Below are positions 1-64,000 of a stretch of 64,000 nt of DNA, piece after piece. The translations under genes and the position numbers were made by a program. Origin of the DNA: Verrucomicrobiaceae bacterium (GTDB lineage Bacteria; Verrucomicrobiota; Verrucomicrobiia; Verrucomicrobiales; Akkermansiaceae); NCBI GenBank assembly GCA_027485615.1, contig JAIXQS010000038.1, positions 1 to 64,000 on the forward strand. Reading direction: 5' to 3'. The notes below the pieces were generated by a model that saw only the letters and a program-made list of their open reading frames with translations, ran no database searches and was not told the origin of the DNA. Position 1 is the stretch's first letter. Every line of letters begins with the position of its first letter.

Positions 1-161
1 CAACCACCGCCCCCACCAGTCCCTCAAATACCTCTCCCCAAACCAATACCACCAACAACAATGCAACCAAGCAGCCTGAATAACACAAATGGCTGTCCAA
101 CTTCCGAGGGAGCGCTACAAACTACCGTTATGTCTGCGATGTCCGGCTCGCCAGCTCAGTC

Positions 162-926
162 GTGCGGGGATTTGCGCGGATGTTCGAGGCCACCCACCTG
201 TATTGCATGACATTGCCCATCGGCATGACAGGCGGGAGACAGATCGACGGAAAATACCAGATCCTGCTTTTTGAAAATGAGGCCGACTACATCAAGGAAG
301 GGGGGCCGCCCGGAAGCGCCGGGGTGTTCATGGGGGACAAGGGAATCATCATGGTTCCGCTCACCAGCCTGGGCGTCCGGCTCGTCGGCAAAACGTATGT
401 TCTGGATCGTGACAAAACGAACAAGACATTGCCCCATGAAATCACACACCAGCTCACCCCGAACCCTTTTTTCGAGGCGGGGTCCAGAGGCTGGTTCACC
501 GAGGGGCTGGCTGAATACGTGGCCGTCACGCCATACACGATGGGCACCTATGGCGTGCAGGTGAATCTGAACGCGCTCAAGGAATATGTAACCGCATACG
601 GCAAGGGAGGAACGGGTGGACGCAACCTGGGCAAAGAAATCCGCATCAACTCCTTGAAGCCGTTCTTTTTCCAAGACTACCGGACATTCGTCGCCAACGC
701 GAACCAGACCTACGGCATCTCCGCATTGCTTGTTTATTACTTCTTTCACTTCGATGGCGATGGCGACGCCAAACGCGTGAAGGCGTTTCTGGTCGCCCTT
801 CACGAAGGAAAAACAGATGAGGCGGCCATTACCGTCCTGCTGGATGGCCGCAGCTACGAGGAGCTGGAGAAGGAAATCGCCGAGAAGTGGAAGCGCAAGG
901 GCATCACATTCACATTCGGGGGTTAG
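162..926 (+). CDS. HExxH zinc-peptidase-like protein, probably 5'-damaged
   Basis: This encodes a 254-residue protein if read from the GTG at 162. The zinc-metallopeptidase (gluzincin-like) signature HEITH lies at residues 92-96, and WFTEGLAEY at 111-119 supplies a likely third ligand, Glu118, 22 residues later. The fold is therefore probably a secreted or envelope peptidase-like domain of the DUF1570 type; substrate unknown. The same frame upstream of 162 still reads like protein (YRYVCDVRLASSVV at 123-164), so the true domain starts earlier. It is cut by an in-frame TAA at 81-83, before which the frame encodes a Thr/Asn/Pro-rich linker back to the window edge. The natural gene is probably a longer secreted protein with a low-complexity linker, here broken by a nonsense change or sequence error. 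Alternatively a CTG or GTG start is used. Confidence 0.6.
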   Translation: MRGFARMFEATHLYCMTLPIGMTGGRQIDGKYQILLFENEADYIKEGGPPGSAGVFMGDKGIIMVPLTSLGVRLVGKTYVLDRDKTNKTLPHEITHQLTPNPFFEAGSRGWFTEGLAEYVAVTPYTMGTYGVQVNLNALKEYVTAYGKGGTGGRNLGKEIRINSLKPFFFQDYRTFVANANQTYGISALLVYYFFHFDGDGDAKRVKAFLVALHEGKTDEAAITVLLDGRSYEELEKEIAEKWKRKGITFTFGG

Positions 927-930
927 CGCC

Positions 931-2018
931 TCAACCGATCATTCCCATCCGCTCGAAGATCCAGAAGCATCCCATTCCGGCTATGGCCAAACATCCGGCC
1001 ATTCTCACCCGTTGAAACGCAGTGGTATGGTGCCAGCACAAGGTCAGGAGCCACGCGAAGGAAAGCAGGGCGACCTGTGCCGCCTCCACACCCAGGTTCG
1101 CGGAAACCAAGGCTGTCAGGAAACCTTCACCGGGCTGTAACCAGGCGGAAAGCGCACCGGCGAATCCCAGCCCGTGGATCAGTCCGAAGCCGAACACGAT
1201 CGCCAGCCGCAGCCATTGGCAGCGCTCCTTCCGCTCGCGCAGATTCTCCAAAGCCACCGCCACAAGGCTGAGGGCGATCAACGGTTCCACCCAGCTTCCC
1301 GAAACACGCACCCATCCCGCTGCTGCGAGCCCCAGCGTCAGCGTATGCGCCGCCGTGAATGCCAGCGATTGCGCAACCAACGGACGCCAAGACCTGCGGT
1401 AAAAAACAACCCCATCACAAACAGAACGTGATCCAGCCCATCCGGCAAAACATGCAGGAAGCCCTCCCGGAAAGTTTCGTGCCATGGCAGCCGGCCGCCC
1501 TTTTCCAACTCACGCGACTCGCCCGGCGCGAATGTCAGATACGAAGCCTCTTCGCCCGGCAGCCGCAGAACGAGTGACGGCCTATCCCCGCCCTTCCAAT
1601 CCAGCTGTAAGGCGCCGGGCACGGATTCCACCGCGCTCAGCCTCATCCGGAAATAGGCGCCGCCATTCATCCTTAAGGGAAAATCCGGAGGAACCGTCTC
1701 GAAATCCGGGAACGCCACTTCCCATCCCACCGCCTCACCTCCGCGTGAGATCACCAGCGATTCCCGCAGGTAGCGTTCCGCCTCGGCTCGCAGTTCCTTC
1801 CATCCCGTTTCCCCCATTTCCACCAGCCATTCGCGTTGCGGCGCAGGCGAGTTCATGTCTCCGCGCCGCTCCGGCACGGCATAACCCGCGTCGAACCATA
1901 TCTCCATTTCCCATGGAGTTCCCGGCCGCCACTCGCCATATAGCTGCGTGACCACATGCGCCCGCAGACCCTGCATCCCCAGGAAAATCCAAAACGCTAG
2001 CGGAAGCAGCACCCTCAC
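931..2018 (-). pseudogene. HupE/UreJ-family membrane protein, frameshifted
   Basis: Two overlapping reading frames together make one HupE/UreJ_2-type protein. Frame one (2018 to 1338) gives an N-terminal signal sequence, a soluble region and the family motif HVLPDGLDHVLFVMGLFF. Frame two (931-1485) continues with YRRSWRPLVAQSLAFTAAH, followed by several hydrophobic helices and HGLGFAGAL, a second family hallmark. The join falls on a run of six T (minus strand, 1401-1406), where one extra T or a -1 slip restores the full protein. Family members are polytopic membrane proteins associated with nickel or hydrogenase/urease systems, but many bacterial copies have no assigned substrate, and none of those partners is nearby. 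It could be a true mutation, a sequencing error in the homopolymer, or a programmed slip. Confidence 0.75.
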
Positions 2019-2077
2019 GGGGGGAAACGATCAGGCAGGAATTTTTCCGGCAAAACGTAACAAGGCATGGCAGCCAC

Positions 2078-3262
2078 TCAAAGGCCCACCTTGATCACGG
2101 CGATGGCGTTGCGGGCTTTTTCGCGCGCCTTTTCGATATCACTGTCCCTTGCGAGCGCGACGCCCATGCGGCGTTTGCCCGCGACATTGGGTTTCCCGAA
2201 AAGGCGGATCTGGGTATCGGGCTGGGCGAGGGCGTTTTCGAGGCCACCGTAGGAAATCGATTGCGATTCCCCCTCGACGAGCAGCACTGCCGAAGCCGAA
2301 GGACCATACAGCCGGACCTCCGGAATGGGCAGCCCGAGAATCGCGCGCGCATGAAGTGCGAACTGCGAAAGATCCTGCGAAATCATCGTCACCATTCCGG
2401 TGTCATGGGGACGCGGAGAGACTTCGGAAAAGATGATCTCATCGCCTTTCACAAAGAGCTCCACGCCGAAAATCCCGCGCCCACCCAGCGCATCGGTGAC
2501 GGCCTTCGCGCATCCCATCGCCCTCTCACGCGCAAGGCCGCTCATCGGCTGCGGCTGCCAACTCTCGCGGTAGTCGCCTTCGATCTGGATGTGCCCGATG
2601 GGTTCGCAAAACGACGTGCCGCCCGCGTGGCGCACGGTGAGTTGGGTGATCTCGTAATCGAAATCGACGAAGCCCTCTACGATCACCTTCCCCTTCCCCG
2701 CCCGGCCGCCTTTCTGCGCGTAATCCCACGCAGCTTTTATGTCCTCGGGACGCTTCACCGTGCTCTGGCCTTTTCCCGAGGAACTCATGATCGGTTTCAC
2801 CACGCAAGGCAGCCCGATCTCCGCGACCGCGGCGAGGTATTCCTCCTCGGTGGCGGCGAAACGGTAAGGAGAGGTTTTCAAACCCAGTTCCTCGGCGGCG
2901 AGCCGGCGGATGCCCTCACGGTTCATCGTCAGCTGGGTGGCCCGCGCCGTGGGGATGACGGTGGCAAGTCCCGCCGCCTCGATTTCCGCCAGCGTGTCCG
3001 TCGCGATCGCCTCCACCTCGGGCACGATCAGATGCGGGCGCTCGGCCTCGATCACCGCCCGCAGCGCCGACCCGTCGAGCATGTTGACGACATGAGAGCG
3101 ATCCGCCACCTGCATCGCCGGCGCGTTTGCGTAGCTGTCCACCGCGATGACCTCGACCCCGTAGCGCTGCAACTCGATCACCACCTCCTTCCCGAGCTCG
3201 CCCGAGCCGCAGAGCATTACGCGCGTCGCGCCGTCGGTGAAAGGAGTGCCGATGCTTGCCAT
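2078..3262 (-). CDS. purT: Formate-dependent phosphoribosylglycinamide formyltransferase
   Basis: PurT uses ATP and formate to formylate glycinamide ribonucleotide in de novo purine synthesis, a folate-independent alternative to PurN. The product is 394 residues, matching the usual length. The N-terminal nucleotide-binding fold shows [13 protein letters not shown], the ATP-grasp region shows [12 protein letters not shown], and the metal/ATP-binding segment shows [20 protein letters not shown]. Reading from the earlier ATG at 3367 would add 35 poorly conserved residues, so the ATG at 3262 is chosen. A possible -35/-10 pair (TTCGCG, CTAGGT) sits 35 nt before it. The gene stands alone between the broken HupE gene and the PVC cytochrome. 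Confidence 0.95.
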
Positions 3263-3415
3263 GCGGAAACCTAGAAACCGCGATCGGGTTTCGCGAACCA
3301 AATTTTGGGGGGCGCGCCCACTCATCGGAATCTGCCTCGCTGCGCGGCGGTCGTAGGATATCTCCAATTCCTAATTCAGAGGAAATCAGGAGTTCAGGCG
3401 CAAGTCCCAGCCACT

Positions 3416-6400
3416 TCATTTCAACGACATCAGATACGAAAGCAGATCCTTGCGCTGCTGGTCGCTTAGGGAGTCAAGCAAGCCTTCGGGCATGAGGGAT
3501 TGGCGGAGGAATTGGGTGGAGGCGATGTCCTTGCGTTCGATGCGGCGGTCTTCGGCGCCCATCTGGCGGACGACGACCGCGTTCTTGTCCTCGCTGACGA
3601 AGAAGGCATCGAGGAGCGAGCCGTCCTTGAGGGTGACACGGAAGATGCGGTAGCCGGGCTCGATGGCGGCGTTGGGGGTGAGGATGTTGCGGACGATGGC
3701 CTCCGGGCCCATGGCACCGACGGAGCTGAGATTCGGGCCCATGGTTCCGCCGGTGCTGCCGATCTGGTGGCAGGCGATGCAGAGGGCGGAGAGGGCTTGA
3801 CCGGCCACGGGATCACCGGGGGATTTGGCGAGGGCAAGGTAGTGCTGGTATTTTTCGTCGAAGGTTTTCGCCTGCGCCTCGCTCATGACGGGCGGCACGT
3901 CGAGCGTGCGGACCAATGCGGCGTCGGGGTGGGTTTTGCCCCAGCCTTGGCCGTTGGTGCTGTTGAAGAGCAGGGCGCTGTCGCCGCCGGGGACGCTGCG
4001 GTCGAAGTGGGCGCGGATTTCCTCCCCGCTGCGCTCGCGGCTCCAGATGCGGTATTCGGCGAACTGCCCGTGGGTGCCTTGATTCGTTGTGCTCCAGCCG
4101 ATGCGGAAATCGGGGATGTCGTGGGGGATGGGTTTCGATGCGGCGTTGTCGAGTTCGCCGTTCATGTAGATTTTGCAAGCGCCGGAGGCATCGCGGGTGA
4201 CGGCGATGTGGGTCCAGAGGTCGGCGGTGATTTTCTTTTTCGCAATGATGGCATCGCCCGGCTTGCTGCCGCCGTAGATGCGGAGCGTTTCTCCGAAGAA
4301 GTTGATGTCGAGCAGTCCGGGCGATCCGCCGAGGCTGTCATTCTGGTCGATGCCGGGGTTGAGTTTCACCCATGCCTCGATGGTGAACGCTCCCTTGAGG
4401 GTGATGCCGGTGGGGATGAAGGCGTTGTCCTTGCCGTTGAGCTGGAGGACGGGGCGGAACTTGTCGCCGAGCTGGTTGAGGAGTTTTCCAAGTTCCGGAT
4501 CATTGCCGAGGACGGTTTGCAAGCGGTTGAGCGCGATCGCGCTGAGGTCTTCGGGCTTGAGTTTTTGCGAGAGGTTGGCGGCGACGAGGGCGGAGGCTCC
4601 GCTTTTGTGCGAACTGAGGATCTCGATGACCTGGGCGCGGAACTGGCCGGGGACTTGGGGCAGGCCTTCGATGGTGGCGGTTTCCGCATCCTTCGCGCGG
4701 GAGTTGGCAAGGGCGCGGAGCGTGGCGAGCCTGAGTTCCTGGTTGTCATTCTTCAGGAGTGCGGCGAGGGGAACCGGGTTGGCGTTCTGCTGCGCGGCGA
4801 GGGCATCGAGCGCAGCGATGCGGAGCGCGTTGTCGGGGGAATCGATGGCGATCCCGTGGAGGCGGTCCGCCGTGTTTTTCAAACCGAAGGCGGCGCTGAG
4901 CCCCACGCCGCGCTTCAGATCGTCGGCGTTGCCTTGGAGGAGCTGATCGACGGGCTCGGCGATGAGCGACTCGATTTTCTGCGGGGCGATGCGGCTTTTG
5001 TTGGCGAGCAGTGCGTCGATGATGGCTTGGCCGGTGGCGGGATCCTTGAGCTTGGCACGCAGCATTTCCGCAACGCCGGATTGGTCGATGGCTTGCACGA
5101 GCAGCAGGATTTCCTGCGGGTTCGGCACGCGGTTCGATTTCCCCAGTGCCGAGGCGACGAGCGGTGCGGCTTGCGCGGGCGGCAGGGCGAGCGCGGCTAA
5201 CAGCAAACTTTCGGCGGGCAGCGACTTCGCGCCGTCGGAGGCGAGTAAGGCGGCGAGCTCGGCGGGGTGGCGCTCGAGCAGGAGGCGCACGACATAGCGT
5301 TCGAATTCGCGGTCGTAAGCTTCGCGGATCAGGATCGTGCCTTTGCGGGTGCTGGGCGAGTTGGGTTCGTCTAGGGCGGTGAGCTCGTGGTCGAGCAGGG
5401 CGAGGAGAAGCGGATTCTTGTCCGCTGTTTTTCCAAGCCAATAACCGATGCTTGTGATGGCCTCGCGGCGGACGTTCTTGTCCGGGTCTTTGCGGAGGCG
5501 GGCAAGGATGGGGGAAAAGGCCTCCGCTTCTGTTAGAGCGCGCGCGGTTTCGCGGCGGAGGTGCTTGTCGGGCGAGGCGGCGGAAGTTTCGAGCCGCGCC
5601 AGATCCGGCGTGTGGGCCATGAGCGCCGGGACGTGGGTGAGGTCTTTGGCGGTGACCTTGCGGTCGGCGAGGGTTTGCGCGGCGATGTGGGTCTGCGCAA
5701 GCGAGGGGGATTTCAGGAGAGCTTCCAAGGCGGCATCGTCGAGCTTGGTGAAGTCCGGCACCTCGAACCTTTTCTGATCCTTGTGTTTGATGCGCCAGAT
5801 GCGGCCGCGGAGCTTGTCGCGATCCGGATGGGCGCGCGGCACTTCGTTATGGCTGATGATCTTGTTATACCAATCCACGATATACACGCATCCGTCCGGC
5901 CCAAGGGTGAGGGCGACGGGGCGGAACCACGGATCGTCGCAGGTGAGGAAGTCCGCGATTTTGTCGAACTGCCAGTCGGTGAGATAGTGGTCGGGCGAAG
6001 GTTGGTCGCGTCGCATCACGGCGGTGTTGATGCGGCAGGTGATCGGGTTCGCGACGAGCATGAGGTTGCCGTAGGGTGCGGGATAAGCCCCCTCGGCATC
6101 GGTGAGGGCGAGGCCGCTGAGGCCGGTGCCGCCGAAGCGCTGTTTCATGAATGTGGCGGGAAATTCCGGCGCGTAGCTTTTCCACTGGGCGTTCGAGCAG
6201 CCGGGGTAGTTGCCGTATTCGTGGAAGGGCATGACACCGTAGCCGAAGTCGTTGGCTTCCTGGATGAAGGTTTCGCCGTTGCGATCCATGGCGAGTCCCC
6301 AGATGTTGCAGGGGCCGTTCGAGGTGATCTCGAACTCGCTGCCATCCGGGCGGAAGCGCGCCATGCGGGTTTGGTCGAACTGGATGGCCTTTTCCTGCGG

Positions 6401-7633
6401 GTCTTGCGGGCGTTTCACCTTGCTGTAGTTGAAAGCGCCCTGCGCCATCCAGATCCAGCCACCGGGGGCGCGGGTGAACTGGTGGGGGAAAAGGTGCGAG
6501 TCCTGCACGCCGAAGCCCTCGAGGATGACCTCGCGCTTATCGGAGATATTGTCGTTGTTCGTGTCCGTTAGGAGCACGATGTCACGTCCGTGTTGGGCGT
6601 AGCACTTCGAGCCATCGCCCCATGGCAGAATGCCCAGCGGGATCGCGAGGCCGTCCGCGAAAACATGATCGGGCTTGAGGCCGGCGGCGGGGATGGGTTT
6701 TCCGAAAACAGCGTCGCGGTTGTAGATGAGGATCTTGTCCTTCGCCTTGCTGGCGTAGAGGGCATCGGCGTAGCTGGCGTTCTCGTTCGCATCGACGGGA
6801 TATTCGAGAGCGGTATGCGTCCACATGCGGCCACGCTGGTCGAAGTAAACGGAGATGAATTTCCCTGCAGGGACGGCCGGATCTTCGGCAGCGACGAGTT
6901 CGATCTCGAAACCGGGCGGGAGGTGGAAGGCGGCTTGCTGTTCCTGCGGAGTGCGCGGCTTGGCGTGCTCGATGGGCTGCATTTTCGGTTCCGGCGCTCC
7001 CTGGAAAACAGGTTTCGCCTCGAGTTCCTCGATGGTGATGTCCTTGAACTCGACGAGGAATTTCCCGCCGGAGTGCGCCTGGAAACCAATCAGGCCATCG
7101 CGCGGGATGGAGGAATCAGCCTCTGTGAAGTCGATGGCTAGCACGCCGTTGATCCAGGTGCGGATACGCGGCCCCTCGCAGAGGATGCGGTATTCGTTCC
7201 AGTCCCAATCCTTGACGACGGACTTGAGCGCGGCCTCGTCCACGGGCACCGCAATTTTTTTGTTCCGGCGGTGCTCGTCCCAGATTGTGCCCCAGTAGCC
7301 GATGCCGGCATCGACCTGATATCCGGACATGTGGGCGTCCTTACCGCGAAGGCTGCGCACTTGAATGCCGGAGTTCGCGAAGCCCTCTTTTTGCGTGAGC
7401 TTCACCTTGAAGCGCAGATCGAAGTCCGCGTAGCTCTTGGTGGTTCCGAGAAAGGTGTTGAGCGGCACCTTTTCCTCCATCGAACCGCCGACGATTTTCC
7501 CGTCCTCCACCTTCCACCACTTTTTCTCAGCCTCCGGTATTTCCCAGCCGGTGAGGGTTTTCCCGTCGAAAAGCGGGACGGGCGCGGCGTGGGCGGCGCA
7601 GCAGAGGCCGAGGAGGATGAGTGGGAATTTCAT
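3416..7633 (-). CDS. Secreted DUF1080-propeller-HEAT-LamG-cytochrome c fusion
   Basis: This is a 1405-residue exported protein with a signal peptide (MKFPLILLGLCCAAHA). Domains in order: a 3-keto-disaccharide hydrolase/DUF1080 beta-sandwich (about 18-210, beginning VPLFDGKTLTGWE); a PVC-type membrane-bound-dehydrogenase beta-propeller (about 235-640); HEAT-like helical repeats (about 640-1010); a LamG/concanavalin-like domain (about 1060-1230); and a C-terminal haem-binding domain with CIACH and the motif ALCIACHQIGSTGG. Such proteins are typical of Verrucomicrobiota and Planctomycetota and are presumed to oxidise or process sugars outside the cytoplasm; substrate unknown. The ATG at 7633 is chosen because it starts the signal peptide. 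It lies 4 nt after the Dabb gene, so the two are probably one operon. Confidence 0.88.
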   Translation of the reverse strand: MKFPLILLGLCCAAHAAPVPLFDGKTLTGWEIPEAEKKWWKVEDGKIVGGSMEEKVPLNTFLGTTKSYADFDLRFKVKLTQKEGFANSGIQVRSLRGKDAHMSGYQVDAGIGYWGTIWDEHRRNKKIAVPVDEAALKSVVKDWDWNEYRILCEGPRIRTWINGVLAIDFTEADSSIPRDGLIGFQAHSGGKFLVEFKDITIEELEAKPVFQGAPEPKMQPIEHAKPRTPQEQQAAFHLPPGFEIELVAAEDPAVPAGKFISVYFDQRGRMWTHTALEYPVDANENASYADALYASKAKDKILIYNRDAVFGKPIPAAGLKPDHVFADGLAIPLGILPWGDGSKCYAQHGRDIVLLTDTNNDNISDKREVILEGFGVQDSHLFPHQFTRAPGGWIWMAQGAFNYSKVKRPQDPQEKAIQFDQTRMARFRPDGSEFEITSNGPCNIWGLAMDRNGETFIQEANDFGYGVMPFHEYGNYPGCSNAQWKSYAPEFPATFMKQRFGGTGLSGLALTDAEGAYPAPYGNLMLVANPITCRINTAVMRRDQPSPDHYLTDWQFDKIADFLTCDDPWFRPVALTLGPDGCVYIVDWYNKIISHNEVPRAHPDRDKLRGRIWRIKHKDQKRFEVPDFTKLDDAALEALLKSPSLAQTHIAAQTLADRKVTAKDLTHVPALMAHTPDLARLETSAASPDKHLRRETARALTEAEAFSPILARLRKDPDKNVRREAITSIGYWLGKTADKNPLLLALLDHELTALDEPNSPSTRKGTILIREAYDREFERYVVRLLLERHPAELAALLASDGAKSLPAESLLLAALALPPAQAAPLVASALGKSNRVPNPQEILLLVQAIDQSGVAEMLRAKLKDPATGQAIIDALLANKSRIAPQKIESLIAEPVDQLLQGNADDLKRGVGLSAAFGLKNTADRLHGIAIDSPDNALRIAALDALAAQQNANPVPLAALLKNDNQELRLATLRALANSRAKDAETATIEGLPQVPGQFRAQVIEILSSHKSGASALVAANLSQKLKPEDLSAIALNRLQTVLGNDPELGKLLNQLGDKFRPVLQLNGKDNAFIPTGITLKGAFTIEAWVKLNPGIDQNDSLGGSPGLLDINFFGETLRIYGGSKPGDAIIAKKKITADLWTHIAVTRDASGACKIYMNGELDNAASKPIPHDIPDFRIGWSTTNQGTHGQFAEYRIWSRERSGEEIRAHFDRSVPGGDSALLFNSTNGQGWGKTHPDAALVRTLDVPPVMSEAQAKTFDEKYQHYLALAKSPGDPVAGQALSALCIACHQIGSTGGTMGPNLSSVGAMGPEAIVRNILTPNAAIEPGYRIFRVTLKDGSLLDAFFVSEDKNAVVVRQMGAEDRRIERKDIASTQFLRQSLMPEGLLDSLSDQQRKDLLSYLMSLK

Positions 7634-7637
7634 TGGC

Positions 7638-7943
7638 TCAAAGGGAGGGTGTTTCGAAATCGAATACGACGACGCGCGCGAGGCATGGGACGACAATCTC
7701 CTTCACCGCTTCGTGGACGGGGTGAGGGAGATACGAGTCGCGGCTTTCCAGGCTATCAAAGGTCATGATGAAACCGTGGGTGAAGCCTTCGTTCAGTCCC
7801 TCGTCGCTCTGGTAGGAGCCGTGCTCGAAGCCGAGCAAGCCGTCGATCTTGCCGACCATGCCCGCCATTGCCGCGAAGCATTCCTGGATTCTGTTTTCGG
7901 TGATGTCGGGGTGAAACTGGAAGACTCCGAAATGTCGTATCAT
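7638..7943 (-). CDS. Dabb (stress-responsive A/B barrel) protein
   Basis: This is a 101-residue small ferredoxin-like barrel protein. The features that fit the family are the opening IRHFGVFQF, the central LGFEHGSYQSDEG and the segment FTHGFIMTFDSLESRDSYL followed by HPVHEAV. Dabb proteins are dimeric alpha/beta barrels with varied or unknown roles, and no catalytic residue can be assigned here. It is the first gene of a two-gene unit with the large PVC cytochrome 4 nt downstream. A TTGCGC/TAGGGT promoter-like pair places the likely transcript start at or just before the ATG (37 nt from the -35). Confidence 0.85.
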   Translation of the reverse strand: MIRHFGVFQFHPDITENRIQECFAAMAGMVGKIDGLLGFEHGSYQSDEGLNEGFTHGFIMTFDSLESRDSYLPHPVHEAVKEIVVPCLARVVVFDFETPSL

Positions 7944-7952
7944 GGTTCCCAG

Positions 7953-7980
7953 ACCCTAGGCCCCCGCCCCCGCCGCGCAA
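7953..7980 (-). promoter_or_regulatory. Candidate promoter of the Dabb-cytochrome operon
   Basis: On the minus strand TTGCGC (7980-7975) is followed by a 16-nt spacer and TAGGGT (7958-7953). The start codon lies 37 nt from the first T, so the transcript would have little or no leader. This is prediction by eye. Confidence 0.35.
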
Positions 7981-8063
7981 GCGAGCCCTTTGCACAAACG
8001 CTTATCGGATATCCACATGGGTGGTGAAGATCTTGCGTGCATGGCCCGGGAATTTCCGCTGCG

Positions 8064-8954
8064 ATGGGCGGCATGGGAGCGGCGTTGAAACGAAAGGGCA
8101 GGCAATCCGAGGACGTACATGCCCTCGGCGCGGGCACGACGTGGGAAGCCGTGCTGGGCACGGAAAAGAACGCGCCGGAATGGCTGGGCGGCTCGCCCCT
8201 CGCCCGGGAGCTTTCCCGCCACCAGATCGCACATGCCGGGATCATGAAAGCACGCGCCCCGTTCCGCATCGTGCGCCACGACCAATCCGGGACATTCCTG
8301 ATGGCCTGCCTCAGCGGCGAGGGCGAGGTGCTCAGCGACGGCGGCTGGCGCACGATCCGCGCCGGCCACGCCTGTCTGATGCCCCCGTGGGTGATGAACG
8401 CATTCCATTGCAAACCCGGCGGGACATGGGAGTTCGCATGGGTGCGCTACCTCGAATCCCGCGAGACGAATCCCGTCGTCTCCGCCCATTCCCCGGTGTT
8501 CGGGATATACAACGGCGAGCCGCTGCGGCACGGCATCGCGGGGCTCCGCGCCGAGGCGCTCGCCGAGGCCGTACCCGCCACGATGGGGCTGTGGAGCGAG
8601 CTGATCCACGGTTACGTGATGCGCTTCGCCCAGCCGCACCGCCGCGACAGCCGCCTGTGGAAACTATGGAAAGCCGTCGATGAAACCCCGGCGAGGGCAT
8701 GGAGCCTGCAGGAGCTGGCCGACGAGGTTTTCGTGAGCCGCGAGCACCTGCGCCGGATCAGCGCGAAGGAACTCGGCCGCAGCCCCATGCAACAGGTGAC
8801 CTTCATCCGGATGCAGAAAGCGGCGCGGATACTCGCAACCAGCGAGGAGAAAATCGAGACCGTCTGCCGCGCCGTCGGCTACAGCAGCGTCCAGACCTTC
8901 TCCAACACCTTCCTGAAATGGATGGGCCGTCGCCCTTCCGGGCACAGGCGGTGA
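8064..8954 (+). CDS. AraC-family transcriptional regulator
   Basis: This is a transcription factor of about 296 residues. The N-terminal part resembles the AraC cupin ligand-binding domain (GTFLMACLSGEGEVLSDGGW, then HACLMPPWVMNAFHC). The C-terminal ~100 residues carry two helix-turn-helix motifs: SLQELADEVFVSREHLRRIS, and IETVCRAVGYSSVQTFSNTF with the typical FSNTFLKWMGRRPS ending. It is probably a sugar-responsive activator. It lies 50 nt before a sialate O-acetylesterase gene on the same strand and may control it. Start choice is uncertain: GTG 8037, ATG 8064 or ATG 8073 are all possible. Confidence 0.88.
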   Translation: MGGMGAALKRKGRQSEDVHALGAGTTWEAVLGTEKNAPEWLGGSPLARELSRHQIAHAGIMKARAPFRIVRHDQSGTFLMACLSGEGEVLSDGGWRTIRAGHACLMPPWVMNAFHCKPGGTWEFAWVRYLESRETNPVVSAHSPVFGIYNGEPLRHGIAGLRAEALAEAVPATMGLWSELIHGYVMRFAQPHRRDSRLWKLWKAVDETPARAWSLQELADEVFVSREHLRRISAKELGRSPMQQVTFIRMQKAARILATSEEKIETVCRAVGYSSVQTFSNTFLKWMGRRPSGHRR

Positions 8955-9004
8955 GCATCGGATACGGAGGGAAAGGTGCGGGTCGATCCACCCGTAACGG
9001 CATC

Positions 9005-10453
9005 ATGCGAAACGGAAAAGATATCAACGGACTGATTCTTTTGGCCTGCATGGCCTTGTGGCCGTTGCCCTGTCAGGCCGAAGCGCCTGTGAAATCAGCT
9101 CTGCAAGCGCGAATGGGCGCACCTTTCCTCGATAACGCGGTTCTGCAACAGCAGATCCCTTTGGCGATATGGGGCGCGACGGAGTCCGAAGCCAAGGTCT
9201 CCCTCGTTTTCATGGGTAAGGGCAAAACCACCACCGCGCTAAAGGATGGCAGCTGGAGGGTGGTGCTGGATGCCATGCCGGCCGAGCGCCTCAAGAGCGT
9301 CAACGATACTCCGGATGGCGCGACGATGACGGTGACTTGCAAGAAAAACGGGCTGGAGTCGGTGAAAACGATCCGAAACCTGATTCTCGGGGATGTCTGG
9401 CTGTGTGCCGGGCAATCGAACATGGCTGGCGCGATCCGGACAAACAGGAGCGGCCATTTCCCGGAGGACACCGTTGAGAAAGCGAACTATCCCGCCTTGC
9501 GCCAGTTTCAGCCGGGTGATGCGGCATGGGTTGCCTGCTCTCCCGACACGGCTCCCGTTTTCAAGAGGACGGCCTTCTTCTTCGCCCGGCGTTTGCAACA
9601 GGATGCCCTTGTGCCCATCGGTATCATCGCGACCGCCGTGGGCGGTTCCAACATCGATTCCTGGCTCAACCAGGAACCGTATCCGATAGGCGCCAACTAC
9701 TCCACACTCGTTGCCCCACTGGTCGGCTACGGCCTCCGCGGTGCCATTTGGTATCAGGGTGAGAGCAACGAAAATGATCGCCGCGGCTATCAGCCCAAAC
9801 TGGAGTCGTTGATCACGGGTTGGCGCAAGGCGTGGAACCAGGGAGACTTCCCGGTTCATTTCGTGCAGTTGCCGGGAATCGGTTCTTCCTCGTTGGAAAA
9901 CCCTGCGGGCGGCGATGGCCGTGCCGAGATCCGCCAGGCATACTTCGAGGCATTGGCTTTGAAGAACACGGGCATGGCCGTGACCATCGATGTGGGGGCG
10001 CCCGGTGAGCATCCGCCGAACAAATACGACACCGGCGAGCGTCTTGCGCGTTCCGTTTTGCAGAAGGCCTATGGATTCGATGATCTAACAACCAGCCCGC
10101 TCTACACGAAGCATGCCATCGAAGGCGCGGCCATCCGCGTTTCCTTCGACAACGCGCCGGGCGGACTGATGGTTGCCAGGAAAGAGGGATTCCTCCCGCC
10201 CGTGCCCACACCCGATGCCGCCATCCAGTGGCTTTCCATCCAATCAAAGGACGGCGCATGGCACTGGGCGGATGGAAAAATCGACGGTTCCGAACTCATC
10301 GTTTCTAACAAAAATGTCTCCGAACCCATCGCCGTCCGCTACGCCTACACGCAGCACCCGAACGGAAACCTCCTCTACAACAAGGACGGCCAACCGGTCG
10401 GCCCGTTCAGCACGATCGGCTACGGGCCGGAGTTGGAGGCGGGGAAGAAATAG
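9005..10453 (+). CDS. Sialate O-acetylesterase-like SGNH esterase
   Basis: This encodes a 482-residue secreted esterase of the SASA/DUF303 type. A signal peptide (about residues 1-26, ending PCQAEA) is followed by a small beta domain. The SGNH block I reads DVWLCAGQSNMAG, giving the nucleophile Ser in GQSNM, and block III reads GAIWYQGESNENDRR. A GEHPPNKYDTGERLA segment near residue 335 probably carries the catalytic His. The enzyme would remove acetyl groups from sialic acids or other acetylated glycans outside the cytoplasm. The long frame extends upstream into the AraC gene, but the ATG at 9005 is taken because the signal peptide begins there. It probably forms a unit with the AraC gene. 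Confidence 0.9.
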   Translation: MRNGKDINGLILLACMALWPLPCQAEAPVKSALQARMGAPFLDNAVLQQQIPLAIWGATESEAKVSLVFMGKGKTTTALKDGSWRVVLDAMPAERLKSVNDTPDGATMTVTCKKNGLESVKTIRNLILGDVWLCAGQSNMAGAIRTNRSGHFPEDTVEKANYPALRQFQPGDAAWVACSPDTAPVFKRTAFFFARRLQQDALVPIGIIATAVGGSNIDSWLNQEPYPIGANYSTLVAPLVGYGLRGAIWYQGESNENDRRGYQPKLESLITGWRKAWNQGDFPVHFVQLPGIGSSSLENPAGGDGRAEIRQAYFEALALKNTGMAVTIDVGAPGEHPPNKYDTGERLARSVLQKAYGFDDLTTSPLYTKHAIEGAAIRVSFDNAPGGLMVARKEGFLPPVPTPDAAIQWLSIQSKDGAWHWADGKIDGSELIVSNKNVSEPIAVRYAYTQHPNGNLLYNKDGQPVGPFSTIGYGPELEAGKK

Positions 10454-10498
10454 GAGCGCATTTTCTTTGCGACTAACTAATCCTATTTACGCGTGGTT

Positions 10499-11584
10499 TT
10501 ATCCACGAAAAGCGTTGCCATTGAATACCGGACCGATGGTCCCACCCTCAACGAACTCCGACTCCGTGCTGATTTTTCGGCGGTCGTCCTTGCCCGCGGC
10601 CACATTCTTGGCCCAGCGGACGACGCTGCGCACCACCGGTCGGTAATCCCAACGGATGTGTGAGGGGATGGGGTGGCACCAGGCAAAACTCGGATCATTA
10701 TCCGACACCACCAGCGAGATATCCCGGGGGGAGATGATGCCCCGGTCTGCCAGAAGGGATTTCACCGCGATATAGAGAGGAGCTTCCTGAAAAATCAATG
10801 CTGTAGGCGGGCTGACGCGGAAGAGTTCTTCCACCAAGCGGCGCAATCCCTCACGGCTTTCCTCCCAATCCGGGATGTTGTAATCGCCAGTGGCGATGCC
10901 TGCGGATTCGAGTTGTTCGATGAAGATCTGCTCGGGGCGCGACAATTGGGGCTTGCGGCGTTCCTCGCGGGTCAGCATCACGATCCGCTTGTGCCCGAGG
11001 TCTATCAGGCGCTGCACGGCTGCCGTCTGGCCGGAAATCATGAGCGGAAACGCTGCCGCCATCGGCAGTCCGTAGTGCCTTCCATACATCGCGATTGACC
11101 GGATCGGTTGACCCGCGAACCATTCGAGGACTTCCCGCGAAGCGGCACTGACGATCCAGGCATCGGCAGGATTCTGTTTCACATAACGAGCCACCCGATC
11201 GGCCTGCATGCCCAGTTCCTTGAGGGATTTTCCCGCAAAATCAGCATCCATTCCCGCTGCCAAAAGCTCTGACAAGAGGCTTGAGCTATCGATGTCCCCA
11301 CGATCCTTCTTCTCGTAGAGGAAAATCCTCACTCGAATTTTCCTGGCGATAAAGGCATCTTTACTCATCACGATACGCCGGCGTTTTCCTTGTCCACAAG
11401 GAGACAAGATTCCCTCTTTCTCCAACTGCGCCATCGCCGCCCTCACCGTGCCGCGCCCCACCTGGAGCTGGGTCATGATCCAGCTCTCGCCCGGCATCGT
11501 GTTTGGCCATTTCCGTTCCCGGATTTGTTCCTTGAGGTATTCCGCGAGCTGCCCGGATGCGGAACGGATGGGAATGTTTTTCAT
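10499..11584 (-). CDS. GntR/LacI hybrid transcriptional regulator R1
   Basis: This is a 361-residue regulator with a GntR-type winged helix at about residues 8-72 (QLAEYLKEQIRERKWPNTMP, then VGRGTVRAAMAQLEKEGIL). A LacI/periplasmic-binding-like effector domain follows to the C-terminus (LIDLGHKRIVMLTREERRKP; PRDISLVVSDNDPSFAW; FVEGGTIGPV). Such hybrids usually repress sugar-use genes until a sugar ligand binds. It is clearly paralogous to R2 at 27364-28431, sharing REERRKP, DAWIV, PDWE and EFVEGGTIGPV. A TTGCCA -35 (11621-11616) lies 37 nt before the start codon, and a GGATCAGTT site sits inside this promoter, so it probably represses itself. Confidence 0.88.
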   Translation of the reverse strand: MKNIPIRSASGQLAEYLKEQIRERKWPNTMPGESWIMTQLQVGRGTVRAAMAQLEKEGILSPCGQGKRRRIVMSKDAFIARKIRVRIFLYEKKDRGDIDSSSLLSELLAAGMDADFAGKSLKELGMQADRVARYVKQNPADAWIVSAASREVLEWFAGQPIRSIAMYGRHYGLPMAAAFPLMISGQTAAVQRLIDLGHKRIVMLTREERRKPQLSRPEQIFIEQLESAGIATGDYNIPDWEESREGLRRLVEELFRVSPPTALIFQEAPLYIAVKSLLADRGIISPRDISLVVSDNDPSFAWCHPIPSHIRWDYRPVVRSVVRWAKNVAAGKDDRRKISTESEFVEGGTIGPVFNGNAFRG

Positions 11585-11606
11585 GGGTGAAAAACATGGT
11601 TAGGTC

Positions 11607-11664
11607 AGGATCAGTTGGCAATATGGAATATTTTCAAGATTACAAGACCCAGGGATCAGTGGGC
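11607..11664 (-). promoter_or_regulatory. R1 promoter with two GGATCAGT operator-like sites
   Basis: The minus strand shows TTGCCA (11621-11616), a 17-nt spacer and CATGTT (11598-11593), then the R1 start. GGATCAGTTGGC (plus strand 11608-11619) overlaps the -35 and spacer. A second copy, GGATCAGTGGGC, is at 11653-11664, 45 bp away. The same core, AACTGATCCT, recurs at 14878-14887 over the -35 of the DUF6288 gene. Binding by R1 is inferred. Confidence 0.45.
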
Positions 11665-11810
11665 AGGAGAAGATTGGTCAACACTGATGGCACGGATTTG
11701 CCTTTGCCATATCTGAAGGCTGTAAGAACGGAAAGAAACCGATGATAGATAGTGCCAGGAACGAGTTGCCGATCTTCTAAAACAGATTCGATCAGGAAAA
11801 ATCAGCCTGC

Positions 11811-14798
11811 CTATTTCTTTCTCATATAGATGTGGTAGCCGCAGTGGTAGTCGGGGGTGATTACCTTGGGTTCGGCTTCGCCTTCTTTGGGCATCACGGG
11901 GGCGAAGCCGCCGGTCTCGATGATGAGGAAGTCGTGGCCGTCATAGGAGCGGATTTCCATTTGATAGGCTTCGCCTTTGCTGACGGCGAAGATGGTGTTT
12001 TCCGTCCAGAAAAACTCTCCCGGCCTGTTTTTATGGCCATAGTAGGAACGCGATAGGACTGTGCCGTCCGCGCGGAGCTCGACGGTGTCTTTCGAGTTTT
12101 TGAGATCGACATTTCCGTTGCTCTTTTTGAGCCATTCCTGGATTCGGGTGTCGATTTCATCGGGCTTTTTCGCCGGAGGCCAGACCGCCCATAGCCATGT
12201 GCCCACGTATTTCGGGTCGTTTTTGAATGTGCCGCTGAAGCGGAACATGTCGTCATCCTTGCCGCTGATGTAGGACTTCAGCGTGATCTTGGGGATAAGT
12301 TTGATAAACTGCTGGCCTTCCTCGGAGAATGCGAGCGACAGGCCGATCGATTTCCTTTTGGCTGTGGCGCCATCGGGTATCACATAGATGCCCGTGTCGG
12401 CACTTTTCAGCTCTTTGGGTTGTTCCCCGTAGAGGTTTTTGAGCTGTTTCAATCCATACTCCTTGATCTCCGGACTGGCTTGCTCCATCGCCTTGCTGAT
12501 CATGCCGGTTGAGGACATGGATACTGCGTAGGATGTGGCGGTGGAAAGGGCCTTCATCATCGGGGGGAAGATGATCTGGTAGCTTTCCGGGTCTGTCAGT
12601 AATGGGATGCTGGAATGGATTGCGGCCACTTGAGTGGGCTCTTTTTCCATCAATTCCGCAAGTAGCGGCCTGAATGTGCGCAAGCGTTCGATGTCGGCAT
12701 GTTTCAGAAGTCCGGCCGCCCAGCCTCTGACGAAAGCGGATTCATCGGGGTTTCTGATGATCTTATCGACTTCGGTCATGATCTCGTGGGTGGCTCGGCG
12801 TTTTTGCTCGTCGCTGCTAGGTCGCCATGTTCCCAGAAGTTCATGAACGGCCATGATGCCGACGTGCCGCAATCTCGCGTCCTTGGACTGGAGGAGCTCG
12901 AGGATGAGGTGGTCTTTTTGGTATTTGAGCACGGCACTCATGGCATCGAAGCGGTGGGTGATTTCCGGATGGTAGAGGTAGGTTCGCAAGGTTTCGTCGG
13001 TGACCTTGTCGTTGTAGACCTGTCCGTAAATGTTCCAGCCGCCGTTCTTCTGGAGAGTTTCCTCGTAAATCTGCTCATCGCCCCACGGGCCACCGGGGAC
13101 GGGAAACGGCGAGTTGAAATCATCATCGGCAGGGAGCGATCCGGCGGGGCGTTCGGGCAGTTGGTAGGATTTCGCCCATTTGCTGAGGGGTGCGCCGAAG
13201 AGGTGCAGGTGCTTGCGGGGCGCGGTGTAATTGAGGCCATTGAATGTACCCCATGCGATGGCTTTTTCCCCGGAGGCCTGGTCGTAGTTGCCCTCTTCGC
13301 CACCGGCGATGCCCATGGCTCCATTATGCCGCCGGGAGAGTTCTAGGGACCAGCGCCTTGCGTCCAGGTAATCGCGGTGTTGTTTCGGGCGCTTTTCGGC
13401 CAACAAACCTACGCCTGCGGACTTCCAGATTTCGCCGATGCCGCCGCCGGTGTGGCCCATGTTGTAGCTATGGGTTCCATAATAGGCTTTGATGGCGCTG
13501 GTATGGGCGGCTTTTGCATAGATCGATTTTTCTCCGTCGGGTGTCAGGCGGACAGCGGCGGCCATCGCGAGTGCCAGGCCACCGGTTTTGCCATTGCAGT
13601 CACCGAATCCGGGTTTGGGCACGTAATCGCCATAGGGAACGCTGCCTTTTCCGGAGTAATCGAAGAAATGGGAGAGGGCGCTTTGGAGGGTTTTCTCGTC
13701 GACATCCACGCCGCATGTTTTCGCGAGCATGAGGAAGGTGACGCAGTGGACGCCGGCGGCATTGAGGTGGCCGCCGGATTGATAATTGAACGAGGCGGCC
13801 CGGCCGGACCAGCCGCCGTTGTAGATCCTGTCACGCAGGTGATCCGCGCCTTTCTGGATGATGGGAAGCACCGAGGCGTCTCCGGTCCTGAGGTAGTATT
13901 CACAGATGCCCATTCCCTCGATTCCGACGGACCAGTTGTGCGCCCAGGTTGGCTGTCTCTCCTTCATCCAGCCACGCACCACTTCGAGGTCTTTTTCCTC
14001 TCCGGTGGAAAGCAGGAAAAGCACCGAACCCCATTCGGTTTTGCCTTGCCTTGCGATGAGGTCGGCGAGGTTGCGGACGATCTTGTCCGACTTGGGGCAA
14101 TTGAGCGGCCATGTTTTGCTGTAGCGGCCGAGGACGGGGATATTCACGGTGACGATGCCCTTGCCTTTGATCTGCAGGTTGATTTTGCCATCGGTGGCCT
14201 CGGCTTCCGTGATGAGATCGCCGAGAACGAGACGTGGGTCGCGCTTGGTATCGGTGAGTTTCACGCCGTTGATGCTCTCGATGATGTCGCCTTGCTTGAG
14301 GTTGCCGGCCTTTTCGGCGGGTGAGCCCACTTCGACGTTCTGGATTTTCATCACCGGGCCTTTATCGAGCATGATGCCGATGCCGACGGGGCCGAAGTTC
14401 CTGATCAGCCACGGCCTACCTTTTTCGAACGGGGCGGGTTTGAAGGTGTAGTCGGGTTTGCCATTGCCATTCAGTGCGATCTGATTGACCGGAATGTTGG
14501 CAGGCGGTTCGGGAGTGGATGGTTTTGGGGTGGATGTTTCGGCAGGAGCGGGAGTCGCGTCTGCTGGGGCTTTTGATTTTTTGAGAAAATCAATGTCAGC
14601 TTTGGACAGCTTCTGCTGCTTGAATGTGATTCGTTTACCTTCACGATCCACCGTGACATCACCCGTGCCGGCATTGTATTCGATCAAATCACCCTCGAAA
14701 GTGCTTTTCCCATCGGAGCTTGTCCATGTGCGGGCGTGAGCACTGACAGCGGAGAGAAAAATGAGGGCGAGAGCTATGGATAGAGATGAAGAAGTCAT
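11811..14798 (-). CDS. Secreted DUF6288-type protein with PDZ domain
   Basis: This is a 995-residue protein with an N-terminal signal peptide (ending SAVSAHA). Next comes a short SHD1-like beta domain (RTWTSSDGKSTFEGDLIEY, about 23-75), a Pro/Thr/Ala linker, and a PDZ domain (about 135-230, with VGIGIMLDKGPVMKIQNVEV and GDIIESINGVKLTD). The large helical region with repeated Gly- and His-containing motifs (GGHLNAAGVHCVTFLM; YNMGHTGGGIGEIWKS) is characteristic of DUF6288 in Verrucomicrobiota. The C-terminal part is beta-rich. The biochemical role is not known; an alpha/alpha-toroid-like enzyme or scaffold is possible. It is preceded by its own promoter with an R1-type site and is transcribed towards the R1 gene. 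Confidence 0.8.
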   Translation of the reverse strand: MTSSSLSIALALIFLSAVSAHARTWTSSDGKSTFEGDLIEYNAGTGDVTVDREGKRITFKQQKLSKADIDFLKKSKAPADATPAPAETSTPKPSTPEPPANIPVNQIALNGNGKPDYTFKPAPFEKGRPWLIRNFGPVGIGIMLDKGPVMKIQNVEVGSPAEKAGNLKQGDIIESINGVKLTDTKRDPRLVLGDLITEAEATDGKINLQIKGKGIVTVNIPVLGRYSKTWPLNCPKSDKIVRNLADLIARQGKTEWGSVLFLLSTGEEKDLEVVRGWMKERQPTWAHNWSVGIEGMGICEYYLRTGDASVLPIIQKGADHLRDRIYNGGWSGRAASFNYQSGGHLNAAGVHCVTFLMLAKTCGVDVDEKTLQSALSHFFDYSGKGSVPYGDYVPKPGFGDCNGKTGGLALAMAAAVRLTPDGEKSIYAKAAHTSAIKAYYGTHSYNMGHTGGGIGEIWKSAGVGLLAEKRPKQHRDYLDARRWSLELSRRHNGAMGIAGGEEGNYDQASGEKAIAWGTFNGLNYTAPRKHLHLFGAPLSKWAKSYQLPERPAGSLPADDDFNSPFPVPGGPWGDEQIYEETLQKNGGWNIYGQVYNDKVTDETLRTYLYHPEITHRFDAMSAVLKYQKDHLILELLQSKDARLRHVGIMAVHELLGTWRPSSDEQKRRATHEIMTEVDKIIRNPDESAFVRGWAAGLLKHADIERLRTFRPLLAELMEKEPTQVAAIHSSIPLLTDPESYQIIFPPMMKALSTATSYAVSMSSTGMISKAMEQASPEIKEYGLKQLKNLYGEQPKELKSADTGIYVIPDGATAKRKSIGLSLAFSEEGQQFIKLIPKITLKSYISGKDDDMFRFSGTFKNDPKYVGTWLWAVWPPAKKPDEIDTRIQEWLKKSNGNVDLKNSKDTVELRADGTVLSRSYYGHKNRPGEFFWTENTIFAVSKGEAYQMEIRSYDGHDFLIIETGGFAPVMPKEGEAEPKVITPDYHCGYHIYMRKK

Positions 14799-14850
14799 AA
14801 TATTGCGTGCTACTGACAGCTAATTTATCCCATCTTTTTAGGAAAACCCT

Positions 14851-14887
14851 CTAATAGCAAAAATATTCTTCGCTCACAACTGATCCT
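14851..14887 (-). promoter_or_regulatory. Promoter of the DUF6288 gene with R1-type site
   Basis: On the minus strand TTGTGA (14879-14874), a 17-nt spacer and TATTAG (14856-14851) form a good sigma70-like promoter, giving a 5' leader of roughly 48 nt. AGGATCAGTT (14887-14878) overlaps the -35 and matches ten of ten bases of the site in the R1 promoter. Control by R1 is inferred. Confidence 0.5.
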
Positions 14888-15041
14888 ATTTTCACCTAGA
14901 TTTGTTGATTCTGAAATCCGAAGTTGGACTGTGAATCTTTAGGCGTGTGTGGTAGACATAGCCCTTTCAAGATCAACTTTTTTACCGCGATATAGGAAGC
15001 TCTGTAAGCCGATAGCTTGATATATTATAGCAAGAAAAGCA

Positions 15042-16436
15042 TCACGCGATGAAACGGGAAATCGCTCCCATCTGGTCGTATTTCAAGCGGGACATCTCGA
15101 TATCGAGGTCGCCGTAATGCTTGATGGGATTCCCGTGGGCATTGAGGAGAGTGGTGTACCAGTTGCCGAGGGTCTTGTGGCCTTCGGTGGCGTGGTAGGG
15201 CAGGCGGGTGTAGCGGCCGGTCATGTCGAGGTTGCAGTTGTTGCCAGCCATGATGATGAAGGGAGCCTCCAGGCCGAGGCCGTGGTGGGATTCGCCGTTC
15301 TCCGGGAAATACATGATCATGGTGTTGTCGAACATCGTGCCTTTGCCCTCGGGCTCTGCCTTGAGACGTTCGACGATGCGCGCGATCTGCTCCATGTGGC
15401 CGATGCGGACTTTCTCGCGGATCGTGTCGGCGGAAACCCCGCTGTAGCTTCCGTTGTGGCCGATGACGTGGAGGGAGATGCGGTCGCCCTCGTTCCCTGG
15501 GAGGCCGAAGATCGGGGTGCCCAGGTCGTCGATGGTGTAGGTCACCACATTGGTCAGGCCGGTGATGAGGGCGGCGATGAGAACCTCGGTCATCGCTTCA
15601 TGCTTCTCGGGCGTGGTGGCGCTCGCCCCGCCGTTGGCGTGGATCTTGTCGAGCTGCGGGATGTGTTTCGCGATGGAGCCGGCCATCTTCGACAGCTTCA
15701 GGTTGCGTGCCTGGATCTCTTCGATCGAGTGGATGTGGTTGCTGAGCTTAAGCTTCTCGTAGCCCTGGAGGATGCCCGCCTTGAACGACTCCTCACCTTC
15801 GAGAAATTTCAGCATCGAGTTGTCGGTATCTACGGCACCCGGGTTGGTCACGGAGCGGAACAACTCGTTGTGCGCCGTCTGCGGGTCCGCGTAGCAGTAG
15901 TTCCGTTGGTGCGGGCCGGATGCCGAGTATCCCGCGACGATGCCCGTCCTGAATTTCGAATAGTCTCCCGTCAGCGACAATTCGATGTGGCCGAAGGGCG
16001 AGGGGAAAAGCTTCGCCAACTCGAAGTCGATGGTCGCCCGCTTGATGCCGCTGAGGGAGTTGCCGTTCGATTTGTAGGCGCCCATGACCGAGGAGAAGGA
16101 GGCATGCCCGTTCTCGCTCATTTTGGAGGAGAGCCCTTGGAGGATGCAGAGGTTCTCCTTGTGCTTCGCCAGCGAATTCATCCACGCAGGCAGCTCGTGT
16201 TTGTCGAGATCCACTTCAAGGGGCTGTTTCTTTTCATCCAGCGCTTTTTCGGCAGCCGAGAAAGTGGGCAGCGCCAGGGCTGGCGGCGGCTCGCCATTGG
16301 ATTTGCGGATGAAGATGAAGCGCTTGGGAAACCTGTTGGCCGGGGCTTCCGCACCAAATGCCTTGAGGCAAGGGCTGAGCGATAGGGCACCCACGCCAAG
16401 CGCGGTGGATCTGAGGAAGTCTCTTCTGGTTTTCAT
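15042..16436 (-). CDS. DUF1552 family exported protein
   Basis: This is a 464-residue protein whose N-terminus, MKTRRDFLRSTALGVGALSL, is a twin-arginine-like signal (RRDFLR). Its body matches the DUF1552 family common in Planctomycetota and Verrucomicrobiota: RFIFIRKSNGEPP, LQGLSSKMSENGHASFSSVM, and the C-terminal NTMIMYFPENGESHHGLG and RYTRLPYHATEGHKTLGN, reminiscent of the sulfatase/DUF1501 fold. Family function is not established; it is nearly always paired with a DUF1592 cytochrome gene, as here. It starts 4 nt after the stop of that gene, so they form one operon. An in-frame extension to 16859 runs through the neighbour and is not used. Confidence 0.9.
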   Translation of the reverse strand: MKTRRDFLRSTALGVGALSLSPCLKAFGAEAPANRFPKRFIFIRKSNGEPPPALALPTFSAAEKALDEKKQPLEVDLDKHELPAWMNSLAKHKENLCILQGLSSKMSENGHASFSSVMGAYKSNGNSLSGIKRATIDFELAKLFPSPFGHIELSLTGDYSKFRTGIVAGYSASGPHQRNYCYADPQTAHNELFRSVTNPGAVDTDNSMLKFLEGEESFKAGILQGYEKLKLSNHIHSIEEIQARNLKLSKMAGSIAKHIPQLDKIHANGGASATTPEKHEAMTEVLIAALITGLTNVVTYTIDDLGTPIFGLPGNEGDRISLHVIGHNGSYSGVSADTIREKVRIGHMEQIARIVERLKAEPEGKGTMFDNTMIMYFPENGESHHGLGLEAPFIIMAGNNCNLDMTGRYTRLPYHATEGHKTLGNWYTTLLNAHGNPIKHYGDLDIEMSRLKYDQMGAISRFIA

Positions 16437-16440
16437 GTGC

Positions 16441-19400
16441 TTAGTTGGTGGCGGGTTTGCGGAAAATGAATGAATCGGAGGTGAGGAGCGAGATGATGAC
16501 GGCATCGAAGCTGCCGCTGCTCTGGACGTAGGCCTGGTCCGCATCGATGAGCGTTTTGGAATCGGAAAGGGTTTCGTTGCGCCCCATGAAATAGCGGAAC
16601 GCATGGCGGATGATCGACTGCCGCACCTTGGCGGATTTTCCGAGTCGCTCGGCGAGGTCGAGGGCGTTTTTGACGTCCCCATCGAGTTGTGGATCACCGG
16701 TTCCCTCAAGGTGGCCGCTGGCATCGACAGGCAGGGTTTTGAAAATGTCGCGCAGGTCATCCTGCGGCGGGCCTTTATCGGGTCTTTTTTCGAGAAGATT
16801 TTCGGGATGTTCCAGGAACTCCTCCATCCGGTAGCGTCCGAAATCGTCATACATTTCAAACGGCAGGCCCACGGGATTCATCCGCTCATGGCAACCCCAG
16901 CAGTATTCCTCCTTGGTTTTTTTATCGAGACGGGTGCGCAGGGTGTTGTGGTGATCCTCGGGGATCACGGCATCGACGGTGATCGGCACGTCGGGAACGG
17001 TTCCGGCCAATAGCTTTTCGCGCACCCATTTGCCGCGGCGGATCGGGTCGGTCTCGGTGTTCGCGGCGAAGGCGATGAGCCACGCGGGGTGCGTGAGAAT
17101 GCCTTTGCGGTGCGCCATTTTCGTGGGCTGGGTGACGGGGTAGTTCCAGTTTTTCAGATCGATGTTGAAGCTCTTGGCGATTTCCGGCCCGCGCATCTGC
17201 TTTCCTGTCCGCGTCATCGCCTCGGTTTTGCCATGACCCGGCGTGGAGGAAAAGGGAACGGCATTCGCCTGTCCCTTGCCCAGGAGATCCTCGTAGCTGC
17301 TCATCGTGGAGACAAAGCCGCCCATCGACTCTTTGCCACCCGTGCTCTTCGCAACAAGGTCGGGATTCACCCCCCTGACCTCGTTGGCCTTCAGGAATTC
17401 GAGATGCTCTTTCAGTTTCAACCCGTCGAAATTCCTCCAGTCCTTGTCCTTGAAATAATCGTAGATCTTGCGGACGTAAGCCGATGAATTCGCCATCTGC
17501 TCGTTGTTGCCGGAGTGGAAAACATAGAAGTCCTCGGTGGTGAGCAGTTTCTCGAACACGTTCTTGTCCTGCTCAAGGATGTGCTCGACCAGCAAGTCGG
17601 CCTCGCTCACGGCGCGCCCGGATACGGAAATGTAGTCACCGCCGAAGCGTTTGTTGTCCTTGAAGATGGGCAGCGCCCTCGGGTAGCCGAAAAACTCGCG
17701 GAAAAAGCGCAGTTTCCGGATCGGGATGTTGGTGAAGCTGTCGGCGCTGAGCAATTCCACCGACTCGTCGATGATGTAATACTGGCTGCGGATTTTCAAC
17801 ATGCGCTCGACCTCGCGGCGGTAATCTTCGCGTGTGTTGAGCTTGCCGCTCGCCGCTGCTGCGGCGAGTTCCTTGTCGGGGCTGCTGTCGGTGAGCGCGT
17901 AGGCGAGGGCATAACTGGCGTCGCGCGGCGAAAGCATCCTGCGGCCATGCTCGTCCGCATTTCCCTCGCCGAACTCATGGCGATAGACGTAATCGGTGCG
18001 GAGAAAGAGCGTCTGGATCAGCTTTTCAATGGCAGCTGCGTTACCGCTCTTTTCAAGATACGATTTCACCAGGGCGGAGTACTCGGCGAACTCCTGCGAG
18101 TCGGGAGAGCGCTCGATGATCCTGTTGAAAAGCTGATCCACGAGATGGCCGATCTGTTCGTCGGATACGCCCGTCTTCTCACGCTCGCGCCTGAATTCAT
18201 CGCTCCAGTCGCCGACGCACTTGGCGATGAGGGTGCTGTAGTTGTCACCGGCCTTGCGGTGTTTCAGGAGGGCGGCACGCATGACGGCAAGCTCCGCTTC
18301 GGCGGGAGGCTTGGGCGCGGCGGGGACGGTCTTCGGCATGCGCCTGAAAAACTCATCCATGTAGATGCGCATGTAGTTCACCCGCACCACGATCTCCCTC
18401 TCGCTGAGGCCCTCGTTGACCCAATCCCTTTCGGATCTGACGATCATCGCCTCGTCCATTTTCCCGTCCTGCGAATACCGCCTGATGGCCGCCCAGATTT
18501 TCTCGCGATCCTCGGCCGACATACCCGCGTAGTCGAAACCGGGAAGATTCACCGGCTTGCCATCCGGCCCGACTTTCACCGGCGGCGATGGCTTGGTGGC
18601 TGTGAACTTCGGCAGCAGGGAATCGTGCTTATCCTTGAAGACCTCGATCAGCAGAGGCTCGATGCCCGCCTTGAGATAGGTGGCGCGATCCGTGAGGATT
18701 TTTTCCTGCTCCCATTCCTTTCCCATGATCGCGTAGATCGCGGGAACATAAGTCCTGCCTTTCGCTCGCGTCATCATGTAGGCCGAGAGCTCTTTTCCGT
18801 TCGTGAGCATCGTGAGCAAATGGCCGCCGTCGAGAGTGGTCGTGTCGTAGTAGCGGACGCCGCTGTGCGTGGGCAGAAGAAACGGATTGGTCAGGTTGAT
18901 CTTCGCGCTATTGCGGTTATTCTCACCGATCACGGGCTGACGCTTGCCGTCGATGTCGCGCTGGCCGACAAACTCCAGCAGCTTGTTGATCTTCGCATCG
19001 AAAATGAACTCGCTGACCAGCCAGCGCCGGTCGTAGGTGAAGCCCGGCAGATCCTTGTATTTTCCGGAGAACAATTTCCCGTGATCCACCTTGTTGCCAT
19101 AGGCCGGCATGCGGAGCTTGTCCGCGAGCTTCGAGGAGTTGTTCGCCTCCAGAACGCCCGCCAGCCAATCCTCCAGCTGCTTGCGCTCCTGCTCGGTGGG
19201 CTGATCCTTTTTCTTCGGCGGCATTTCCTCGAAGTGCACCTTCTCGTGCATCCGGTTCATCACATCCAGCAGGCCGTCCAGCGGCAGCTCCTTCAGGTTA
19301 TCAAGGCGAAACTTGCCCTTTTCCGTGCCCTCCTCATGGCAATCGGTGCAATAGAAACCGAGAATCTCCTCGATCTTCGGATCGATCCTGATGTTCGCGG

Positions 19401-19503
19401 GTTCCGCGCACAGGTAGGCCGGGAGCATGACCAACGGGAAAGCAAAACCCACGATCCGATGAGCGGTTGCGAATGCGATTGAATGATTATCGGGAAGGCT
19501 CAT
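16441..19503 (-). CDS. DUF1592/DUF1588-family cytochrome c
   Basis: This is an exported protein of about 1020 residues with the standard Planctomycete/Verrucomicrobial series: an N-terminal cytochrome-like motif with CTDCHEEGTEKGKFRLDNL, the DUF1587 region, DUF1592 (about 500-640; RDASYALAYALTDSSPDKEL), DUF1588 (EEYCWGCHERMNPVGLPFEM, a second CxxCH) and DUF1585 (DASGHLEGTGDPQLDG to the end). The two CxxCH sites imply covalent haem and an electron-transfer or oxidase role outside the cytoplasm. ATG 19503 is preferred to ATG 19560 because a hydrophobic export segment follows. It is the first gene of an operon with the DUF1552 gene. A strong promoter about 325 nt upstream carries a site shared with the R2 promoter. 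Confidence 0.9.
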   Translation of the reverse strand: MSLPDNHSIAFATAHRIVGFAFPLVMLPAYLCAEPANIRIDPKIEEILGFYCTDCHEEGTEKGKFRLDNLKELPLDGLLDVMNRMHEKVHFEEMPPKKKDQPTEQERKQLEDWLAGVLEANNSSKLADKLRMPAYGNKVDHGKLFSGKYKDLPGFTYDRRWLVSEFIFDAKINKLLEFVGQRDIDGKRQPVIGENNRNSAKINLTNPFLLPTHSGVRYYDTTTLDGGHLLTMLTNGKELSAYMMTRAKGRTYVPAIYAIMGKEWEQEKILTDRATYLKAGIEPLLIEVFKDKHDSLLPKFTATKPSPPVKVGPDGKPVNLPGFDYAGMSAEDREKIWAAIRRYSQDGKMDEAMIVRSERDWVNEGLSEREIVVRVNYMRIYMDEFFRRMPKTVPAAPKPPAEAELAVMRAALLKHRKAGDNYSTLIAKCVGDWSDEFRREREKTGVSDEQIGHLVDQLFNRIIERSPDSQEFAEYSALVKSYLEKSGNAAAIEKLIQTLFLRTDYVYRHEFGEGNADEHGRRMLSPRDASYALAYALTDSSPDKELAAAAASGKLNTREDYRREVERMLKIRSQYYIIDESVELLSADSFTNIPIRKLRFFREFFGYPRALPIFKDNKRFGGDYISVSGRAVSEADLLVEHILEQDKNVFEKLLTTEDFYVFHSGNNEQMANSSAYVRKIYDYFKDKDWRNFDGLKLKEHLEFLKANEVRGVNPDLVAKSTGGKESMGGFVSTMSSYEDLLGKGQANAVPFSSTPGHGKTEAMTRTGKQMRGPEIAKSFNIDLKNWNYPVTQPTKMAHRKGILTHPAWLIAFAANTETDPIRRGKWVREKLLAGTVPDVPITVDAVIPEDHHNTLRTRLDKKTKEEYCWGCHERMNPVGLPFEMYDDFGRYRMEEFLEHPENLLEKRPDKGPPQDDLRDIFKTLPVDASGHLEGTGDPQLDGDVKNALDLAERLGKSAKVRQSIIRHAFRYFMGRNETLSDSKTLIDADQAYVQSSGSFDAVIISLLTSDSFIFRKPATN

Positions 19504-19833
19504 CTGGGAATTGGCAGGTGGGAGGATGAATGCGTTCGATTGGCGGCGGCGGAGAAGCATGAGGAAGCCAATGCCACCGAGAAGCGCCGTGCCGGGGTCG
19601 GTCTTGGCGTAAACGACTTAAAGACCGCTCAGCCGAAGCCCTTCGTTAGATCCTTTGACATTGATCACGGTCTGCCCTGAGCCATTCGATTTCCATGCGG
19701 ACAGGAAAGATCGTCGCGGTGTATGATGATGGCGTCATATTCATGGTGGTGATTTGGTTGGAGGATCCGTGAAGGTGCGGTGTTCGACTTCAGATGCGCG
19801 AAGACATCCGAAACGATTCTGGAGGTTTCGGCG

Positions 19834-19872
19834 ATTATATTTCATCTTGCTCCTATTACCCAAAGAGTAATA
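19834..19872 (-). promoter_or_regulatory. Strong promoter with R2-type operator, towards DUF1592 operon
   Basis: On the minus strand TTGGGT (19863-19858), an 18-nt spacer and a perfect TATAAT (19839-19834) form a promoter. The inverted repeat TATTAC-n7-GTAATA (19854-19872) overlaps the -35. Its core TTACCCAAAGAGTA differs at one of 14 bases from the site before R2 at 27335-27348, so R2 is the likely ligand. Transcription would reach the DUF1592-DUF1552 genes. Confidence 0.5.
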
Positions 19873-20333
19873 ATTATTTGTGAAATCGTTTCTCGCCCCC
19901 TCCGTCGGGCGGCGCATCAACGAAAGGAAATCCAGCGTGGCGGCTTCGACGTAAGCATCCGAGAACATGATGCCGCGCGGTGACGGAGCAAAGACGGATT
20001 TCAGGGAAAAGCTTGTATGCGATGGGTGATCCGTGATCGGCAAGTCGGACGCTCAGGGCGATGGATGGGGACGGGTTTTCACGGAAGGCAACGAAGACAA
20101 CCGGGGGACTTCGCGTGCCGCTTGGCTTTGCTTTTATCGAAGATTCAGCGCATCTGTTGCAATGGGATTCGCCGGACGGGTTGGGTCGCTCGCGCTCCAA
20201 CCGGATTGCCGCCATGGCATGGGCAAGGCAGACGAAGACAGCCTGTCCTTGCGCTTCCCGGGGAATCCGCAGCTCCTCTTCCGGCGACGTCATCAACTTA
20301 CCAAAGCCGGCCGGAGGCGCGGCTCTCCATACG

Positions 20334-20366
20334 AAAACACCCGCTTCGGTTGAAGCGGGTGTTCCG
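20334..20366 (-). terminator. Terminator of the PEP-CTERM gene
   Basis: A perfect 12-bp stem (20336-20347 with 20352-20363) closes a 4-nt loop, followed on the minus strand by a short T run. It lies about 55 nt beyond the stop codon of the gene at 20418-27125. Confidence 0.75.
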
Positions 20367-20381
20367 GAAACTCTTTCCCTT

Positions 20382-20413
20382 CCTTGAAGGTTGAGATTTG
20401 AGATTTGAGTTTT
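20382..20413 (+). repeat. AT-rich repeat element, copy C (diverged)
   Basis: This 32-nt element matches about 23 of 32 positions of the elements at 32610-32641 and 51934-51965 (reverse strand). The differences are mostly A/G transitions. It lies just beyond the stop codon of the PEP-CTERM gene. Confidence 0.4.
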
Positions 20414-20417
20414 TAAC

Positions 20418-23400
20418 TCAGCGGCGACGGCGGAGCAGCATCATGGCTCCAAGTGTGCCGAGAAGCGCCACGGACGACGGCTCGGGGATGACGGTCAGGG
20501 CGGTCAGAGTTACAAAGTTCGTCTGGCCGGCTATGATTGCATCCGCACCGTAGTTGCCACCCGCCACCGTATCGTTGTAGTTGAACGTCCACACGTTATC
20601 ACCGAAGTTGTAAGTGTTATCATCCGTGTAACCCGCGAAACCCGAGGTGATACCTGTGCCAGTGTAGCTGATGAGAGTGAGCTTGTCGCCCACGGCCCAT
20701 GTGGTGTCCGGCAAGGACAGGGCCGCGATCGTTGCAAGATCAAAGCTCAGGTTGACGTTGGTGAGTGAGAGGGCTCCGTTGACCCCGAGCATGTCCGCGC
20801 CGGTAGGCGTATCGTTTGCGACCTCGTAAACGAAGGTCGAGCCGGATGCCATGGTGAGCGCACCGGTTGCCAGGCTCTCGATGGATGCGCCCGGCGAGAG
20901 GACACCGCTCACGTTGACGGTTCCGGCGATGGTGCCGGTTCCGCCGAGGGTAGCGCCATTCGCCACCGTGAACGCAGAGGCGGTGGTGGTGCCGTTGACG
21001 AGGAGTTTACCCGCACTGACGTTCGTTGCGCCGCTGTAAGTGTTGTTCGTGTTGGTGAGGATCCACGTGCCCGCGCCGCTTTTGGTCAGGGTGGCGACTC
21101 CGCCGGTGTTGTTCTGCCAACTTCCGGCGAGGATGTTGTCGCCTGTGCTTGCTCCGGTTAGGGTCAGGTTTTTGTTTCCCGAACCAGCCGAACCGAGGCT
21201 GGCGGTGTTGGAGTAGTTGACGGCACCTGAACCCGTGGAACCGAGGGTAAGCGTGCCGGTGGTCAGGGAGCTGGCCGTGATCGCACCGCTCATGGTCTGG
21301 TTGGCAGAGCCGGTGTAATTGAGGGTGGGGCTGACCATGCTCTGGTTGAAGGTGATGGCGTTGCTTCCACCCGCCGAGGCGTAGTTAAGTGTGCCGGCGG
21401 AGGTGGTGAGGGCGGTTGATAAGCCCATCGTGATGGCTCCTGTGAAGGTGTTGTTGGCACTGGAGAGCGACCAGGTGCCCGAACCGGTCTTCTCGACGGC
21501 GATCGACCCGGCACCGTTGGTGATGGCTCCGGAAATAAACCCGCCGAAACCGCCTTGAGCGAGCTTGAGAGTCTGGGCGCTCGTAGTGCTGGTGGAGACA
21601 GCACCGAGCGTCATGGTGTTGTCGGCATCCTGGTTGCGGATCGTGATGTTGGAGTTCAGGAGATTGACGGGGCGGTTGGGCACCGAAAGGTTGGCGGTCG
21701 CGCTGGATCCGAGGCTGAAAAATCCTGCGCTTCCCAAGTTGAGCGTGATCGGGCTGGTGCTGTCCGCCAGGCTGTTGACCGTGACTCCGGCGACTGCGCC
21801 ACCCGCTGTTGTTTCCAAACCGTTCCCTACACCAAATTCCCCGGTGAACGTGTTGTTGCCGAGCAAGTTGAAAGCCCAGACAGTGCCAATGCCGCCGTCA
21901 CTTAGCAAGGCGACTCTGCCCGTGGTTACCCCACCGGAGCCGGAAATGCCACCATTAACCGTTATGGTGGCATTAGCTCGACCGCCTGCGATCGTGGCCA
22001 TTGCCCCGTCATTCACGATGATCGAGCGTGTGGAAGGCAGAGTAAATGTGAGCGCACTGGTGCCATTGTTTGGACTGAGCAGAAGCGTGGCCGAACCACC
22101 GAAAGTGATGTCGCCGTTCACCTCACCGAGGCTAGCATCGGTCTGAGCCCACAAGGTTCCGGAGTTCAGAACCGTGCCGCCCGAGTAGTTGCTGGTGGCG
22201 TTGAGTTGGAGGACGCCTACTCCCGATTTAACGAGGGTAACTGCATCAGAGCCATTGTTATTGATCGGTGCGGTCACGCTGATGCCAGTGTGCGCACCTT
22301 GGATGTTCGAGTTGATACCATTGGAGGTGAGGTAAAGATTGCCACCGCCGGTGGGGGTGGTCAGGACACCGCCCGTGCCGGGCGCGATGGTGAGCAGGGT
22401 GGCTGCACCGTTGAGCACGCCGAAGGTTTGCAGGTTACTGCCGGTGGCCAGGGTCAGCACGGTGCTCGCGCCGGTGTTGCGGAGAGCGGTGATGGTGCGG
22501 GTGCCGGTAAGGGTCACGGTTCCGCCTACGCTGGTCGTATAGGCATTGGCGGCGGCGGTCCAGGTGGTTTCGGCAGAGCCGGCAACGTTGCGGGCGACGA
22601 CGAATCCATTGGCACCGTCGGAATCGTAAACCGCGTAGTCGGTCTGGGAGTTCGCGGCGGTGCCTACAGTGGCCCAAGCCCCGATGATTTGATCAGCGGC
22701 TGTGTCCGTCGTGATGCCATTAATGCGGATTCGGTCGTTGGTCACGTTCAGGCCACCGGCGTTCGAAAAAGTGATCGCCGAGGTATTGGTGGCTCCGGTG
22801 CGGGTGAGGCCGGAAAGGGCGAGCGTCTGGCTGCCGGCGCTCTTGTCGAGGGTGTTGACAAGGTTCAGTTGCCCGGTGGTCAAGGCGACCGGGCCGAGGG
22901 TTTCTATGAAGGTTCGGGTGCTGCCTGCGGTGGTGGTGGTGTAAGTGATGGTGCCACCGTTGGAGGTGATGCTATCGCTATCACTGATACGATCCAAACC
23001 GTCTTCCGTATCGTTGTCGGCGTTGGTCAGGGTGAGTCCGGCACCGGCATTCAAGGTCAGGCCGGAGGAATTCAACAGCGTGGCCGCGCCGCCGAGATTG
23101 AGCACGCCGGCATTGAGGATGGTCGCGCCGGTGTAGGTGAGGTTGCCGTTGAGAACTTGCGTGCCCGCACCGTTCTTGGTGAGGGACGTGCCCCCGACAG
23201 CACCATTGGCGATAGCGCCAGTATAGGTGAAAGTAACTCCCGTCTGTGGATTAAGCGTCAGGTTGGTGACGGTGCCGGTGTAGCCGCCGGTAATGGCGGA
23301 GGCCAGATCCACAGCGCCCGAAAGGCCGCCCAAGGTCAGAGTGCCGGAGCTGAGTCCGTTCGTCACATCCAGGCCGATGGAGCTGCCGTTGGAGCCATTG

Positions 23401-26400
23401 GTATTGTAAGCGGTGAACTGAAGAGCCAGAGGGTTGGTCATCAGGATCTTACCGGCGTTGACGGTGGTGGTGCCGGTGTTGAAATTGGCGTTGTTGAAGG
23501 TTAGATTATCCGAGCCATTCTTGATCACAGCACCCGTGCCGGCGATCACCGCAAAGTCCGTGCCCTGAACCATGGCATTGCTGCGATTGAAGACCAGGGT
23601 GGCGTTGTTGGCAATGGGACTGTTGGGAATCGAACCGGTGGTGCCGCCCGCGCCAATTTGCAGCGTGCCGCCGGAAATGGTGGTGGCGCCCGTGAAGGTG
23701 TTGGTGCCGGAGAGGATCCAGGTGTTGGCATCTGCCTTCGTCACGCTGATGGTTCCGCTGCCGTTGTCGATCTGCCCGGCGAAGGCGCTGGTGCCGCAGG
23801 TGTTGGAGCCGCCGAGAATCAGCGTCTTGGCTCCCGCGGTGGTGACGGCCAAATTGCTGTTGATGATGAGGGAAGAGTTGTTGGTGCCGTTGTTGTCGAT
23901 GGCGACGAAGCTGTTCGATGCGTTGGCTAATTCGATCGCACGGTTGGTCAGCGTCAGCCCCGCGCTGCCAACGTACCGGAGTCTGTTCGGATTGGCTAAA
24001 GTCTGAGCGTTGCCGGCAAAGCGGATGTTGCTGGCGACCGTGTCATTCAGGTTGGACAACTGATAGATAAATGATGCACCGGACGTGTTCATCTGCAGCA
24101 CGCCGGTAAAGTTCGAGAGGTCGCTGAAGGCGATGATTTTATTCTGTCCGGTGCCACCTGGATTGTCGCCACTGAAGGTTCCACTGCCCGAGAGGGATGG
24201 AATCGTAAAAGTAAAGATAGCTCCATTAGAAGTGTTTCTGAAGTTTGCCGTGACGTCTGGATTGATGGTCGTTGAGGGGAGGTTTATGTTGGCAGCAGAA
24301 TACGTGAAGTTGGAGGTGCCGGTGAATGTGAGACCGCTCGATGAGCTGAGGGGATTGCCCGCTTGGCCGCTCACGTCCAGCGTGCCGCCATTCATGATTG
24401 TGGCACCGGTGTAGGTTGGATTGGTCGAGAGGGTGAGCGTGCCGTCACCCGCCTTGGTGAGGCTTCTGCCCAATCCGAAGTCGCTGACCGCGCCGCTGAC
24501 GGCGAGGGTGCCGCCGCTGGCCACCGTCCACGTCTGGCTGGAAGCGAGCGCGACCCGGGCACTGATGGTGTTGGTGCCGGAGGTTTTAAGGGAGTTGATA
24601 GCATTGCCTGCGGTGTTGCCATTGACCGCGGCGGCTTCGAGAACCAGCGCGCCCGGGCCGGCGATGGTTACGTTGCCCGAGGCGTTCGTTAAGGTCAGGC
24701 TGTTGATGTTGAAATCGGTATCCAACACGGTGGCGAGGGTTCCTGGCGTTGGTGTCTGCGTGGAGAAGGTGACGTTGGTCGCAAAGTCAGGGGCACCGGC
24801 GACGGCTCCACCACCGGCCAGAGTATCGCGCCAGTTTGCGGCTGTGTTCCAGTTGGCATTGGAAGAACCTGCCCAGAATGCGGCAGGTGTGAGGGCGGAC
24901 GCGTTGGCGACGACAAGGTCGAGATCGCCATTGTTGGCTGTGTTATGGGTAAGCGTGTAGGTCTGGCCGAAGGCTTTGGTAATGGGAAGGGAGAATCTGC
25001 CAGCGTTCGTGGTATCCAGTGTCCCCGCGCCGCCAATGAGGGTGTAAGTGGTCGCCGTGCGGCCGCTGGCTCCGCCGAGCCAGTTTAAGTCGATCGACTG
25101 GTTGTTGCTGAGGGTGGTGGTGCCCGCCACGATGAGCGAGTCGGAGGTGCCGGTGCCATTCCCCATATCGAAGCGGAGGGTATTTGCCCCCGCTGCGCCG
25201 GTGATGGAAAGCGTGCTGCCGAGGGTAAGACTGCCGACCGATGTGTCGCGGAGATCCAGTCCGCCGGTGCTGCTGACCGTGACCGCGCCGCCGAGGCTGC
25301 CGCCGTTGCCGCCGAGGGAGCCAGCTGTGACCGACACGTTACCGGTGGCCGCGCTGGAGTCTCCGGTGATACGCAGGATACCGGCGCTGACAGATGTGGG
25401 ACCGGTATAATCATTCGTGCCGGATAGAGTCCAATCGCCGGTGCCGGCCTTGGAAAGGTTCATGAGCCTGCCTCCAGCAGAGTTCCTGATAGCGCCTGAG
25501 ATGAGGCTGCCTGCTGCAGATCCCTCCAACTGCAGCGTCGTATTGCTGCCAACAGCGGCGTCATTGGACTGGCGCACCGTACCGGTGACGGTCATGGGGG
25601 CATCCGCCCGCAACGTGGCTTGATGATTGCCCGCAGTGCCTGCCTGCAGTGTGACGTTCACATTGGCGATCTGGAGCCTGTAGTTGTTCGCACCGGTCAA
25701 CCAGAGCCCCTGGCCCGTGGAAGCGGTGGCACCCTCGGTAAGATTCAGGTTGCCCAACTGGATGGTGCTGCCGGTCTGTGTGCTGGAGCTGGTGCCGAGG
25801 TTGGCGGTGCTGTTGTTGCCGACGAACGCCCTCATCCAATGCCGGAGATCACCCGTGCCCACGCCTTCGATATTGCTGAAATTCAGATTCACTCCCGAGC
25901 GGGAGGCGGGCGTGGCGGAGTCGTCCAGGAACCTGATGTTACCAGCGCGTGAGTTAACGCCACCTTGGTTCTGATTCAGCGAGGTGGAATTGGAAAGCGC
26001 CTGCATGCCCTGAAAAACCAGAATGCCGTTATCATCACCATAGCTCAATGTCGTTGCGCCGGTGTAGGTATTGGTGCCGGACAATGCCCAGATGCTGTTG
26101 CCAGCGCCCTTAGTGAGGCCGACGACCCCCGCGCCAGCGTTGGCGATGTTGCCGGCGAATTGGTTGGTGCTGGTGGTATTGCTGCCGGCCAAGGTCAGCG
26201 TCCGGGCACTTGTGCCGCTGTGTGCCAGGTTCTGCTGGATGATGAGCGCGCCGGAGCCGTTGTTGTTAATTGACCCGCTGACGCTCATGGTGAACGGACG
26301 GAGCGCGAAAGTCTTGGCGGTGCCGCTCCAATTCCAGCCGTTGGTTCCAATTGTGATGGCATTAGCCGAATCCCCGAGGCTGGCGAAGGTCATCGCGTAT

Positions 26401-27125
26401 TGGGAGGAGATTGTGCCCGTGAAGGTGTTGCCGGTATTGGTGAAATTAGCGCCGTCGGAACCGGTCTGGGTGATGGAGCTGCTGCCGGAGAGCACCCCGT
26501 TCACGGTAATCGCGTTGTTCAGAGCCATGTTGGCGTTGACCGTGACGTCGCGATTCAAGACGAAACCATCCGTGTAGTTGATTTGGCCGCCACTGAAAGT
26601 AAGTCCGCCGGACGTGGCGCCGAGATGTGAATCGACGTTACCTGCGAAACTAATGCTACCGGCGCTGAGTATCGTGCCGCCGGTGTAGTTGTTGCTGGTG
26701 TTGTTGAGAAGCAGAATGCCCGCGCCGTTTTTCTGGAGACCGTCGCTGCCGGATATCTGGCTGGAAATGGTGAGGGTGCGTCCGGAGGTGGTAACATCAA
26801 TGACTGGAACGCCCGTGGTGCGATCCAAGGTGAGGATATTCCCGCCGGAAATGGTGTAGTTGTGCGTTGTATCCGAGGCGGTGATGTTTCCGATGGTGTA
26901 TGGAGCGTCGAGGGTGATGATGCGGTCCGCAGTGATCACATTTCCGAGCGTGGCGGTGAAATCAGCACCGGAGGCGACGGTGCCACCAAGCCATCTGGCG
27001 GTGTCACTCCAGTTTCCAGCGGAATCGCTGTTCCATGTGCTGTTCTGGGCGTTCACGGAAGAGATGCAAAGCATCACACTGGATGCGATGGCGAGGGAGC
27101 GGATGTGGCGGAATTTCGGTTTCAT
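20418..27125 (-). CDS. Giant autotransporter-strand repeat protein, PEP-CTERM
   Basis: This is a 2235-residue surface or secreted protein. A signal peptide (ending ISSVNAQ) precedes many repeats of the autotransporter-associated beta-strand type, seen as recurring patterns such as LTKSGAGTWILTNTNNTYSG, LSGTNTYTGATTLS and GGTLQIGAGGTTG, which predict a long beta-helix. The extreme C-terminus is VIPEPSSVALLGTLGAMMLL followed by four Arg: a PEP-CTERM sorting signal with hydrophobic helix and basic tail, normally processed by an exosortase and linked to exopolysaccharide. No exosortase lies in this window. It is likely an adhesin or matrix structural protein. The composition is Gly/Ser/Thr/Asn-rich. 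It diverges from regulator R2 over a 238-bp intergenic region. Confidence 0.92.
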   Translation of the reverse strand: MKPKFRHIRSLAIASSVMLCISSVNAQNSTWNSDSAGNWSDTARWLGGTVASGADFTATLGNVITADRIITLDAPYTIGNITASDTTHNYTISGGNILTLDRTTGVPVIDVTTSGRTLTISSQISGSDGLQKNGAGILLLNNTSNNYTGGTILSAGSISFAGNVDSHLGATSGGLTFSGGQINYTDGFVLNRDVTVNANMALNNAITVNGVLSGSSSITQTGSDGANFTNTGNTFTGTISSQYAMTFASLGDSANAITIGTNGWNWSGTAKTFALRPFTMSVSGSINNNGSGALIIQQNLAHSGTSARTLTLAGSNTTSTNQFAGNIANAGAGVVGLTKGAGNSIWALSGTNTYTGATTLSYGDDNGILVFQGMQALSNSTSLNQNQGGVNSRAGNIRFLDDSATPASRSGVNLNFSNIEGVGTGDLRHWMRAFVGNNSTANLGTSSSTQTGSTIQLGNLNLTEGATASTGQGLWLTGANNYRLQIANVNVTLQAGTAGNHQATLRADAPMTVTGTVRQSNDAAVGSNTTLQLEGSAAGSLISGAIRNSAGGRLMNLSKAGTGDWTLSGTNDYTGPTSVSAGILRITGDSSAATGNVSVTAGSLGGNGGSLGGAVTVSSTGGLDLRDTSVGSLTLGSTLSITGAAGANTLRFDMGNGTGTSDSLIVAGTTTLSNNQSIDLNWLGGASGRTATTYTLIGGAGTLDTTNAGRFSLPITKAFGQTYTLTHNTANNGDLDLVVANASALTPAAFWAGSSNANWNTAANWRDTLAGGGAVAGAPDFATNVTFSTQTPTPGTLATVLDTDFNINSLTLTNASGNVTIAGPGALVLEAAAVNGNTAGNAINSLKTSGTNTISARVALASSQTWTVASGGTLAVSGAVSDFGLGRSLTKAGDGTLTLSTNPTYTGATIMNGGTLDVSGQAGNPLSSSSGLTFTGTSNFTYSAANINLPSTTINPDVTANFRNTSNGAIFTFTIPSLSGSGTFSGDNPGGTGQNKIIAFSDLSNFTGVLQMNTSGASFIYQLSNLNDTVASNIRFAGNAQTLANPNRLRYVGSAGLTLTNRAIELANASNSFVAIDNNGTNNSSLIINSNLAVTTAGAKTLILGGSNTCGTSAFAGQIDNGSGTISVTKADANTWILSGTNTFTGATTISGGTLQIGAGGTTGSIPNSPIANNATLVFNRSNAMVQGTDFAVIAGTGAVIKNGSDNLTFNNANFNTGTTTVNAGKILMTNPLALQFTAYNTNGSNGSSIGLDVTNGLSSGTLTLGGLSGAVDLASAITGGYTGTVTNLTLNPQTGVTFTYTGAIANGAVGGTSLTKNGAGTQVLNGNLTYTGATILNAGVLNLGGAATLLNSSGLTLNAGAGLTLTNADNDTEDGLDRISDSDSITSNGGTITYTTTTAGSTRTFIETLGPVALTTGQLNLVNTLDKSAGSQTLALSGLTRTGATNTSAITFSNAGGLNVTNDRIRINGITTDTAADQIIGAWATVGTAANSQTDYAVYDSDGANGFVVARNVAGSAETTWTAAANAYTTSVGGTVTLTGTRTITALRNTGASTVLTLATGSNLQTFGVLNGAATLLTIAPGTGGVLTTPTGGGNLYLTSNGINSNIQGAHTGISVTAPINNNGSDAVTLVKSGVGVLQLNATSNYSGGTVLNSGTLWAQTDASLGEVNGDITFGGSATLLLSPNNGTSALTFTLPSTRSIIVNDGAMATIAGGRANATITVNGGISGSGGVTTGRVALLSDGGIGTVWAFNLLGNNTFTGEFGVGNGLETTAGGAVAGVTVNSLADSTSPITLNLGSAGFFSLGSSATANLSVPNRPVNLLNSNITIRNQDADNTMTLGAVSTSTTSAQTLKLAQGGFGGFISGAITNGAGSIAVEKTGSGTWSLSSANNTFTGAITMGLSTALTTSAGTLNYASAGGSNAITFNQSMVSPTLNYTGSANQTMSGAITASSLTTGTLTLGSTGSGAVNYSNTASLGSAGSGNKNLTLTGASTGDNILAGSWQNNTGGVATLTKSGAGTWILTNTNNTYSGATNVSAGKLLVNGTTTASAFTVANGATLGGTGTIAGTVNVSGVLSPGASIESLATGALTMASGSTFVYEVANDTPTGADMLGVNGALSLTNVNLSFDLATIAALSLPDTTWAVGDKLTLISYTGTGITSGFAGYTDDNTYNFGDNVWTFNYNDTVAGGNYGADAIIAGQTNFVTLTALTVIPEPSSVALLGTLGAMMLLRRRR

Positions 27126-27334
27126 GGGGGAGTTGGGGGTTAGAAGTGATTGGGAAGAATTTGAAAGCGTCAGAAATATCGGGAAAAGAGATCGGAGGGA
27201 GGAGGAAACGGGATGGCTGTTAGATGGGTTGGGGAGATGATTTTGGGAATGGATATAGCGCGAGCCTAGGGTTCATTTCTCAAAATAAGATGGTGTAGGG
27301 GGGGGGTGTGCAACATTAAATAATCTTGTTATTG

Positions 27335-27350
27335 TTACCCATAGAGTATC
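27335..27350. promoter_or_regulatory. R2-type operator between R2 and the PEP-CTERM gene
   Basis: TTACCCATAGAGTA (27335-27348) lies between a TTGTTA -35-like hexamer (27326-27331, 38 nt before the R2 ATG) and the start. On the other strand it overlaps ATGGGT, which is followed after 18 nt by TAATGT, the same geometry as the promoter at 19834-19872. It may therefore control R2 and the divergent PEP-CTERM gene together. Confidence 0.45.
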
Positions 27351-27363
27351 AAATTTCTCCGAA

Positions 27364-28431
27364 ATGAAACCGTTCCGGTCACTGTCTGCGATTGAGCAAT
27401 TGACAACCCATCTGCGTGAGGAAATCCGAAACGGCGGTCTGGATGGAGACATGCCGGGCGTGGCGCAATTGGTTCGGCGCTTGGGAGTCGGCACAAAGAC
27501 CGTGGTGGCGGCCATGGAGAGCCTGAAGCGCGATGGTGTGATCCAAGCGAACGGCAAGCGGAAGCGCAGCGGGATCGTGGCGGCGGGTGCCGGAAAGAAG
27601 TCCGGATTGCGCATCCGCATCCTGCTTTACGAGGAAAGCGACATGCATAGCGAGCATATCGTGCAGCTTGCCTTCCGGCTCAAGGAACACGGGCACCATG
27701 TAGCCTATGCAGCGAAGACGTTGTCGGGTCTGCATTTCGACGTGAAGAGGGTGGCGCGGATGGTGGAAATGAACGACGGGGATGCTTGGATTGTGCAGGC
27801 AGGGTCGCGGCCGGTGCTGGAATGGTTTGCCGCGCGATCCGTACCCGCGTTCGCCATGTTCGGGCGACAGTTCCAATTACCGATAGCGAGTCTCGCCACC
27901 TTGAAATCGCCGGCTGTGGCGGAAGCATTGCGCCGGCTGGTGGATCTCGGTCACCGCCGCATCGTGATGCTGGTGCGCGAGGAGCGCCGCAAGCCCAACC
28001 CGGGCTTGTTAGAACGACGGTTTCTCGAAGAGTTGGGAAACCTAGGGATCGAGACAGGTGCGTATAACCTGCCGGATTGGGAGGATAACGCAGAGGGCTT
28101 GCGCAGGGGGCTGGACTCGCTCTTCCGGCACTCGCCGCCCACCGCGATTTTCCTGAGCGAACCGGCCTTGTTTTTCGCCACGCAGCAGTATTTGCTGAGA
28201 AATCAGCTGGTTGTACCGCGCGATGTTTCGCTGGTCTCGCTGGATGATCATCCGGCATACCGGTGGTTCGATCCGGAGGTTTCCCACATCCGCAGCGACA
28301 CCCGGCGGTGGGTTCCCCGGATGGTACGGTGGGCGGACAATGTGGCGAACGGCAAGGAAGATCGCCGCGAGACTTTGATCCGCGCTGAATTCGTGGAGGG
28401 AGGCACCATCGGACCGGTGCCGGGCGGATGA
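27364..28431 (+). CDS. GntR/LacI hybrid transcriptional regulator R2
   Basis: This is a 355-residue paralogue of R1. The winged helix is at about residues 7-68 (SAIEQLTTHLREEIRNGGL; VGTKTVVAAMESLKRDGVI). The LacI-like sensor domain follows, with LVDLGHRRIVMLVREERRKP, VPRDVSLVSLDDHPAYRWF and AEFVEGGTIGPVPGG. It probably responds to a sugar or sugar-derived ligand. It is divergent from the giant PEP-CTERM gene and shares an operator-like site with that intergenic region and with the promoter of the DUF1592 operon. No Shine-Dalgarno sequence is visible and the predicted transcript would be nearly leaderless. Confidence 0.88.
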   Translation: MKPFRSLSAIEQLTTHLREEIRNGGLDGDMPGVAQLVRRLGVGTKTVVAAMESLKRDGVIQANGKRKRSGIVAAGAGKKSGLRIRILLYEESDMHSEHIVQLAFRLKEHGHHVAYAAKTLSGLHFDVKRVARMVEMNDGDAWIVQAGSRPVLEWFAARSVPAFAMFGRQFQLPIASLATLKSPAVAEALRRLVDLGHRRIVMLVREERRKPNPGLLERRFLEELGNLGIETGAYNLPDWEDNAEGLRRGLDSLFRHSPPTAIFLSEPALFFATQQYLLRNQLVVPRDVSLVSLDDHPAYRWFDPEVSHIRSDTRRWVPRMVRWADNVANGKEDRRETLIRAEFVEGGTIGPVPGG

Positions 28432-28460
28432 AAAAGGGCGGGACGTTTCCGCCCCGCCCT
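28431..28460 (-). terminator. Hairpin terminator between convergent genes
   Basis: GGGCGGG (28436-28442) pairs with CCCGCCC (28453-28459) around a 10-nt loop. Five T follow on the minus strand, so it fits best as terminator of the gene at 28584-28967, though it can also stop R2 transcription directly after its stop codon. Confidence 0.65.
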
Positions 28461-28583
28461 CCGTTTGGCTGATAGAAATCCGTCCGGAAATTTTCCCTCC
28501 GGGTTGAGGCGGTATCGGCAGACGCGCTGGGGTTTCTGCCGATGCCGCACCAATGGCGGGTCGTTCCTGCGGGTGTTCCTTTA

Positions 28584-28967
28584 TCAGAGCCGCAGTTGCC
28601 AGAGGCCTTCTGTCTCGCGATCGCGCCATTCGGGGCGGCGTGAGATGGGGTCCTGGAGGGTGCGGATGGTCTTGCGTCCGCCTGTGAAGACGAAGGATTC
28701 GCAATCGATGGTAACCACCTCGAGACCCATGTAATAGGTGCCGTGGAGGGTGCTGACTGCCTCGGCCCCGAAGGCTCCGGCGAGGTGGGAACGCAGCAGG
28801 TTGGATTCCTTCGCGCCGAGGAAGAGGAACGACGGGGTTTCCCCGTTGGCGCTCTTTGATCGGATCAGGTCGGAAACGGCCCGAGTGTCCCAATTGTCGC
28901 CCATTGTCAGCTCCGGGGGAACCGTGGCGACGTCGGGCAGGGCTATGTTATGTGGTATGGTGTTCAT
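28584..28967 (-). CDS. Hypothetical protein
   Basis: This is a 127-residue protein I do not recognise. It has no signal peptide or membrane segment. The middle part (SFLFLGAKESNLLRSHLAGA) and the C-terminal TYYMGLEVVTIDCESFVFTG followed by a basic, Arg-rich tail look like a compact alpha/beta domain, and codon use resembles the surrounding genes. It ends 150 bp before a strong minus-strand terminator, which supports it as a real transcription unit. Neighbours (regulator R2 and a sulfatase) do not suggest a role. Confidence 0.6.
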   Translation of the reverse strand: MNTIPHNIALPDVATVPPELTMGDNWDTRAVSDLIRSKSANGETPSFLFLGAKESNLLRSHLAGAFGAEAVSTLHGTYYMGLEVVTIDCESFVFTGGRKTIRTLQDPISRRPEWRDRETEGLWQLRL

Positions 28968-29274
28968 GTAGGTGGGGGGGTGGTATTCATGTCTTCCTAA
29001 GCATCACATGTGCGATCGGGCGTCATGCCTTCCGGCGCATGTGACCTCAGTTACGGGAGGGGTTCCGCGCGCCTTTCACCCGAGTTTTCAGAAAAAGGGT
29101 GCCAGGATGCGAAACGAACTTCCGAACTCGGGATCAGTAAAGCCCGTTCGGATGATCGGGACGAGGATGCCAGGGTGACGGTGGCGTCACCTCGAACAGT
29201 TTCACCGGTGCGGCATGGAGTGTGACGGCGAGCGATAGCGCGATGATGGGTTTTATGGCGGGAATGGGTGGGGA
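28968..29274. other. Intergenic stretch with gene relic
   Basis: This 307-bp interval has no intact gene. It contains the secreted-protein relic listed at 29134-29256; the remainder shows nothing I can name. Confidence 0.4.
29134..29256 (-). pseudogene. Relic of a secreted-protein gene start
   Basis: The minus strand reads as a signal peptide and first mature residues (KPIIALSLAVTLHAAPVKLF) but begins at ATA instead of ATG at 29256 and ends at TGA (29136-29134) after about 40 codons. It follows the sulfatase on the same strand. It looks like the remaining 5' end of a secreted enzyme gene, family unknown. Confidence 0.35.
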
Positions 29275-30549
29275 TTATTTCCGGGCCGCGTCGAGCAGAG
29301 CCTTGAGCCGCGCCGCCTCTTCCGGATGCTCCTTCGATACATCGGTTTTCTCAAGCGGATCGGATTTCAGATCGTAGAGCACCGGGGTCGTCGGTGCGCC
29401 GGAGAAAGGGCGGTCGGGCTTGGCGGCGCCGGGGACCATGAGCTTCCACCAGCCATCGATCACCACATCGGTGATGCGGCTTTTCGCGGGATCGGCGAGG
29501 TCGGCGATGTCGTGGGTGTAGGACTCCACGAAAACGGTTTTGCGCGCTTTCATCGCTGCGCGGTCGGTGAGATCGAGTCCGGGGAGGTCGCCGGGATTTT
29601 TCGCGCCGGTGATGCCCAGGATGGTCGGCGCGAAATCAATCACATGCGCGAGCGTCTCATCGTCGCGGGCGGGTTCCACCTTGCCGGGCCAGCGGACGAA
29701 CATCGGCGTGCGGATTCCGAGTTCGTAGGGGGAAAGCTTCGCGCGGTCGCGCTTCTGGGCGTGGGCGGCGTCCCAGCCGTTGTCGGCGAGGTAGAGGATC
29801 ACGGTGTTTTCCTTGAGGCCGTTCTTTTCCAGATACGCGTCCATCTCGCCGGTGGTCTCGTCGAGCCAATCGACCATCGCATGGTAAAGCTCCGCCTCCT
29901 TGGTTGGCCCTTTGCCACGGTATTTTTTCAGCAGACGCTCCGGCGGATTGTGCGGGGTGTGGGGCAGGTACGGCGCGTGCCAGATGAAGAACGGTTTCTT
30001 CTCCGCCTTCGCGGTGTCGATGAAATCGAAGATCGGCTTCATGCCCTTGCGCCCGATCTCCAGACCTGCATCGCCGTGGCGTCCTGGGGTATCGGTCATA
30101 CCATGGGTGAAGCCCATCTGCTGGAAGGTTCCGTTCCAGATCTTGCCGGTTTGGAAAGTGAGGTATCCGGCCTCGGTCACGGCCTTGGGCAGCGTGAGGG
30201 AATTTCCCAGCAATTGCTGACGGAGCGCCTCGCGCTGGCCGGGCTTCGAGCGCCCGTCGGAAAGGTCGTTGCCGGTGATCCCGTTCGCGCTTGGCATTTT
30301 TCCGGTGAGCAAACATGCCAGCGAAGGGGAGCAGAGAGGCATCACATAACCGCGCGTGTAGAGAAGTCCTTCCGAGGCCATGCGGTCGAGGTTCGGGGTC
30401 TTCACGATTTCATGGCCCATGAAGCCGTAGTCGTTGAATCCCTGGTCATCGGAAATGATCAGGATCACGTTCGGCTTGGCGGCCTCGGCGGAAAAGCAAG
30501 GCATGCCCGCAGCCATGAGGAGCAGATACGCGATCAGGAGTTTTTTCAT
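29275..30549 (-). CDS. Secreted sulfatase with unusual active-site motif
   Basis: This is a 424-residue S1-type (type I) sulfatase. A signal peptide (MKKLLIAYLLLMAAGMPCFS) precedes PNVILIISDDQGFNDYGFMG, the first metal-binding Asp pair. The nucleophile region reads LCSPSLACLLTGKMP at residues 72-86, so Cys73 stands where the formylglycine forms, but the usual C-x-P-x-R Arg is Leu77. Later elements fit the fold: FFIWHAPYLPHTPHNPPE, DNGWDAAHAQKRDRAK and SPYELGIRTPMFVRWPG. It would hydrolyse sulfate esters of polysaccharides in the periplasm. No maturation enzyme is in the window. The longer frame to 30804 overlaps the divergent SGNH gene and is not used. Confidence 0.88.
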   Translation of the reverse strand: MKKLLIAYLLLMAAGMPCFSAEAAKPNVILIISDDQGFNDYGFMGHEIVKTPNLDRMASEGLLYTRGYVMPLCSPSLACLLTGKMPSANGITGNDLSDGRSKPGQREALRQQLLGNSLTLPKAVTEAGYLTFQTGKIWNGTFQQMGFTHGMTDTPGRHGDAGLEIGRKGMKPIFDFIDTAKAEKKPFFIWHAPYLPHTPHNPPERLLKKYRGKGPTKEAELYHAMVDWLDETTGEMDAYLEKNGLKENTVILYLADNGWDAAHAQKRDRAKLSPYELGIRTPMFVRWPGKVEPARDDETLAHVIDFAPTILGITGAKNPGDLPGLDLTDRAAMKARKTVFVESYTHDIADLADPAKSRITDVVIDGWWKLMVPGAAKPDRPFSGAPTTPVLYDLKSDPLEKTDVSKEHPEEAARLKALLDAARK

Positions 30550-30604
30550 GAGTTCGAGCGTTCCGTGCCATACAGGGCTTGTCGAACCAAAACCGCCCAT
30601 CCGT

Positions 30605-30633
30605 CTTGCCGTATCGCACATGACGGGGTCATG
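30605..30633 (+). promoter_or_regulatory. Candidate promoter of the SGNH gene
   Basis: TTGCCG (30605-30610), a 17-nt spacer and TCATGT (30628-30633) lie 39 nt before the ATG at 30644, implying a leader of only a few nucleotides. Confidence 0.3.
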
Positions 30634-30643
30634 TTTCGCCCAG

Positions 30644-31372
30644 ATGACACGGCCTATCCTCGGCGCCCTATTTCTGACGGCGACATTTCTCGCCCCCAGC
30701 TGCTCCCCGGTGGCCGATCCATCGGTGATCCACGCCCCCGCCGCCTTCGTGATGCCGAAGGACGCTCCCGCGCTGCCCAACGTCCTGCTCATCGGCGATT
30801 CCATCTCAATCCACTATGCCGAAAAGGTGCGAAAAAACCTGAAGGGCGAGGCGGATGTGTGCCATATCCGCAGCAACGGGCAATCCTCCGATTTCGGACT
30901 GAAGCACCTCGATACCTGGCTCGGCGACGGGAAATGGGACGTGATCCATTTCAACTGGGGTTTGTGGGACATCTACCGCCGACAGCCGACCCCGAAAGAG
31001 CGGAGCCGCTGTGACAAGGACGGCCGAACGCTCAGCATCCCGCCCGGGCAATACCGCCGAAACCTGGAAAGGATCGTCGCCCGCCTCAAGGAAACCGGCG
31101 CGGATCTCATCTGGTGCACGACCACCCCCGTGCCCGAAGGGGAACCCGACCGCCGCCCCGGCGACGAGATCACCTACAACCGCATCGCCGCCGAGATCAT
31201 GGCGAAGCACGGCATCGCCACCAACGACCTCCACGCCCACGCCCTGGGGAAACTGCCCGGGATCGCCATGAAAAAGGGCGATATTCACTATACGCCCGGG
31301 GGTTATGCCTATCTCGCCGGAAAGGTCGCGGACAGCGTTTCCGAGCAACTCAGGAAGCAGCCGCGCGGTTGA
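30644..31372 (+). CDS. SGNH/GDSL hydrolase-like secreted protein
   Basis: This encodes 242 residues with an N-terminal export signal (about 1-24, LTATFLAPSCSP, possibly a lipoprotein although the lipobox is imperfect). Block I is VLLIGDSISIHYAE with the nucleophile Ser in GDSI. The block III-like HFNWGLWDIYRR has NWGLWD in place of the usual GxND. Block V is GDIHYTPGGYAYLAG, giving the Asp-x-x-His pair. It is probably a carbohydrate or lipid esterase acting outside the cytoplasm, of the rhamnogalacturonan-acetylesterase-like group. Divergent from the sulfatase. ATG 30644 is chosen over 30620 because it best starts the signal peptide and sits just downstream of a promoter-like pair. Confidence 0.8.
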   Translation: MTRPILGALFLTATFLAPSCSPVADPSVIHAPAAFVMPKDAPALPNVLLIGDSISIHYAEKVRKNLKGEADVCHIRSNGQSSDFGLKHLDTWLGDGKWDVIHFNWGLWDIYRRQPTPKERSRCDKDGRTLSIPPGQYRRNLERIVARLKETGADLIWCTTTPVPEGEPDRRPGDEITYNRIAAEIMAKHGIATNDLHAHALGKLPGIAMKKGDIHYTPGGYAYLAGKVADSVSEQLRKQPRG

Positions 31373-31397
31373 CAAAAAATCCCCGCAACCGTGAACT
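31369..31397 (+). promoter_or_regulatory. Candidate promoter of the NTF2-like gene
   Basis: A consensus TTGACA (31369-31374) is followed by 17 nt and TGAACT (31392-31397). The ATG at 31405 is 36 nt from the first T, so the transcript would be essentially leaderless. Confidence 0.4.
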
Positions 31398-31404
31398 CGG
31401 GCGC

Positions 31405-31806
31405 ATGACCGCCACGGAAACCGTAGAAGCTTACCTAGCCGCCTTCAACCTGGGACACACCGACGCCATGCTCGGCCTCGTTTCCGAGGACATCGCCCAC
31501 CACGTCAACGAAAGCGGCATCCGCACAGGCAAGGAAGCCTTCGCGGAGTTCAACGCCCACATGACCCGCTGTTATCGCGAAAGGCTGGAGGACATCGTCG
31601 TCTTCCGCACCGCCGACACCAACCGCGCCGCCGCCGAGTTCACCGTCTGCGGCGAATACCTAGCCACCGATGCCGGACTCCCGGAGGCGAACGGCCAGAC
31701 CTACAAGCTCCCCGCCGGCGCCTTTTTCACCGTCACCGGCGGGAAAATCAGCCGCATCACGACTTACTACAACCTTAGTAACTGGATCGCGCAGGTATCG
31801 GCGTGA
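31405..31806 (+). CDS. NTF2-like/SnoaL-type protein
   Basis: This is a 133-residue single-domain protein. The cone-shaped NTF2 fold is suggested by the N-terminal helix MTATETVEAYLAAFNLGHTD, the motif LVSEDIAHHVNESGIRTGKE, and the C-terminal sheet with FFTVTGGKISRITTYYNL. Closest in style to ketosteroid-isomerase-related proteins; no substrate can be assigned. It follows the SGNH gene by 32 nt but has its own consensus -35. It is cytoplasmic, with no signal peptide. Confidence 0.8.
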   Translation: MTATETVEAYLAAFNLGHTDAMLGLVSEDIAHHVNESGIRTGKEAFAEFNAHMTRCYRERLEDIVVFRTADTNRAAAEFTVCGEYLATDAGLPEANGQTYKLPAGAFFTVTGGKISRITTYYNLSNWIAQVSA

Positions 31807-31810
31807 AAAT

Positions 31811-32098
31811 TCACAACCCCGCTTCGGCGAGCGCCTTGATGATCACATCCGCCGCGAGCTGGTGGCCGCGGAGGTTCGGGTGGTTCACTTGGCTGAGCAG
31901 CTCCGCTTGAGGCGTGCCTTTCGCGAGCTCCGCCAGCCAGGCTGCGGAGACATCCGCGAGGATCACCTTCTCGGAATCGGCGAGCTTGCGGATCAAGGCG
32001 GCGCGTTTGGTGAGGACATCGCGTGAGAAACGCTCCGCACCCGCCGGACTCGCCTCGCCGCCAATGGCGGTGATGATCACGTTCAGGACGGCATGAGG
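31811..32098 (-). pseudogene. 3' fragment of an SGNH hydrolase gene
   Basis: About 90 codons encode the C-terminal end of a GDSL/SGNH hydrolase: VILADVSAAWLAELAKG and the block V-like region NHPNLRGHQLAADVI, with no block I or nucleophile. The matching frame continues upstream (RNPHAVLNVIITAIGGE) exactly to the stop region of ilvN and stops making sense there. It looks like the tail of a longer gene whose 5' part was lost when joined to ilvN. A start at GTG 32080 could still give an 89-residue product. Confidence 0.6.
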
Positions 32099-32099
32099 G

Positions 32100-32609
32100 T
32101 TACGTCGGCTGCTCGCCGCGGGCCATGACGACCTTGCCGGTGCGGACGGTCTCGATGATCTCGTATTGGGAGAACATGGTCACGGCGGCATCGATTTTCG
32201 GGCTGTCGCCGGTGATCATCACGACCATGGAAGTGGGCGTGAGATCGACAGTCTTGCCGCCGAAATGCTCGGTGATCTGGAGCGCGCCGGAGCGGTCGTC
32301 CGCGGAGCAGAGGATCTTGATGAGAACCATCTCCTTGGTGACGGAATCGTGGCTGGTGTGCTCGAAGCAATGGATCACATCGATCAGTTTCCCGACCTGC
32401 TTGATGATCTGCTCAAGGCCGGAGGGATCGCCGGTGATGCCGATCGTCATCCGGGAAAAGGACGGGTCACGGCCTTGGGAAACGACGAGGGAGTCGATGT
32501 TGAAAGCGCGGCGCGAGAACACCTGACAGATGCGCATCAGGACGCCCGGGTCGTTCTTGACGAGGACGGAAAGGGTGTGGCCGTTGGGAATGGGAGTGGC
32601 GTTGGGCAT
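32100..32609 (-). CDS. ilvN: Acetolactate synthase small regulatory subunit
   Basis: This is the 169-residue regulatory subunit of acetohydroxyacid synthase. An N-terminal ACT domain (HTLSVLVKNDPGVLMRICQV, then FNIDSLVVSQGRD) binds branched-chain amino acids for feedback control. The C-terminal domain (LIKILCSADDRSGALQITEH) activates IlvB. The partner ilvB is 37 nt upstream on the same strand. The spacer consists almost entirely of an AT-rich repeat element that abuts the start codon. Length and order are normal for ilvBN. Confidence 0.95.
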   Translation of the reverse strand: MPNATPIPNGHTLSVLVKNDPGVLMRICQVFSRRAFNIDSLVVSQGRDPSFSRMTIGITGDPSGLEQIIKQVGKLIDVIHCFEHTSHDSVTKEMVLIKILCSADDRSGALQITEHFGGKTVDLTPTSMVVMITGDSPKIDAAVTMFSQYEIIETVRTGKVVMARGEQPT

Positions 32610-32641
32610 AAACTTTAAATCTTAAATTTTAAACTCTAAGG
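32610..32641 (-). repeat. AT-rich leader repeat, copy A (before ilvN)
   Basis: This 32-nt element abuts the ilvN start codon and is identical at 30 of 32 positions to the element that abuts the M16 peptidase start at 51934-51965. On the coding strand it contains TTTAAGATTTAAAGTTT. Confidence 0.7.
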
Positions 32642-32646
32642 TCGTA

Positions 32647-34374
32647 TCACGTGGAGCCGGTGGGTTTCCCCATCTTGTGCTTGGGCGGCTCGGTGAGCAT
32701 GTCCTCAAGGGCGGCACCGGCGGGGATCATGGGGAACACGTTGTCGGTCTTCACGCACTCTGCGTGGATGAGGATAGGGCCGTCGTTGTAGGCGAGGGCT
32801 TTTTTCAACATGCGGGTGACATCGGCGGGGCGCTTGATGTTCACGCTCGGGATGCCGTAGGCGGCGGCGAGCTTGCAGAAATCAGGATTGCCCTCCAGAT
32901 CCACGCCGGACTCGCGGTTTTCGAAAAACAACTCCTGCCACTGCCGCACCATGCCGAGATACTTGTTATCAAGCACGACGATCTTGATCGGCAGCTTGTG
33001 GATCGCGGCGGTGGAAAGCTCGAACAGGGTCATCTGGAAACCGCCGTCGCCGGAAATCGAGATCACCATCTTGTCCGGGCAGGCGAACTGAGCGCCGATG
33101 GCCGCCGGGAAACCGAAGCCCATGGTGCCCGCGCCGCCGGAGGAGAGCCAGTGATAGGACTCGTGGTTCTTGTAAAACTGCGCCGCCCACATCTGGTGCT
33201 GGCCCACGTCGGTGGAGACGATGGCCTTGCCCTCGGTGAGTTCGTAAAGCTCGTCGATGACCTGCTGCATGCGCAGGCCGCCCTGCTTCTTGTAGGAGAG
33301 CGGGAATTTCTTCTTATAGCCGTCGAGCTTGGCGAGCCACTCGGTGGTGGGCAGCGGCTTCACGTGCTTGTTAAGAGCGGCCAGCGCAGTCTTCGCGTCG
33401 CCGACGATCTGCACGTGCGGGCGGATCATCTTGTCCATCTCGGCATGGTCGATATCGATATGGATGATCTTCGCCGTGGCACAGAATCGATGAGGCTGGC
33501 CGATGATGCGGTCGTCGAAACGTGAGCCGACATTGATGAGCAGGTCGCACTCGACCATCGCCTTGTTCGCGTAGGCGGTGCCGTGCATGCCTAGCATGCC
33601 GAGCGAGAGCGCGTGCGTTTCCGGGAAAACACCCTTGCCGAGAAGCGTCGAGGTGACCGGGCAACCGAGGGACTCGGCGAGGTGCATCAGCTCCTTGTCA
33701 GCGCGGGAAATCATCGCGCCCTGACCGGCCAGGATCACGGGGCGCTGCGCCTGCGCGATCATATCCGCAGCCGTTTGCACCGCCGCCTCATCAATCTCGA
33801 AGGCGGACTCCGGATTGTAACCGGGAAGGTCGAATGGCGGGTTCAGGTCGCCGGTGAACGGGCCTTGGGAAATGTCTTTCGGGATATCGATGAGCACGGG
33901 GCCGGGGCGGCCGGTGGTGGCGATGTGGTAGGCTTCGCGGGCGACGCGGGGCAGATCGTTGGATTTCCTGACGAGGTAGTTGTGCTTCACCACGGGAATG
34001 GTGATGCCGAAGATGTCGGCCTCCTGGAAAGCGTCCTTTCCAAGCATCCATGTCACCTGCTGCCCACAGAGCACGATCATCGGCACGGAATCCATCATCG
34101 CGGTCATCAGGCCGGTGACAGTGTTGCCGGCGCCGGGGCCGGAAGTGACGAGCACGGCGGCAGGCCTACCGGTGGCACGGGCATATCCGTCTGCCATGTG
34201 GACGGCTCCCTGCTCGTGGCGGACGAGGATGAATTTCATCTTCGTCTTCACCGTTTCGAGGGCGTCGAAGATGGGGATCGCCGCACCGCCGGAGTAACCG
34301 AAGATGTATTCGATCCCGAGATCATCGAGCGTCGTGATGAGGGCTTGTGCGCCGTCGAGTTGTTGCTTGCTCAT
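32647..34374 (-). CDS. ilvB: Acetolactate synthase large catalytic subunit
   Basis: This is a 575-residue thiamine-diphosphate enzyme that condenses pyruvate (or pyruvate and 2-oxobutyrate) in branched-chain amino-acid synthesis. The N-terminal TPP domain shows [17 protein letters not shown], the catalytic Glu in [19 protein letters not shown], and [15 protein letters not shown]. The central FAD-binding domain is present. The C-terminal TPP motif reads [20 protein letters not shown] with [15 protein letters not shown]. The start at ATG 34374 is chosen over 34425 because [13 protein letters not shown] begins the conserved region. It is first in the ilvB-ilvN unit. Confidence 0.96.
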
Positions 34375-34525
34375 AAAAAATCGGGGTTGGGGCGCGCAAC
34401 ATGGGTGATTTACCGGGAATGGCAATGCGAAAGATTGGGTGATTTCCGCGAAGTGTCAGTATTTCGCAGCCCGCTCGTCCCGAAAATACGGATTTTCCGG
34501 ACAACACGGGGATTTCGTTGCGTCT

Positions 34526-34553
34526 TTGACATACGGATGCGGTTCGATAGGCT
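34526..34553 (+). promoter_or_regulatory. Candidate promoter, leaderless gene at 34560
   Basis: TTGACA (34526-34531), 16 nt and TAGGCT (34548-34553) lie 34 nt before the GTG start, which would coincide with the transcript start. Confidence 0.4.
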
Positions 34554-34559
34554 GGCCGG

Positions 34560-35438
34560 GTGAATCGCAGAGCATTTGTGGGAAAGGCCGCGCTGGCCGG
34601 ATTGGGGACGCTGGTGTGCGGGAAACTGGCCGCCGCCGAGGAAACGGATGGCCGCGAGATCGCCGTTTTCACGAAGTTTCTTGAGAAACTGAGCTTCGAC
34701 GAGCTCGCGGAGGCCATCGCGCCGCTCGGTGTCGCGGGGCTGGAGGCTCCGTTGCGCAAAGGCGGCCACTTCCAGCCGGAGGAAATGGCGGAGAAACTGC
34801 CCGCCTTCGTCGCGGCGCTGGCGAAACAGAACCTTAAGGTGATCGTCATGGCCTCCAGCATCAGACGCGCCGACAAGCTGGCGGAAACCCAGCTCCGCGC
34901 TGCAAAGGCGGCGGGGATCACGCGCTACCGGCTGGAGCACCTGAAATACGACCTTTCCAACCCGATCGTCCCGCAGATTGCGAATTTCAAAGCACAGCTC
35001 ACCGATCTCGCGGCGATGAACGCGGAAATCGGCGTGCAAGGCCTTTACCAGAACCACCGCGGCAACAATTTCGTCGGCGGCCCGATATGGGACATGGTCG
35101 GGATGCTGGAGGGGATCGATGTGAAACACCTCGGTATGGCCTTCGATTTCGCGCACGCCACCGTCGAGGGAGCGAACGCTTGGGAAATGAATTTCCACCG
35201 CGCCCTCCCCCACATCGGCGCATTATATTATAAAGACTACCGCCTCGAAGGAAAAACCTGGAACCCCTGCCCCATCGGCGAGGGCGTCGTGAACCCGAAA
35301 TCCGGAAAGCTTGTCAGCAAACTGCCGCCGGATGTCCCCATCTCGATCCACATTGAGTATGTGAGTGGCGGGGACGTGGCGAAGACGGTCGAGGCGATGA
35401 GGAATGATCTCGCGACGGTGAGGAAATGGCTGGGGTGA
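34560..35438 (+). CDS. Sugar phosphate isomerase/epimerase-like TIM-barrel protein
   Basis: This is a 292-residue exported protein. The N-terminus (MNRRAFVGKAALAGLGTLVC) looks like a Tat or Sec signal with a lipobox-like Cys. The body has the AP-endonuclease-2/xylose-isomerase-like TIM barrel: VAGLEAPLRKGGHF, YQNHRGNNFVGG, GMAFDFAHATVEGANAW, YYKDYRLEGKTWN and SIHIEYVSG supply the expected His, Asp and Glu metal ligands. The substrate is unknown; the secreted form is common in Verrucomicrobiota and Planctomycetota and is linked to sugar or keto-sugar metabolism. Translation from GTG 34560 agrees with the promoter position. Confidence 0.85.
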   Translation: MNRRAFVGKAALAGLGTLVCGKLAAAEETDGREIAVFTKFLEKLSFDELAEAIAPLGVAGLEAPLRKGGHFQPEEMAEKLPAFVAALAKQNLKVIVMASSIRRADKLAETQLRAAKAAGITRYRLEHLKYDLSNPIVPQIANFKAQLTDLAAMNAEIGVQGLYQNHRGNNFVGGPIWDMVGMLEGIDVKHLGMAFDFAHATVEGANAWEMNFHRALPHIGALYYKDYRLEGKTWNPCPIGEGVVNPKSGKLVSKLPPDVPISIHIEYVSGGDVAKTVEAMRNDLATVRKWLG

Positions 35439-35448
35439 AGCGTGGCGC

Positions 35449-35814
35449 TCAAACCAAAGGCAGCGAGCGGTGACGAACCTTCCCTTCGTGGTAGCTCATC
35501 ACACAGCCTTCCAGCAGCGCATCTCCAAACCGAAGCGCAATGCCGTTGATTAGGGCGGCCAAAGGAATTGCTTTCAAGCCCTCCTCCCTGATTCGGAGCA
35601 TAGAAGGTTTGTTCTCTCCCGATGCCGCGAGCAAGGCATGAAAATCCGAATCCAGCGTCACGATCACGCGCTCATCCATTTTCCCGTAGCTGAGGATCTC
35701 GATATCCGGAGCGGAGGACATTCCAAGTTCGCCGGTATGGATCGCGTCATGGCCGAGGGCGGAGAGAGCGGCGGAGGCTCCGCGCGGCAGTCCTTGGTCA
35801 AGCAACCAGCGCAT
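35449..35814 (-). CDS. DUF5615 PIN-like protein, putative toxin
   Basis: This is a 121-residue protein of the DUF5615/Mut7-C-like PIN superfamily. It starts MRWLLDQGLPRGASAAL, with the first conserved Asp, then has VIVTLDSDFHALLAAS with the acidic pair TLDSDF. These are Mg-dependent nuclease-like domains usually paired with DUF433 antitoxins. The gene overlaps the end of the DUF433 gene by 17 nt, consistent with translational coupling. ATG 35814 is preferred; ATG 35820 is also possible. A longer frame to 35979 lies inside the antitoxin gene and is not used. Confidence 0.8.
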   Translation of the reverse strand: MRWLLDQGLPRGASAALSALGHDAIHTGELGMSSAPDIEILSYGKMDERVIVTLDSDFHALLAASGENKPSMLRIREEGLKAIPLAALINGIALRFGDALLEGCVMSYHEGKVRHRSLPLV

Positions 35815-36040
35815 TAGCATCCAGCGGTGAGATTCCATCCGGCAACTGGAGCGCCGCGTAACGCAGAGCCTGGCGGACATCCTCGTCCTCGATTTCCGGG
35901 AACTCGGCGAGTCGCTCCGAGCGGTCGGGATAGAGCGCCGCGATCTCCACCACTCGGCGGACGGTAAGACGCAAACCACGGATGCACGGATGTCCGTTCA
36001 TCAGATCGGGATCGCTGGTGATCCTGTCAAGTTTCAACAT
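35798..36040 (-). CDS. DUF433 antitoxin-like protein
   Basis: This is an 80-residue DUF433 protein, the usual partner of DUF5615 PIN-like toxins. It opens with DRITSDPDLMNGHPCIRGLR, the family hallmark, followed by the helix-turn-helix-like TVRRVVEIAALYPDRSERLA and a C-terminal arm (EDEDVRQALRYAA). It is expected to neutralise the partner and repress the operon. A TTGAAC/TAAGGT pair 35 nt before the ATG indicates a leaderless transcript. Confidence 0.85.
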   Translation of the reverse strand: MLKLDRITSDPDLMNGHPCIRGLRLTVRRVVEIAALYPDRSERLAEFPEIEDEDVRQALRYAALQLPDGISPLDANALVA

Positions 36041-36046
36041 GAGGTA

Positions 36047-36075
36047 ACCTTAGATTAAAGAATTCCCCAGTTCAA
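36047..36075 (-). promoter_or_regulatory. Candidate promoter of the DUF433-DUF5615 pair
   Basis: On the minus strand TTGAAC (36075-36070), a 17-nt spacer and TAAGGT (36052-36047) lie 35 nt before the ATG. Confidence 0.4.
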
Positions 36076-36141
36076 CCGCCGAATCCCGCAAGCCGCTTGC
36101 ATCGCCACCCGCGCCGGACATAAAACCCCGCCCCCTTTCCC

Positions 36142-38436
36142 ATGTCCGAACCCGCACCATCCTCCTCCTCCCAAGCCCACCTCGACCTCATCGCCCGCGA
36201 AACCGGCATCCGGCCCGCCTCCGTCGCCGCGACCGCCAAGCTCCTCGCCGAGGGCGCGACCATCCCTTTCATTTCCCGCTACCGGAAAGAAGCCACCGGC
36301 ATGCTCGATGAAGTCCAGATCCAGGCGATCCGCGACCGCATGCTCCAACTCGCCGAGCTCGATTCCCGCCGCTCCACCATCCTGAAATCCCTCGATGAGC
36401 GCCAGCTTCTCAGCCCGGAGCTGAAATCGAAAATCCTAGCAGCCCTCACGCTCAGCACGCTGGAGGATCTGTTCGCGCCGTTCCGCCCGAAGCGCCAGAC
36501 CCGAGCCTCCATGGCCGCCGAGCGCGGGCTCACCCCCCTCGCCGATTTCCTTTTCGAGAACCAGAACGCCGACCCCACCGAGGAAGCCGCGAAATACATC
36601 GACGCCGAAAAAAGCGTCCCCGATGCCGAAGCCGCTCTCGCCGGTGCCCGCGACATCCTCGCCGAGCGCGTTTCCGACGATGCCAGCCTGCGCGGCCAGG
36701 TCCGCAAGATTTACGAGGAGGAGGCCACCGTTTCCTCCAGGATCATGTATGGCAAGGAAACCGAAGCCGACGCCGCGAAATACCGCGACTACTTCGAGTG
36801 GGCCGAGCCGTTCAAGACCATCCCCTCGCACCGCATGCTCGCAATCCGCCGCGGCGAGAAGGAGGCGTTCCTGTTCATGCGCATCGAGGTTCCGCTGGAG
36901 CGGGTTACTAGGATCGCAGTAGAAACATGGATCACCGGGAAAGGCGCCTGCGCCGAGCAAGTCCGCCTCGCCACCGAGGACGGCTGCAAGCGCCTGCTCA
37001 TGCCCTCCATGGAAACGGAAATGCGCCTGCTCGGCAAAAAGCGCGCCGATGAGACCGCCATCCGCGTCTTCGCGGAAAACCTGCGGGAACTCATGCTAGC
37101 TTCACCCCTCGGCCGCAAGCGCACCCTCGCCATCGACCCCGGTTTCCGCACCGGCTGCAAGACCGTTGTGCTCGACGCCCAGGGCCGCCTCCTCCACCAC
37201 ACCGTCCTGCACTGCACCGCAGGCTCGCAAAGCCAGGCATACGAAGCCGCTGTGGAAATCGCCGGACTCATCAAAAAGCACAACATCGAGGCCATCGCGA
37301 TCGGCAACGGCACCGCTTCCCGCGAGACCGAGGCCTTTGTGAAAAAACTCAAGCTGCCCGCCTCCATCCAGATCGTGATGGTGAACGAAAGCGGTGCTTC
37401 GATCTACTCCGCCTCCGAGGCCGCTCGCGAGGAATTCCCCAACGAGGACGTCACCGTGCGCGGCGCCGTTTCCATCGGCCGCCGCCTCATGGATCCGCTC
37501 GCGGAGCTGGTTAAGCTCGACCCCAAGGCGATCGGCGTCGGCCAATACCAGCACGATGTCGATCAGCGCGCTTTGAAAACCTCCCTCGATGACACCGTCG
37601 AGAGCTGCGTGAATGCCGTCGGCGTCGAGCTAAACACGGCCTCCAAGCAGCTCCTCGCCTACGTCTCCGGCCTGAGCTCCTCGCTTGCGGAAAACATCAT
37701 CGCCTTCCGCACCGGCAACGGCGGCTTCACCTCCCGCGCCCAGCTCCGGGAAGTCCCCCGCCTCGGCGAAAAAGCCTTCGAGCAGGCCGCCGGTTTCCTC
37801 CGCATCCGCGATGCCGCCAACCCGCTTGACGCCTCCGCCGTTCACCCGGAGCGCTACCCGCTCGTCGAGAAAATGGCCGCCGACACCGGCTGCGGAGTCG
37901 TCGACCTCCTGCGCGACGAAGCCCTGCGGAAAAAAATCGACCTCCAGAAATACGTGAGCGCCGAGGTCGGCCTACCCACTTTGCGCGACATCATCGACGA
38001 GCTTTCCAAGCCCGGCCGCGACCCCCGCAAAGCCTTCGAGTCCTTCGATTTCGCCGAGGGCGTGGAAAAACCTGCCGATCTAACAGTCGGCATGAAACTG
38101 CCGGGCGTCGTGACCAACGTCACCGCCTTTGGCGCCTTCGTGGATGTCGGCGTGCATCAGGATGGCCTCGTCCACGTCAGCCACCTCGCGGATCACTTTG
38201 TGCGCGATGCCAGCGAGGTCGTGAAAGTCGGCCAGCGCGTGCAGGTCACCGTCATGGAAGTCGATCTCCCCCGCAACCGGATCGCCCTCTCCATGAAATC
38301 CAAGCCCGAACCCGAAGCCCGCCGCGCCCCCGGCCCGCCCGGAAACGACCGCCGCCCGCGCCAGCAGAACGACCGCCCGCAACCCGCCGGCAACGACTGG
38401 TTCACCCAGGCCATGGGCCAGGCGAAGAAGAAATGA
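36142..38436 (+). CDS. tex: Tex-family RNA-binding S1 protein
   Basis: This is a 764-residue transcription accessory protein. The N-terminal Tex helical region (IPFISRYRKEATGMLDEVQI) is followed by a YqgF/RNase H-like domain (about 320-450; TLAIDPGFRTGCKTVVLDAQ), helix-hairpin-helix motifs (about 500-560; GLSSSLAENIIAFRTGNGGF) and an S1 RNA-binding domain (about 645-720; GVVTNVTAFGAFVDVGVHQD). The tail is Pro/Arg-rich. Tex binds nucleic acid and RNA polymerase-associated factors. Length is normal. It ends head-to-head with mutM, separated by two perfect hairpins. Confidence 0.95.
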   Translation: MSEPAPSSSSQAHLDLIARETGIRPASVAATAKLLAEGATIPFISRYRKEATGMLDEVQIQAIRDRMLQLAELDSRRSTILKSLDERQLLSPELKSKILAALTLSTLEDLFAPFRPKRQTRASMAAERGLTPLADFLFENQNADPTEEAAKYIDAEKSVPDAEAALAGARDILAERVSDDASLRGQVRKIYEEEATVSSRIMYGKETEADAAKYRDYFEWAEPFKTIPSHRMLAIRRGEKEAFLFMRIEVPLERVTRIAVETWITGKGACAEQVRLATEDGCKRLLMPSMETEMRLLGKKRADETAIRVFAENLRELMLASPLGRKRTLAIDPGFRTGCKTVVLDAQGRLLHHTVLHCTAGSQSQAYEAAVEIAGLIKKHNIEAIAIGNGTASRETEAFVKKLKLPASIQIVMVNESGASIYSASEAAREEFPNEDVTVRGAVSIGRRLMDPLAELVKLDPKAIGVGQYQHDVDQRALKTSLDDTVESCVNAVGVELNTASKQLLAYVSGLSSSLAENIIAFRTGNGGFTSRAQLREVPRLGEKAFEQAAGFLRIRDAANPLDASAVHPERYPLVEKMAADTGCGVVDLLRDEALRKKIDLQKYVSAEVGLPTLRDIIDELSKPGRDPRKAFESFDFAEGVEKPADLTVGMKLPGVVTNVTAFGAFVDVGVHQDGLVHVSHLADHFVRDASEVVKVGQRVQVTVMEVDLPRNRIALSMKSKPEPEARRAPGPPGNDRRPRQQNDRPQPAGNDWFTQAMGQAKKK

Positions 38437-38442
38437 CCGTGG

Positions 38443-38488
38443 CTGGGACTTGCAGTCCCAGTCCGTCGGAGGGACATCCTGTCCCTCC
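38443..38488. terminator. Two tandem perfect hairpins between tex and mutM
   Basis: CTGGGACT and AGTCCCAG (38443-38461, loop TGC) are followed by GGAGGGACA and TGTCCCTCC (38468-38488, loop TCC). Placed between convergent genes, they probably act as a bidirectional terminator; the symmetrical wording of both hairpins resembles a dispersed REP-type element. The second hairpin overlaps the mutM stop codon. Confidence 0.55.
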
Positions 38489-39309
38489 TATTTCTTCTGA
38501 CACACCCCACACCAATAAGTCGCCCGCTGCCCGAGGACGGTGTGCGAAATCGGCGTCCCGCACACCCGGCACGGCTCCCCTTTCCTGTCATACACGAAGA
38601 GCCGCTGCTTGAAATACCCAGGCTCGCCGTCGGATTTCAGGAAATCGCGGAGCGTGGTGCCGCCCTGCTCGATGGATTCCGCGAGCACCTCCTTGATCGC
38701 AGTAACGAGGCGCGCGGCCTTGGGTTTCGTGAGCTTGTTCGCAGGCAGCATCGGATGGATGCGGGCGCGGAACAGGCTTTCCGAGGCGTAGATGTTTCCC
38801 ACGCCGACCACCACCTTCGCGTCCATGATCGCCACCTTGATCGGAATCGTCTTTTGGCGAAGCGCAACGCGCAAACCCTCCGCGGTGAACTCCTGCCCCA
38901 GCGGCTCTGGGCCAAGGTCTTTCAGGAGCGGATGCGAGTCCAGCTCCGAGATGGGACAAACCAGCGCCAGTCCGAAGCGGCGCGGATCGTGGTAACGCAA
39001 CTGCATCCCGCCCGCCACGGTGATGCCGATGTGGTCGTGCTTTTTCCAATCCTCCCCCGCCGGGATCACCCGCAAACTACCCGACATCCCGAGATGGATG
39101 ATCACCGCCTCGCCGCGATCCGTTTCCAAAAGCAGATACTTCGACCGCCGCTTCACCACTACGAACACCGCGCCCTCGAAGCCCGCCAGTCCCGGCGAAA
39201 CCGGCTGCCGAAGATCGTAGCGCCGGATGATCACCTCGCTGATCCGCCGCCCTACCACATGCGGGGAAATCCCCCGACGCGTCGTCTCTACTTCAGGCAG
39301 CTCGGGCAT
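38488..39309 (-). CDS. mutM: Formamidopyrimidine-DNA glycosylase
   Basis: This is a 273-residue base-excision repair enzyme that removes oxidised purines such as 8-oxoguanine. It starts MPELPEVETTRRG, with the catalytic N-terminal Pro2 and Glu3, has the lysine loop VVVKRRSKYLLLE, the helix-two-turn-helix GVGNIYASESLFRARIHP and a C-terminal zinc finger (CRVCGTPISHTVLGQRATYW, then CGVC). All catalytic residues are present and length is normal. A TTGACC/GAGTTT pair 34 nt before the ATG suggests a leaderless transcript. Confidence 0.96.
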   Translation of the reverse strand: MPELPEVETTRRGISPHVVGRRISEVIIRRYDLRQPVSPGLAGFEGAVFVVVKRRSKYLLLETDRGEAVIIHLGMSGSLRVIPAGEDWKKHDHIGITVAGGMQLRYHDPRRFGLALVCPISELDSHPLLKDLGPEPLGQEFTAEGLRVALRQKTIPIKVAIMDAKVVVGVGNIYASESLFRARIHPMLPANKLTKPKAARLVTAIKEVLAESIEQGGTTLRDFLKSDGEPGYFKQRLFVYDRKGEPCRVCGTPISHTVLGQRATYWCGVCQKK

Positions 39310-39314
39310 GGCTG

Positions 39315-39343
39315 AAACTCCAAGCTCCCGCCCGACGGGTCAA
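39315..39343 (-). promoter_or_regulatory. Candidate promoter of mutM
   Basis: TTGACC (39343-39338), a 17-nt spacer and GAGTTT (39320-39315) on the minus strand, 34 nt before the start codon. Confidence 0.35.
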
Positions 39344-39364
39344 CGCAAACCAGCGTCCGGGAGC

Positions 39365-39401
39365 TTGACAAATCCAGGCTGTGAGACATTCTTGTCTCAC
39401 A
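39365..39401 (+). promoter_or_regulatory. Promoter and palindromic operator of the Phd/PIN pair
   Basis: A consensus TTGACA -35 (39365-39370) is followed by a perfect inverted repeat, TGTGAGACA-TTCT-TGTCTCACA (39380-39401), which covers the -10 position and ends where the ATG begins. An antitoxin dimer bound here would block its own promoter, the usual toxin-antitoxin control. The transcript would be leaderless. Confidence 0.65.
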
Positions 39402-39650
39402 ATGAAAACCGCGACCGTCCGCGATCTCCGTAACCAATTTCCCCTCGTCGCCCGCTGGATCGAGGAGGGCGAGAGCGTGGAAATCACCCGAAGCGGGAAG
39501 CCGTTCGCGCGGCTCGCGCCAATCACCGAGACGCCGGTGCGGGAGGTAGTCATGCCCGATTTCCTCGCAAGGATGCGGCAGGATTTCCCGAATGAGAAAG
39601 TCTCCGACTCGATGCAATCCATCATCGACTACGACCGCAGCGACCGATGA
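39402..39650 (+). CDS. Phd/YefM-family antitoxin
   Basis: This is an 82-residue antitoxin. The N-terminal DNA-binding fold is visible as MKTATVRDLRNQFPLVARWI, EEGESVEITRSGKPFARLAP, and the C-terminal arm FLARMRQDFPNEKVSDSMQS would wrap the toxin. It overlaps the PIN toxin gene by 4 nt (ATGA), so the pair is translationally coupled. ATG 39402 directly follows the palindromic operator; a start at 39381 would lie inside the palindrome. Confidence 0.9.
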   Translation: MKTATVRDLRNQFPLVARWIEEGESVEITRSGKPFARLAPITETPVREVVMPDFLARMRQDFPNEKVSDSMQSIIDYDRSDR

Positions 39651-40081
39651 GCGCTTACGCTGACACCGGTTTCATCGTCAGCCTCTACAAGGAGGAAAGC
39701 ACCAGCGCGGATGCAAATTCAGCGATCCGTAACGTGGAAGCTCCGATCCTGCTTTCTGAGCTTTCCGTGCTGGAATTCCGCAACGCGACGAACCTCGCGG
39801 TCTTCCGGAAAGAAACCACCGAGGATGCACGCACGATCATCTTAAAGCGTTTCGAATCGGACCTGGAAGCCGGCATTTTCAGGGCGATGCCCGTTCCATC
39901 CTCCAAACTCTACTCCGCGTGCGCCCGCCTTTCGGATGCCCATTCTTCCACCCTCGGAACGCGCAGCTTGGATCTCATGCACGTCGCGGCGGCCCTGATC
40001 CTCGGCGCAGAAACATTTCTAAGCTTCGATTCACGCCAGCGATCCGCCGCGGAGGCCGAAGGGCTGGAGGTTCTGCCCTGA
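39647..40081 (+). CDS. PIN-domain toxin (VapC-like ribonuclease)
   Basis: This is a 144-residue PIN-domain protein. Acidic residues expected for the Mg-dependent nuclease site are present: AYADTGFIVSLY (first Asp), ELSVLEFRNATNL (Glu), GTRSLDLMHVAAALILGA (Asp) and TFLSFDSRQR (last Asp). VapC-type toxins cut tRNA or rRNA when released from the antitoxin. The upstream antitoxin overlaps by 4 nt. It converges on lepA with only 3 nt between the stop codons. Confidence 0.9.
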   Translation: MSAYADTGFIVSLYKEESTSADANSAIRNVEAPILLSELSVLEFRNATNLAVFRKETTEDARTIILKRFESDLEAGIFRAMPVPSSKLYSACARLSDAHSSTLGTRSLDLMHVAAALILGAETFLSFDSRQRSAAEAEGLEVLP

Positions 40082-40084
40082 TCC

Positions 40085-41884
<1,800 letters not shown>

Positions 41885-42070
41885 GGTCGCTCGTGGCGCG
41901 GATGGATGGCACGAAACGCGGGGCATTGCACCAAAAAATCCCACACAATCATCATCATGGCGAAGGAGGGTGGCAAAATGGGGAGCCTGGTGTCCGGAAA
42001 GCGAGCGCCCTCGAATCGCCGATGCGCCCGAGCCATGAAATGCCACCGGGGTGATCTGCGGGAACCCGCG

Positions 42071-44107
42071 TCACTCCTCTTCCGCCGAGACGCGGAGGAA
42101 AAGGTATTGAAGGGTTTCCGGGATCTCGGTGGTGAGAACGCCCTCCTTGAACGCGGCCGAACCTTTCCCGCCGAGGACGGTGACGGTTCCGTTTTTCGCT
42201 TTGAGCAGCGGGATTTCCGTTTTCCATGTCGTCTCCGCATTGAGTTCACGGAAAACCACCAACCGGGCGCTACTGCGGTCTTTGCTGATGGAGGAGAAGC
42301 CCGTCCACGCGACCCCGTCCGGCGCTGAGCCGATGGGGATGATGTGGCCGGAGAAAATCGCCTCCCGCTCCTTTTTCCATGCGGCGACCAGGGGTGGGAT
42401 CGTCTTGAAATAGCTTTCGGGGAGATTCGATGTCTCGAACCAGCCGAGCGGGCTGGCGAACATGACCGTGGCGAAAAGCGTGTCCGGCGGGTAGGCGGCG
42501 GGCGCGAGCGGATCGCCTTCGTATTTTTCCGCGTTGCGGGCGTTGTTGAGAAACTCCATGCGCAGGCGGACGGGATCGACGTGCTCGCCGAGCGTCCAGA
42601 GATTGCGCAAGGTGTGGTGCGGGAAATAATTTCGCCAATCCGTGTAGCGGTTTTCGAGGAAAACGGGACCGACGTTGTTGGTGCCGAAATAACCCGGGCG
42701 CAGGCCGGCGGTGGCGTCCGCATCGAGGACCACGCGCCCCCCGGTTTTTTCCAGCACCCTATCGTAAAAGCGGTTCAGGTTCGCTTCGGCGGCGGGGCTT
42801 TTCATCTCCACGGCATCGATTTTCACGTATTCCACTCCCTCTTTCCCGAAAGCCCCTAAAAGAACCTCCGCGTCGCGTTCCCACATCGCCATGTCGTTCT
42901 CCGCGTCGGGGCCGAACCACAATCCGAACTTCATTCCTTTCGCGCGGGCGGCATCGACGAGAGGCTTCAGGCCGTCCGGGAAACGCTCGGGATGCGGCTC
43001 CCAAAACTCGGGATCGGCTGCGCGGAAATTCCCCCACGCGCCCTTGCCTGACGCGGAATTTCCCGTACGGCCTTTTTGCCAGCCGTCGTCCGCCTGCACG
43101 ACATCGACCCCGAGACGGGCGCCCGCCTCGATCTCTTTCATGAGGAAGTCCGCGCTGATCCGGGAGTCGCGCGAGCGGTCGCCCCATGTGTTGCTGAGAA
43201 ACATGCCGTCGCGATCCGGTTGGTATGTCCGCAGGCAGCGCTGGTAATCCTGCATCGCGGCGATGCGGCCCGCACGGCCATCCGAGTAGGCCAGCACCGT
43301 CCAGGGATAACCCGGCCCGGCGAATGTGACGCGGCGTCCAAGTCCCGCAACTCGGATGTCCCACGGCGATTTCACCGGACGGGCATGGGGCAAGGGCGCG
43401 AGTTTCAGGAAAACGAGGCCGTTGCCTGTGAGCGTGTCCTCGATGTGGAAGACGTTGCACGCCACCTCGAAGTTGTCCTGCAAGGGCAGCCACTCGCGCC
43501 CGAAAACCAGCTCGTCGTGGATGTCGGTCTGATCCATTAGCTCCACCTGAGTGTAGCGCAAATGGAGCGGGGAAAGCAGCAGGTCTTCCAGCGCCTCGAT
43601 GGCTTTGACGGGCTGGCGTTGCGGAGGTGCCGCTCCCTCGATGCCATCGGCTTTCGCGGCGGGCGCATCATCGTCCACCTGAACTGCGGGTTGCTCCGGC
43701 GTGAAACGCACGGACACCCCCGCCGATTGCGGGAAAATCTGGAATCGGTATTTGAAAGAGGATTTCGCACCCGAGGCGGCGAGATCCACCACCAGCGATT
43801 CCTCTTCCACCGGTTTCATTTTTCCAGTCCTTGTCGTGAAAGTGAGTTCCCTTTTCTCGGCCAAGTCCCCGCCTGGATGTGGCGCGGGTTGCCGCCCGGC
43901 GCCGCGCAGCCATTCCGTGCCGCTCGCCTTGTCGCGGAAAGAAACCGCCGTGATCAGCCCGTCGCGTATCGTCCATTTGCGTTCGACGAGAGTGTTGCCG
44001 ACGGTCAGCCCTGCTTCACTCCATTCCGCGTAACATGCGAGATGCTCCACCCGCTCGGCGGAGGAAATGGTGAGTGTGGCGGCGAAGAGCAGGAGGATGG
44101 CTTTCAT
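42071..44107 (-). CDS. Secreted GH36-type alpha-galactosidase-like protein
   Basis: This is a 678-residue protein with a signal peptide (MKAILLLFAATLTISSA). An N-terminal beta-sandwich precedes the clan GH-D barrel: FLSNTWGDRSRDSRISADF, VDVVQADDGWQKG, MKFGLWFGPDAEND and the nucleophile motif VEYVKIDAVEM, where the Asp of KID is the likely nucleophile. It would hydrolyse alpha-galactosides or related sugars in the periplasm; the exact linkage is uncertain because GH27/36-like groups overlap. It is divergent from hemL with a 104-bp gap and has no obvious partner gene. Confidence 0.85.
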   Translation of the reverse strand: MKAILLLFAATLTISSAERVEHLACYAEWSEAGLTVGNTLVERKWTIRDGLITAVSFRDKASGTEWLRGAGRQPAPHPGGDLAEKRELTFTTRTGKMKPVEEESLVVDLAASGAKSSFKYRFQIFPQSAGVSVRFTPEQPAVQVDDDAPAAKADGIEGAAPPQRQPVKAIEALEDLLLSPLHLRYTQVELMDQTDIHDELVFGREWLPLQDNFEVACNVFHIEDTLTGNGLVFLKLAPLPHARPVKSPWDIRVAGLGRRVTFAGPGYPWTVLAYSDGRAGRIAAMQDYQRCLRTYQPDRDGMFLSNTWGDRSRDSRISADFLMKEIEAGARLGVDVVQADDGWQKGRTGNSASGKGAWGNFRAADPEFWEPHPERFPDGLKPLVDAARAKGMKFGLWFGPDAENDMAMWERDAEVLLGAFGKEGVEYVKIDAVEMKSPAAEANLNRFYDRVLEKTGGRVVLDADATAGLRPGYFGTNNVGPVFLENRYTDWRNYFPHHTLRNLWTLGEHVDPVRLRMEFLNNARNAEKYEGDPLAPAAYPPDTLFATVMFASPLGWFETSNLPESYFKTIPPLVAAWKKEREAIFSGHIIPIGSAPDGVAWTGFSSISKDRSSARLVVFRELNAETTWKTEIPLLKAKNGTVTVLGGKGSAAFKEGVLTTEIPETLQYLFLRVSAEEE

Positions 44108-44176
44108 GGTGTGGGCGGCAAAACCCTGAATGATCCCATTTCCTTTTGCATCCAAAAAAAACCACCGTCTCCGCCC

Positions 44177-44205
44177 TTGAGCATCGGGGCATCGGAGCAG
44201 ATAGT
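44177..44205 (+). promoter_or_regulatory. Candidate promoter of hemL
   Basis: TTGAGC (44177-44182), 17 nt and GATAGT (44200-44205) lie 35 nt before GTG 44212, supporting this start and a leaderless transcript. Confidence 0.4.
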
Positions 44206-44211
44206 CGCTAC

Positions 44212-45498
44212 GTGCCGAATCTCTCCAGCAAACTTTTCGCCGTCGCCAAGCAATACATCCCGGGAGGCGTGAACAGCCCGGTGCGGGCTTTCAAAAACGT
44301 CGACGGCGAGCCGTTCTTTGTCCGCCGCGCGAAGGGTTGCCGCATCACCGACATCGATGACAAGACCTACATCGACTACATCGGCTCCTGGGGGCCGAAC
44401 ATCCTCGGCCACGCGCCCGTAGCCATCACCAACACGATCCACCAAGTAGCCAAGGACGGCATTTCTTTCGGCATCCCGAATCCTTACGAGGTCGATATGG
44501 CGAAGATGATCTGCGAATGGGTGCCTTCGGTCGAAAAAGTGCGCATGACCTCCTCCGGCACCGAGGCGACGATGTCCGCGATCCGCGTGGCGCGCGGTTT
44601 CACAAAGCGCGACTATATCGTGAAATTCGACGGTTGCTACCATGGGCATAGTGATTCGCTGCTGGTTGCCGCAGGTTCCGGCGCGCTCACACACGGCGAG
44701 CCGGATTCCGCGGGAGTGCCGAAAGCCTTCGCGGAAAAAACCATCGTCCTTTCCTACAACGATCCCGAGGCGCTCACCCAGCTCTTCGAGAAAATGGGGG
44801 ATCGGATCGCCGCGATCATCGTCGAGTCCTACCCCGCCAACGCCGGTCTCGTTTTCCCGAAGCCGGGATACCTCGACCTGCTTTCATCGATCACAAAGCA
44901 ATACGGCGCACTGCTGATCTTCGACGAGGTGATGACCGGCTTCCGCCTAGGCAAGGCGGGCGTGCAGGGCTTGGAAAACCTCACGCCGGATCTTTCCTGC
45001 TTCGGAAAAGTGATTGGCGGCGGCCTGCCGGTCGGAGCCTTCGGCGGCCGCGCGGATGTGATGGACATGGTCGCGCCCATCGGCCCGGTCTATCAGGCGG
45101 GCACGCTTTCAGGCAACCCGCTGGCCATGGCGGCCGGCCTCGCCCAGCTCCGCGAGCTTTCCAACGGCACCCCCGATGGCTTCGCCCGCCTCGACCAGCT
45201 CGGCCTCCATTTCGAAACCGGCCTCCGCACCCTGATGACGGAAAAAGGCATCCCCCACCGCATCAACCGCGTCGGCTCCATGTTCTGCCTGTTCTTCACC
45301 GACCGCGAGATCGTCAATGTGGACGATGTGATGAAGCAGGATCTCGGGCTCTTCAAAAAGTTCTTCTGGGGCTGTTTGGAAAGGGGCGTGTACATCGCCC
45401 CTTCCCCTTACGAAACCGGTTTCCTCTCCCTCGCCCACACCGAGGCGGATCTCGATGATACGCTCACGGTTTTCGGTGAGGTATTGGCTGGGATTTAG
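44212..45498 (+). CDS. hemL: Glutamate-1-semialdehyde 2,1-aminomutase
   Basis: This is a 428-residue PLP enzyme that converts glutamate-1-semialdehyde to 5-aminolevulinate, the entry to haem and other tetrapyrroles in the C5 pathway. AKQYIPGGVNSPVRAFKNV opens the conserved region; TSSGTEATMSAIRVARG binds the cofactor phosphate; FDEVMTGFRLGKAGVQG and GKVIGGGLPVGAFGG carry the cofactor Asp and the catalytic Lys. GTG 44212 gives the typical length, while TTG 44146 would add 22 residues. Haem supply fits the several large c-type cytochromes in this window. Confidence 0.95.
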   Translation: MPNLSSKLFAVAKQYIPGGVNSPVRAFKNVDGEPFFVRRAKGCRITDIDDKTYIDYIGSWGPNILGHAPVAITNTIHQVAKDGISFGIPNPYEVDMAKMICEWVPSVEKVRMTSSGTEATMSAIRVARGFTKRDYIVKFDGCYHGHSDSLLVAAGSGALTHGEPDSAGVPKAFAEKTIVLSYNDPEALTQLFEKMGDRIAAIIVESYPANAGLVFPKPGYLDLLSSITKQYGALLIFDEVMTGFRLGKAGVQGLENLTPDLSCFGKVIGGGLPVGAFGGRADVMDMVAPIGPVYQAGTLSGNPLAMAAGLAQLRELSNGTPDGFARLDQLGLHFETGLRTLMTEKGIPHRINRVGSMFCLFFTDREIVNVDDVMKQDLGLFKKFFWGCLERGVYIAPSPYETGFLSLAHTEADLDDTLTVFGEVLAGI

Positions 45499-45552
45499 CA
45501 TTCCATGAAGCTCCAGGACAAACCCAAAAGAACGGCGCAGTCACGGCATCGC

Positions 45553-48500
45553 TCATTTCAGGGAGGACAGGAAAGCGACGAGATCGCGGATCTCCGCTTT
45601 TGAGAGGATCAGCCCCATCGGCGGCATGGTGGACATGGCGGGGGGGATGGACTTGATGTCGGATTTCAGGCAGACGGTTTCCTTGTTCGTGGTGATGTCC
45701 CTGACCACAACCTCGGTATCCGTATCCTTCATCAGCATACCGGCGACGATGCTGCCGTCGTTCATCGTGACGGCGATCGGAGAGTAGCCGGGAGTGAGTT
45801 TCGCGCTGGGGTTGACGATGGATTCGAGGATATACGCCGCGTCCTGGCGCGTGCCCATGCCGTCGAGCTTGGGGCCGGCCTCGCCGCCCGCGCGCTCGCC
45901 GATCTTGTGGCACTGGATGCAGTTCGCCGCGCCGCTGTTGTAAAAAATCTTGCGGCCGTTGTCCGCATTGCCGCCTTCACGGGCGACGTGGAAGGCGGCG
46001 AGGGGATCGTTTTTGTCGAGGGTCGCTTCGTATTCCGCGAGCGCGGATTTGAACTCGGGTTCAGGCCGTTTCCCGGCGGCATTGAGGATATCGAGTCGCA
46101 CGGCGGCGGCCTGGGCGGAGAGATTTTTTGTCAGATCCAAAAGGGTGGCAGATGACTTGGGATGCTTGAGAGCTGCGAGCAGGGCGATGGCGCGCTGCTG
46201 GTCATCCGGCTTGCCGGTGGAAAGGATTTCGGTGATGACCGCGAAAGCGAGATCCGGCGACAACCTGCCCAGGGATTCCAACGCCGCGCCGCGTACGCGC
46301 GGGTCGGCATCCGCCGTGAGTTCCTCCAGCAATTCGGGAAAATCTCCGGTCACTTCGCTTTCCAAGCGCTTGAGCGCGGCGAGGCGCAGGTCGGTTGGAT
46401 TCTTCGCTCCGGTCAGCTGCTTGACCAGTGCCTCCCTTGGGATTTTCACATCAAATTTCCCCGCAAGCCCCATCGCCTCCACGAGCAGATTTCCCGTGGC
46501 GGAGTTCAGCAACATCTCCAGCGCAACGCGGATCTCGGAGATCATTTTTCCGATGCTCCTCTCTTCCGTGATCGGACGATACATCCCCGTGGTGGGATCG
46601 GTGGGCGGGTGCTTGTCGAAGCGACCGACGAGCCAGAGCGCCTCCGTGCGCGCGTCGTCGGAAAAGGATGCATCGGCGGCCACCGCAATCAGGCGGCGGA
46701 CGTTTTCGTCACCTCCCGCGCGGATCATCGCGTTGAGGATGCGGAGATCGACGGCCCATGTCGATTTTCCTAACAGGTGGGTGGCGGCGGCGAGGTCTCC
46801 ACGCGCTCCCTCGATCATGTCATCGTTGATCGCCTGCACGGCCTCAACCGCGATGGCGAGATCGGAGTCCTTCAGGAAAGTGCCGATGCGCGCGTCCTTG
46901 AAGCGGCGGAGCGCGAGCACCACCGCGCGGCGTACGGCGGGGGATTTGTGGCCGGCGAAAGCGAAGACGGCATCGGCGTCACCGATCAGGATCATACCCT
47001 GGATCGCGCCATGCCGGACGTATTCGTCCTTGTCGTCGTTCTCCTCGACGAGAGCCATCAGAGTGGGCACCTGCCCTTTGCCACCGAGCTTGCCTGTGGC
47101 GATGGCGGCAAGCATTCGCGTCCGCAGGTCGGAATCGGTGAGGAGCGCTGTGGCGGCATGCAGCCCCGACTTGTGGCCCGCGTCGCCGAGGGCTTGCACC
47201 GCCTGGCCGCGGACTTTCGCTTCGCTGTCGGAAAGCAGCAGGACAAGCTGCTTCGAGGACTCGCCGTCCTTTTTCAAGCGGGCGAGATTCCCCAGCCCCC
47301 AGACGCCGTGCAGACGGGTGGTGACCGGCTCCGCAGATCTTGTCGCCGCGATCAGGATCTCGCGGTTCGCGGTGTTTTCCGCGAGCGCGATCTGCGCCCG
47401 GAGCCGCACCCGCATGTCGGGATGGCGGAGAAGTTTCGCGAGTTCCTGGGGCTTCATCTGATTGATGCCCTTTGCAAAGAGCGTGCGCACCTCTCGGGTC
47501 TCCGGCTTCGCCGTTTCCTTGGGATCCTCGAAGGTGAAGATGTTGCCTTTTTCAAAGGTGGTCCAGCTTCCGACGTATTCCGAGACGTAAGCCTTGCTGT
47601 CGTAGCCGAACTCGACGTCCGTGCAGAGCATACCGGAAACGAAATTCTCCTTCCGCTCGACCTTGAAGCCCGCGCCGTTCGGCTCCATGCGGAAACCGAT
47701 CACCGCGCTGTTCGCACCGACAAAATCGCAGACGAAAAAGTGGTTGTCCCATTTCTCCGAGAGGCCGGTGCCGGGGTTGTAGGCGAGGCCGGAGGGGCCT
47801 TTGCTGACCCAGCCTGCAGGGGCGAGGATAGCGCGCGGGCGCAGCGGGCTGTCCATGTCCCAGTGGCGTTCCCGCATCCAGTTCGTGTCGTGGCGGCGGG
47901 TGCCGTAGATGAGGTTGGTGAATTTCTGGAACGCCTGGTGGCCGCGTTGCCAGCCGGAGTAGGCACCTTCCACCACAGCGACGACGCGCGCCATATCCTG
48001 CATGTCCGCTTCGTTATCCACGGAAAACAGGTTGCCGTAGCGGTCGAAGGCAATCTCCTTGGGATTCCGCAAACCGGTGTGCACCACCTCAAGGTTGCTG
48101 CCGTCGCGCTCCATGCGGAACACCGCGCCCTCGTATTGGCTGTAGAGATGGCGACCTTCCTTCGTCTTCAGGTTGTAGCCGCGGTCGCCGATGGTGAACC
48201 AGATCCGGTTGTCGGGCCCGAGCACGAAGCCGTTGAGGTCGTGCCCGCTGAGGCTCACGGAAATGCCGTAGCCTTCCTGGAGCGACTCGCGTTTCTCCGC
48301 AACGAGATCGCCGTCCTTATCCTCCAGCATCCATACGTGGGGGATGCATGCGAAGTAGATTTTCCCCTCCAGCGCCATCACACCGGCGGCGGTGCCATCG
48401 AGAGGATCGTTGAAGCCGTCGGCGAAAATGGTGGCGTGGTCGCACTTCCCGTCCCCGTCGCGATCCTCGATCACGCGGATCTTTTCCGAATGCTCGGTGT

Positions 48501-48885
48501 AATAGGACATCGGCTTCTTGTCCGAGAATTTCTCATACATCTCCAGCCGCCCGGCGGTGGAGGTGAGCTGGTAATCGTCCGCCACCCAGGGATTTCTGCG
48601 GTTGTCCTCGATCCCGCGGCCGAAGCGGTGTGTCTCCGCGATGTAGAGGCGGTTCTGTTCGTCGAAGGTGATCGCGGTCGGTGTCTGCACGTCCGGCTCC
48701 CGCGCGAAAAGTTTCGTCACCATTCCCTCGGGAGCCTTGATCGTGGCGAGGATGGCTTTTTCCTCCTCCAGCGATGGGATGGGAACCGGGTTCGCCGTGC
48801 CCTCGGTTTTCTCATCGGTTATCGCGGAGGCAACGAGCGTGGAGGCAAGCAGTGCGGCGAGTACTAACGGTGGGTTCTTTTTCAT
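45553..48885 (-). CDS. PVC-type propeller-HEAT-cytochrome c protein
   Basis: This is a 1110-residue exported protein. After a signal peptide (MKKNPPLVLAALLASTLVAS) comes a dehydrogenase-like beta-propeller (about 45-480; DEQNRLYIAETHRFGRGIED, HDLNGFVLGPDNRIWFTIGD), a long HEAT-repeat region (about 500-960) and a C-terminal haem domain (CIQCHKIGERAGGEAGPKLD, followed by SIVAGMLMKDTDTEVVVRD). The product is presumed to be a periplasmic sugar-related dehydrogenase using haem c; the substrate is unknown. It overlaps the upstream TIGR02206 gene by 4 nt. Unlike the 3416-7633 protein it lacks DUF1080 and LamG domains. Confidence 0.88.
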   Translation of the reverse strand: MKKNPPLVLAALLASTLVASAITDEKTEGTANPVPIPSLEEEKAILATIKAPEGMVTKLFAREPDVQTPTAITFDEQNRLYIAETHRFGRGIEDNRRNPWVADDYQLTSTAGRLEMYEKFSDKKPMSYYTEHSEKIRVIEDRDGDGKCDHATIFADGFNDPLDGTAAGVMALEGKIYFACIPHVWMLEDKDGDLVAEKRESLQEGYGISVSLSGHDLNGFVLGPDNRIWFTIGDRGYNLKTKEGRHLYSQYEGAVFRMERDGSNLEVVHTGLRNPKEIAFDRYGNLFSVDNEADMQDMARVVAVVEGAYSGWQRGHQAFQKFTNLIYGTRRHDTNWMRERHWDMDSPLRPRAILAPAGWVSKGPSGLAYNPGTGLSEKWDNHFFVCDFVGANSAVIGFRMEPNGAGFKVERKENFVSGMLCTDVEFGYDSKAYVSEYVGSWTTFEKGNIFTFEDPKETAKPETREVRTLFAKGINQMKPQELAKLLRHPDMRVRLRAQIALAENTANREILIAATRSAEPVTTRLHGVWGLGNLARLKKDGESSKQLVLLLSDSEAKVRGQAVQALGDAGHKSGLHAATALLTDSDLRTRMLAAIATGKLGGKGQVPTLMALVEENDDKDEYVRHGAIQGMILIGDADAVFAFAGHKSPAVRRAVVLALRRFKDARIGTFLKDSDLAIAVEAVQAINDDMIEGARGDLAAATHLLGKSTWAVDLRILNAMIRAGGDENVRRLIAVAADASFSDDARTEALWLVGRFDKHPPTDPTTGMYRPITEERSIGKMISEIRVALEMLLNSATGNLLVEAMGLAGKFDVKIPREALVKQLTGAKNPTDLRLAALKRLESEVTGDFPELLEELTADADPRVRGAALESLGRLSPDLAFAVITEILSTGKPDDQQRAIALLAALKHPKSSATLLDLTKNLSAQAAAVRLDILNAAGKRPEPEFKSALAEYEATLDKNDPLAAFHVAREGGNADNGRKIFYNSGAANCIQCHKIGERAGGEAGPKLDGMGTRQDAAYILESIVNPSAKLTPGYSPIAVTMNDGSIVAGMLMKDTDTEVVVRDITTNKETVCLKSDIKSIPPAMSTMPPMGLILSKAEIRDLVAFLSSLK

Positions 48886-49568
48886 GGTGAGCGGCGTTGG
48901 AAAGGAAGCGCGAGCAGAAGGTAAAGCGTAAGCGCGATCCCCTGCATCGCGAACAGGTAAAGCGGCCAAGGCCCGAGGTGGTCGATCAGCGACGGGTTGT
49001 CCGGCGGGCGCGAGGCGAAGGCGAAATTCGTCCCCAGCACCATGTTGATCAGCAGCGCCGTCCCCTGATAGGCCACGGAAATCCCGAACACTTTCAGCGG
49101 GGACTTCCACCACGGCATCTCCGGCCGCCAGCCGAGGACGAGCGGGATGTGCAGCGAAGCCGCCACGATCGCGAAGTGCTGCACGAAGAAATGCACGAAC
49201 GGCAGGTGCGGCGGGCCGACCGTGATCGCCGGGGTCAGCAGCGCCTGCGTCGTCGCCGCGATGCCACAGAAATAGGTCAGCGTCAGCAGCATCGGCCGCC
49301 GCGTGTAGAGCGCGAATCCCGCCACGATGGCCGCGAGATCGCAGAGGTGGAACGGCAGCACATTGTCCATCGAGTAGGGATGATCCCGCCACGCGAAGAG
49401 GGCGAAGGGGTAGGCCGTCAGGTTCAGGAAAGCCAGCAGCGCCGTCACCGCCCGCGCGTTTCCCGCCGATCTCCTCGCGAAAACGAGCAGCCCCGCGATC
49501 ACCGCGAAGCCGATGGCGAGGGTCACATAATGCTCGCCGGAAAAGGGATGGAAGGAGTTTGCAGGCAT
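48882..49568 (-). CDS. TIGR02206/YwaF-family integral membrane protein
   Basis: This is a 228-residue polytopic membrane protein with about six hydrophobic segments. The hallmark FSGEHYVTLAIGFAVIAG, the central LPFHLCDLAAIVAGFALYT (His, Cys, Asp) and VHFFVQHFAIVAASLHIPL fit the TIGR02206 (YwaF) family, whose function is unknown. Start ATG 49568 begins MPANSFHPFSGEHYV. The stop overlaps the start of the PVC cytochrome gene (ATGA), so the two are translationally coupled. Confidence 0.85.
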   Translation of the reverse strand: MPANSFHPFSGEHYVTLAIGFAVIAGLLVFARRSAGNARAVTALLAFLNLTAYPFALFAWRDHPYSMDNVLPFHLCDLAAIVAGFALYTRRPMLLTLTYFCGIAATTQALLTPAITVGPPHLPFVHFFVQHFAIVAASLHIPLVLGWRPEMPWWKSPLKVFGISVAYQGTALLINMVLGTNFAFASRPPDNPSLIDHLGPWPLYLFAMQGIALTLYLLLALPFQRRSP

Positions 49569-49893
49569 GTTTTCTCCCCGCAGCCTGCACCACCGCGGCG
49601 GATCAGGCAAGGGGCGGGGAGCGGAAATCACCCCTCATCAAACTCCCCCGCCTGCGATCCTCCGGAATGATCAACAAACCCTGATTGAGTGATATGCCGG
49701 AGCATTACCAACAGCTCCTTTCGCGAAAAAGGCAGTCAAGCGCCACAAACCGTCAAGCTTCCCTGACAAAATCCCCGCCATCCCTGACGCCGATTGACAC
49801 TCCCGCCCATTTTGGGGAGCCTTCCAAGCGAAACATCCTCGCCCCATATCGCCGGTCGGTGATACTAATTACATTGTTCTCCATAGAAATTCC
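49569..49893. other. Intergenic stretch without a recognisable gene
   Basis: No reading frame here resembles a protein. It separates the divergent TIGR02206 gene and the PIN/RHH pair, and probably holds the promoter of the former. Confidence 0.4.
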
Positions 49894-49925
49894 TTGCGAC
49901 ATTGACGGTATCGTGGATGATACCG
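49894..49925 (+). promoter_or_regulatory. Promoter and inverted-repeat operator of the PIN/RHH pair
   Basis: TTGCGA (49894-49899), 17 nt and ATGATA (49917-49922) lie 35 nt before GTG 49929. The inverted repeat CGGTATC-n6-GATACCG (49906-49925) covers the -10, the expected place for a ribbon-helix-helix antitoxin to repress. Confidence 0.5.
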
Positions 49926-49928
49926 CAC

Positions 49929-50342
49929 GTGTATGCAATTCTCGACACGTCAGTCCTTGTGGCGGGACTCCGATCCAATCGGGGAGCCAGCTTTCAGATC
50001 CTCAGGGCGATCCGTGCCGGGGATATCCGTATTGCCGTGTCTGTCGCCCTCGTTCTTGAATATGAGTCTGTCGTTCTGCGGCCTGGCCTCCTTTCTCATT
50101 TCACGGCTGATGAGCTCCGCAGGATTGTGGACGGCCTTTGCCAGTTGGCCGATCACCAGCAAGTGTTTTTCTCTTGGCGGCCATTCCTGCCCGACCCAGA
50201 CGATGATCTTGTTCTCGAGCTTGCGGTCGCAGCATCGGCCGCATTCGTCATCACACACAACATCGGCGACTTTCGAGGTTCAGAATCAATGGGCGTTCGC
50301 GCCATCACACCTGCCACAACCCTAGATATCATCAGACCATGA
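49929..50342 (+). CDS. PIN-domain protein, putative toxin component
   Basis: This is a 137-residue PIN protein of the PIN/COG1569 type (putative toxin-antitoxin toxin, TIGR00305-like). It shows AILDTSVLVAGLRSNRGASF (first Asp), ALVLEYESVVL (Glu), LPDPDDDLVLELAVAASAAF (Asp cluster) and VITHNIGDFRGSE (last Asp in NxGDF). GTG 49929 is preferred over ATG 49917 because the promoter and operator overlap the latter. The stop overlaps the RHH gene start by 4 nt; this toxin-first order is the reverse of the Phd/PIN pair. Confidence 0.88.
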   Translation: MYAILDTSVLVAGLRSNRGASFQILRAIRAGDIRIAVSVALVLEYESVVLRPGLLSHFTADELRRIVDGLCQLADHQQVFFSWRPFLPDPDDDLVLELAVAASAAFVITHNIGDFRGSESMGVRAITPATTLDIIRP

Positions 50343-50611
50343 CTACATTATCCATCCGTGTTCCCGATTCCCTCCATCGCGCGATCAAAGAACTCGCGAC
50401 GAAGGACGGTTACTCCATGAACCAATTCCTTATTACAGCGGCAGCTGAGAAGCTTTCGGCACTTGATACCGTTGATTACCTTCGACAACGAGCAGAGAGA
50501 GCCAATCTCAAGGATTTTGACAACCTACTGGCCCGCGTGCCTGATGCCGCCGCAGATCCGGGTGACGAGCTACCTCCAAAACACAGAAGGAGAACAAGCC
50601 GTCACTCCTAA
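50339..50611 (+). CDS. Ribbon-helix-helix antitoxin-like protein
   Basis: This is a 90-residue protein. The N-terminus MTTLSIRVPDSLHRAIKELA and YSMNQFLITAAAEKLSAL form a ribbon-helix-helix DNA-binding motif of the HicB/CopG/Arc type. The rest (LRQRAERANLKDFDNLLARV, then a charged tail) would contact the toxin. It is translationally coupled to the PIN gene upstream and probably binds the inverted repeat at 49906-49925. Confidence 0.85.
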   Translation: MTTLSIRVPDSLHRAIKELATKDGYSMNQFLITAAAEKLSALDTVDYLRQRAERANLKDFDNLLARVPDAAADPGDELPPKHRRRTSRHS

Positions 50612-50708
50612 CGCCTGACCCGCCCCCAGTTCCAGCCGCCATTACTATTGCATCCTCACCCGCGTGTTCCATCCTCGCCCCCGGTCAGGCGTAGGAGGAC
50701 TCTATCGT

Positions 50709-51932
50709 TCACGCTCTAATTTCTGCCGTGGCGGGATCCTGGGAAAAAACCTGCCGGGCGATGGATTGGATCTGGGAGTCGGTGACGGCCAGCAGGTTTT
50801 CGCGGGCTTCCTGCGGCGAGGGGATGTGGCCTAAGAAAAGGAGCCCCTCCCCGGCCCACGCGGCGTGGGCGGAGGTGGATTCGAAGCCGAGCTTGGATTG
50901 GGCGATGGCGAGGCGCTTGGCACGATCGAGTTCGCCGGGGCGGGGGCCGCGGGCGGCGAGGTCGGCGGTTTCACGGAGGATGGTTTCGAGGGATTCGGCG
51001 CGGGAATCGGGGTCAAGGCCGGCGGTGACCTGGAGGGCGCCGGTTTCGTGGAAGAGGCAGGTTTCCGATCCGATCTGGTAGCAGAGGCCGCGTTCCTCGC
51101 GCAGCTCGGTGAAGAGGCGGGAGGAGGAGGACTCGCCGAGGATGAGCGAGAGCAGGCGGAGGGCGTGGCGCTCCGGCGCATGGCGGCCGGGCGTGTGCCA
51201 TGCGATGGCGAGCTGGAGCTGATCGGTGGGGCGCTTGTCGGTGATCCTTTTGCCGGGAGCGGGTGTGTAGGCGAGGCGCGGCGGCGGCGGGGTGAAATGT
51301 TTCGGCAACAGCGGAACGAGGGCGGCGAGGATTTCCTCCGCATGCATGGGCCCGGCGGTGGCTATCACGAGATCGCTGCGGAAGTGGTGGAGCTTCGCGA
51401 AATCCCGGAGGGAGGTGCGGGTGATCTGCGCGATGGATTCCAGCGAGCCGGAGATGGGTTGGCCGAGGGGATGGCCGGGCCAAAGGGCGGCGGCGAGGAG
51501 GTCGTTGATGTGATCCGAGGGGTTTTCCCGGATCATGGTGATTTCCTCGCCGATCACATCGCGCTCTAGCTCGATCTCGTGCTCGGGGAAAACGGAGTGC
51601 CAGACCATGTCGGCGAGCGTTTCGATGAGCGCAGGCATGAGCTCCGCCTCGCCTTGCGCCTCATAGACGGTGTGATCCTCGGAGGTGCCGGCGTTCGCCT
51701 GGCCGCCGCCGGACTCGATGGCGAGGGTGAGCTCTTTTGCGGAGCGCGTTGCCGTGCCCTTGAAGGCCATGTGCTCGGAAAAGTGCGCGAGGCCGGAGGG
51801 GATGCCGCCCGTTTCATCGCGGGAACCGGCCGGGATGTAGATGGAAAGCGCGGCGCACTCGGAATCCGGCAAATGCGCATGGGCGAGCCGCGGGCCGCCG
51901 GGGAGGGCGTGGGTGGTGTAGGTGGCGGGCAT
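50709..51932 (-). CDS. M16-family zinc peptidase
   Basis: This is a 407-residue protein of the pitrilysin/mitochondrial-processing-peptidase family. The inverted zinc motif HxxEH reads HFSEH at residues 50-54 within GLAHFSEHMAFKGTATR, and a downstream acidic helix (AELMPALIETLADMVWHS) supplies the third ligand. The C-terminal inactive-like half (GLCYQIGSETCLFHETGALQ) is present, so the protein is a full two-domain subunit. There is no signal peptide. The start codon is preceded by the AT-rich repeat element also found before ilvN. Confidence 0.92.
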   Translation of the reverse strand: MPATYTTHALPGGPRLAHAHLPDSECAALSIYIPAGSRDETGGIPSGLAHFSEHMAFKGTATRSAKELTLAIESGGGQANAGTSEDHTVYEAQGEAELMPALIETLADMVWHSVFPEHEIELERDVIGEEITMIRENPSDHINDLLAAALWPGHPLGQPISGSLESIAQITRTSLRDFAKLHHFRSDLVIATAGPMHAEEILAALVPLLPKHFTPPPPRLAYTPAPGKRITDKRPTDQLQLAIAWHTPGRHAPERHALRLLSLILGESSSSRLFTELREERGLCYQIGSETCLFHETGALQVTAGLDPDSRAESLETILRETADLAARGPRPGELDRAKRLAIAQSKLGFESTSAHAAWAGEGLLFLGHIPSPQEARENLLAVTDSQIQSIARQVFSQDPATAEIRA

Positions 51933-51933
51933 T

Positions 51934-51965
51934 AAACTTTAAATCTTAAACTTTAAACTCCAAGG
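51934..51965 (-). repeat. AT-rich leader repeat, copy B (before M16 gene)
   Basis: This 32-nt element differs at only 2 of 32 positions from the one before ilvN and ends 1 nt before the M16 start codon on the coding strand. Confidence 0.7.
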
Positions 51966-52114
51966 AAGAGGAAGAGGGATAGGGGGTTTCGGGGGGGATG
52001 CCCAATTCATTTTTCGGAGCGGCTGCCGCGGCGAACCTGAAAAAAATTCCGAAAGGACATGAATAATCGTCCGGCGTGCAGGTCGAAGCTTGCGTAACCA
52101 AAAGTTGCACAACC

Positions 52115-52471
52115 ATGAAAAAACAAATCATCGCCATCGCCATCGGTGCGTTCGCCATTGTGGGAACCGCCACCATCGCCGACGCCCGCCCTTACGGTGG
52201 ACGCGGATACAGCGCACCCGCCAACACGATCTACGTGAGCGGCTACCAACACGGCCGCCCGGTTTACACGGAGAAAATTTTCGTCGGCTACGATTGCCAC
52301 GGCCACCCGAGGTTCACTTACCGGCAGGTTTACGCACAGGCCAGGCGGCACAGCCAGCCATGCCGTCCGGCCTACAGCACCTGTCAAAACAACGGCCACC
52401 ACGGCGGCGGCTATCCGCAAAACCACCATGCCCGCTCGGGCAGCTCGGTAAGCTTCACTTTCCGCCGCTGA
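52115..52471 (+). CDS. Small secreted His/Gly/Tyr-rich hypothetical protein
   Basis: This is 118 residues with a clear signal peptide (about 1-24, ending IADA). The mature part is rich in Tyr, His, Gly and Arg (RPYGGRGYSAPANTIYVSGY; NNGHHGGGYPQNHHARSG), with Cys residues at three places. The family is unknown; a cell-envelope or metal-binding role is a guess from composition. A terminator hairpin follows 30 nt after the stop, so it is a single-gene unit. Confidence 0.75.
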   Translation: MKKQIIAIAIGAFAIVGTATIADARPYGGRGYSAPANTIYVSGYQHGRPVYTEKIFVGYDCHGHPRFTYRQVYAQARRHSQPCRPAYSTCQNNGHHGGGYPQNHHARSGSSVSFTFRR

Positions 52472-52500
52472 TACGCTGATTGCGAAGGTGTCATGACATG

Positions 52501-52530
52501 CTCCCCGGGGTGAAAGCTCCGGGGAGTTTT
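52501..52530 (+). terminator. Rho-independent terminator
   Basis: CTCCCCGG (52501-52508) pairs with CCGGGGAG (52519-52526) around a 10-nt loop, followed by TTTT. It ends the gene at 52115-52471. Confidence 0.75.
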
Positions 52531-52536
52531 CCGTTT

Positions 52537-53352
52537 TCAGAGGGGGCGGGAGTAGGTGTCGCAGCGGTTGTGCCAGCCTTCACGCCAGCGGGCTTCGCCG
52601 CGCTCCGGCGGGGAGTTTGCGATGCGGCGGGAGAGGGCGCGTTTCGCGGACGCGGCGAACTCGGTGGCCGCGGCGGAACCCGCCGGGACGCTGTTCATGC
52701 CGCCGAGCACCTGGAGCAAGCCCCAGCCCTGGCCCTTGTATTTCTCCGTGGAACTGATGCCGTCGCCCTTGAAATTCACGTAGTCGATGAGGGCGTAGGT
52801 GCCCTGCGGCGAGGCGGAGACCTTGCGGTAGTTTTCCTGGATCTTGGCGCGTTCGGAAGCGGGCGCGGCGGCGAGCATTTTCGGCAGGGCGGCGCGGGAG
52901 CGGGCGATGATGAAATCCGTCTGCACGCCCACGGTGGAGGCGAGCCATTTCCGGAGACCGCCCATTTCCGCTGAGTTGAACTGGCGCTGGAACTCGGCGC
53001 GCGAATTCCACGGTGCGTCAGCCCGTTTGGCGATGGCGGGCGGGCTTGCTCCGTTCCTTTCCGCGAAGGCGATGAAATCGGGCCACGATTCCTTGAAGGG
53101 CCCGTTGAAGCCGGCGGGATACCAGATGAAATGGCCGATGCCGAGCGAAGGGAACTCCTCGCCGACATTCCATGCGGTGAGTCCCTCCACGGTGCCGCCG
53201 GATTCGTTCTGCCAGATTTTCCGTCCGATCGAGGCTTTCTGGGCGGCAGTGAGGTTGGTGGCGGGCGCGGTGATTCCTGCTTCGGGCGGGTTGCCGGGGG
53301 CGCAGGCGGTCAGCAGCGCGGCGAGAAGGATGGCGGGGCGGAAAGGTTTCAT
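52537..53352 (-). CDS. Lipoprotein with lysozyme-like region, hypothetical
   Basis: This is 271 residues with a lipoprotein signal (MKPFRPAILLAALLTACAPG; lipobox LTAC). The mature part has SIGRKIWQNESGGTVEGLTA and WNVGEEFPSLGIGHFIWYPA, which resemble the active-site segment of lysozyme-type glycan hydrolases, with Glu in the ESGG and EEFPSLGIGH motifs. Later GYVNFKGDGI-like and GQGWGLLQVLGGM segments recall peptidoglycan-degrading folds. A muralytic role in the envelope is plausible but not proved. It is divergent from the membrane gene at 53517. Confidence 0.6.
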   Translation of the reverse strand: MKPFRPAILLAALLTACAPGNPPEAGITAPATNLTAAQKASIGRKIWQNESGGTVEGLTAWNVGEEFPSLGIGHFIWYPAGFNGPFKESWPDFIAFAERNGASPPAIAKRADAPWNSRAEFQRQFNSAEMGGLRKWLASTVGVQTDFIIARSRAALPKMLAAAPASERAKIQENYRKVSASPQGTYALIDYVNFKGDGISSTEKYKGQGWGLLQVLGGMNSVPAGSAAATEFAASAKRALSRRIANSPPERGEARWREGWHNRCDTYSRPL

Positions 53353-53516
53353 GGTGCGGAGAGCGTATCGGATCGCGGTGGAACGCCAATCCGGAAAACG
53401 GCGAGCGGTACTTGTTTTCCTGCGATCTGCAACGGACACGCGGCAGGCGCTGAAAGCGATTCGGCTTCCATGATGCGGAATCCCCCTGTTTGCTGGCGCC
53501 GAAATTCTTCCCCAAA

Positions 53517-54293
53517 ATGACGACCGAAGATAAGAAACCCAGCCCGGCACAGGAGCATCCGCTCGCGAACATCCTGATCAATGTGCTCATTCCCGTGCTG
53601 GCACTCAGCTACCTCAGCAAGGATCCCGCGATGCAGGACGAGGCGAAGCTCTGGCACATCGGGCCGCTCAAGGCGCTCTTCGTGGCGCTGGTTTTCCCCA
53701 TCGGCTACGGCGTGTGGTTTTTCGTGAAGACGCGGAAGATGAATTTCTTCTCGAGCCTTGGATTCTTTTCCGTGCTGCTGACGGGCGGGCTGACGCTTTT
53801 CCTCTGGAACAAGGACGGCACGGTGAAGGAGCACGCGGCGGTGCTTTTCGGGCTCAAGGAGGCATCGATCCCCTTCGTGCTCGGCATCGCGATCATCGCG
53901 TCGCATTGGTCGAAGACCCCGCTGCTGCGGACTTTCCTCTACAACGACACGATCTTCGACATTCCGAAGATCGAGAAAAAGGTCGGCGAACTGGGGCGGG
54001 AAGCTGACTACCACAAGGTGCTGATGAACGCGACCTTGCTGTTTGCGGTGTCGTTTTTCCTCAGCACGCTGATGAACTTCGGCTTGGCTCTGTGGTTCCT
54101 CGGCGACCTGAATCACGCCGCCACGGATGCGCGCGAGATCTACAACGAAAAGGTCGCGAAAATCACCGGCTGGGGCTTCCTGGTGATCGGCGTGCCCATC
54201 ATGGCGTTCCTTTTCATCACCCTCAAGAAACTGCTCAGCGGCTTGAGGGGAATCACCGGATTCAGCGACGATGATCTGATGATGCCGCGCTGA
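53517..54293 (+). CDS. VC0807-like integral membrane protein
   Basis: This is a 258-residue membrane protein with five or six hydrophobic segments (ANILINVLIPVLALSYLSK; PLKALFVALVFPIGYGVWFF; FFSVLLTGGLTLFLW; ASIPFVLGIAIIASHW; LFAVSFFLSTLMNFGLALWF; GFLVIGVPIMAFLF). The pattern fits the VC0807 family, related to intracellular septation protein A; no function is established. It is convergent with phhB, with 1 nt between stops. Confidence 0.7.
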   Translation: MTTEDKKPSPAQEHPLANILINVLIPVLALSYLSKDPAMQDEAKLWHIGPLKALFVALVFPIGYGVWFFVKTRKMNFFSSLGFFSVLLTGGLTLFLWNKDGTVKEHAAVLFGLKEASIPFVLGIAIIASHWSKTPLLRTFLYNDTIFDIPKIEKKVGELGREADYHKVLMNATLLFAVSFFLSTLMNFGLALWFLGDLNHAATDAREIYNEKVAKITGWGFLVIGVPIMAFLFITLKKLLSGLRGITGFSDDDLMMPR

Positions 54294-54294
54294 C

Positions 54295-54579
54295 TCAATC
54301 GACGAGGTTGTCGATGCGCTGTGCGAGCTGGATGTCGAGTGCGGTGACGCCGCCGACATCGTGGGTCGTCAGCTTGAGCGTGACCTTGGTGTGCTTGATC
54401 ATGATGTCGGGGTGGTGCTGCGCCTCCTCGGAGATCTCGCCCACGTCGTTGACGAAATCGATCCCTTCCATGAATTCCTCGAACTCGATGGTGCGGGTGA
54501 TGTGTTTCTTCTCGTATTCCCACTCGGGGCATTTCTTGAGTGCGGAGGTGAGTTCTTCTTCTTCTAGCAATTCGGACAT
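54295..54579 (-). CDS. phhB: 4a-hydroxytetrahydrobiopterin dehydratase
   Basis: This is a 94-residue pterin-4a-carbinolamine dehydratase. The family segment HPDIMIKHTKVTLKLTTHDV with the preceding EISEEAQHH gives the catalytic His residues (H in AQHHPD and the HT/HD pair). It regenerates tetrahydrobiopterin after aromatic amino-acid hydroxylation or acts as a stimulator elsewhere. No hydroxylase is in the window. Start ATG 54579 gives the standard length; an extension to 54759 adds non-homologous residues. Confidence 0.92.
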   Translation of the reverse strand: MSELLEEEELTSALKKCPEWEYEKKHITRTIEFEEFMEGIDFVNDVGEISEEAQHHPDIMIKHTKVTLKLTTHDVGGVTALDIQLAQRIDNLVD

Positions 54580-54703
54580 GTGAGGGATGGTTCGTTGAAA
54601 CTTTCGGCGGAAGATTGGAGGCACGCTTTCAGGGTTGGCAAGCCCGTCTTTGATCTTTTGTGAAAAATCATTTCCGCCTTCACGACGTGGAGGAGGATGC
54701 GGT

Positions 54704-54732
54704 TTGCATAGCGCCGCACGCCGTGCAAGGCT
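54704..54732 (+). promoter_or_regulatory. Candidate promoter of lipoprotein gene at 54739
   Basis: TTGCAT (54704-54709), 17 nt and AAGGCT (54727-54732) lie 35 nt before the ATG; leaderless transcript predicted. Confidence 0.3.
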
Positions 54733-54738
54733 TCGGGC

Positions 54739-55179
54739 ATGAGACAATCCCTTGCGCACCTGTTTTCGGTTTCCTTATTCCTGCTGGTAGCTTCGTGCGC
54801 CCCATCGACGCCGGAGGCGCGCATCGCCGAGAAGCCGTTGGCCTTCGAGAAACTCAGCGATGACCACAAGGAGCTGGTGCAGCGCGGGGAGATCGGGAAA
54901 GGAATGGATATGTCGGCCGTCGCGCTGGCCTGGGGGAACCCTTCGAACCGGATGGAGGGCTTCAACGGGAAGGGACGGACGGATCGCTGGGAATACATCG
55001 GCACGCAACCCGTGATGATGAACACGTTTTACGACAGCTACCGGTACGACCGGATTCACCCGCACAGATATGCCCGCGCGGGAGGCTACTACGGGACGGA
55101 GATCGTGTATGTCCCTTACCGCAAAAGCACCGTGTGGTTCGTCGGCGGAAAGGTGACCGAGTGGGAGCGCTTGAAATGA
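54739..55179 (+). CDS. Hypothetical small lipoprotein
   Basis: This is 146 residues with a lipoprotein signal (LFSVSLFLLVASCAPS; lipobox VASC). The mature part has a BamE/SmpA-like feel: KGMDMSAVALAWGNPSNRME, then DRWEYIG and YRKSTVWFVGGKVTEWERL. It is likely an outer-membrane-associated lipoprotein. It precedes an L,D-transpeptidase gene by 61 nt on the same strand, fitting an envelope role. Function unknown. Confidence 0.75.
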   Translation: MRQSLAHLFSVSLFLLVASCAPSTPEARIAEKPLAFEKLSDDHKELVQRGEIGKGMDMSAVALAWGNPSNRMEGFNGKGRTDRWEYIGTQPVMMNTFYDSYRYDRIHPHRYARAGGYYGTEIVYVPYRKSTVWFVGGKVTEWERLK

Positions 55180-55204
55180 CCGGGTGTTTTCCGAAAACGG
55201 ATCC

Positions 55205-55233
55205 TTGCCGTCCGCAACGGGGTGTCTCTGAAT
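55205..55233 (+). promoter_or_regulatory. Candidate promoter of the L,D-transpeptidase gene
   Basis: TTGCCG (55205-55210), 17 nt and CTGAAT (55228-55233) lie 36 nt before GTG 55241. Confidence 0.35.
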
Positions 55234-55240
55234 CGAAGTC

Positions 55241-55924
55241 GTGAAAGCGAAAGCAGTATTGGCCGTGTTGCTGGGAGCGGTGGGCGTGGCGGCATCTTCC
55301 TCCTGCTCGATGAAAGCCGCAAGCGGCGGAGCACTGGCGGCCTACCAAGCGTATGACCGCCCGGCTACGCCGCCGCAAAACCCGGCGGCGGTGCAGGTAA
55401 AGGTATCGCTCAGCAAGCAGCGGGCTTATGTGATGGAGGACGGGGAAATGCTGATGGTGATGCCCGTTTCCATAGGCAAGCCGGATTCGCCGACACCCAC
55501 CGGCACATTCAGGATTTCCAGAAAAGAGCACAAGCACAGGGACAGCACCCGCGGCTACGCCTACAGGGGAAAACGGGTGCACAAATGCGGCCTGGAAAAC
55601 AAGCCCTCCGGCTGGTCGTTCAAGGGCACGCCGATGCCCTACTGGTGCGAGTTCAAGCCGTCCTACGGGTTCCACACCGGTTGGGTGCGGCACTCGCCGT
55701 GCACCAGCGACGGCTGCATCCGCATGCATGAGAACCTCGCTCCCAAGTTTTTCCGCATGGTATCGGTCGGCACGCCTGTGAACATCTCCTACTCGCAGCC
55801 CGAGGATGCGCGATGGGCTTACATCCCGCTGCACCCCGACGCGGGGCCGCTGCCCGATCACCCCACATCCATGTATCTGGGAGACGGCTATTTCACGCAT
55901 CACAAGACACCGGTGTTCGACTGA
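55241..55924 (+). CDS. L,D-transpeptidase (YkuD) lipoprotein
   Basis: This is 227 residues starting at GTG. The signal (MKAKAVLAVLLGAVGVAASS) ends at SSSCSMK, a likely lipobox. The YkuD domain has VKVSLSKQRAYVMEDGEMLM, then PVSIGKPDSPTPTGTFRI, and the active-site segment FHTGWVRHSPCTSDGCIRMH with catalytic Cys in SDGC and His upstream. It would make 3-3 peptidoglycan cross-links or attach proteins to the wall. The upstream lipoprotein gene is probably co-functional. Confidence 0.92.
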   Translation: MKAKAVLAVLLGAVGVAASSSCSMKAASGGALAAYQAYDRPATPPQNPAAVQVKVSLSKQRAYVMEDGEMLMVMPVSIGKPDSPTPTGTFRISRKEHKHRDSTRGYAYRGKRVHKCGLENKPSGWSFKGTPMPYWCEFKPSYGFHTGWVRHSPCTSDGCIRMHENLAPKFFRMVSVGTPVNISYSQPEDARWAYIPLHPDAGPLPDHPTSMYLGDGYFTHHKTPVFD

Positions 55925-56042
55925 CGCCCCTCCGCAGGGTTCCTCCACGAGGGAAGACTCAAGGAGATTGAACCAATGACATAGGTATCCGGGATGATTT
56001 CCCAAATGTAAGAACCCTGCGCCCCTCCGTTTCGGAAAGCGC

Positions 56043-56071
56043 TTGCATCGCGGGGCGAAAGACTGCCTTGT
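56043..56071 (+). promoter_or_regulatory. Candidate promoter of the MYG1-like gene
   Basis: TTGCAT (56043-56048) lies 38 nt before the ATG; the -10 (CCTTGT, 56066-56071) is weak. Confidence 0.25.
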
Positions 56072-56080
56072 CCTCCGCTT

Positions 56081-56953
56081 ATGAGTAAATATTCCGAAAT
56101 CCTGACCCATCCGGGCAGCGCACATAAGGACGAGTTCCTGGCTTGCTGCCTACTGGTCGCCGTCCATGAAGCGCCGATTTTCCGGCGCGAACCCACGCAG
56201 GCGGATCTGGACAATCCGTCCATGGCGGTGGTCGATGTCGGCGGTGAGGACGAAGCGGCGCGCGGGAATTTCGACCACCACCAGTTCCCCAAGGATCATC
56301 CCCCGATCTGCTCGCTGAGCCTGGTGCTGATGGATCTCGGGCTCTATGATGATGCGCGCATGTATTGCGATTGGCTTGAAGTGGCGGAATGGTTCGATAC
56401 CCGCGGGCCGGTGGAAACGGCGGCGTGGCTCGGCGTGGAGCGGACGCTGCTGGCGAAGCTGAATTCCACCGTGGATCTCACGCTGTTGAGGCGCTTCGCC
56501 GGGATGTCGGAAATCCGCCCCGGTGAGCCGATGTGGGAGGTGATGCGCTGGGTTGGTGCGGACCTGATCGGATACCTGAGATCCCTGCGTGAAAAGCTCA
56601 ACGAGATCGAGCGGCTGAGCGAGATCTGGGAAATGAGCCACGAGGCGGGGGATTTCAGGGTGCTGTTCCTGCCCCGGGCGGAAAACTTCTCGGAGGATGC
56701 CTCGGCGGGCTTGGCGCGCTACGCATCGGGCTTGCCGGAGGACAGGCAGGTGGTCGCGATGGTTTACCCGGACCGGCGCGGAACCGGCTTCGCGCTGTCC
56801 CGTTTCAACGACGACCTGCGCATGGATTTCACGCGCATCTCCCCGGAAGCCGATGTCCATTTCGCGCACGCGCGGGGCTTTGTGGCGAAAACCAGCGCCA
56901 CCGATCTCGGACGGATCAGGGACTTGCTGGCGATGAGCCGGGTGAGTCTATAA
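56081..56953 (+). CDS. MYG1-family (UPF0160) metal-dependent hydrolase-like protein
   Basis: This is a 290-residue protein of the MYG1/UPF0160 family, related to DHH phosphoesterases. Family features are ILTHPGSAHKDEFLACCLLV, VVDVGGEDEAARGNFDHHQF (Asp-His-His motif) and the C-terminal VVAMVYPDRRGTGFALSRFN. Eukaryotic MYG1 is a 3'-5' RNA exonuclease; the bacterial role is unknown. It is cytoplasmic, with no signal peptide. Confidence 0.88.
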   Translation: MSKYSEILTHPGSAHKDEFLACCLLVAVHEAPIFRREPTQADLDNPSMAVVDVGGEDEAARGNFDHHQFPKDHPPICSLSLVLMDLGLYDDARMYCDWLEVAEWFDTRGPVETAAWLGVERTLLAKLNSTVDLTLLRRFAGMSEIRPGEPMWEVMRWVGADLIGYLRSLREKLNEIERLSEIWEMSHEAGDFRVLFLPRAENFSEDASAGLARYASGLPEDRQVVAMVYPDRRGTGFALSRFNDDLRMDFTRISPEADVHFAHARGFVAKTSATDLGRIRDLLAMSRVSL

Positions 56954-57070
56954 ACCCTGCCCCTGCCGCGGTTTCGCTGTCTTTTGTCTGGACAATGATT
57001 TCCCGTTTGGGATCGTTTGCATAACCAATCAGTCGTTCATGCATCGCAAACACAGCAAGATAATATCCTT

Positions 57071-57784
57071 ATGCATATCAAAATATTAATCTTTTTATTA
57101 ATTAGCCTACCGGCTTTCGGCGAAGGCATGCCGATTCTGGAGGAGAGGGATTGGACATCCAAGGATGGCCGCATAATCAAGGCCACTCTCGTAAAAGCAG
57201 AGGATTTGAACATCACCCTGAAAATGGCCAAGGATAACAAATTACATACCTTGGAGTTGGATAGGCTCTCCGACAAGGACAGGGTTTTGGTTTCCGATAG
57301 CCAGGACAAGGCAGCGAAGATCATCGAAGATCATAACTCGAAGGTGAAAAACGTGGTTTGGCATTCTGATTGGCATTTTCGGAATTCATATTCAGGGGTT
57401 CCCGAGCTAGAAATCGACGAACTCCGTTTGGTTTATTATTTTGGAAAGGCGCGGGAGCTTGGTGTTTTCGCCGTAAAGTTTACTCCTGATAAGTTCAAAT
57501 TGGAAACGAACAAGGTCAATGCCTTGATGATGGGATCGGAAGGTTTTGCTGTTAAGGCAAAAACCGCGGCAGAATGGTCGTTCATTGAGTCCGGAAAGGA
57601 TCTCAACGTCCGGCCCAAAGTGATGAGCAAGGGATCATCGGACAGGGTGGAAGTAGCCTATGCGAATGGCGTCACAGTCCGCCTTCTTTTCGCAAACGGA
57701 AGAAGCATTACGGAGGGCGAGATGGGTATCCAGAAGTGCTTGATCCTAGCGCTGGAGAATTTTGAACCGCGCTTCGCAAGGTGA
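57071..57784 (+). CDS. Secreted SHD1-domain hypothetical protein
   Basis: This is 237 residues with a signal peptide (MHIKILIFLLISLPAFG). The N-terminal module RDWTSKDGRIIKATLVKAED, followed by HTLELDRLSDKDRVL, is the SHD1/SLA1-homology-like beta domain seen on many Verrucomicrobial exported proteins (compare the start of the 11811-14798 protein). The remainder has no recognised domain. Composition is more AT-rich than the neighbours. The start at 57071 is chosen for the signal peptide; the frame is open to 57017. Confidence 0.7.
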   Translation: MHIKILIFLLISLPAFGEGMPILEERDWTSKDGRIIKATLVKAEDLNITLKMAKDNKLHTLELDRLSDKDRVLVSDSQDKAAKIIEDHNSKVKNVVWHSDWHFRNSYSGVPELEIDELRLVYYFGKARELGVFAVKFTPDKFKLETNKVNALMMGSEGFAVKAKTAAEWSFIESGKDLNVRPKVMSKGSSDRVEVAYANGVTVRLLFANGRSITEGEMGIQKCLILALENFEPRFAR

Positions 57785-57850
57785 TGCGTTTCGCATCCGT
57801 TCGTCTTTTTTGATTCTTGATATCATGCGCTTGTCACGCAGCCTCTCAGC

Positions 57851-58897
57851 ATGAGTTTGATCTCCATTTCCAGCCTCAAGGAGCAGGCGAACGACGTGCC
57901 GCTAATCGCTTCCGTGGCGGCGCAGCTCCAATCCCGCGCGGTGAAGACGACGAAGGGTGGCAAGCCGTATTTCGATCTCGCTTTCGCCGATTCGACGGGC
58001 TCTCTGAGCCTGAAGGTTTGGTCGGACACGCCCTTGCACACGGAGGCGGAGAAGCTGCCGCTGCAATCCATCGTGCGGCTGGACGGCGAGTGGACGCAGA
58101 ACCAATACGGCATCAACGGCAGCGATGTGAACTGGGCTTTGCTAGCCGATGAGGCGGTCGCGGATTTTCTCGCGGGGGATCCCGCGGTGCGGAGAAAGCA
58201 GGAGGCGGATTACGCGGAAATCCTGCGGCTTTGCGGCGCGATCACCGATCCGCGTTTGAAAAAACTCTGCGACCATTTTTTCGGGACGATGGGAGACCGC
58301 TTCCGCAGGACGGCGGCGGCGCGGAAAAACCACCACGCGCGGCGCGGCGGGCTGGTCGAGCATGTGGCGCAGATGATGCGCTCGGCGGAAGCGATCTGCG
58401 GCGTGTATCCTGAGCTGAACCGCGACCTGATGCTTGCCGGAGTGCTTTTCCACGATTGCGGGAAACTCTGGGAAAACACGTATCCCGAGGACGGCTTCTC
58501 CCAGATCCACTCTCTCCATGGCGAGATGCTGGGGCATATCCCGCTCGGCATCGAGCTGGTGAACAAGCTGTGGCGCGACCTACTAGACGCATCGGAGTTC
58601 GAGGCGTTTTCCAAATGCAAGCCGAGCACCGAGGAAGTCCGCGTGCACCTGCTCCACCTGATCGGCAGCCATCACGGGCAGCTGGAGTTCGGCTCGCCCG
58701 TTTTGCCGAAAACACCGGAGGCCTACGCGCTGCATTACATCGACAACCTCGACGCGAAGATGGAGATGCTGCGCGACGCCTATTCGCAAGCCGCCGAGGT
58801 CGCGCCGGGGATCTACGACCGGGTATTCCCCCTTTCCGCCAACCTCATCCGGCCGCTGCGCGATTACGAGGAGGCCCCCTCAGAAGACCAGCAGTGA
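57851..58897 (+). CDS. OB-fold plus HD-domain protein, YhaM-like 3'-5' exoribonuclease
   Basis: This is 348 residues. An N-terminal OB-fold (about 20-100; VKTTKGGKPYFDLAFADSTG) precedes an HD domain with RGGLVEHVAQMMRSAEAICG, LAGVLFHDCGKLWENTY (HD pair in FHDCGK), HGEMLGHIPLGIELV and LLHLIGSHHGQLEFGSP. These are the metal ligands of the YhaM/KOG group, which degrades RNA or single-stranded DNA. Length matches. The 3' end overlaps the convergent SLC13 gene by 18 bp. Confidence 0.88.
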   Translation: MSLISISSLKEQANDVPLIASVAAQLQSRAVKTTKGGKPYFDLAFADSTGSLSLKVWSDTPLHTEAEKLPLQSIVRLDGEWTQNQYGINGSDVNWALLADEAVADFLAGDPAVRRKQEADYAEILRLCGAITDPRLKKLCDHFFGTMGDRFRRTAAARKNHHARRGGLVEHVAQMMRSAEAICGVYPELNRDLMLAGVLFHDCGKLWENTYPEDGFSQIHSLHGEMLGHIPLGIELVNKLWRDLLDASEFEAFSKCKPSTEEVRVHLLHLIGSHHGQLEFGSPVLPKTPEAYALHYIDNLDAKMEMLRDAYSQAAEVAPGIYDRVFPLSANLIRPLRDYEEAPSEDQQ

Positions 58898-60238
58898 AAG
58901 CGCGGTGATCAGCGCGATGAAAACGAGATCCATGACGAAGCCGACCCGGATCATCGAGCGCTGGGGGATCCGGCCCGTGGCGAAAACCATGGCGTTGGGA
59001 GGCGTGCCGACGGGAAGCATGAAACCGCACGAAGCGGCGATGGTAACCGGCAAAACCAGCTTCGCGGCATCGACATCAAACTCCAGCGCCATGGCCATGA
59101 AGATCGGCACGAGCAGGGCGGCGGTCGCGGTGTTGCTGGCAAGTTCGGACAGGAAGATCACGAACGCGACCACACCCATGATGATCGCCCACAAAGGCCA
59201 TTCGCCCATCGCCCCGCCGAGCAGGCGCGCCATGAAAAGGCTCGCGCCGGAGGAGCCGAGGACGGCACTGAGCGCTAGCCCGCCGCCGAAAAGCAGCAGC
59301 ACGCCCCAATCCGTGCCGTTCTGGATTTCCCGCCAACTGACCACCTTCGTAGCGGAAAGCAGGGCGACGGCGGCGAGCGCGACCCAGGTATCGGTGTCGG
59401 TGATCCCAAGCAACGCGCCAAGCTGTGCGCCGAAAATCCAGCCAAGGGCGGTCGCAGCGAAGATCACGAGCGTGATGATGCGCGGCCGGGTGAATTCGAA
59501 ACGCTCCGCCTCGACCTCGATTTTGCAAGTTCCCTCGTTGGAAGGTTTCAGCATGAAATGGAGCGTGGCGACCATCGCCGGAAGCAGGACAATCACGGCC
59601 GGGATCCCGAATTTCAGCCACTCGGAAAAGGAAACGCCGAGAGCCTTCGCGGCGATCCCGTTCGGCGGGCTGCCGACGAGAGTGCCGAGGCCGCCGATGC
59701 TCGCCGCGTAGGCGACGCCGAGGAGCAGGAAATAGGTATTCTTTGGGGCGGAACCTTCCGTCGGGAACTGGCTGATGATGCCGAGCGCGAGGGGGATCAT
59801 CATTGCCGTCGTGGCGGTGTTGCTCACCCACATCGAGAGCAACGCAGTGCCTGCAAAAAGGTAGAGGCAAACGGGGACGAATTTCCCTTTTCCCAGCCTT
59901 GCCAGCTTCGCGGCCAGCCATCGGTCGATTCCCTGCGCCGAAAGCGCCGAAGCGAGGGCGAAGCCGCCGAAGAATAGGAAAATGGGCGGCGCGGCGAAGG
60001 ACGCGAGGGAGTCCTTCACCCCGGCAAGCCCCATCACTGCGGCGATCACCGGCACGAGAAGCGCGGTGATGGCGAGCGGCAGCGCCTCGGTCATCCAGAG
60101 GAAAGCGATGCCGACGAAAAGCGCCAACCCCAGCCGCACCGTCCCCGCGTCCAAGCCCTCCAGCGCCCGCGCCTCCGGAGCCGACGGCAGGAAAAACGCG
60201 ATGGCGAGCATGAGCGCGATACCGGCAGCGACTTTCAT
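58880..60238 (-). CDS. SLC13/DASS-family sodium-coupled anion transporter
   Basis: This is a 452-residue polytopic membrane protein with 11-12 hydrophobic segments. It has both SNT signature loops that bind Na+ and the carboxylate: WVSNTATTAMMIPLALGI and LASNTATAALLVPIFMAM, and the final PVGTPPNAMVFATGRIP motif of the family. It likely imports dicarboxylates (succinate, malate) or sulfate; the substrate cannot be fixed from sequence. It is divergent from the transglutaminase-like gene. Confidence 0.93.
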   Translation of the reverse strand: MKVAAGIALMLAIAFFLPSAPEARALEGLDAGTVRLGLALFVGIAFLWMTEALPLAITALLVPVIAAVMGLAGVKDSLASFAAPPIFLFFGGFALASALSAQGIDRWLAAKLARLGKGKFVPVCLYLFAGTALLSMWVSNTATTAMMIPLALGIISQFPTEGSAPKNTYFLLLGVAYAASIGGLGTLVGSPPNGIAAKALGVSFSEWLKFGIPAVIVLLPAMVATLHFMLKPSNEGTCKIEVEAERFEFTRPRIITLVIFAATALGWIFGAQLGALLGITDTDTWVALAAVALLSATKVVSWREIQNGTDWGVLLLFGGGLALSAVLGSSGASLFMARLLGGAMGEWPLWAIIMGVVAFVIFLSELASNTATAALLVPIFMAMALEFDVDAAKLVLPVTIAASCGFMLPVGTPPNAMVFATGRIPQRSMIRVGFVMDLVFIALITALSLLVF

Positions 60239-60368
60239 TTCCGCGATTCAAAACCGGAAATCCGCCCGCGAACATAAAATTTGACGATCAGGCAAGCGGC
60301 ATGCCGCATTTCACACATCCTCAGAGCTTGACGCCTACGTCCCGCCCCGATACCTACCGGATGTAATC

Positions 60369-60398
60369 GGAATGGGTAAACAATAGGAATGGGTAAAC
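60369..60398 (+). repeat. Duplicated translation-start segment
   Basis: GGAATGGGTAAAC occurs at 60369-60381 and again at 60386-60398, period 17. The first copy opens a four-codon frame (ATG at 60372, stop TAG); the second begins the transglutaminase-like gene. Confidence 0.6.
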
Positions 60399-61624
60399 GC
60401 ACACAACTACGGAAAGAAGCCGCCGAATCCAGCGCTCGGGATGATCGGTCGTCTCCCCTATTGCCGATGATCGTCTCCGCCGCGGTGGCGGCCTGCCTGA
60501 CCGCCATCATCTTTGTTGCCGCCGCCCGCGGCAAGGGAGCGCGGAGCGCCGCGGAACCACAATCCCTTTCAAAATCAGACCCGGCGTCGGAAATGATCGA
60601 AAAGCTGCTGGGCGTTCCGGAACTCTCTGAGGATGCCGATATCGCCTTGCTCAACCTTAAGGTGACTCCCGGAATGCCGGCCGAGGAAAAAGACCAAATC
60701 ATCGCGGATTGCCTGAAAACCCTCGACCTATGGGCAAAAACCGTGGCTCTGCAGACCGGTAAAAACCTGCATCGCTATCACGCCAACCCGCAGGAATTCA
60801 AAAGCGAGGCCGAATGGCGGCTCGCGATGATGTGCACCATCCTCGGCCAGGATTTCAGGTTGCGCTATGATCCCCGGCTCACCTCCACGGAGCGGCAGAA
60901 TGCCCCGAACCAACAGTTTTTCGCGAACCCCCATTCCGTTTTCCTCACCGGTTGCCTCGGCGAAGACCGTATCGGTTCCTGCGCTTCCCTGCCCGTCCTT
61001 TACGTCGCCATCGGCAGGCGCATCGGATATCCGATGCACCTTGTCGCCGCGAAGGAACATCTCTTCGCCCGTTGGGACGACGGCCATGGCACCCGCGTGA
61101 ACCTCGAGGCGGCCAACGCCGGCGGCTTCACCAGCCACCCCGATTCTTATTACCGCACCTGGCCGAAGCCCATCTCACCCGGAGAGGAAAAATCAGGCGG
61201 TTACCTCCGGAATCTGACAGCGGAGGAATCCCTCGCCGTATTCCTGACGACCCGCGCGGCTTGCCTGCAGGCGGGTGGCGCGACGATGCCCGCGATCAAC
61301 TCCGCCGCAGCAGCATACCGTCTGGCTCCCAACCTCGGCGGAATAAGTCTCGCGCTCAACACAACCCTAGTCAACACGCCCTCGGATTGGAACGCCGCTG
61401 CGGAACGCGGACTGCGTGAACTTGAGGAAACCATGATGCATAATCGGCGCATGGCCGAGCGAATGTCTGTGAACCCCCAACTTCCCAACCCGCACTTGCC
61501 GGGTCACCCCCAGCCGGGATATCCGCAACAAGTGTTTCCGCATCCCGCCGCAATTCCCCAACCTCACCACACAACGCATCCCGGTTCTTACCAAGGATAC
61601 CAAAATCCCCATTCTTCCCGTTGA
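60389..61624 (+). CDS. Transglutaminase-like (SirB1-type) membrane-anchored protein
   Basis: This is 411 residues with one N-terminal transmembrane segment (about 25-48; MIVSAAVAACLTAIIFVAAA). The core has the transglutaminase-like triad region: RIGSCASLPVLYVAIGRRIG (catalytic Cys in GSCAS) and LVAAKEHLFARWDDGHG (His, Asp), as in the COG2912 SirB1 group. The C-terminal ~60 residues are a Pro/His/Gln-rich low-complexity tail (PHLPGHPQPGYPQQVFPHPA). The substrate is unknown. The tail is partly duplicated 1.4 kb downstream in front of the second mini-RHS gene, so it belongs to the same duplicated unit. Confidence 0.75.
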   Translation: MGKRTQLRKEAAESSARDDRSSPLLPMIVSAAVAACLTAIIFVAAARGKGARSAAEPQSLSKSDPASEMIEKLLGVPELSEDADIALLNLKVTPGMPAEEKDQIIADCLKTLDLWAKTVALQTGKNLHRYHANPQEFKSEAEWRLAMMCTILGQDFRLRYDPRLTSTERQNAPNQQFFANPHSVFLTGCLGEDRIGSCASLPVLYVAIGRRIGYPMHLVAAKEHLFARWDDGHGTRVNLEAANAGGFTSHPDSYYRTWPKPISPGEEKSGGYLRNLTAEESLAVFLTTRAACLQAGGATMPAINSAAAAYRLAPNLGGISLALNTTLVNTPSDWNAAAERGLRELEETMMHNRRMAERMSVNPQLPNPHLPGHPQPGYPQQVFPHPAAIPQPHHTTHPGSYQGYQNPHSSR

Positions 61625-61838
61625 ACGCCCACCCACAGAAAGCTAAACCATGAAAATCATACCCCCGTTGTTCAAAATTCTCTTCTTCCTACTCGCCCTC
61701 TCCAACTTCGCACATGCATTCTACGATCCCGGACACGGGAGATGGGTTTCGCGCGATCCAATCCAGGAGCAAGGCGGGGTCAATTTGTATGGGTTTGTCG
61801 GAAATGATGCAGTAAGCAAAGTTGATTTGATCGGACTT
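61445..61838 (+). repeat. Duplicated unit, copy 1
   Basis: This contains the end of the transglutaminase-like gene, the intergenic leader, signal peptide and RHS core, and is repeated, diverged, at 62884-63275 about 1.44 kb away. The leader just before both mini-RHS start codons is near identical (CGCCCACCCACAGAAAGC). Confidence 0.75.
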
Positions 61839-62396
61839 AGTCCATATATTTCGGGAGGGTTGGAAACTTTTTCTGATGGGCTGCCGGGTTTCCGTCTTGA
61901 ATTACAGCAACATCTCACCCCAGGAGAATACTACATACAGATTATTACAGTGACCGAAACGTTCAAGAACTGTGATGGAACTACCGACGCCAAACAAGGT
62001 CTGATAAGAGACATGTGGTATCCTTTCGATCAAGAAGGTTTTCCACAGTATGGTGGTGTGACAATGCTTACCGATATTATTTCAAAATTTAACATCACCG
62101 AAAAGTGTTCATATGGATTTTTAGCAGAAGCAGAGCTTTACAAGGTTCCCAAAATTGAATTTCAACTTTATGACCTAAACATGACTACCTCTGGCGCTGG
62201 AGCAAGTTCAAGCACGGGTATGTCTATCATACCAATAGTTCCCCCTGGTTCTGCTGGAAATTTTTACGAAGGAATACCTGGCCGCACCCTCGAAGCCAAG
62301 TATTCAATAGGGTATTCATTTCATGACAGTTGTAACGGTGATGGCATCGTCACAGAATTCTACGAAATTGGCGGCGATCTTAAGGAAGGTTCATAG
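61650..62396 (+). CDS. Mini-RHS protein 1: signal peptide, RHS core, variable C-terminus
   Basis: This is 248 residues. Residues 1-23 are a Sec signal (MKIIPPLFKILFFLLALSNF, then AHA). Residues 24-63 are the RHS-repeat-associated core normally found near the C-terminus of huge RHS/YD proteins: YDPGHGRWVSRDPIQEQGG and NLYGFVGNDAVSKVDLIGL. From residue 64 on, the sequence is unlike any family I know (LSPYISGGLETFSDGLPGFR) and more AT-rich. In RHS toxins this place holds the variable toxin domain, so this is probably a shell-less, secreted polymorphic effector. Its nuclease, protease or other activity cannot be told. The partner gene starts 2 nt after the stop. Confidence 0.75.
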   Translation: MKIIPPLFKILFFLLALSNFAHAFYDPGHGRWVSRDPIQEQGGVNLYGFVGNDAVSKVDLIGLSPYISGGLETFSDGLPGFRLELQQHLTPGEYYIQIITVTETFKNCDGTTDAKQGLIRDMWYPFDQEGFPQYGGVTMLTDIISKFNITEKCSYGFLAEAELYKVPKIEFQLYDLNMTTSGAGASSSTGMSIIPIVPPGSAGNFYEGIPGRTLEAKYSIGYSFHDSCNGDGIVTEFYEIGGDLKEGS

Positions 62397-62398
62397 AT

Positions 62399-62851
62399 AT
62401 GCGTAAATTACTATTAATTTTATTATTAACCGGATGCACACTAGGCGCAGAAGAAAAAGAGAGCAAATCAAGGTATGATTTACTGTTCAGCATCTTCGAG
62501 AAATTTGTACCTGAATCATCACTATTAGTAGAGACAGGAATAGCCTTTGACGGGACTTGGGGTCGAATACCGTTGTCTCGCCTCGCTTATTGGGCTGCTG
62601 AAATGAGACCTGCTGATCAAGATGAAATGCAAATAGCCCGATCTTACGTCAAATCCAAAATACCGGAAGTTAGGATAATTGCTTCTTGGGCAGCTCTCGA
62701 TGCGTTAGGAATTAAAAGAAATGAATATCCAGATGATGTTGCACCGAAATGGGCTGGACACGAAATAAATACAGATGAGCATGAAAAATTCATGCTTTTT
62801 TTTAATAAATGCCTAGGAGATCATAGAGATTCGCATTTATTAAAAAATTAA
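62399..62851 (+). CDS. Putative lipoprotein partner (candidate immunity protein 1)
   Basis: This is 150 residues beginning with a lipoprotein signal (MRKLLLILLLTGCTLGAEEK; lipobox LTGC). The mature protein is small and helical-looking (YDLLFSIFEKFVPESSLLVE; KIPEVRIIASWAALDALGIK, faintly HEAT-like) with no known domain. It follows mini-RHS gene 1 by 2 nt, is strongly AT-rich and is probably co-transcribed. By position and export to the periplasm it is a candidate immunity protein, an inference from the toxin-immunity arrangement only. Confidence 0.65.
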   Translation: MRKLLLILLLTGCTLGAEEKESKSRYDLLFSIFEKFVPESSLLVETGIAFDGTWGRIPLSRLAYWAAEMRPADQDEMQIARSYVKSKIPEVRIIASWAALDALGIKRNEYPDDVAPKWAGHEINTDEHEKFMLFFNKCLGDHRDSHLLKN

Positions 62852-62883
62852 AATATTCTAGATACATCAAATTAATTTATTGC

Positions 62884-63072
62884 CGACGGATGGCCGAATA
62901 AATGCCCATGAGTGCCCAACATCCTTTACCTATTTTTCCGAGTCCGCAACTCCCAGATATCCCGCAGCGTGGATTTTCAAATCCCGCCACAATTCACCAA
63001 CCTCACCACATACCAATCCCGATTCTCACCAGGGATAAAAAAATCCCATTCTCCCCGTTAAACGCCCACCCA
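62884..63072 (+). pseudogene. Degenerate copy of the transglutaminase gene 3' end
   Basis: This reads RRMAE, stop, then a Pro/His-rich string (QLPDIPQRGFSNPATIHQPH) that aligns with the last ~60 codons of the gene at 60389-61624, including the shared RRMAE start and the PHxAxI-QPHH segment. Stop codons and indels show it is a non-coding relic carried along with mini-RHS gene 2. Confidence 0.7.
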
Positions 63073-63275
63073 CAGAAAGCAAAAACATGAAAACCATACC
63101 GCCGTTGTTCAAAATTCTCCTCTTCCTACTCGCCCTATCCAATTTCACGCATGCATTCTACGATCCCGGACAGGGACGATGGGTTTCCCGCGACCCGATC
63201 CAAGAGCAGGGCGGTGTTCATTTGTATGGGTTTGTGGTGAATGATGGAGTAAATAAATTGGACTACTTGGGATTT
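62884..63275 (+). repeat. Duplicated unit, copy 2
   Basis: This is the counterpart of 61445-61838. Similarity ends abruptly after the RHS core, where the two variable C-terminal domains begin. Confidence 0.75.
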
Positions 63276-63902
63276 GTTGCTGCAGATGAAAAATTAATGA
63301 TCGAGACTGTTCATGAAGGGGCAATAAATGCCCACCGTAGCGCTGAAGATGAGTATCTGAATCAACTTAAAAGTGAAAATCCTAATGTTATTACACCTGG
63401 ATTCAACAAAAACCGAGAATACAAGCCAGCATCACCAAAAGAGTATGGCGGCAAAGTTTGTGAGAATTGTGAAATCAAGGACGATGGAAGTAAGGTGTAC
63501 ACATACTATTTGACAAGTAAGTCCGGGGCATGGCCATTACTGCGCGGTTTCGCTGATATACACCTCGGAAGTTCGCCTGATTGTAAAGATGGAGATAAAG
63601 ATGTGGCATTCTGGCACACTCACCCCAGCGAACTCGTCAGGGAGCTTGTCGACAAGAAAGCACGCGAAAAGAAATATAAGTATTATTGGTCAGCAAGCAA
63701 CAGTTTCAGCGATGCTGACAAAAGATTTACATCAAATAAAATGCAAAATCCTGACGGATTGCCACTATTCGTAACTTATCGCGCAGCCCCTAGTTACCGT
63801 GAATGGACATACGTAACAGACAAACATCCCGGCGGTAGAGTTCGGGAGTCAGGCGCTAATCCCATAGAATGGCTCGAATTCCAAGATGGCATAGCGCCAT
63901 AA
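63087..63902 (+). CDS. Mini-RHS protein 2 with JAB/DUF4329-like C-terminus
   Basis: This is 271 residues. Signal peptide and RHS core (residues 1-63) match mini-RHS 1 at 51 of 63 positions: YDPGQGRWVSRDPIQEQGG, then LYGFVVNDGVNKLDYLG. The C-terminal domain differs completely: DVAFWHTHPSELV (HxHP at 177-180) and SNSFSDADKRF (S-x-x-D at 208-211) make a JAMM/DUF4329-like metalloprotease motif, although the spacing of about 28 residues is longer than in many JAMM proteins. A CENCEIK pair could bind metal. It is likely a secreted effector, perhaps a peptidase or isopeptidase. A signal-peptide-bearing gene starts 12 nt later. Confidence 0.75.
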   Translation: MKTIPPLFKILLFLLALSNFTHAFYDPGQGRWVSRDPIQEQGGVHLYGFVVNDGVNKLDYLGFVAADEKLMIETVHEGAINAHRSAEDEYLNQLKSENPNVITPGFNKNREYKPASPKEYGGKVCENCEIKDDGSKVYTYYLTSKSGAWPLLRGFADIHLGSSPDCKDGDKDVAFWHTHPSELVRELVDKKAREKKYKYYWSASNSFSDADKRFTSNKMQNPDGLPLFVTYRAAPSYREWTYVTDKHPGGRVRESGANPIEWLEFQDGIAP

Positions 63903-63914
63903 TTAAAATTGACT

Positions 63915-64000
63915 ATGTTAACATATTTTCATAGTGTTAGTTTTTTTATTTATCTGGCACTGCCATTACATTTTGTGCATGCTGATTTGAAGCTTGATCC
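63915..64000 (+). CDS. Partial exported protein, candidate immunity protein 2
   Basis: Only the first 28 codons are in the window. They read as a signal peptide (MLTYFHSVSFFIYLALPLHF, then VHADLK), 12 nt after the stop of mini-RHS gene 2. By analogy with the gene at 62399 it may be the exported partner of that protein. The gene continues beyond the window. Confidence 0.55.
   Translation, partial: MLTYFHSVSFFIYLALPLHFVHADLKLD

What the first reader, a model, noticed from the sequence alone, without database searches (positions are those of the whole stretch)
61650..64000. Tandem mini-RHS cassettes: a shell-less polymorphic toxin-immunity array
Two neighbouring genes share a leader, a Sec signal peptide and an RHS core (51 of 63 residues identical) but then diverge completely in the C-terminal domain, and each is followed closely (2 and 12 nt) by a small gene with its own signal peptide or lipobox. 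In classical RHS/YD toxins the core stands directly before a variable toxin tip followed by an immunity gene. Here the 1000-plus-residue shell is missing and a signal peptide replaces it, so the tip would be exported by Sec as a short protein. An alternative is that these are RHS orphan tips decayed from a larger gene, but both frames are open, have start codons and keep export signals. I do not know of a described system of this exact form.
Basis: partly seen in the sequence, partly recalled or inferred. Interest (0 to 1): 0.85.

Follow-up and report, generated by a model that had tools for sequence, protein, structure and literature searches.

The report
Exported mini-RHS toxins with transglutaminase partner
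Two neighbouring genes in a Verrucomicrobia-type bacterium encode short secreted proteins that join a Sec signal peptide, a 40-residue stub of the RHS toxin scaffold and a swappable tip, each with its own presumed protection gene; related bacteria carry the same layout next to a dedicated transglutaminase-like enzyme, so this looks like a compact, previously undescribed version of bacterial polymorphic toxins.

Summary
The host is a Verrucomicrobiota (Akkermansiaceae/Prosthecobacter-type) genome. At 61650-62396 and 63087-63902 lie two genes (51/63 identical leader residues) encoding a signal peptide fused at its AxA site to the last ~40 residues of the RHS core, then unrelated tips; a small gene with an export signal follows each. 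They are not decayed orphans: about 25 genes of this form occur in other genomes, leader and core are under purifying selection (dN/dS about 0.06-0.2), and tips plus small genes behave as swappable modules. Against sister genome G198, DNA identity stops at the end of the half-core and resumes after the last small gene. The second tip and its small gene recur together on a YD-shell RHS gene and on orphan tips.

It is rare (11/244 family genomes) yet adjoins this gene type at 18 of 19 informative loci.

Best reading: a Sec-exported, shell-less polymorphic toxin system with a dedicated extracytoplasmic transglutaminase-type partner. Toxicity and the enzyme's role are inferred. New variant of a known kind.

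The parts
60389..61624 (+). Transglutaminase-like (Transglut_core2, PF13369) protein, 411 aa, N-terminal membrane helix about residues 24-48, TG domain plus TPR-like helices, Pro/His-rich tail; partner gene 26 nt before mini-RHS 1
   Evidence: PF13369 E 3.6e-6 above cut-off, 13 of 14 family members hit it; Cys198 and His224 invariant and Asp231/Glu240 nearly invariant in 14 homologues; model matches menin Z 15.7, TGase 4xz7 Z 11.2, LapG Z 7.5; adjacent to mini-RHS at 18 of 19 informative loci
61518..61824 (+). Direct repeat copy A: TG gene tail, intergenic stretch, leader, most of half-core
   Evidence: local alignment with 62956-63260
61650..62396 (+). Mini-RHS 1 (248 aa): signal peptide, RHS half-core, variable tip CTD1
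61650..61718 (+). Signal peptide of mini-RHS 1 (MKIIPPLFKILFFLLALSNFAHA), predicted cleavage AHA|FYDP
   Evidence: sequence; A23 invariant in 14 relatives; no SignalP available
61719..61838 (+). RHS half-core of mini-RHS 1 (FYDPGHGRWVSRDPI...DLIGL)
   Evidence: TIGR03696 positions 32-76; dN/dS about 0.06-0.14
61839..62393 (+). CTD1, variable tip, no known family; found only in this genome among 244
62399..62851 (+). IM1, candidate exported immunity protein (150 aa), signal peptide/lipobox LLLTGC
   Evidence: homologues not found
62872..63021 (+). Remnant of the TG gene 3' end in front of cassette 2 (duplication scar)
   Evidence: BLAST hit to TG residues 349-398 with one stop, E 4.7e-5
62956..63260 (+). 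Direct repeat copy B
63087..63902 (+). Mini-RHS 2 (271 aa): signal peptide (63087-63155), half-core (63156-63272), tip CTD2
63273..63899 (+). CTD2, Tox-JAB-2/DUF4329-like tip (E, HTH, S, D pattern)
   Evidence: DUF4329 E 0.017, below the gathering score; homologues up to E 0.0037; H177/H179 invariant in 8; on other RHS scaffolds at about 50% identity
63915..64000 (+). IM2, candidate immunity protein with signal peptide; continues past the window to contig 64628
   Evidence: co-occurs with CTD2 in G210, G152, G129

Best explanation
A Sec-exported, shell-less polymorphic toxin/immunity locus. SHOWN by sequence: a TM-anchored transglutaminase-like (TG) gene is followed by short genes whose products consist of a signal peptide cut just before the last ~40 residues of the RHS core, then a variable tip; each is followed by a small gene, mostly with an export signal; tip plus small gene form a module that is replaced as a unit exactly at the core/tip boundary and is shared with conventional RHS genes. 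INFERRED: the tip is an antibacterial effector; it leaves the cytoplasm through Sec as a small protein; the exported small gene protects the producer's own envelope and kin; the TG partner, sitting outside the inner membrane with an intact Cys-His active site, acts on the exported mini-RHS, either linking it to an envelope or surface component or cutting it, thus replacing the display and release jobs that the missing shell does in ordinary RHS proteins. Tandem cassettes arise by homologous recombination through the constant TG-tail/leader/half-core segment, so every displaced cassette keeps a start codon and signal peptide and can still be made and exported, unlike classical orphan tips.
For: About 25 genes of this form across the phylum. 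TG in 11/244 family genomes versus RHS core in 152/244; genome co-occurrence of TG and SP-mini-RHS Fisher p 1e-9 to 1e-11 (naive test); TG directly upstream at 16 loci and on the other side at 2 (G190, G496), of 19 informative, in different families and classes. Leader/core dN/dS 0.17 between the two window copies, 0.12-0.13 versus G198; TG domain 0.10. Orthologous locus in G198: about 82% DNA identity ends at 61828 and resumes at 64637. CTD2/IM2 together on a YD-shell RHS (G152), an orphan tip (G210) and a decayed orphan (G129); G166 pair on two G172 RHS genes, CTD_G067 on an 1803-aa RHS frame in G026. TG active-site Cys/His invariant, TG fold. Precedent for a dedicated cysteine transpeptidase beside a Sec-exported RHS toxin: SrtB with S. 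suis WapA (PMC12704120).
Against: No toxicity, immunity or enzyme test exists. Most tips match no known toxin family; the DUF4329 match of CTD2 is below cut-off and its model is poor (pLDDT 63, no structural match). Exported small genes are equally common behind conventional RHS genes here. TG divergence does not track half-core divergence (Mantel rho 0.11, 1042/5000), so a specific TG-tag interaction is unsupported. No outer-membrane exit or target-entry route identified. CTD1 and IM1 have no homologues, so that pair is untested.
Confidence: 0.68

Rival explanations
1. Decaying or stored orphan RHS tips: fragments left by C-terminal displacement that serve only as an immunity repertoire or tip reservoir for full-length RHS genes.
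For: Tip/immunity modules are shared with full-length RHS and orphan tips; a duplication scar with a TG tail remnant lies before cassette 2; this genome has a full-length RHS with its own signal peptide (C144); classical orphan tips are common in these genomes.
Against: Own ATG and signal peptide in every intact member; purifying selection on leader and half-core; the SP junction is always at the same core position, whereas orphan tips keep YYGYRYYDP and lack a signal; linkage to an intact TG gene across classes.
Confidence: 0.14
2. A secreted, non-toxic system: the TG enzyme and variable mini-RHS proteins form a surface or adhesion display under diversifying selection, and the small downstream genes are chaperones or partners rather than immunity proteins.
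For: No toxicity evidence; many tips without a recognised enzyme domain; transglutaminases often crosslink surface proteins (general knowledge).
Against: Tip plus small gene recur as a module on conventional RHS proteins, whose tips are generally toxins (PMC3482391, PMC3150448); by eye some tips carry hydrolase motifs (HTH in CTD2, HExxH in G190; Zn-PLC-like G270 only at E 0.098).
Confidence: 0.13
3. The TG gene is a bystander conserved at this site for other reasons; the mini-RHS works alone (compatible with the toxin reading, rival to the partnership).
For: TG and half-core do not co-diverge; in G190 and G496 the gene order differs.
Against: Rare TG family adjacent to this rare gene type at 18/19 informative loci in unrelated genomic settings; even duplicated cassettes carry the TG tail, although that follows from the recombination breakpoint.
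Confidence: 0.2

Closest known systems
Classical RHS/YD polymorphic toxins (Rhs, WapA) with rhsI immunity
   Same: RHS core directly before a variable tip followed by an immunity-like gene; tip/immunity modules interchangeable
   Different: No YD shell, only the second half of the core; 210-420 aa in all; signal peptide fused to the core; TG partner gene
Orphan rhs-CT/rhsI and cdiA-CT/cdiI modules (PMC3150448)
   Same: Tandem tip/immunity modules with a core remnant at the 5' end
   Different: Orphan cdiA-CTs generally lack translation start signals and the EC93 one lacks a signal sequence (PMC3150448); here each cassette has both, under purifying selection
Sec-exported WapA of Streptococcus suis with SrtB sortase and SecF-like protein (PMC12704120)
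   Same: Sec-exported RHS toxin beside a dedicated cysteine transpeptidase
   Different: WapA is very large with a shell and wall-binding region; enzyme is a sortase, not a transglutaminase; Gram-positive
Inactive N-terminal transglutaminase domain of RHS polymorphic toxins (PMC3482391)
   Same: TG-fold domain after a signal peptide/TM associated with RHS toxins
   Different: There fused to the toxin and lacking triad residues; here a separate gene with conserved Cys and His
Short TIGR03696 proteins (<400 aa) known, from memory, in Pseudomonas putida
   Same: RHS core in the N-terminal half of a short protein with an unrelated C-terminus
   Different: From memory those lack a Sec signal and a TG neighbour; not tested here
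MafB/MafI of Neisseria (from memory)
   Same: Signal peptide, short constant domain, polymorphic tip, immunity gene, tandem cassettes
   Different: Constant domain is DUF1020, not RHS core; no TG partner

Membership tests
Polymorphic toxin systems (Zhang et al. 2012) | Constant N-terminal part, variable C-terminal domain, immunity gene directly downstream | tested here: met
   (layout only)
Polymorphic toxin systems (Zhang et al. 2012) | Tip and downstream gene co-vary and move as a module | tested here: met
   CTD2/IM2 and the G166 pair recur together on other RHS genes; orthologous swap versus G198; not testable for CTD1/IM1 (no homologues)
Polymorphic toxin systems (Zhang et al. 2012) | Tip toxic, neighbour neutralises it | not testable with these tools
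   needs expression assay
RHS core protein (TIGR03696) | Match to the core model above cut-off | tested here: met
   43.1 and 40.1 bits against 32.5, second half of the model only
Classical RHS/YD shell toxin | YD-repeat shell before the core | tested here: not met
   core begins right after the signal peptide
Orphan rhs tip | No own start or export signal | tested here: not met
   ATG and signal peptide in both genes and relatives
Tox-JAB-2 / DUF4329 (CTD2) | Profile match and E, H[ST]H, S, D residues | tested here: inconclusive
   E 0.017 below cut-off, relatives to 0.0037; both His invariant in 8 relatives; model too poor
Transglutaminase-like superfamily (60389-61624) | TG-core profile, Cys-His-acid active site, TG fold | tested here: met
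   PF13369 above cut-off; Cys198, His224 invariant, Asp231/Glu240 nearly so (which acid completes the triad not determined); menin, TGase, PNGase, LapG fold matches
Transglutaminase-like superfamily (60389-61624) | Transamidase or protease activity | not testable with these tools
   needs biochemistry

The most novel reading that the evidence does not exclude
A Gram-negative counterpart of sortase display for toxins: a dedicated periplasmic transglutaminase recognises an RHS half-core as an N-terminal tag and covalently attaches, or cuts, small Sec-exported antibacterial proteins, so that any new tip inserted behind the tag is displayed without a shell or a specialised secretion machine.
Probability: 0.25. 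Interest if true: 0.85.

Novelty: new variant of a known kind. Interest (0 to 1): 0.66.

Why it matters
RHS toxins are normally explained by their shell: it encapsulates the tip, and the core cuts it free. Proteins that keep only the last 40 residues of the core, under selection and with their own export signal, show that the core stub has a function without the shell. The rare transglutaminase-like gene that accompanies them gives a concrete candidate for that function, and the small size makes the whole system expressible and testable in laboratory E. coli. It also suggests why displaced cassettes in such arrays need not be silent.

Tried and rejected
Assembly artefact: rejected (mid-contig; independent genome with the same locus). 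Orphan decay: rejected on dN/dS and conserved leader. 'Exported immunity is special to mini-RHS': rejected, same frequency behind conventional RHS. TG-tag co-divergence: tested, not supported. Structure of mini-RHS 2: low confidence, no matches. Anti-phage defence families: none convincing (best E 0.052). TG on plasmids: only weak rhizobial TG hits, <40% identity over about a quarter to a third of the protein. TG-TPR proteins in G355, G557, G529 are distant hits and not linked to RHS. A second search for YRDLETG-type leaders without TG: among the 29 best loci inspected all were conventional RHS except those already known to have TG.

Full report
Observation. The core match covers only the second half of TIGR03696. 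The signal peptide ends in A-x-A exactly where the core's FYDPxxGRW begins; this junction is the same in the relatives (A23 invariant in 14). The two cassettes also share about 130 nt upstream of their start codons, which in cassette 1 is the 3' end of the preceding gene and in cassette 2 a remnant of it.

Distribution. The window lies on contig C47 (87.6 kb) of a 3.45-Mb genome whose named relatives are Prosthecobacter and Akkermansiaceae MAGs. In 244 genomes of the family the RHS core is common (152 genomes), but most hits are long shell proteins or orphan tips that keep the full YYGYRYYDP core and have no signal. The signal-peptide type is a distinct minority: in the family G000 (3 genes), G198, G222, G210 (4), G190, G166 (2), G067 (2), G152 and one broken copy in G172; elsewhere in the phylum G534 (4), G373, G434, G451, G394, G270, G496, G459. 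Tandem cassettes occur in G000, G210 and G534.

The neglected neighbour. The gene 26 nt upstream, 60389-61624, belongs to Transglut_core2, with a predicted membrane helix or, in relatives, a signal peptide or lipobox by eye. It is found in 11 of 244 family genomes and 13 of 388 phylum genomes (the three TPR-rich ones G355, G557, G529 are distant). Counting loci with enough sequence, it lies directly upstream of an SP-mini-RHS gene in 16, on the far side of the small gene in 2 (G190, G496), and is absent in 1 (the broken G172 copy); four more loci are cut by contig ends. TG genes without mini-RHS in G200, G218, G059 and G010 are short or incomplete. Genome-level co-occurrence: Fisher p 1e-9 to 1e-11, counted by hand from the searches and ignoring phylogeny. 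Cys198 and His224 are invariant and Asp231 and Glu240 nearly so in 14 sequences down to 25% identity. The model of the TG region is confident (mostly >90 pLDDT); it matches menin (itself transglutaminase-like, from general knowledge) at Z 15.7 over 244 residues, a TGase (4xz7) at 11.2, S. pyogenes TglA 9.2, PNGase about 8 and the periplasmic protease LapG 7.5; the lower Z values are only supportive.

Selection and exchange. Leader plus half-core show dN/dS 0.17 between the two window copies and 0.12-0.13 against G198; half-core alone 0.06-0.14; TG domain 0.10 (short sequences, dS partly saturated; one other pair, G222 versus one G210 copy, gives 0.47). The locus is orthologous in G198: DNA identity runs through 54027-61828, stops at the end of the half-core, and resumes at 64637, right after IM2, so the two cassettes of G000 stand where G198 has one unrelated tip and small gene. 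CTD2 with IM2 recurs at about 50%/41-48% identity on an orphan tip in G210 and on an RHS gene with YD shell in G152, and decayed in G129. The tip and small gene of G166 C223 recur on two RHS genes of G172 (tip E 5e-56 and 4e-46, small gene E 1e-12 and 2e-5), and the tip of G067 C59 on an 1803-residue RHS frame in G026. Only three weak similarities exist among the tips of the SP members. CTD1 and IM1 have no detectable relatives.

Small genes. By a simple hydrophobicity rule 17 of 22 have an N-terminal export signal or membrane helix; but so do 56 of 76 genes behind conventional RHS genes, against 25 of 86 behind other genes. This is a trait of RHS loci in the phylum, fitting effectors that are dangerous on the outer side of the inner membrane; it does not separate the mini form. 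The full-length RHS of this genome also starts with a signal-peptide-like segment.

Tips. CTD2 has the E, HTH, S, D pattern given for Tox-JAB-2/DUF4329 (PMC3482391), with a sub-threshold profile match. By eye G190 has an HExxH motif; G270 resembles Zn-dependent phospholipase C weakly (E 0.098). Most are unrecognised.

Mechanism. Shown: anatomy, selection, modularity, TG linkage. Inferred: toxicity, Sec export, envelope-located immunity, TG acting on the exported product. The nearest functional precedent is S. suis WapA, exported by Sec and encoded with a sortase (PMC12704120). Polymorphic RHS toxins with a fused, inactive TG domain after the signal peptide are known (PMC3482391); here the TG is a separate gene with conserved Cys and His. 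A prediction of tight TG/half-core co-divergence failed, so the TG substrate is open.

Novelty. Polymorphic RHS-type toxin logic is known, and short RHS-core proteins and Sec-exported RHS proteins have precedents. No paper found in the searched library describes the signal-peptide/half-core fusion or its transglutaminase partner (open-access text only). I file it as a new variant of a known kind.

Noticed in passing
L172 and L173 (G346:C1:486000-525000): Some two dozen short RHS tips in one orientation in 39 kb, with conventional core and no signal peptide: a very large orphan-tip array.
   Followed up: partly
Conventional RHS genes in fetched loci L006-L171: In this phylum 56 of 76 small genes behind conventional RHS genes carry an N-terminal export signal or TM helix, versus 25 of 86 behind other genes, suggesting envelope-acting tips in general.
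   Followed up: partly
window 60389-61624: Best structural match of this extracytoplasmic bacterial transglutaminase-like protein is human menin (Z 15.7 over 244 residues).
   Followed up: partly
L161:5147-5677: The gene after the mini-RHS of G394 looks by eye like a type I signal peptidase rather than an immunity gene.
   Followed up: no
own genome contigs C57, C66, C6, C144, C179: RHS cores sit at or near contig ends, so assembly breaks at RHS repeats and RHS genes are probably undercounted.
   Followed up: no
window 60185-60289: A 105-bp stretch upstream of the TG gene also occurs (85%) in G198 at the far end of its cassette (C31:20612-20716); purpose unknown.
   Followed up: no
L049:6978-7245 (G172:C64): A broken mini-RHS copy follows a small exported gene whose Pro-rich end resembles a TG tail, possibly a fusion made by cassette recombination.
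   Followed up: no
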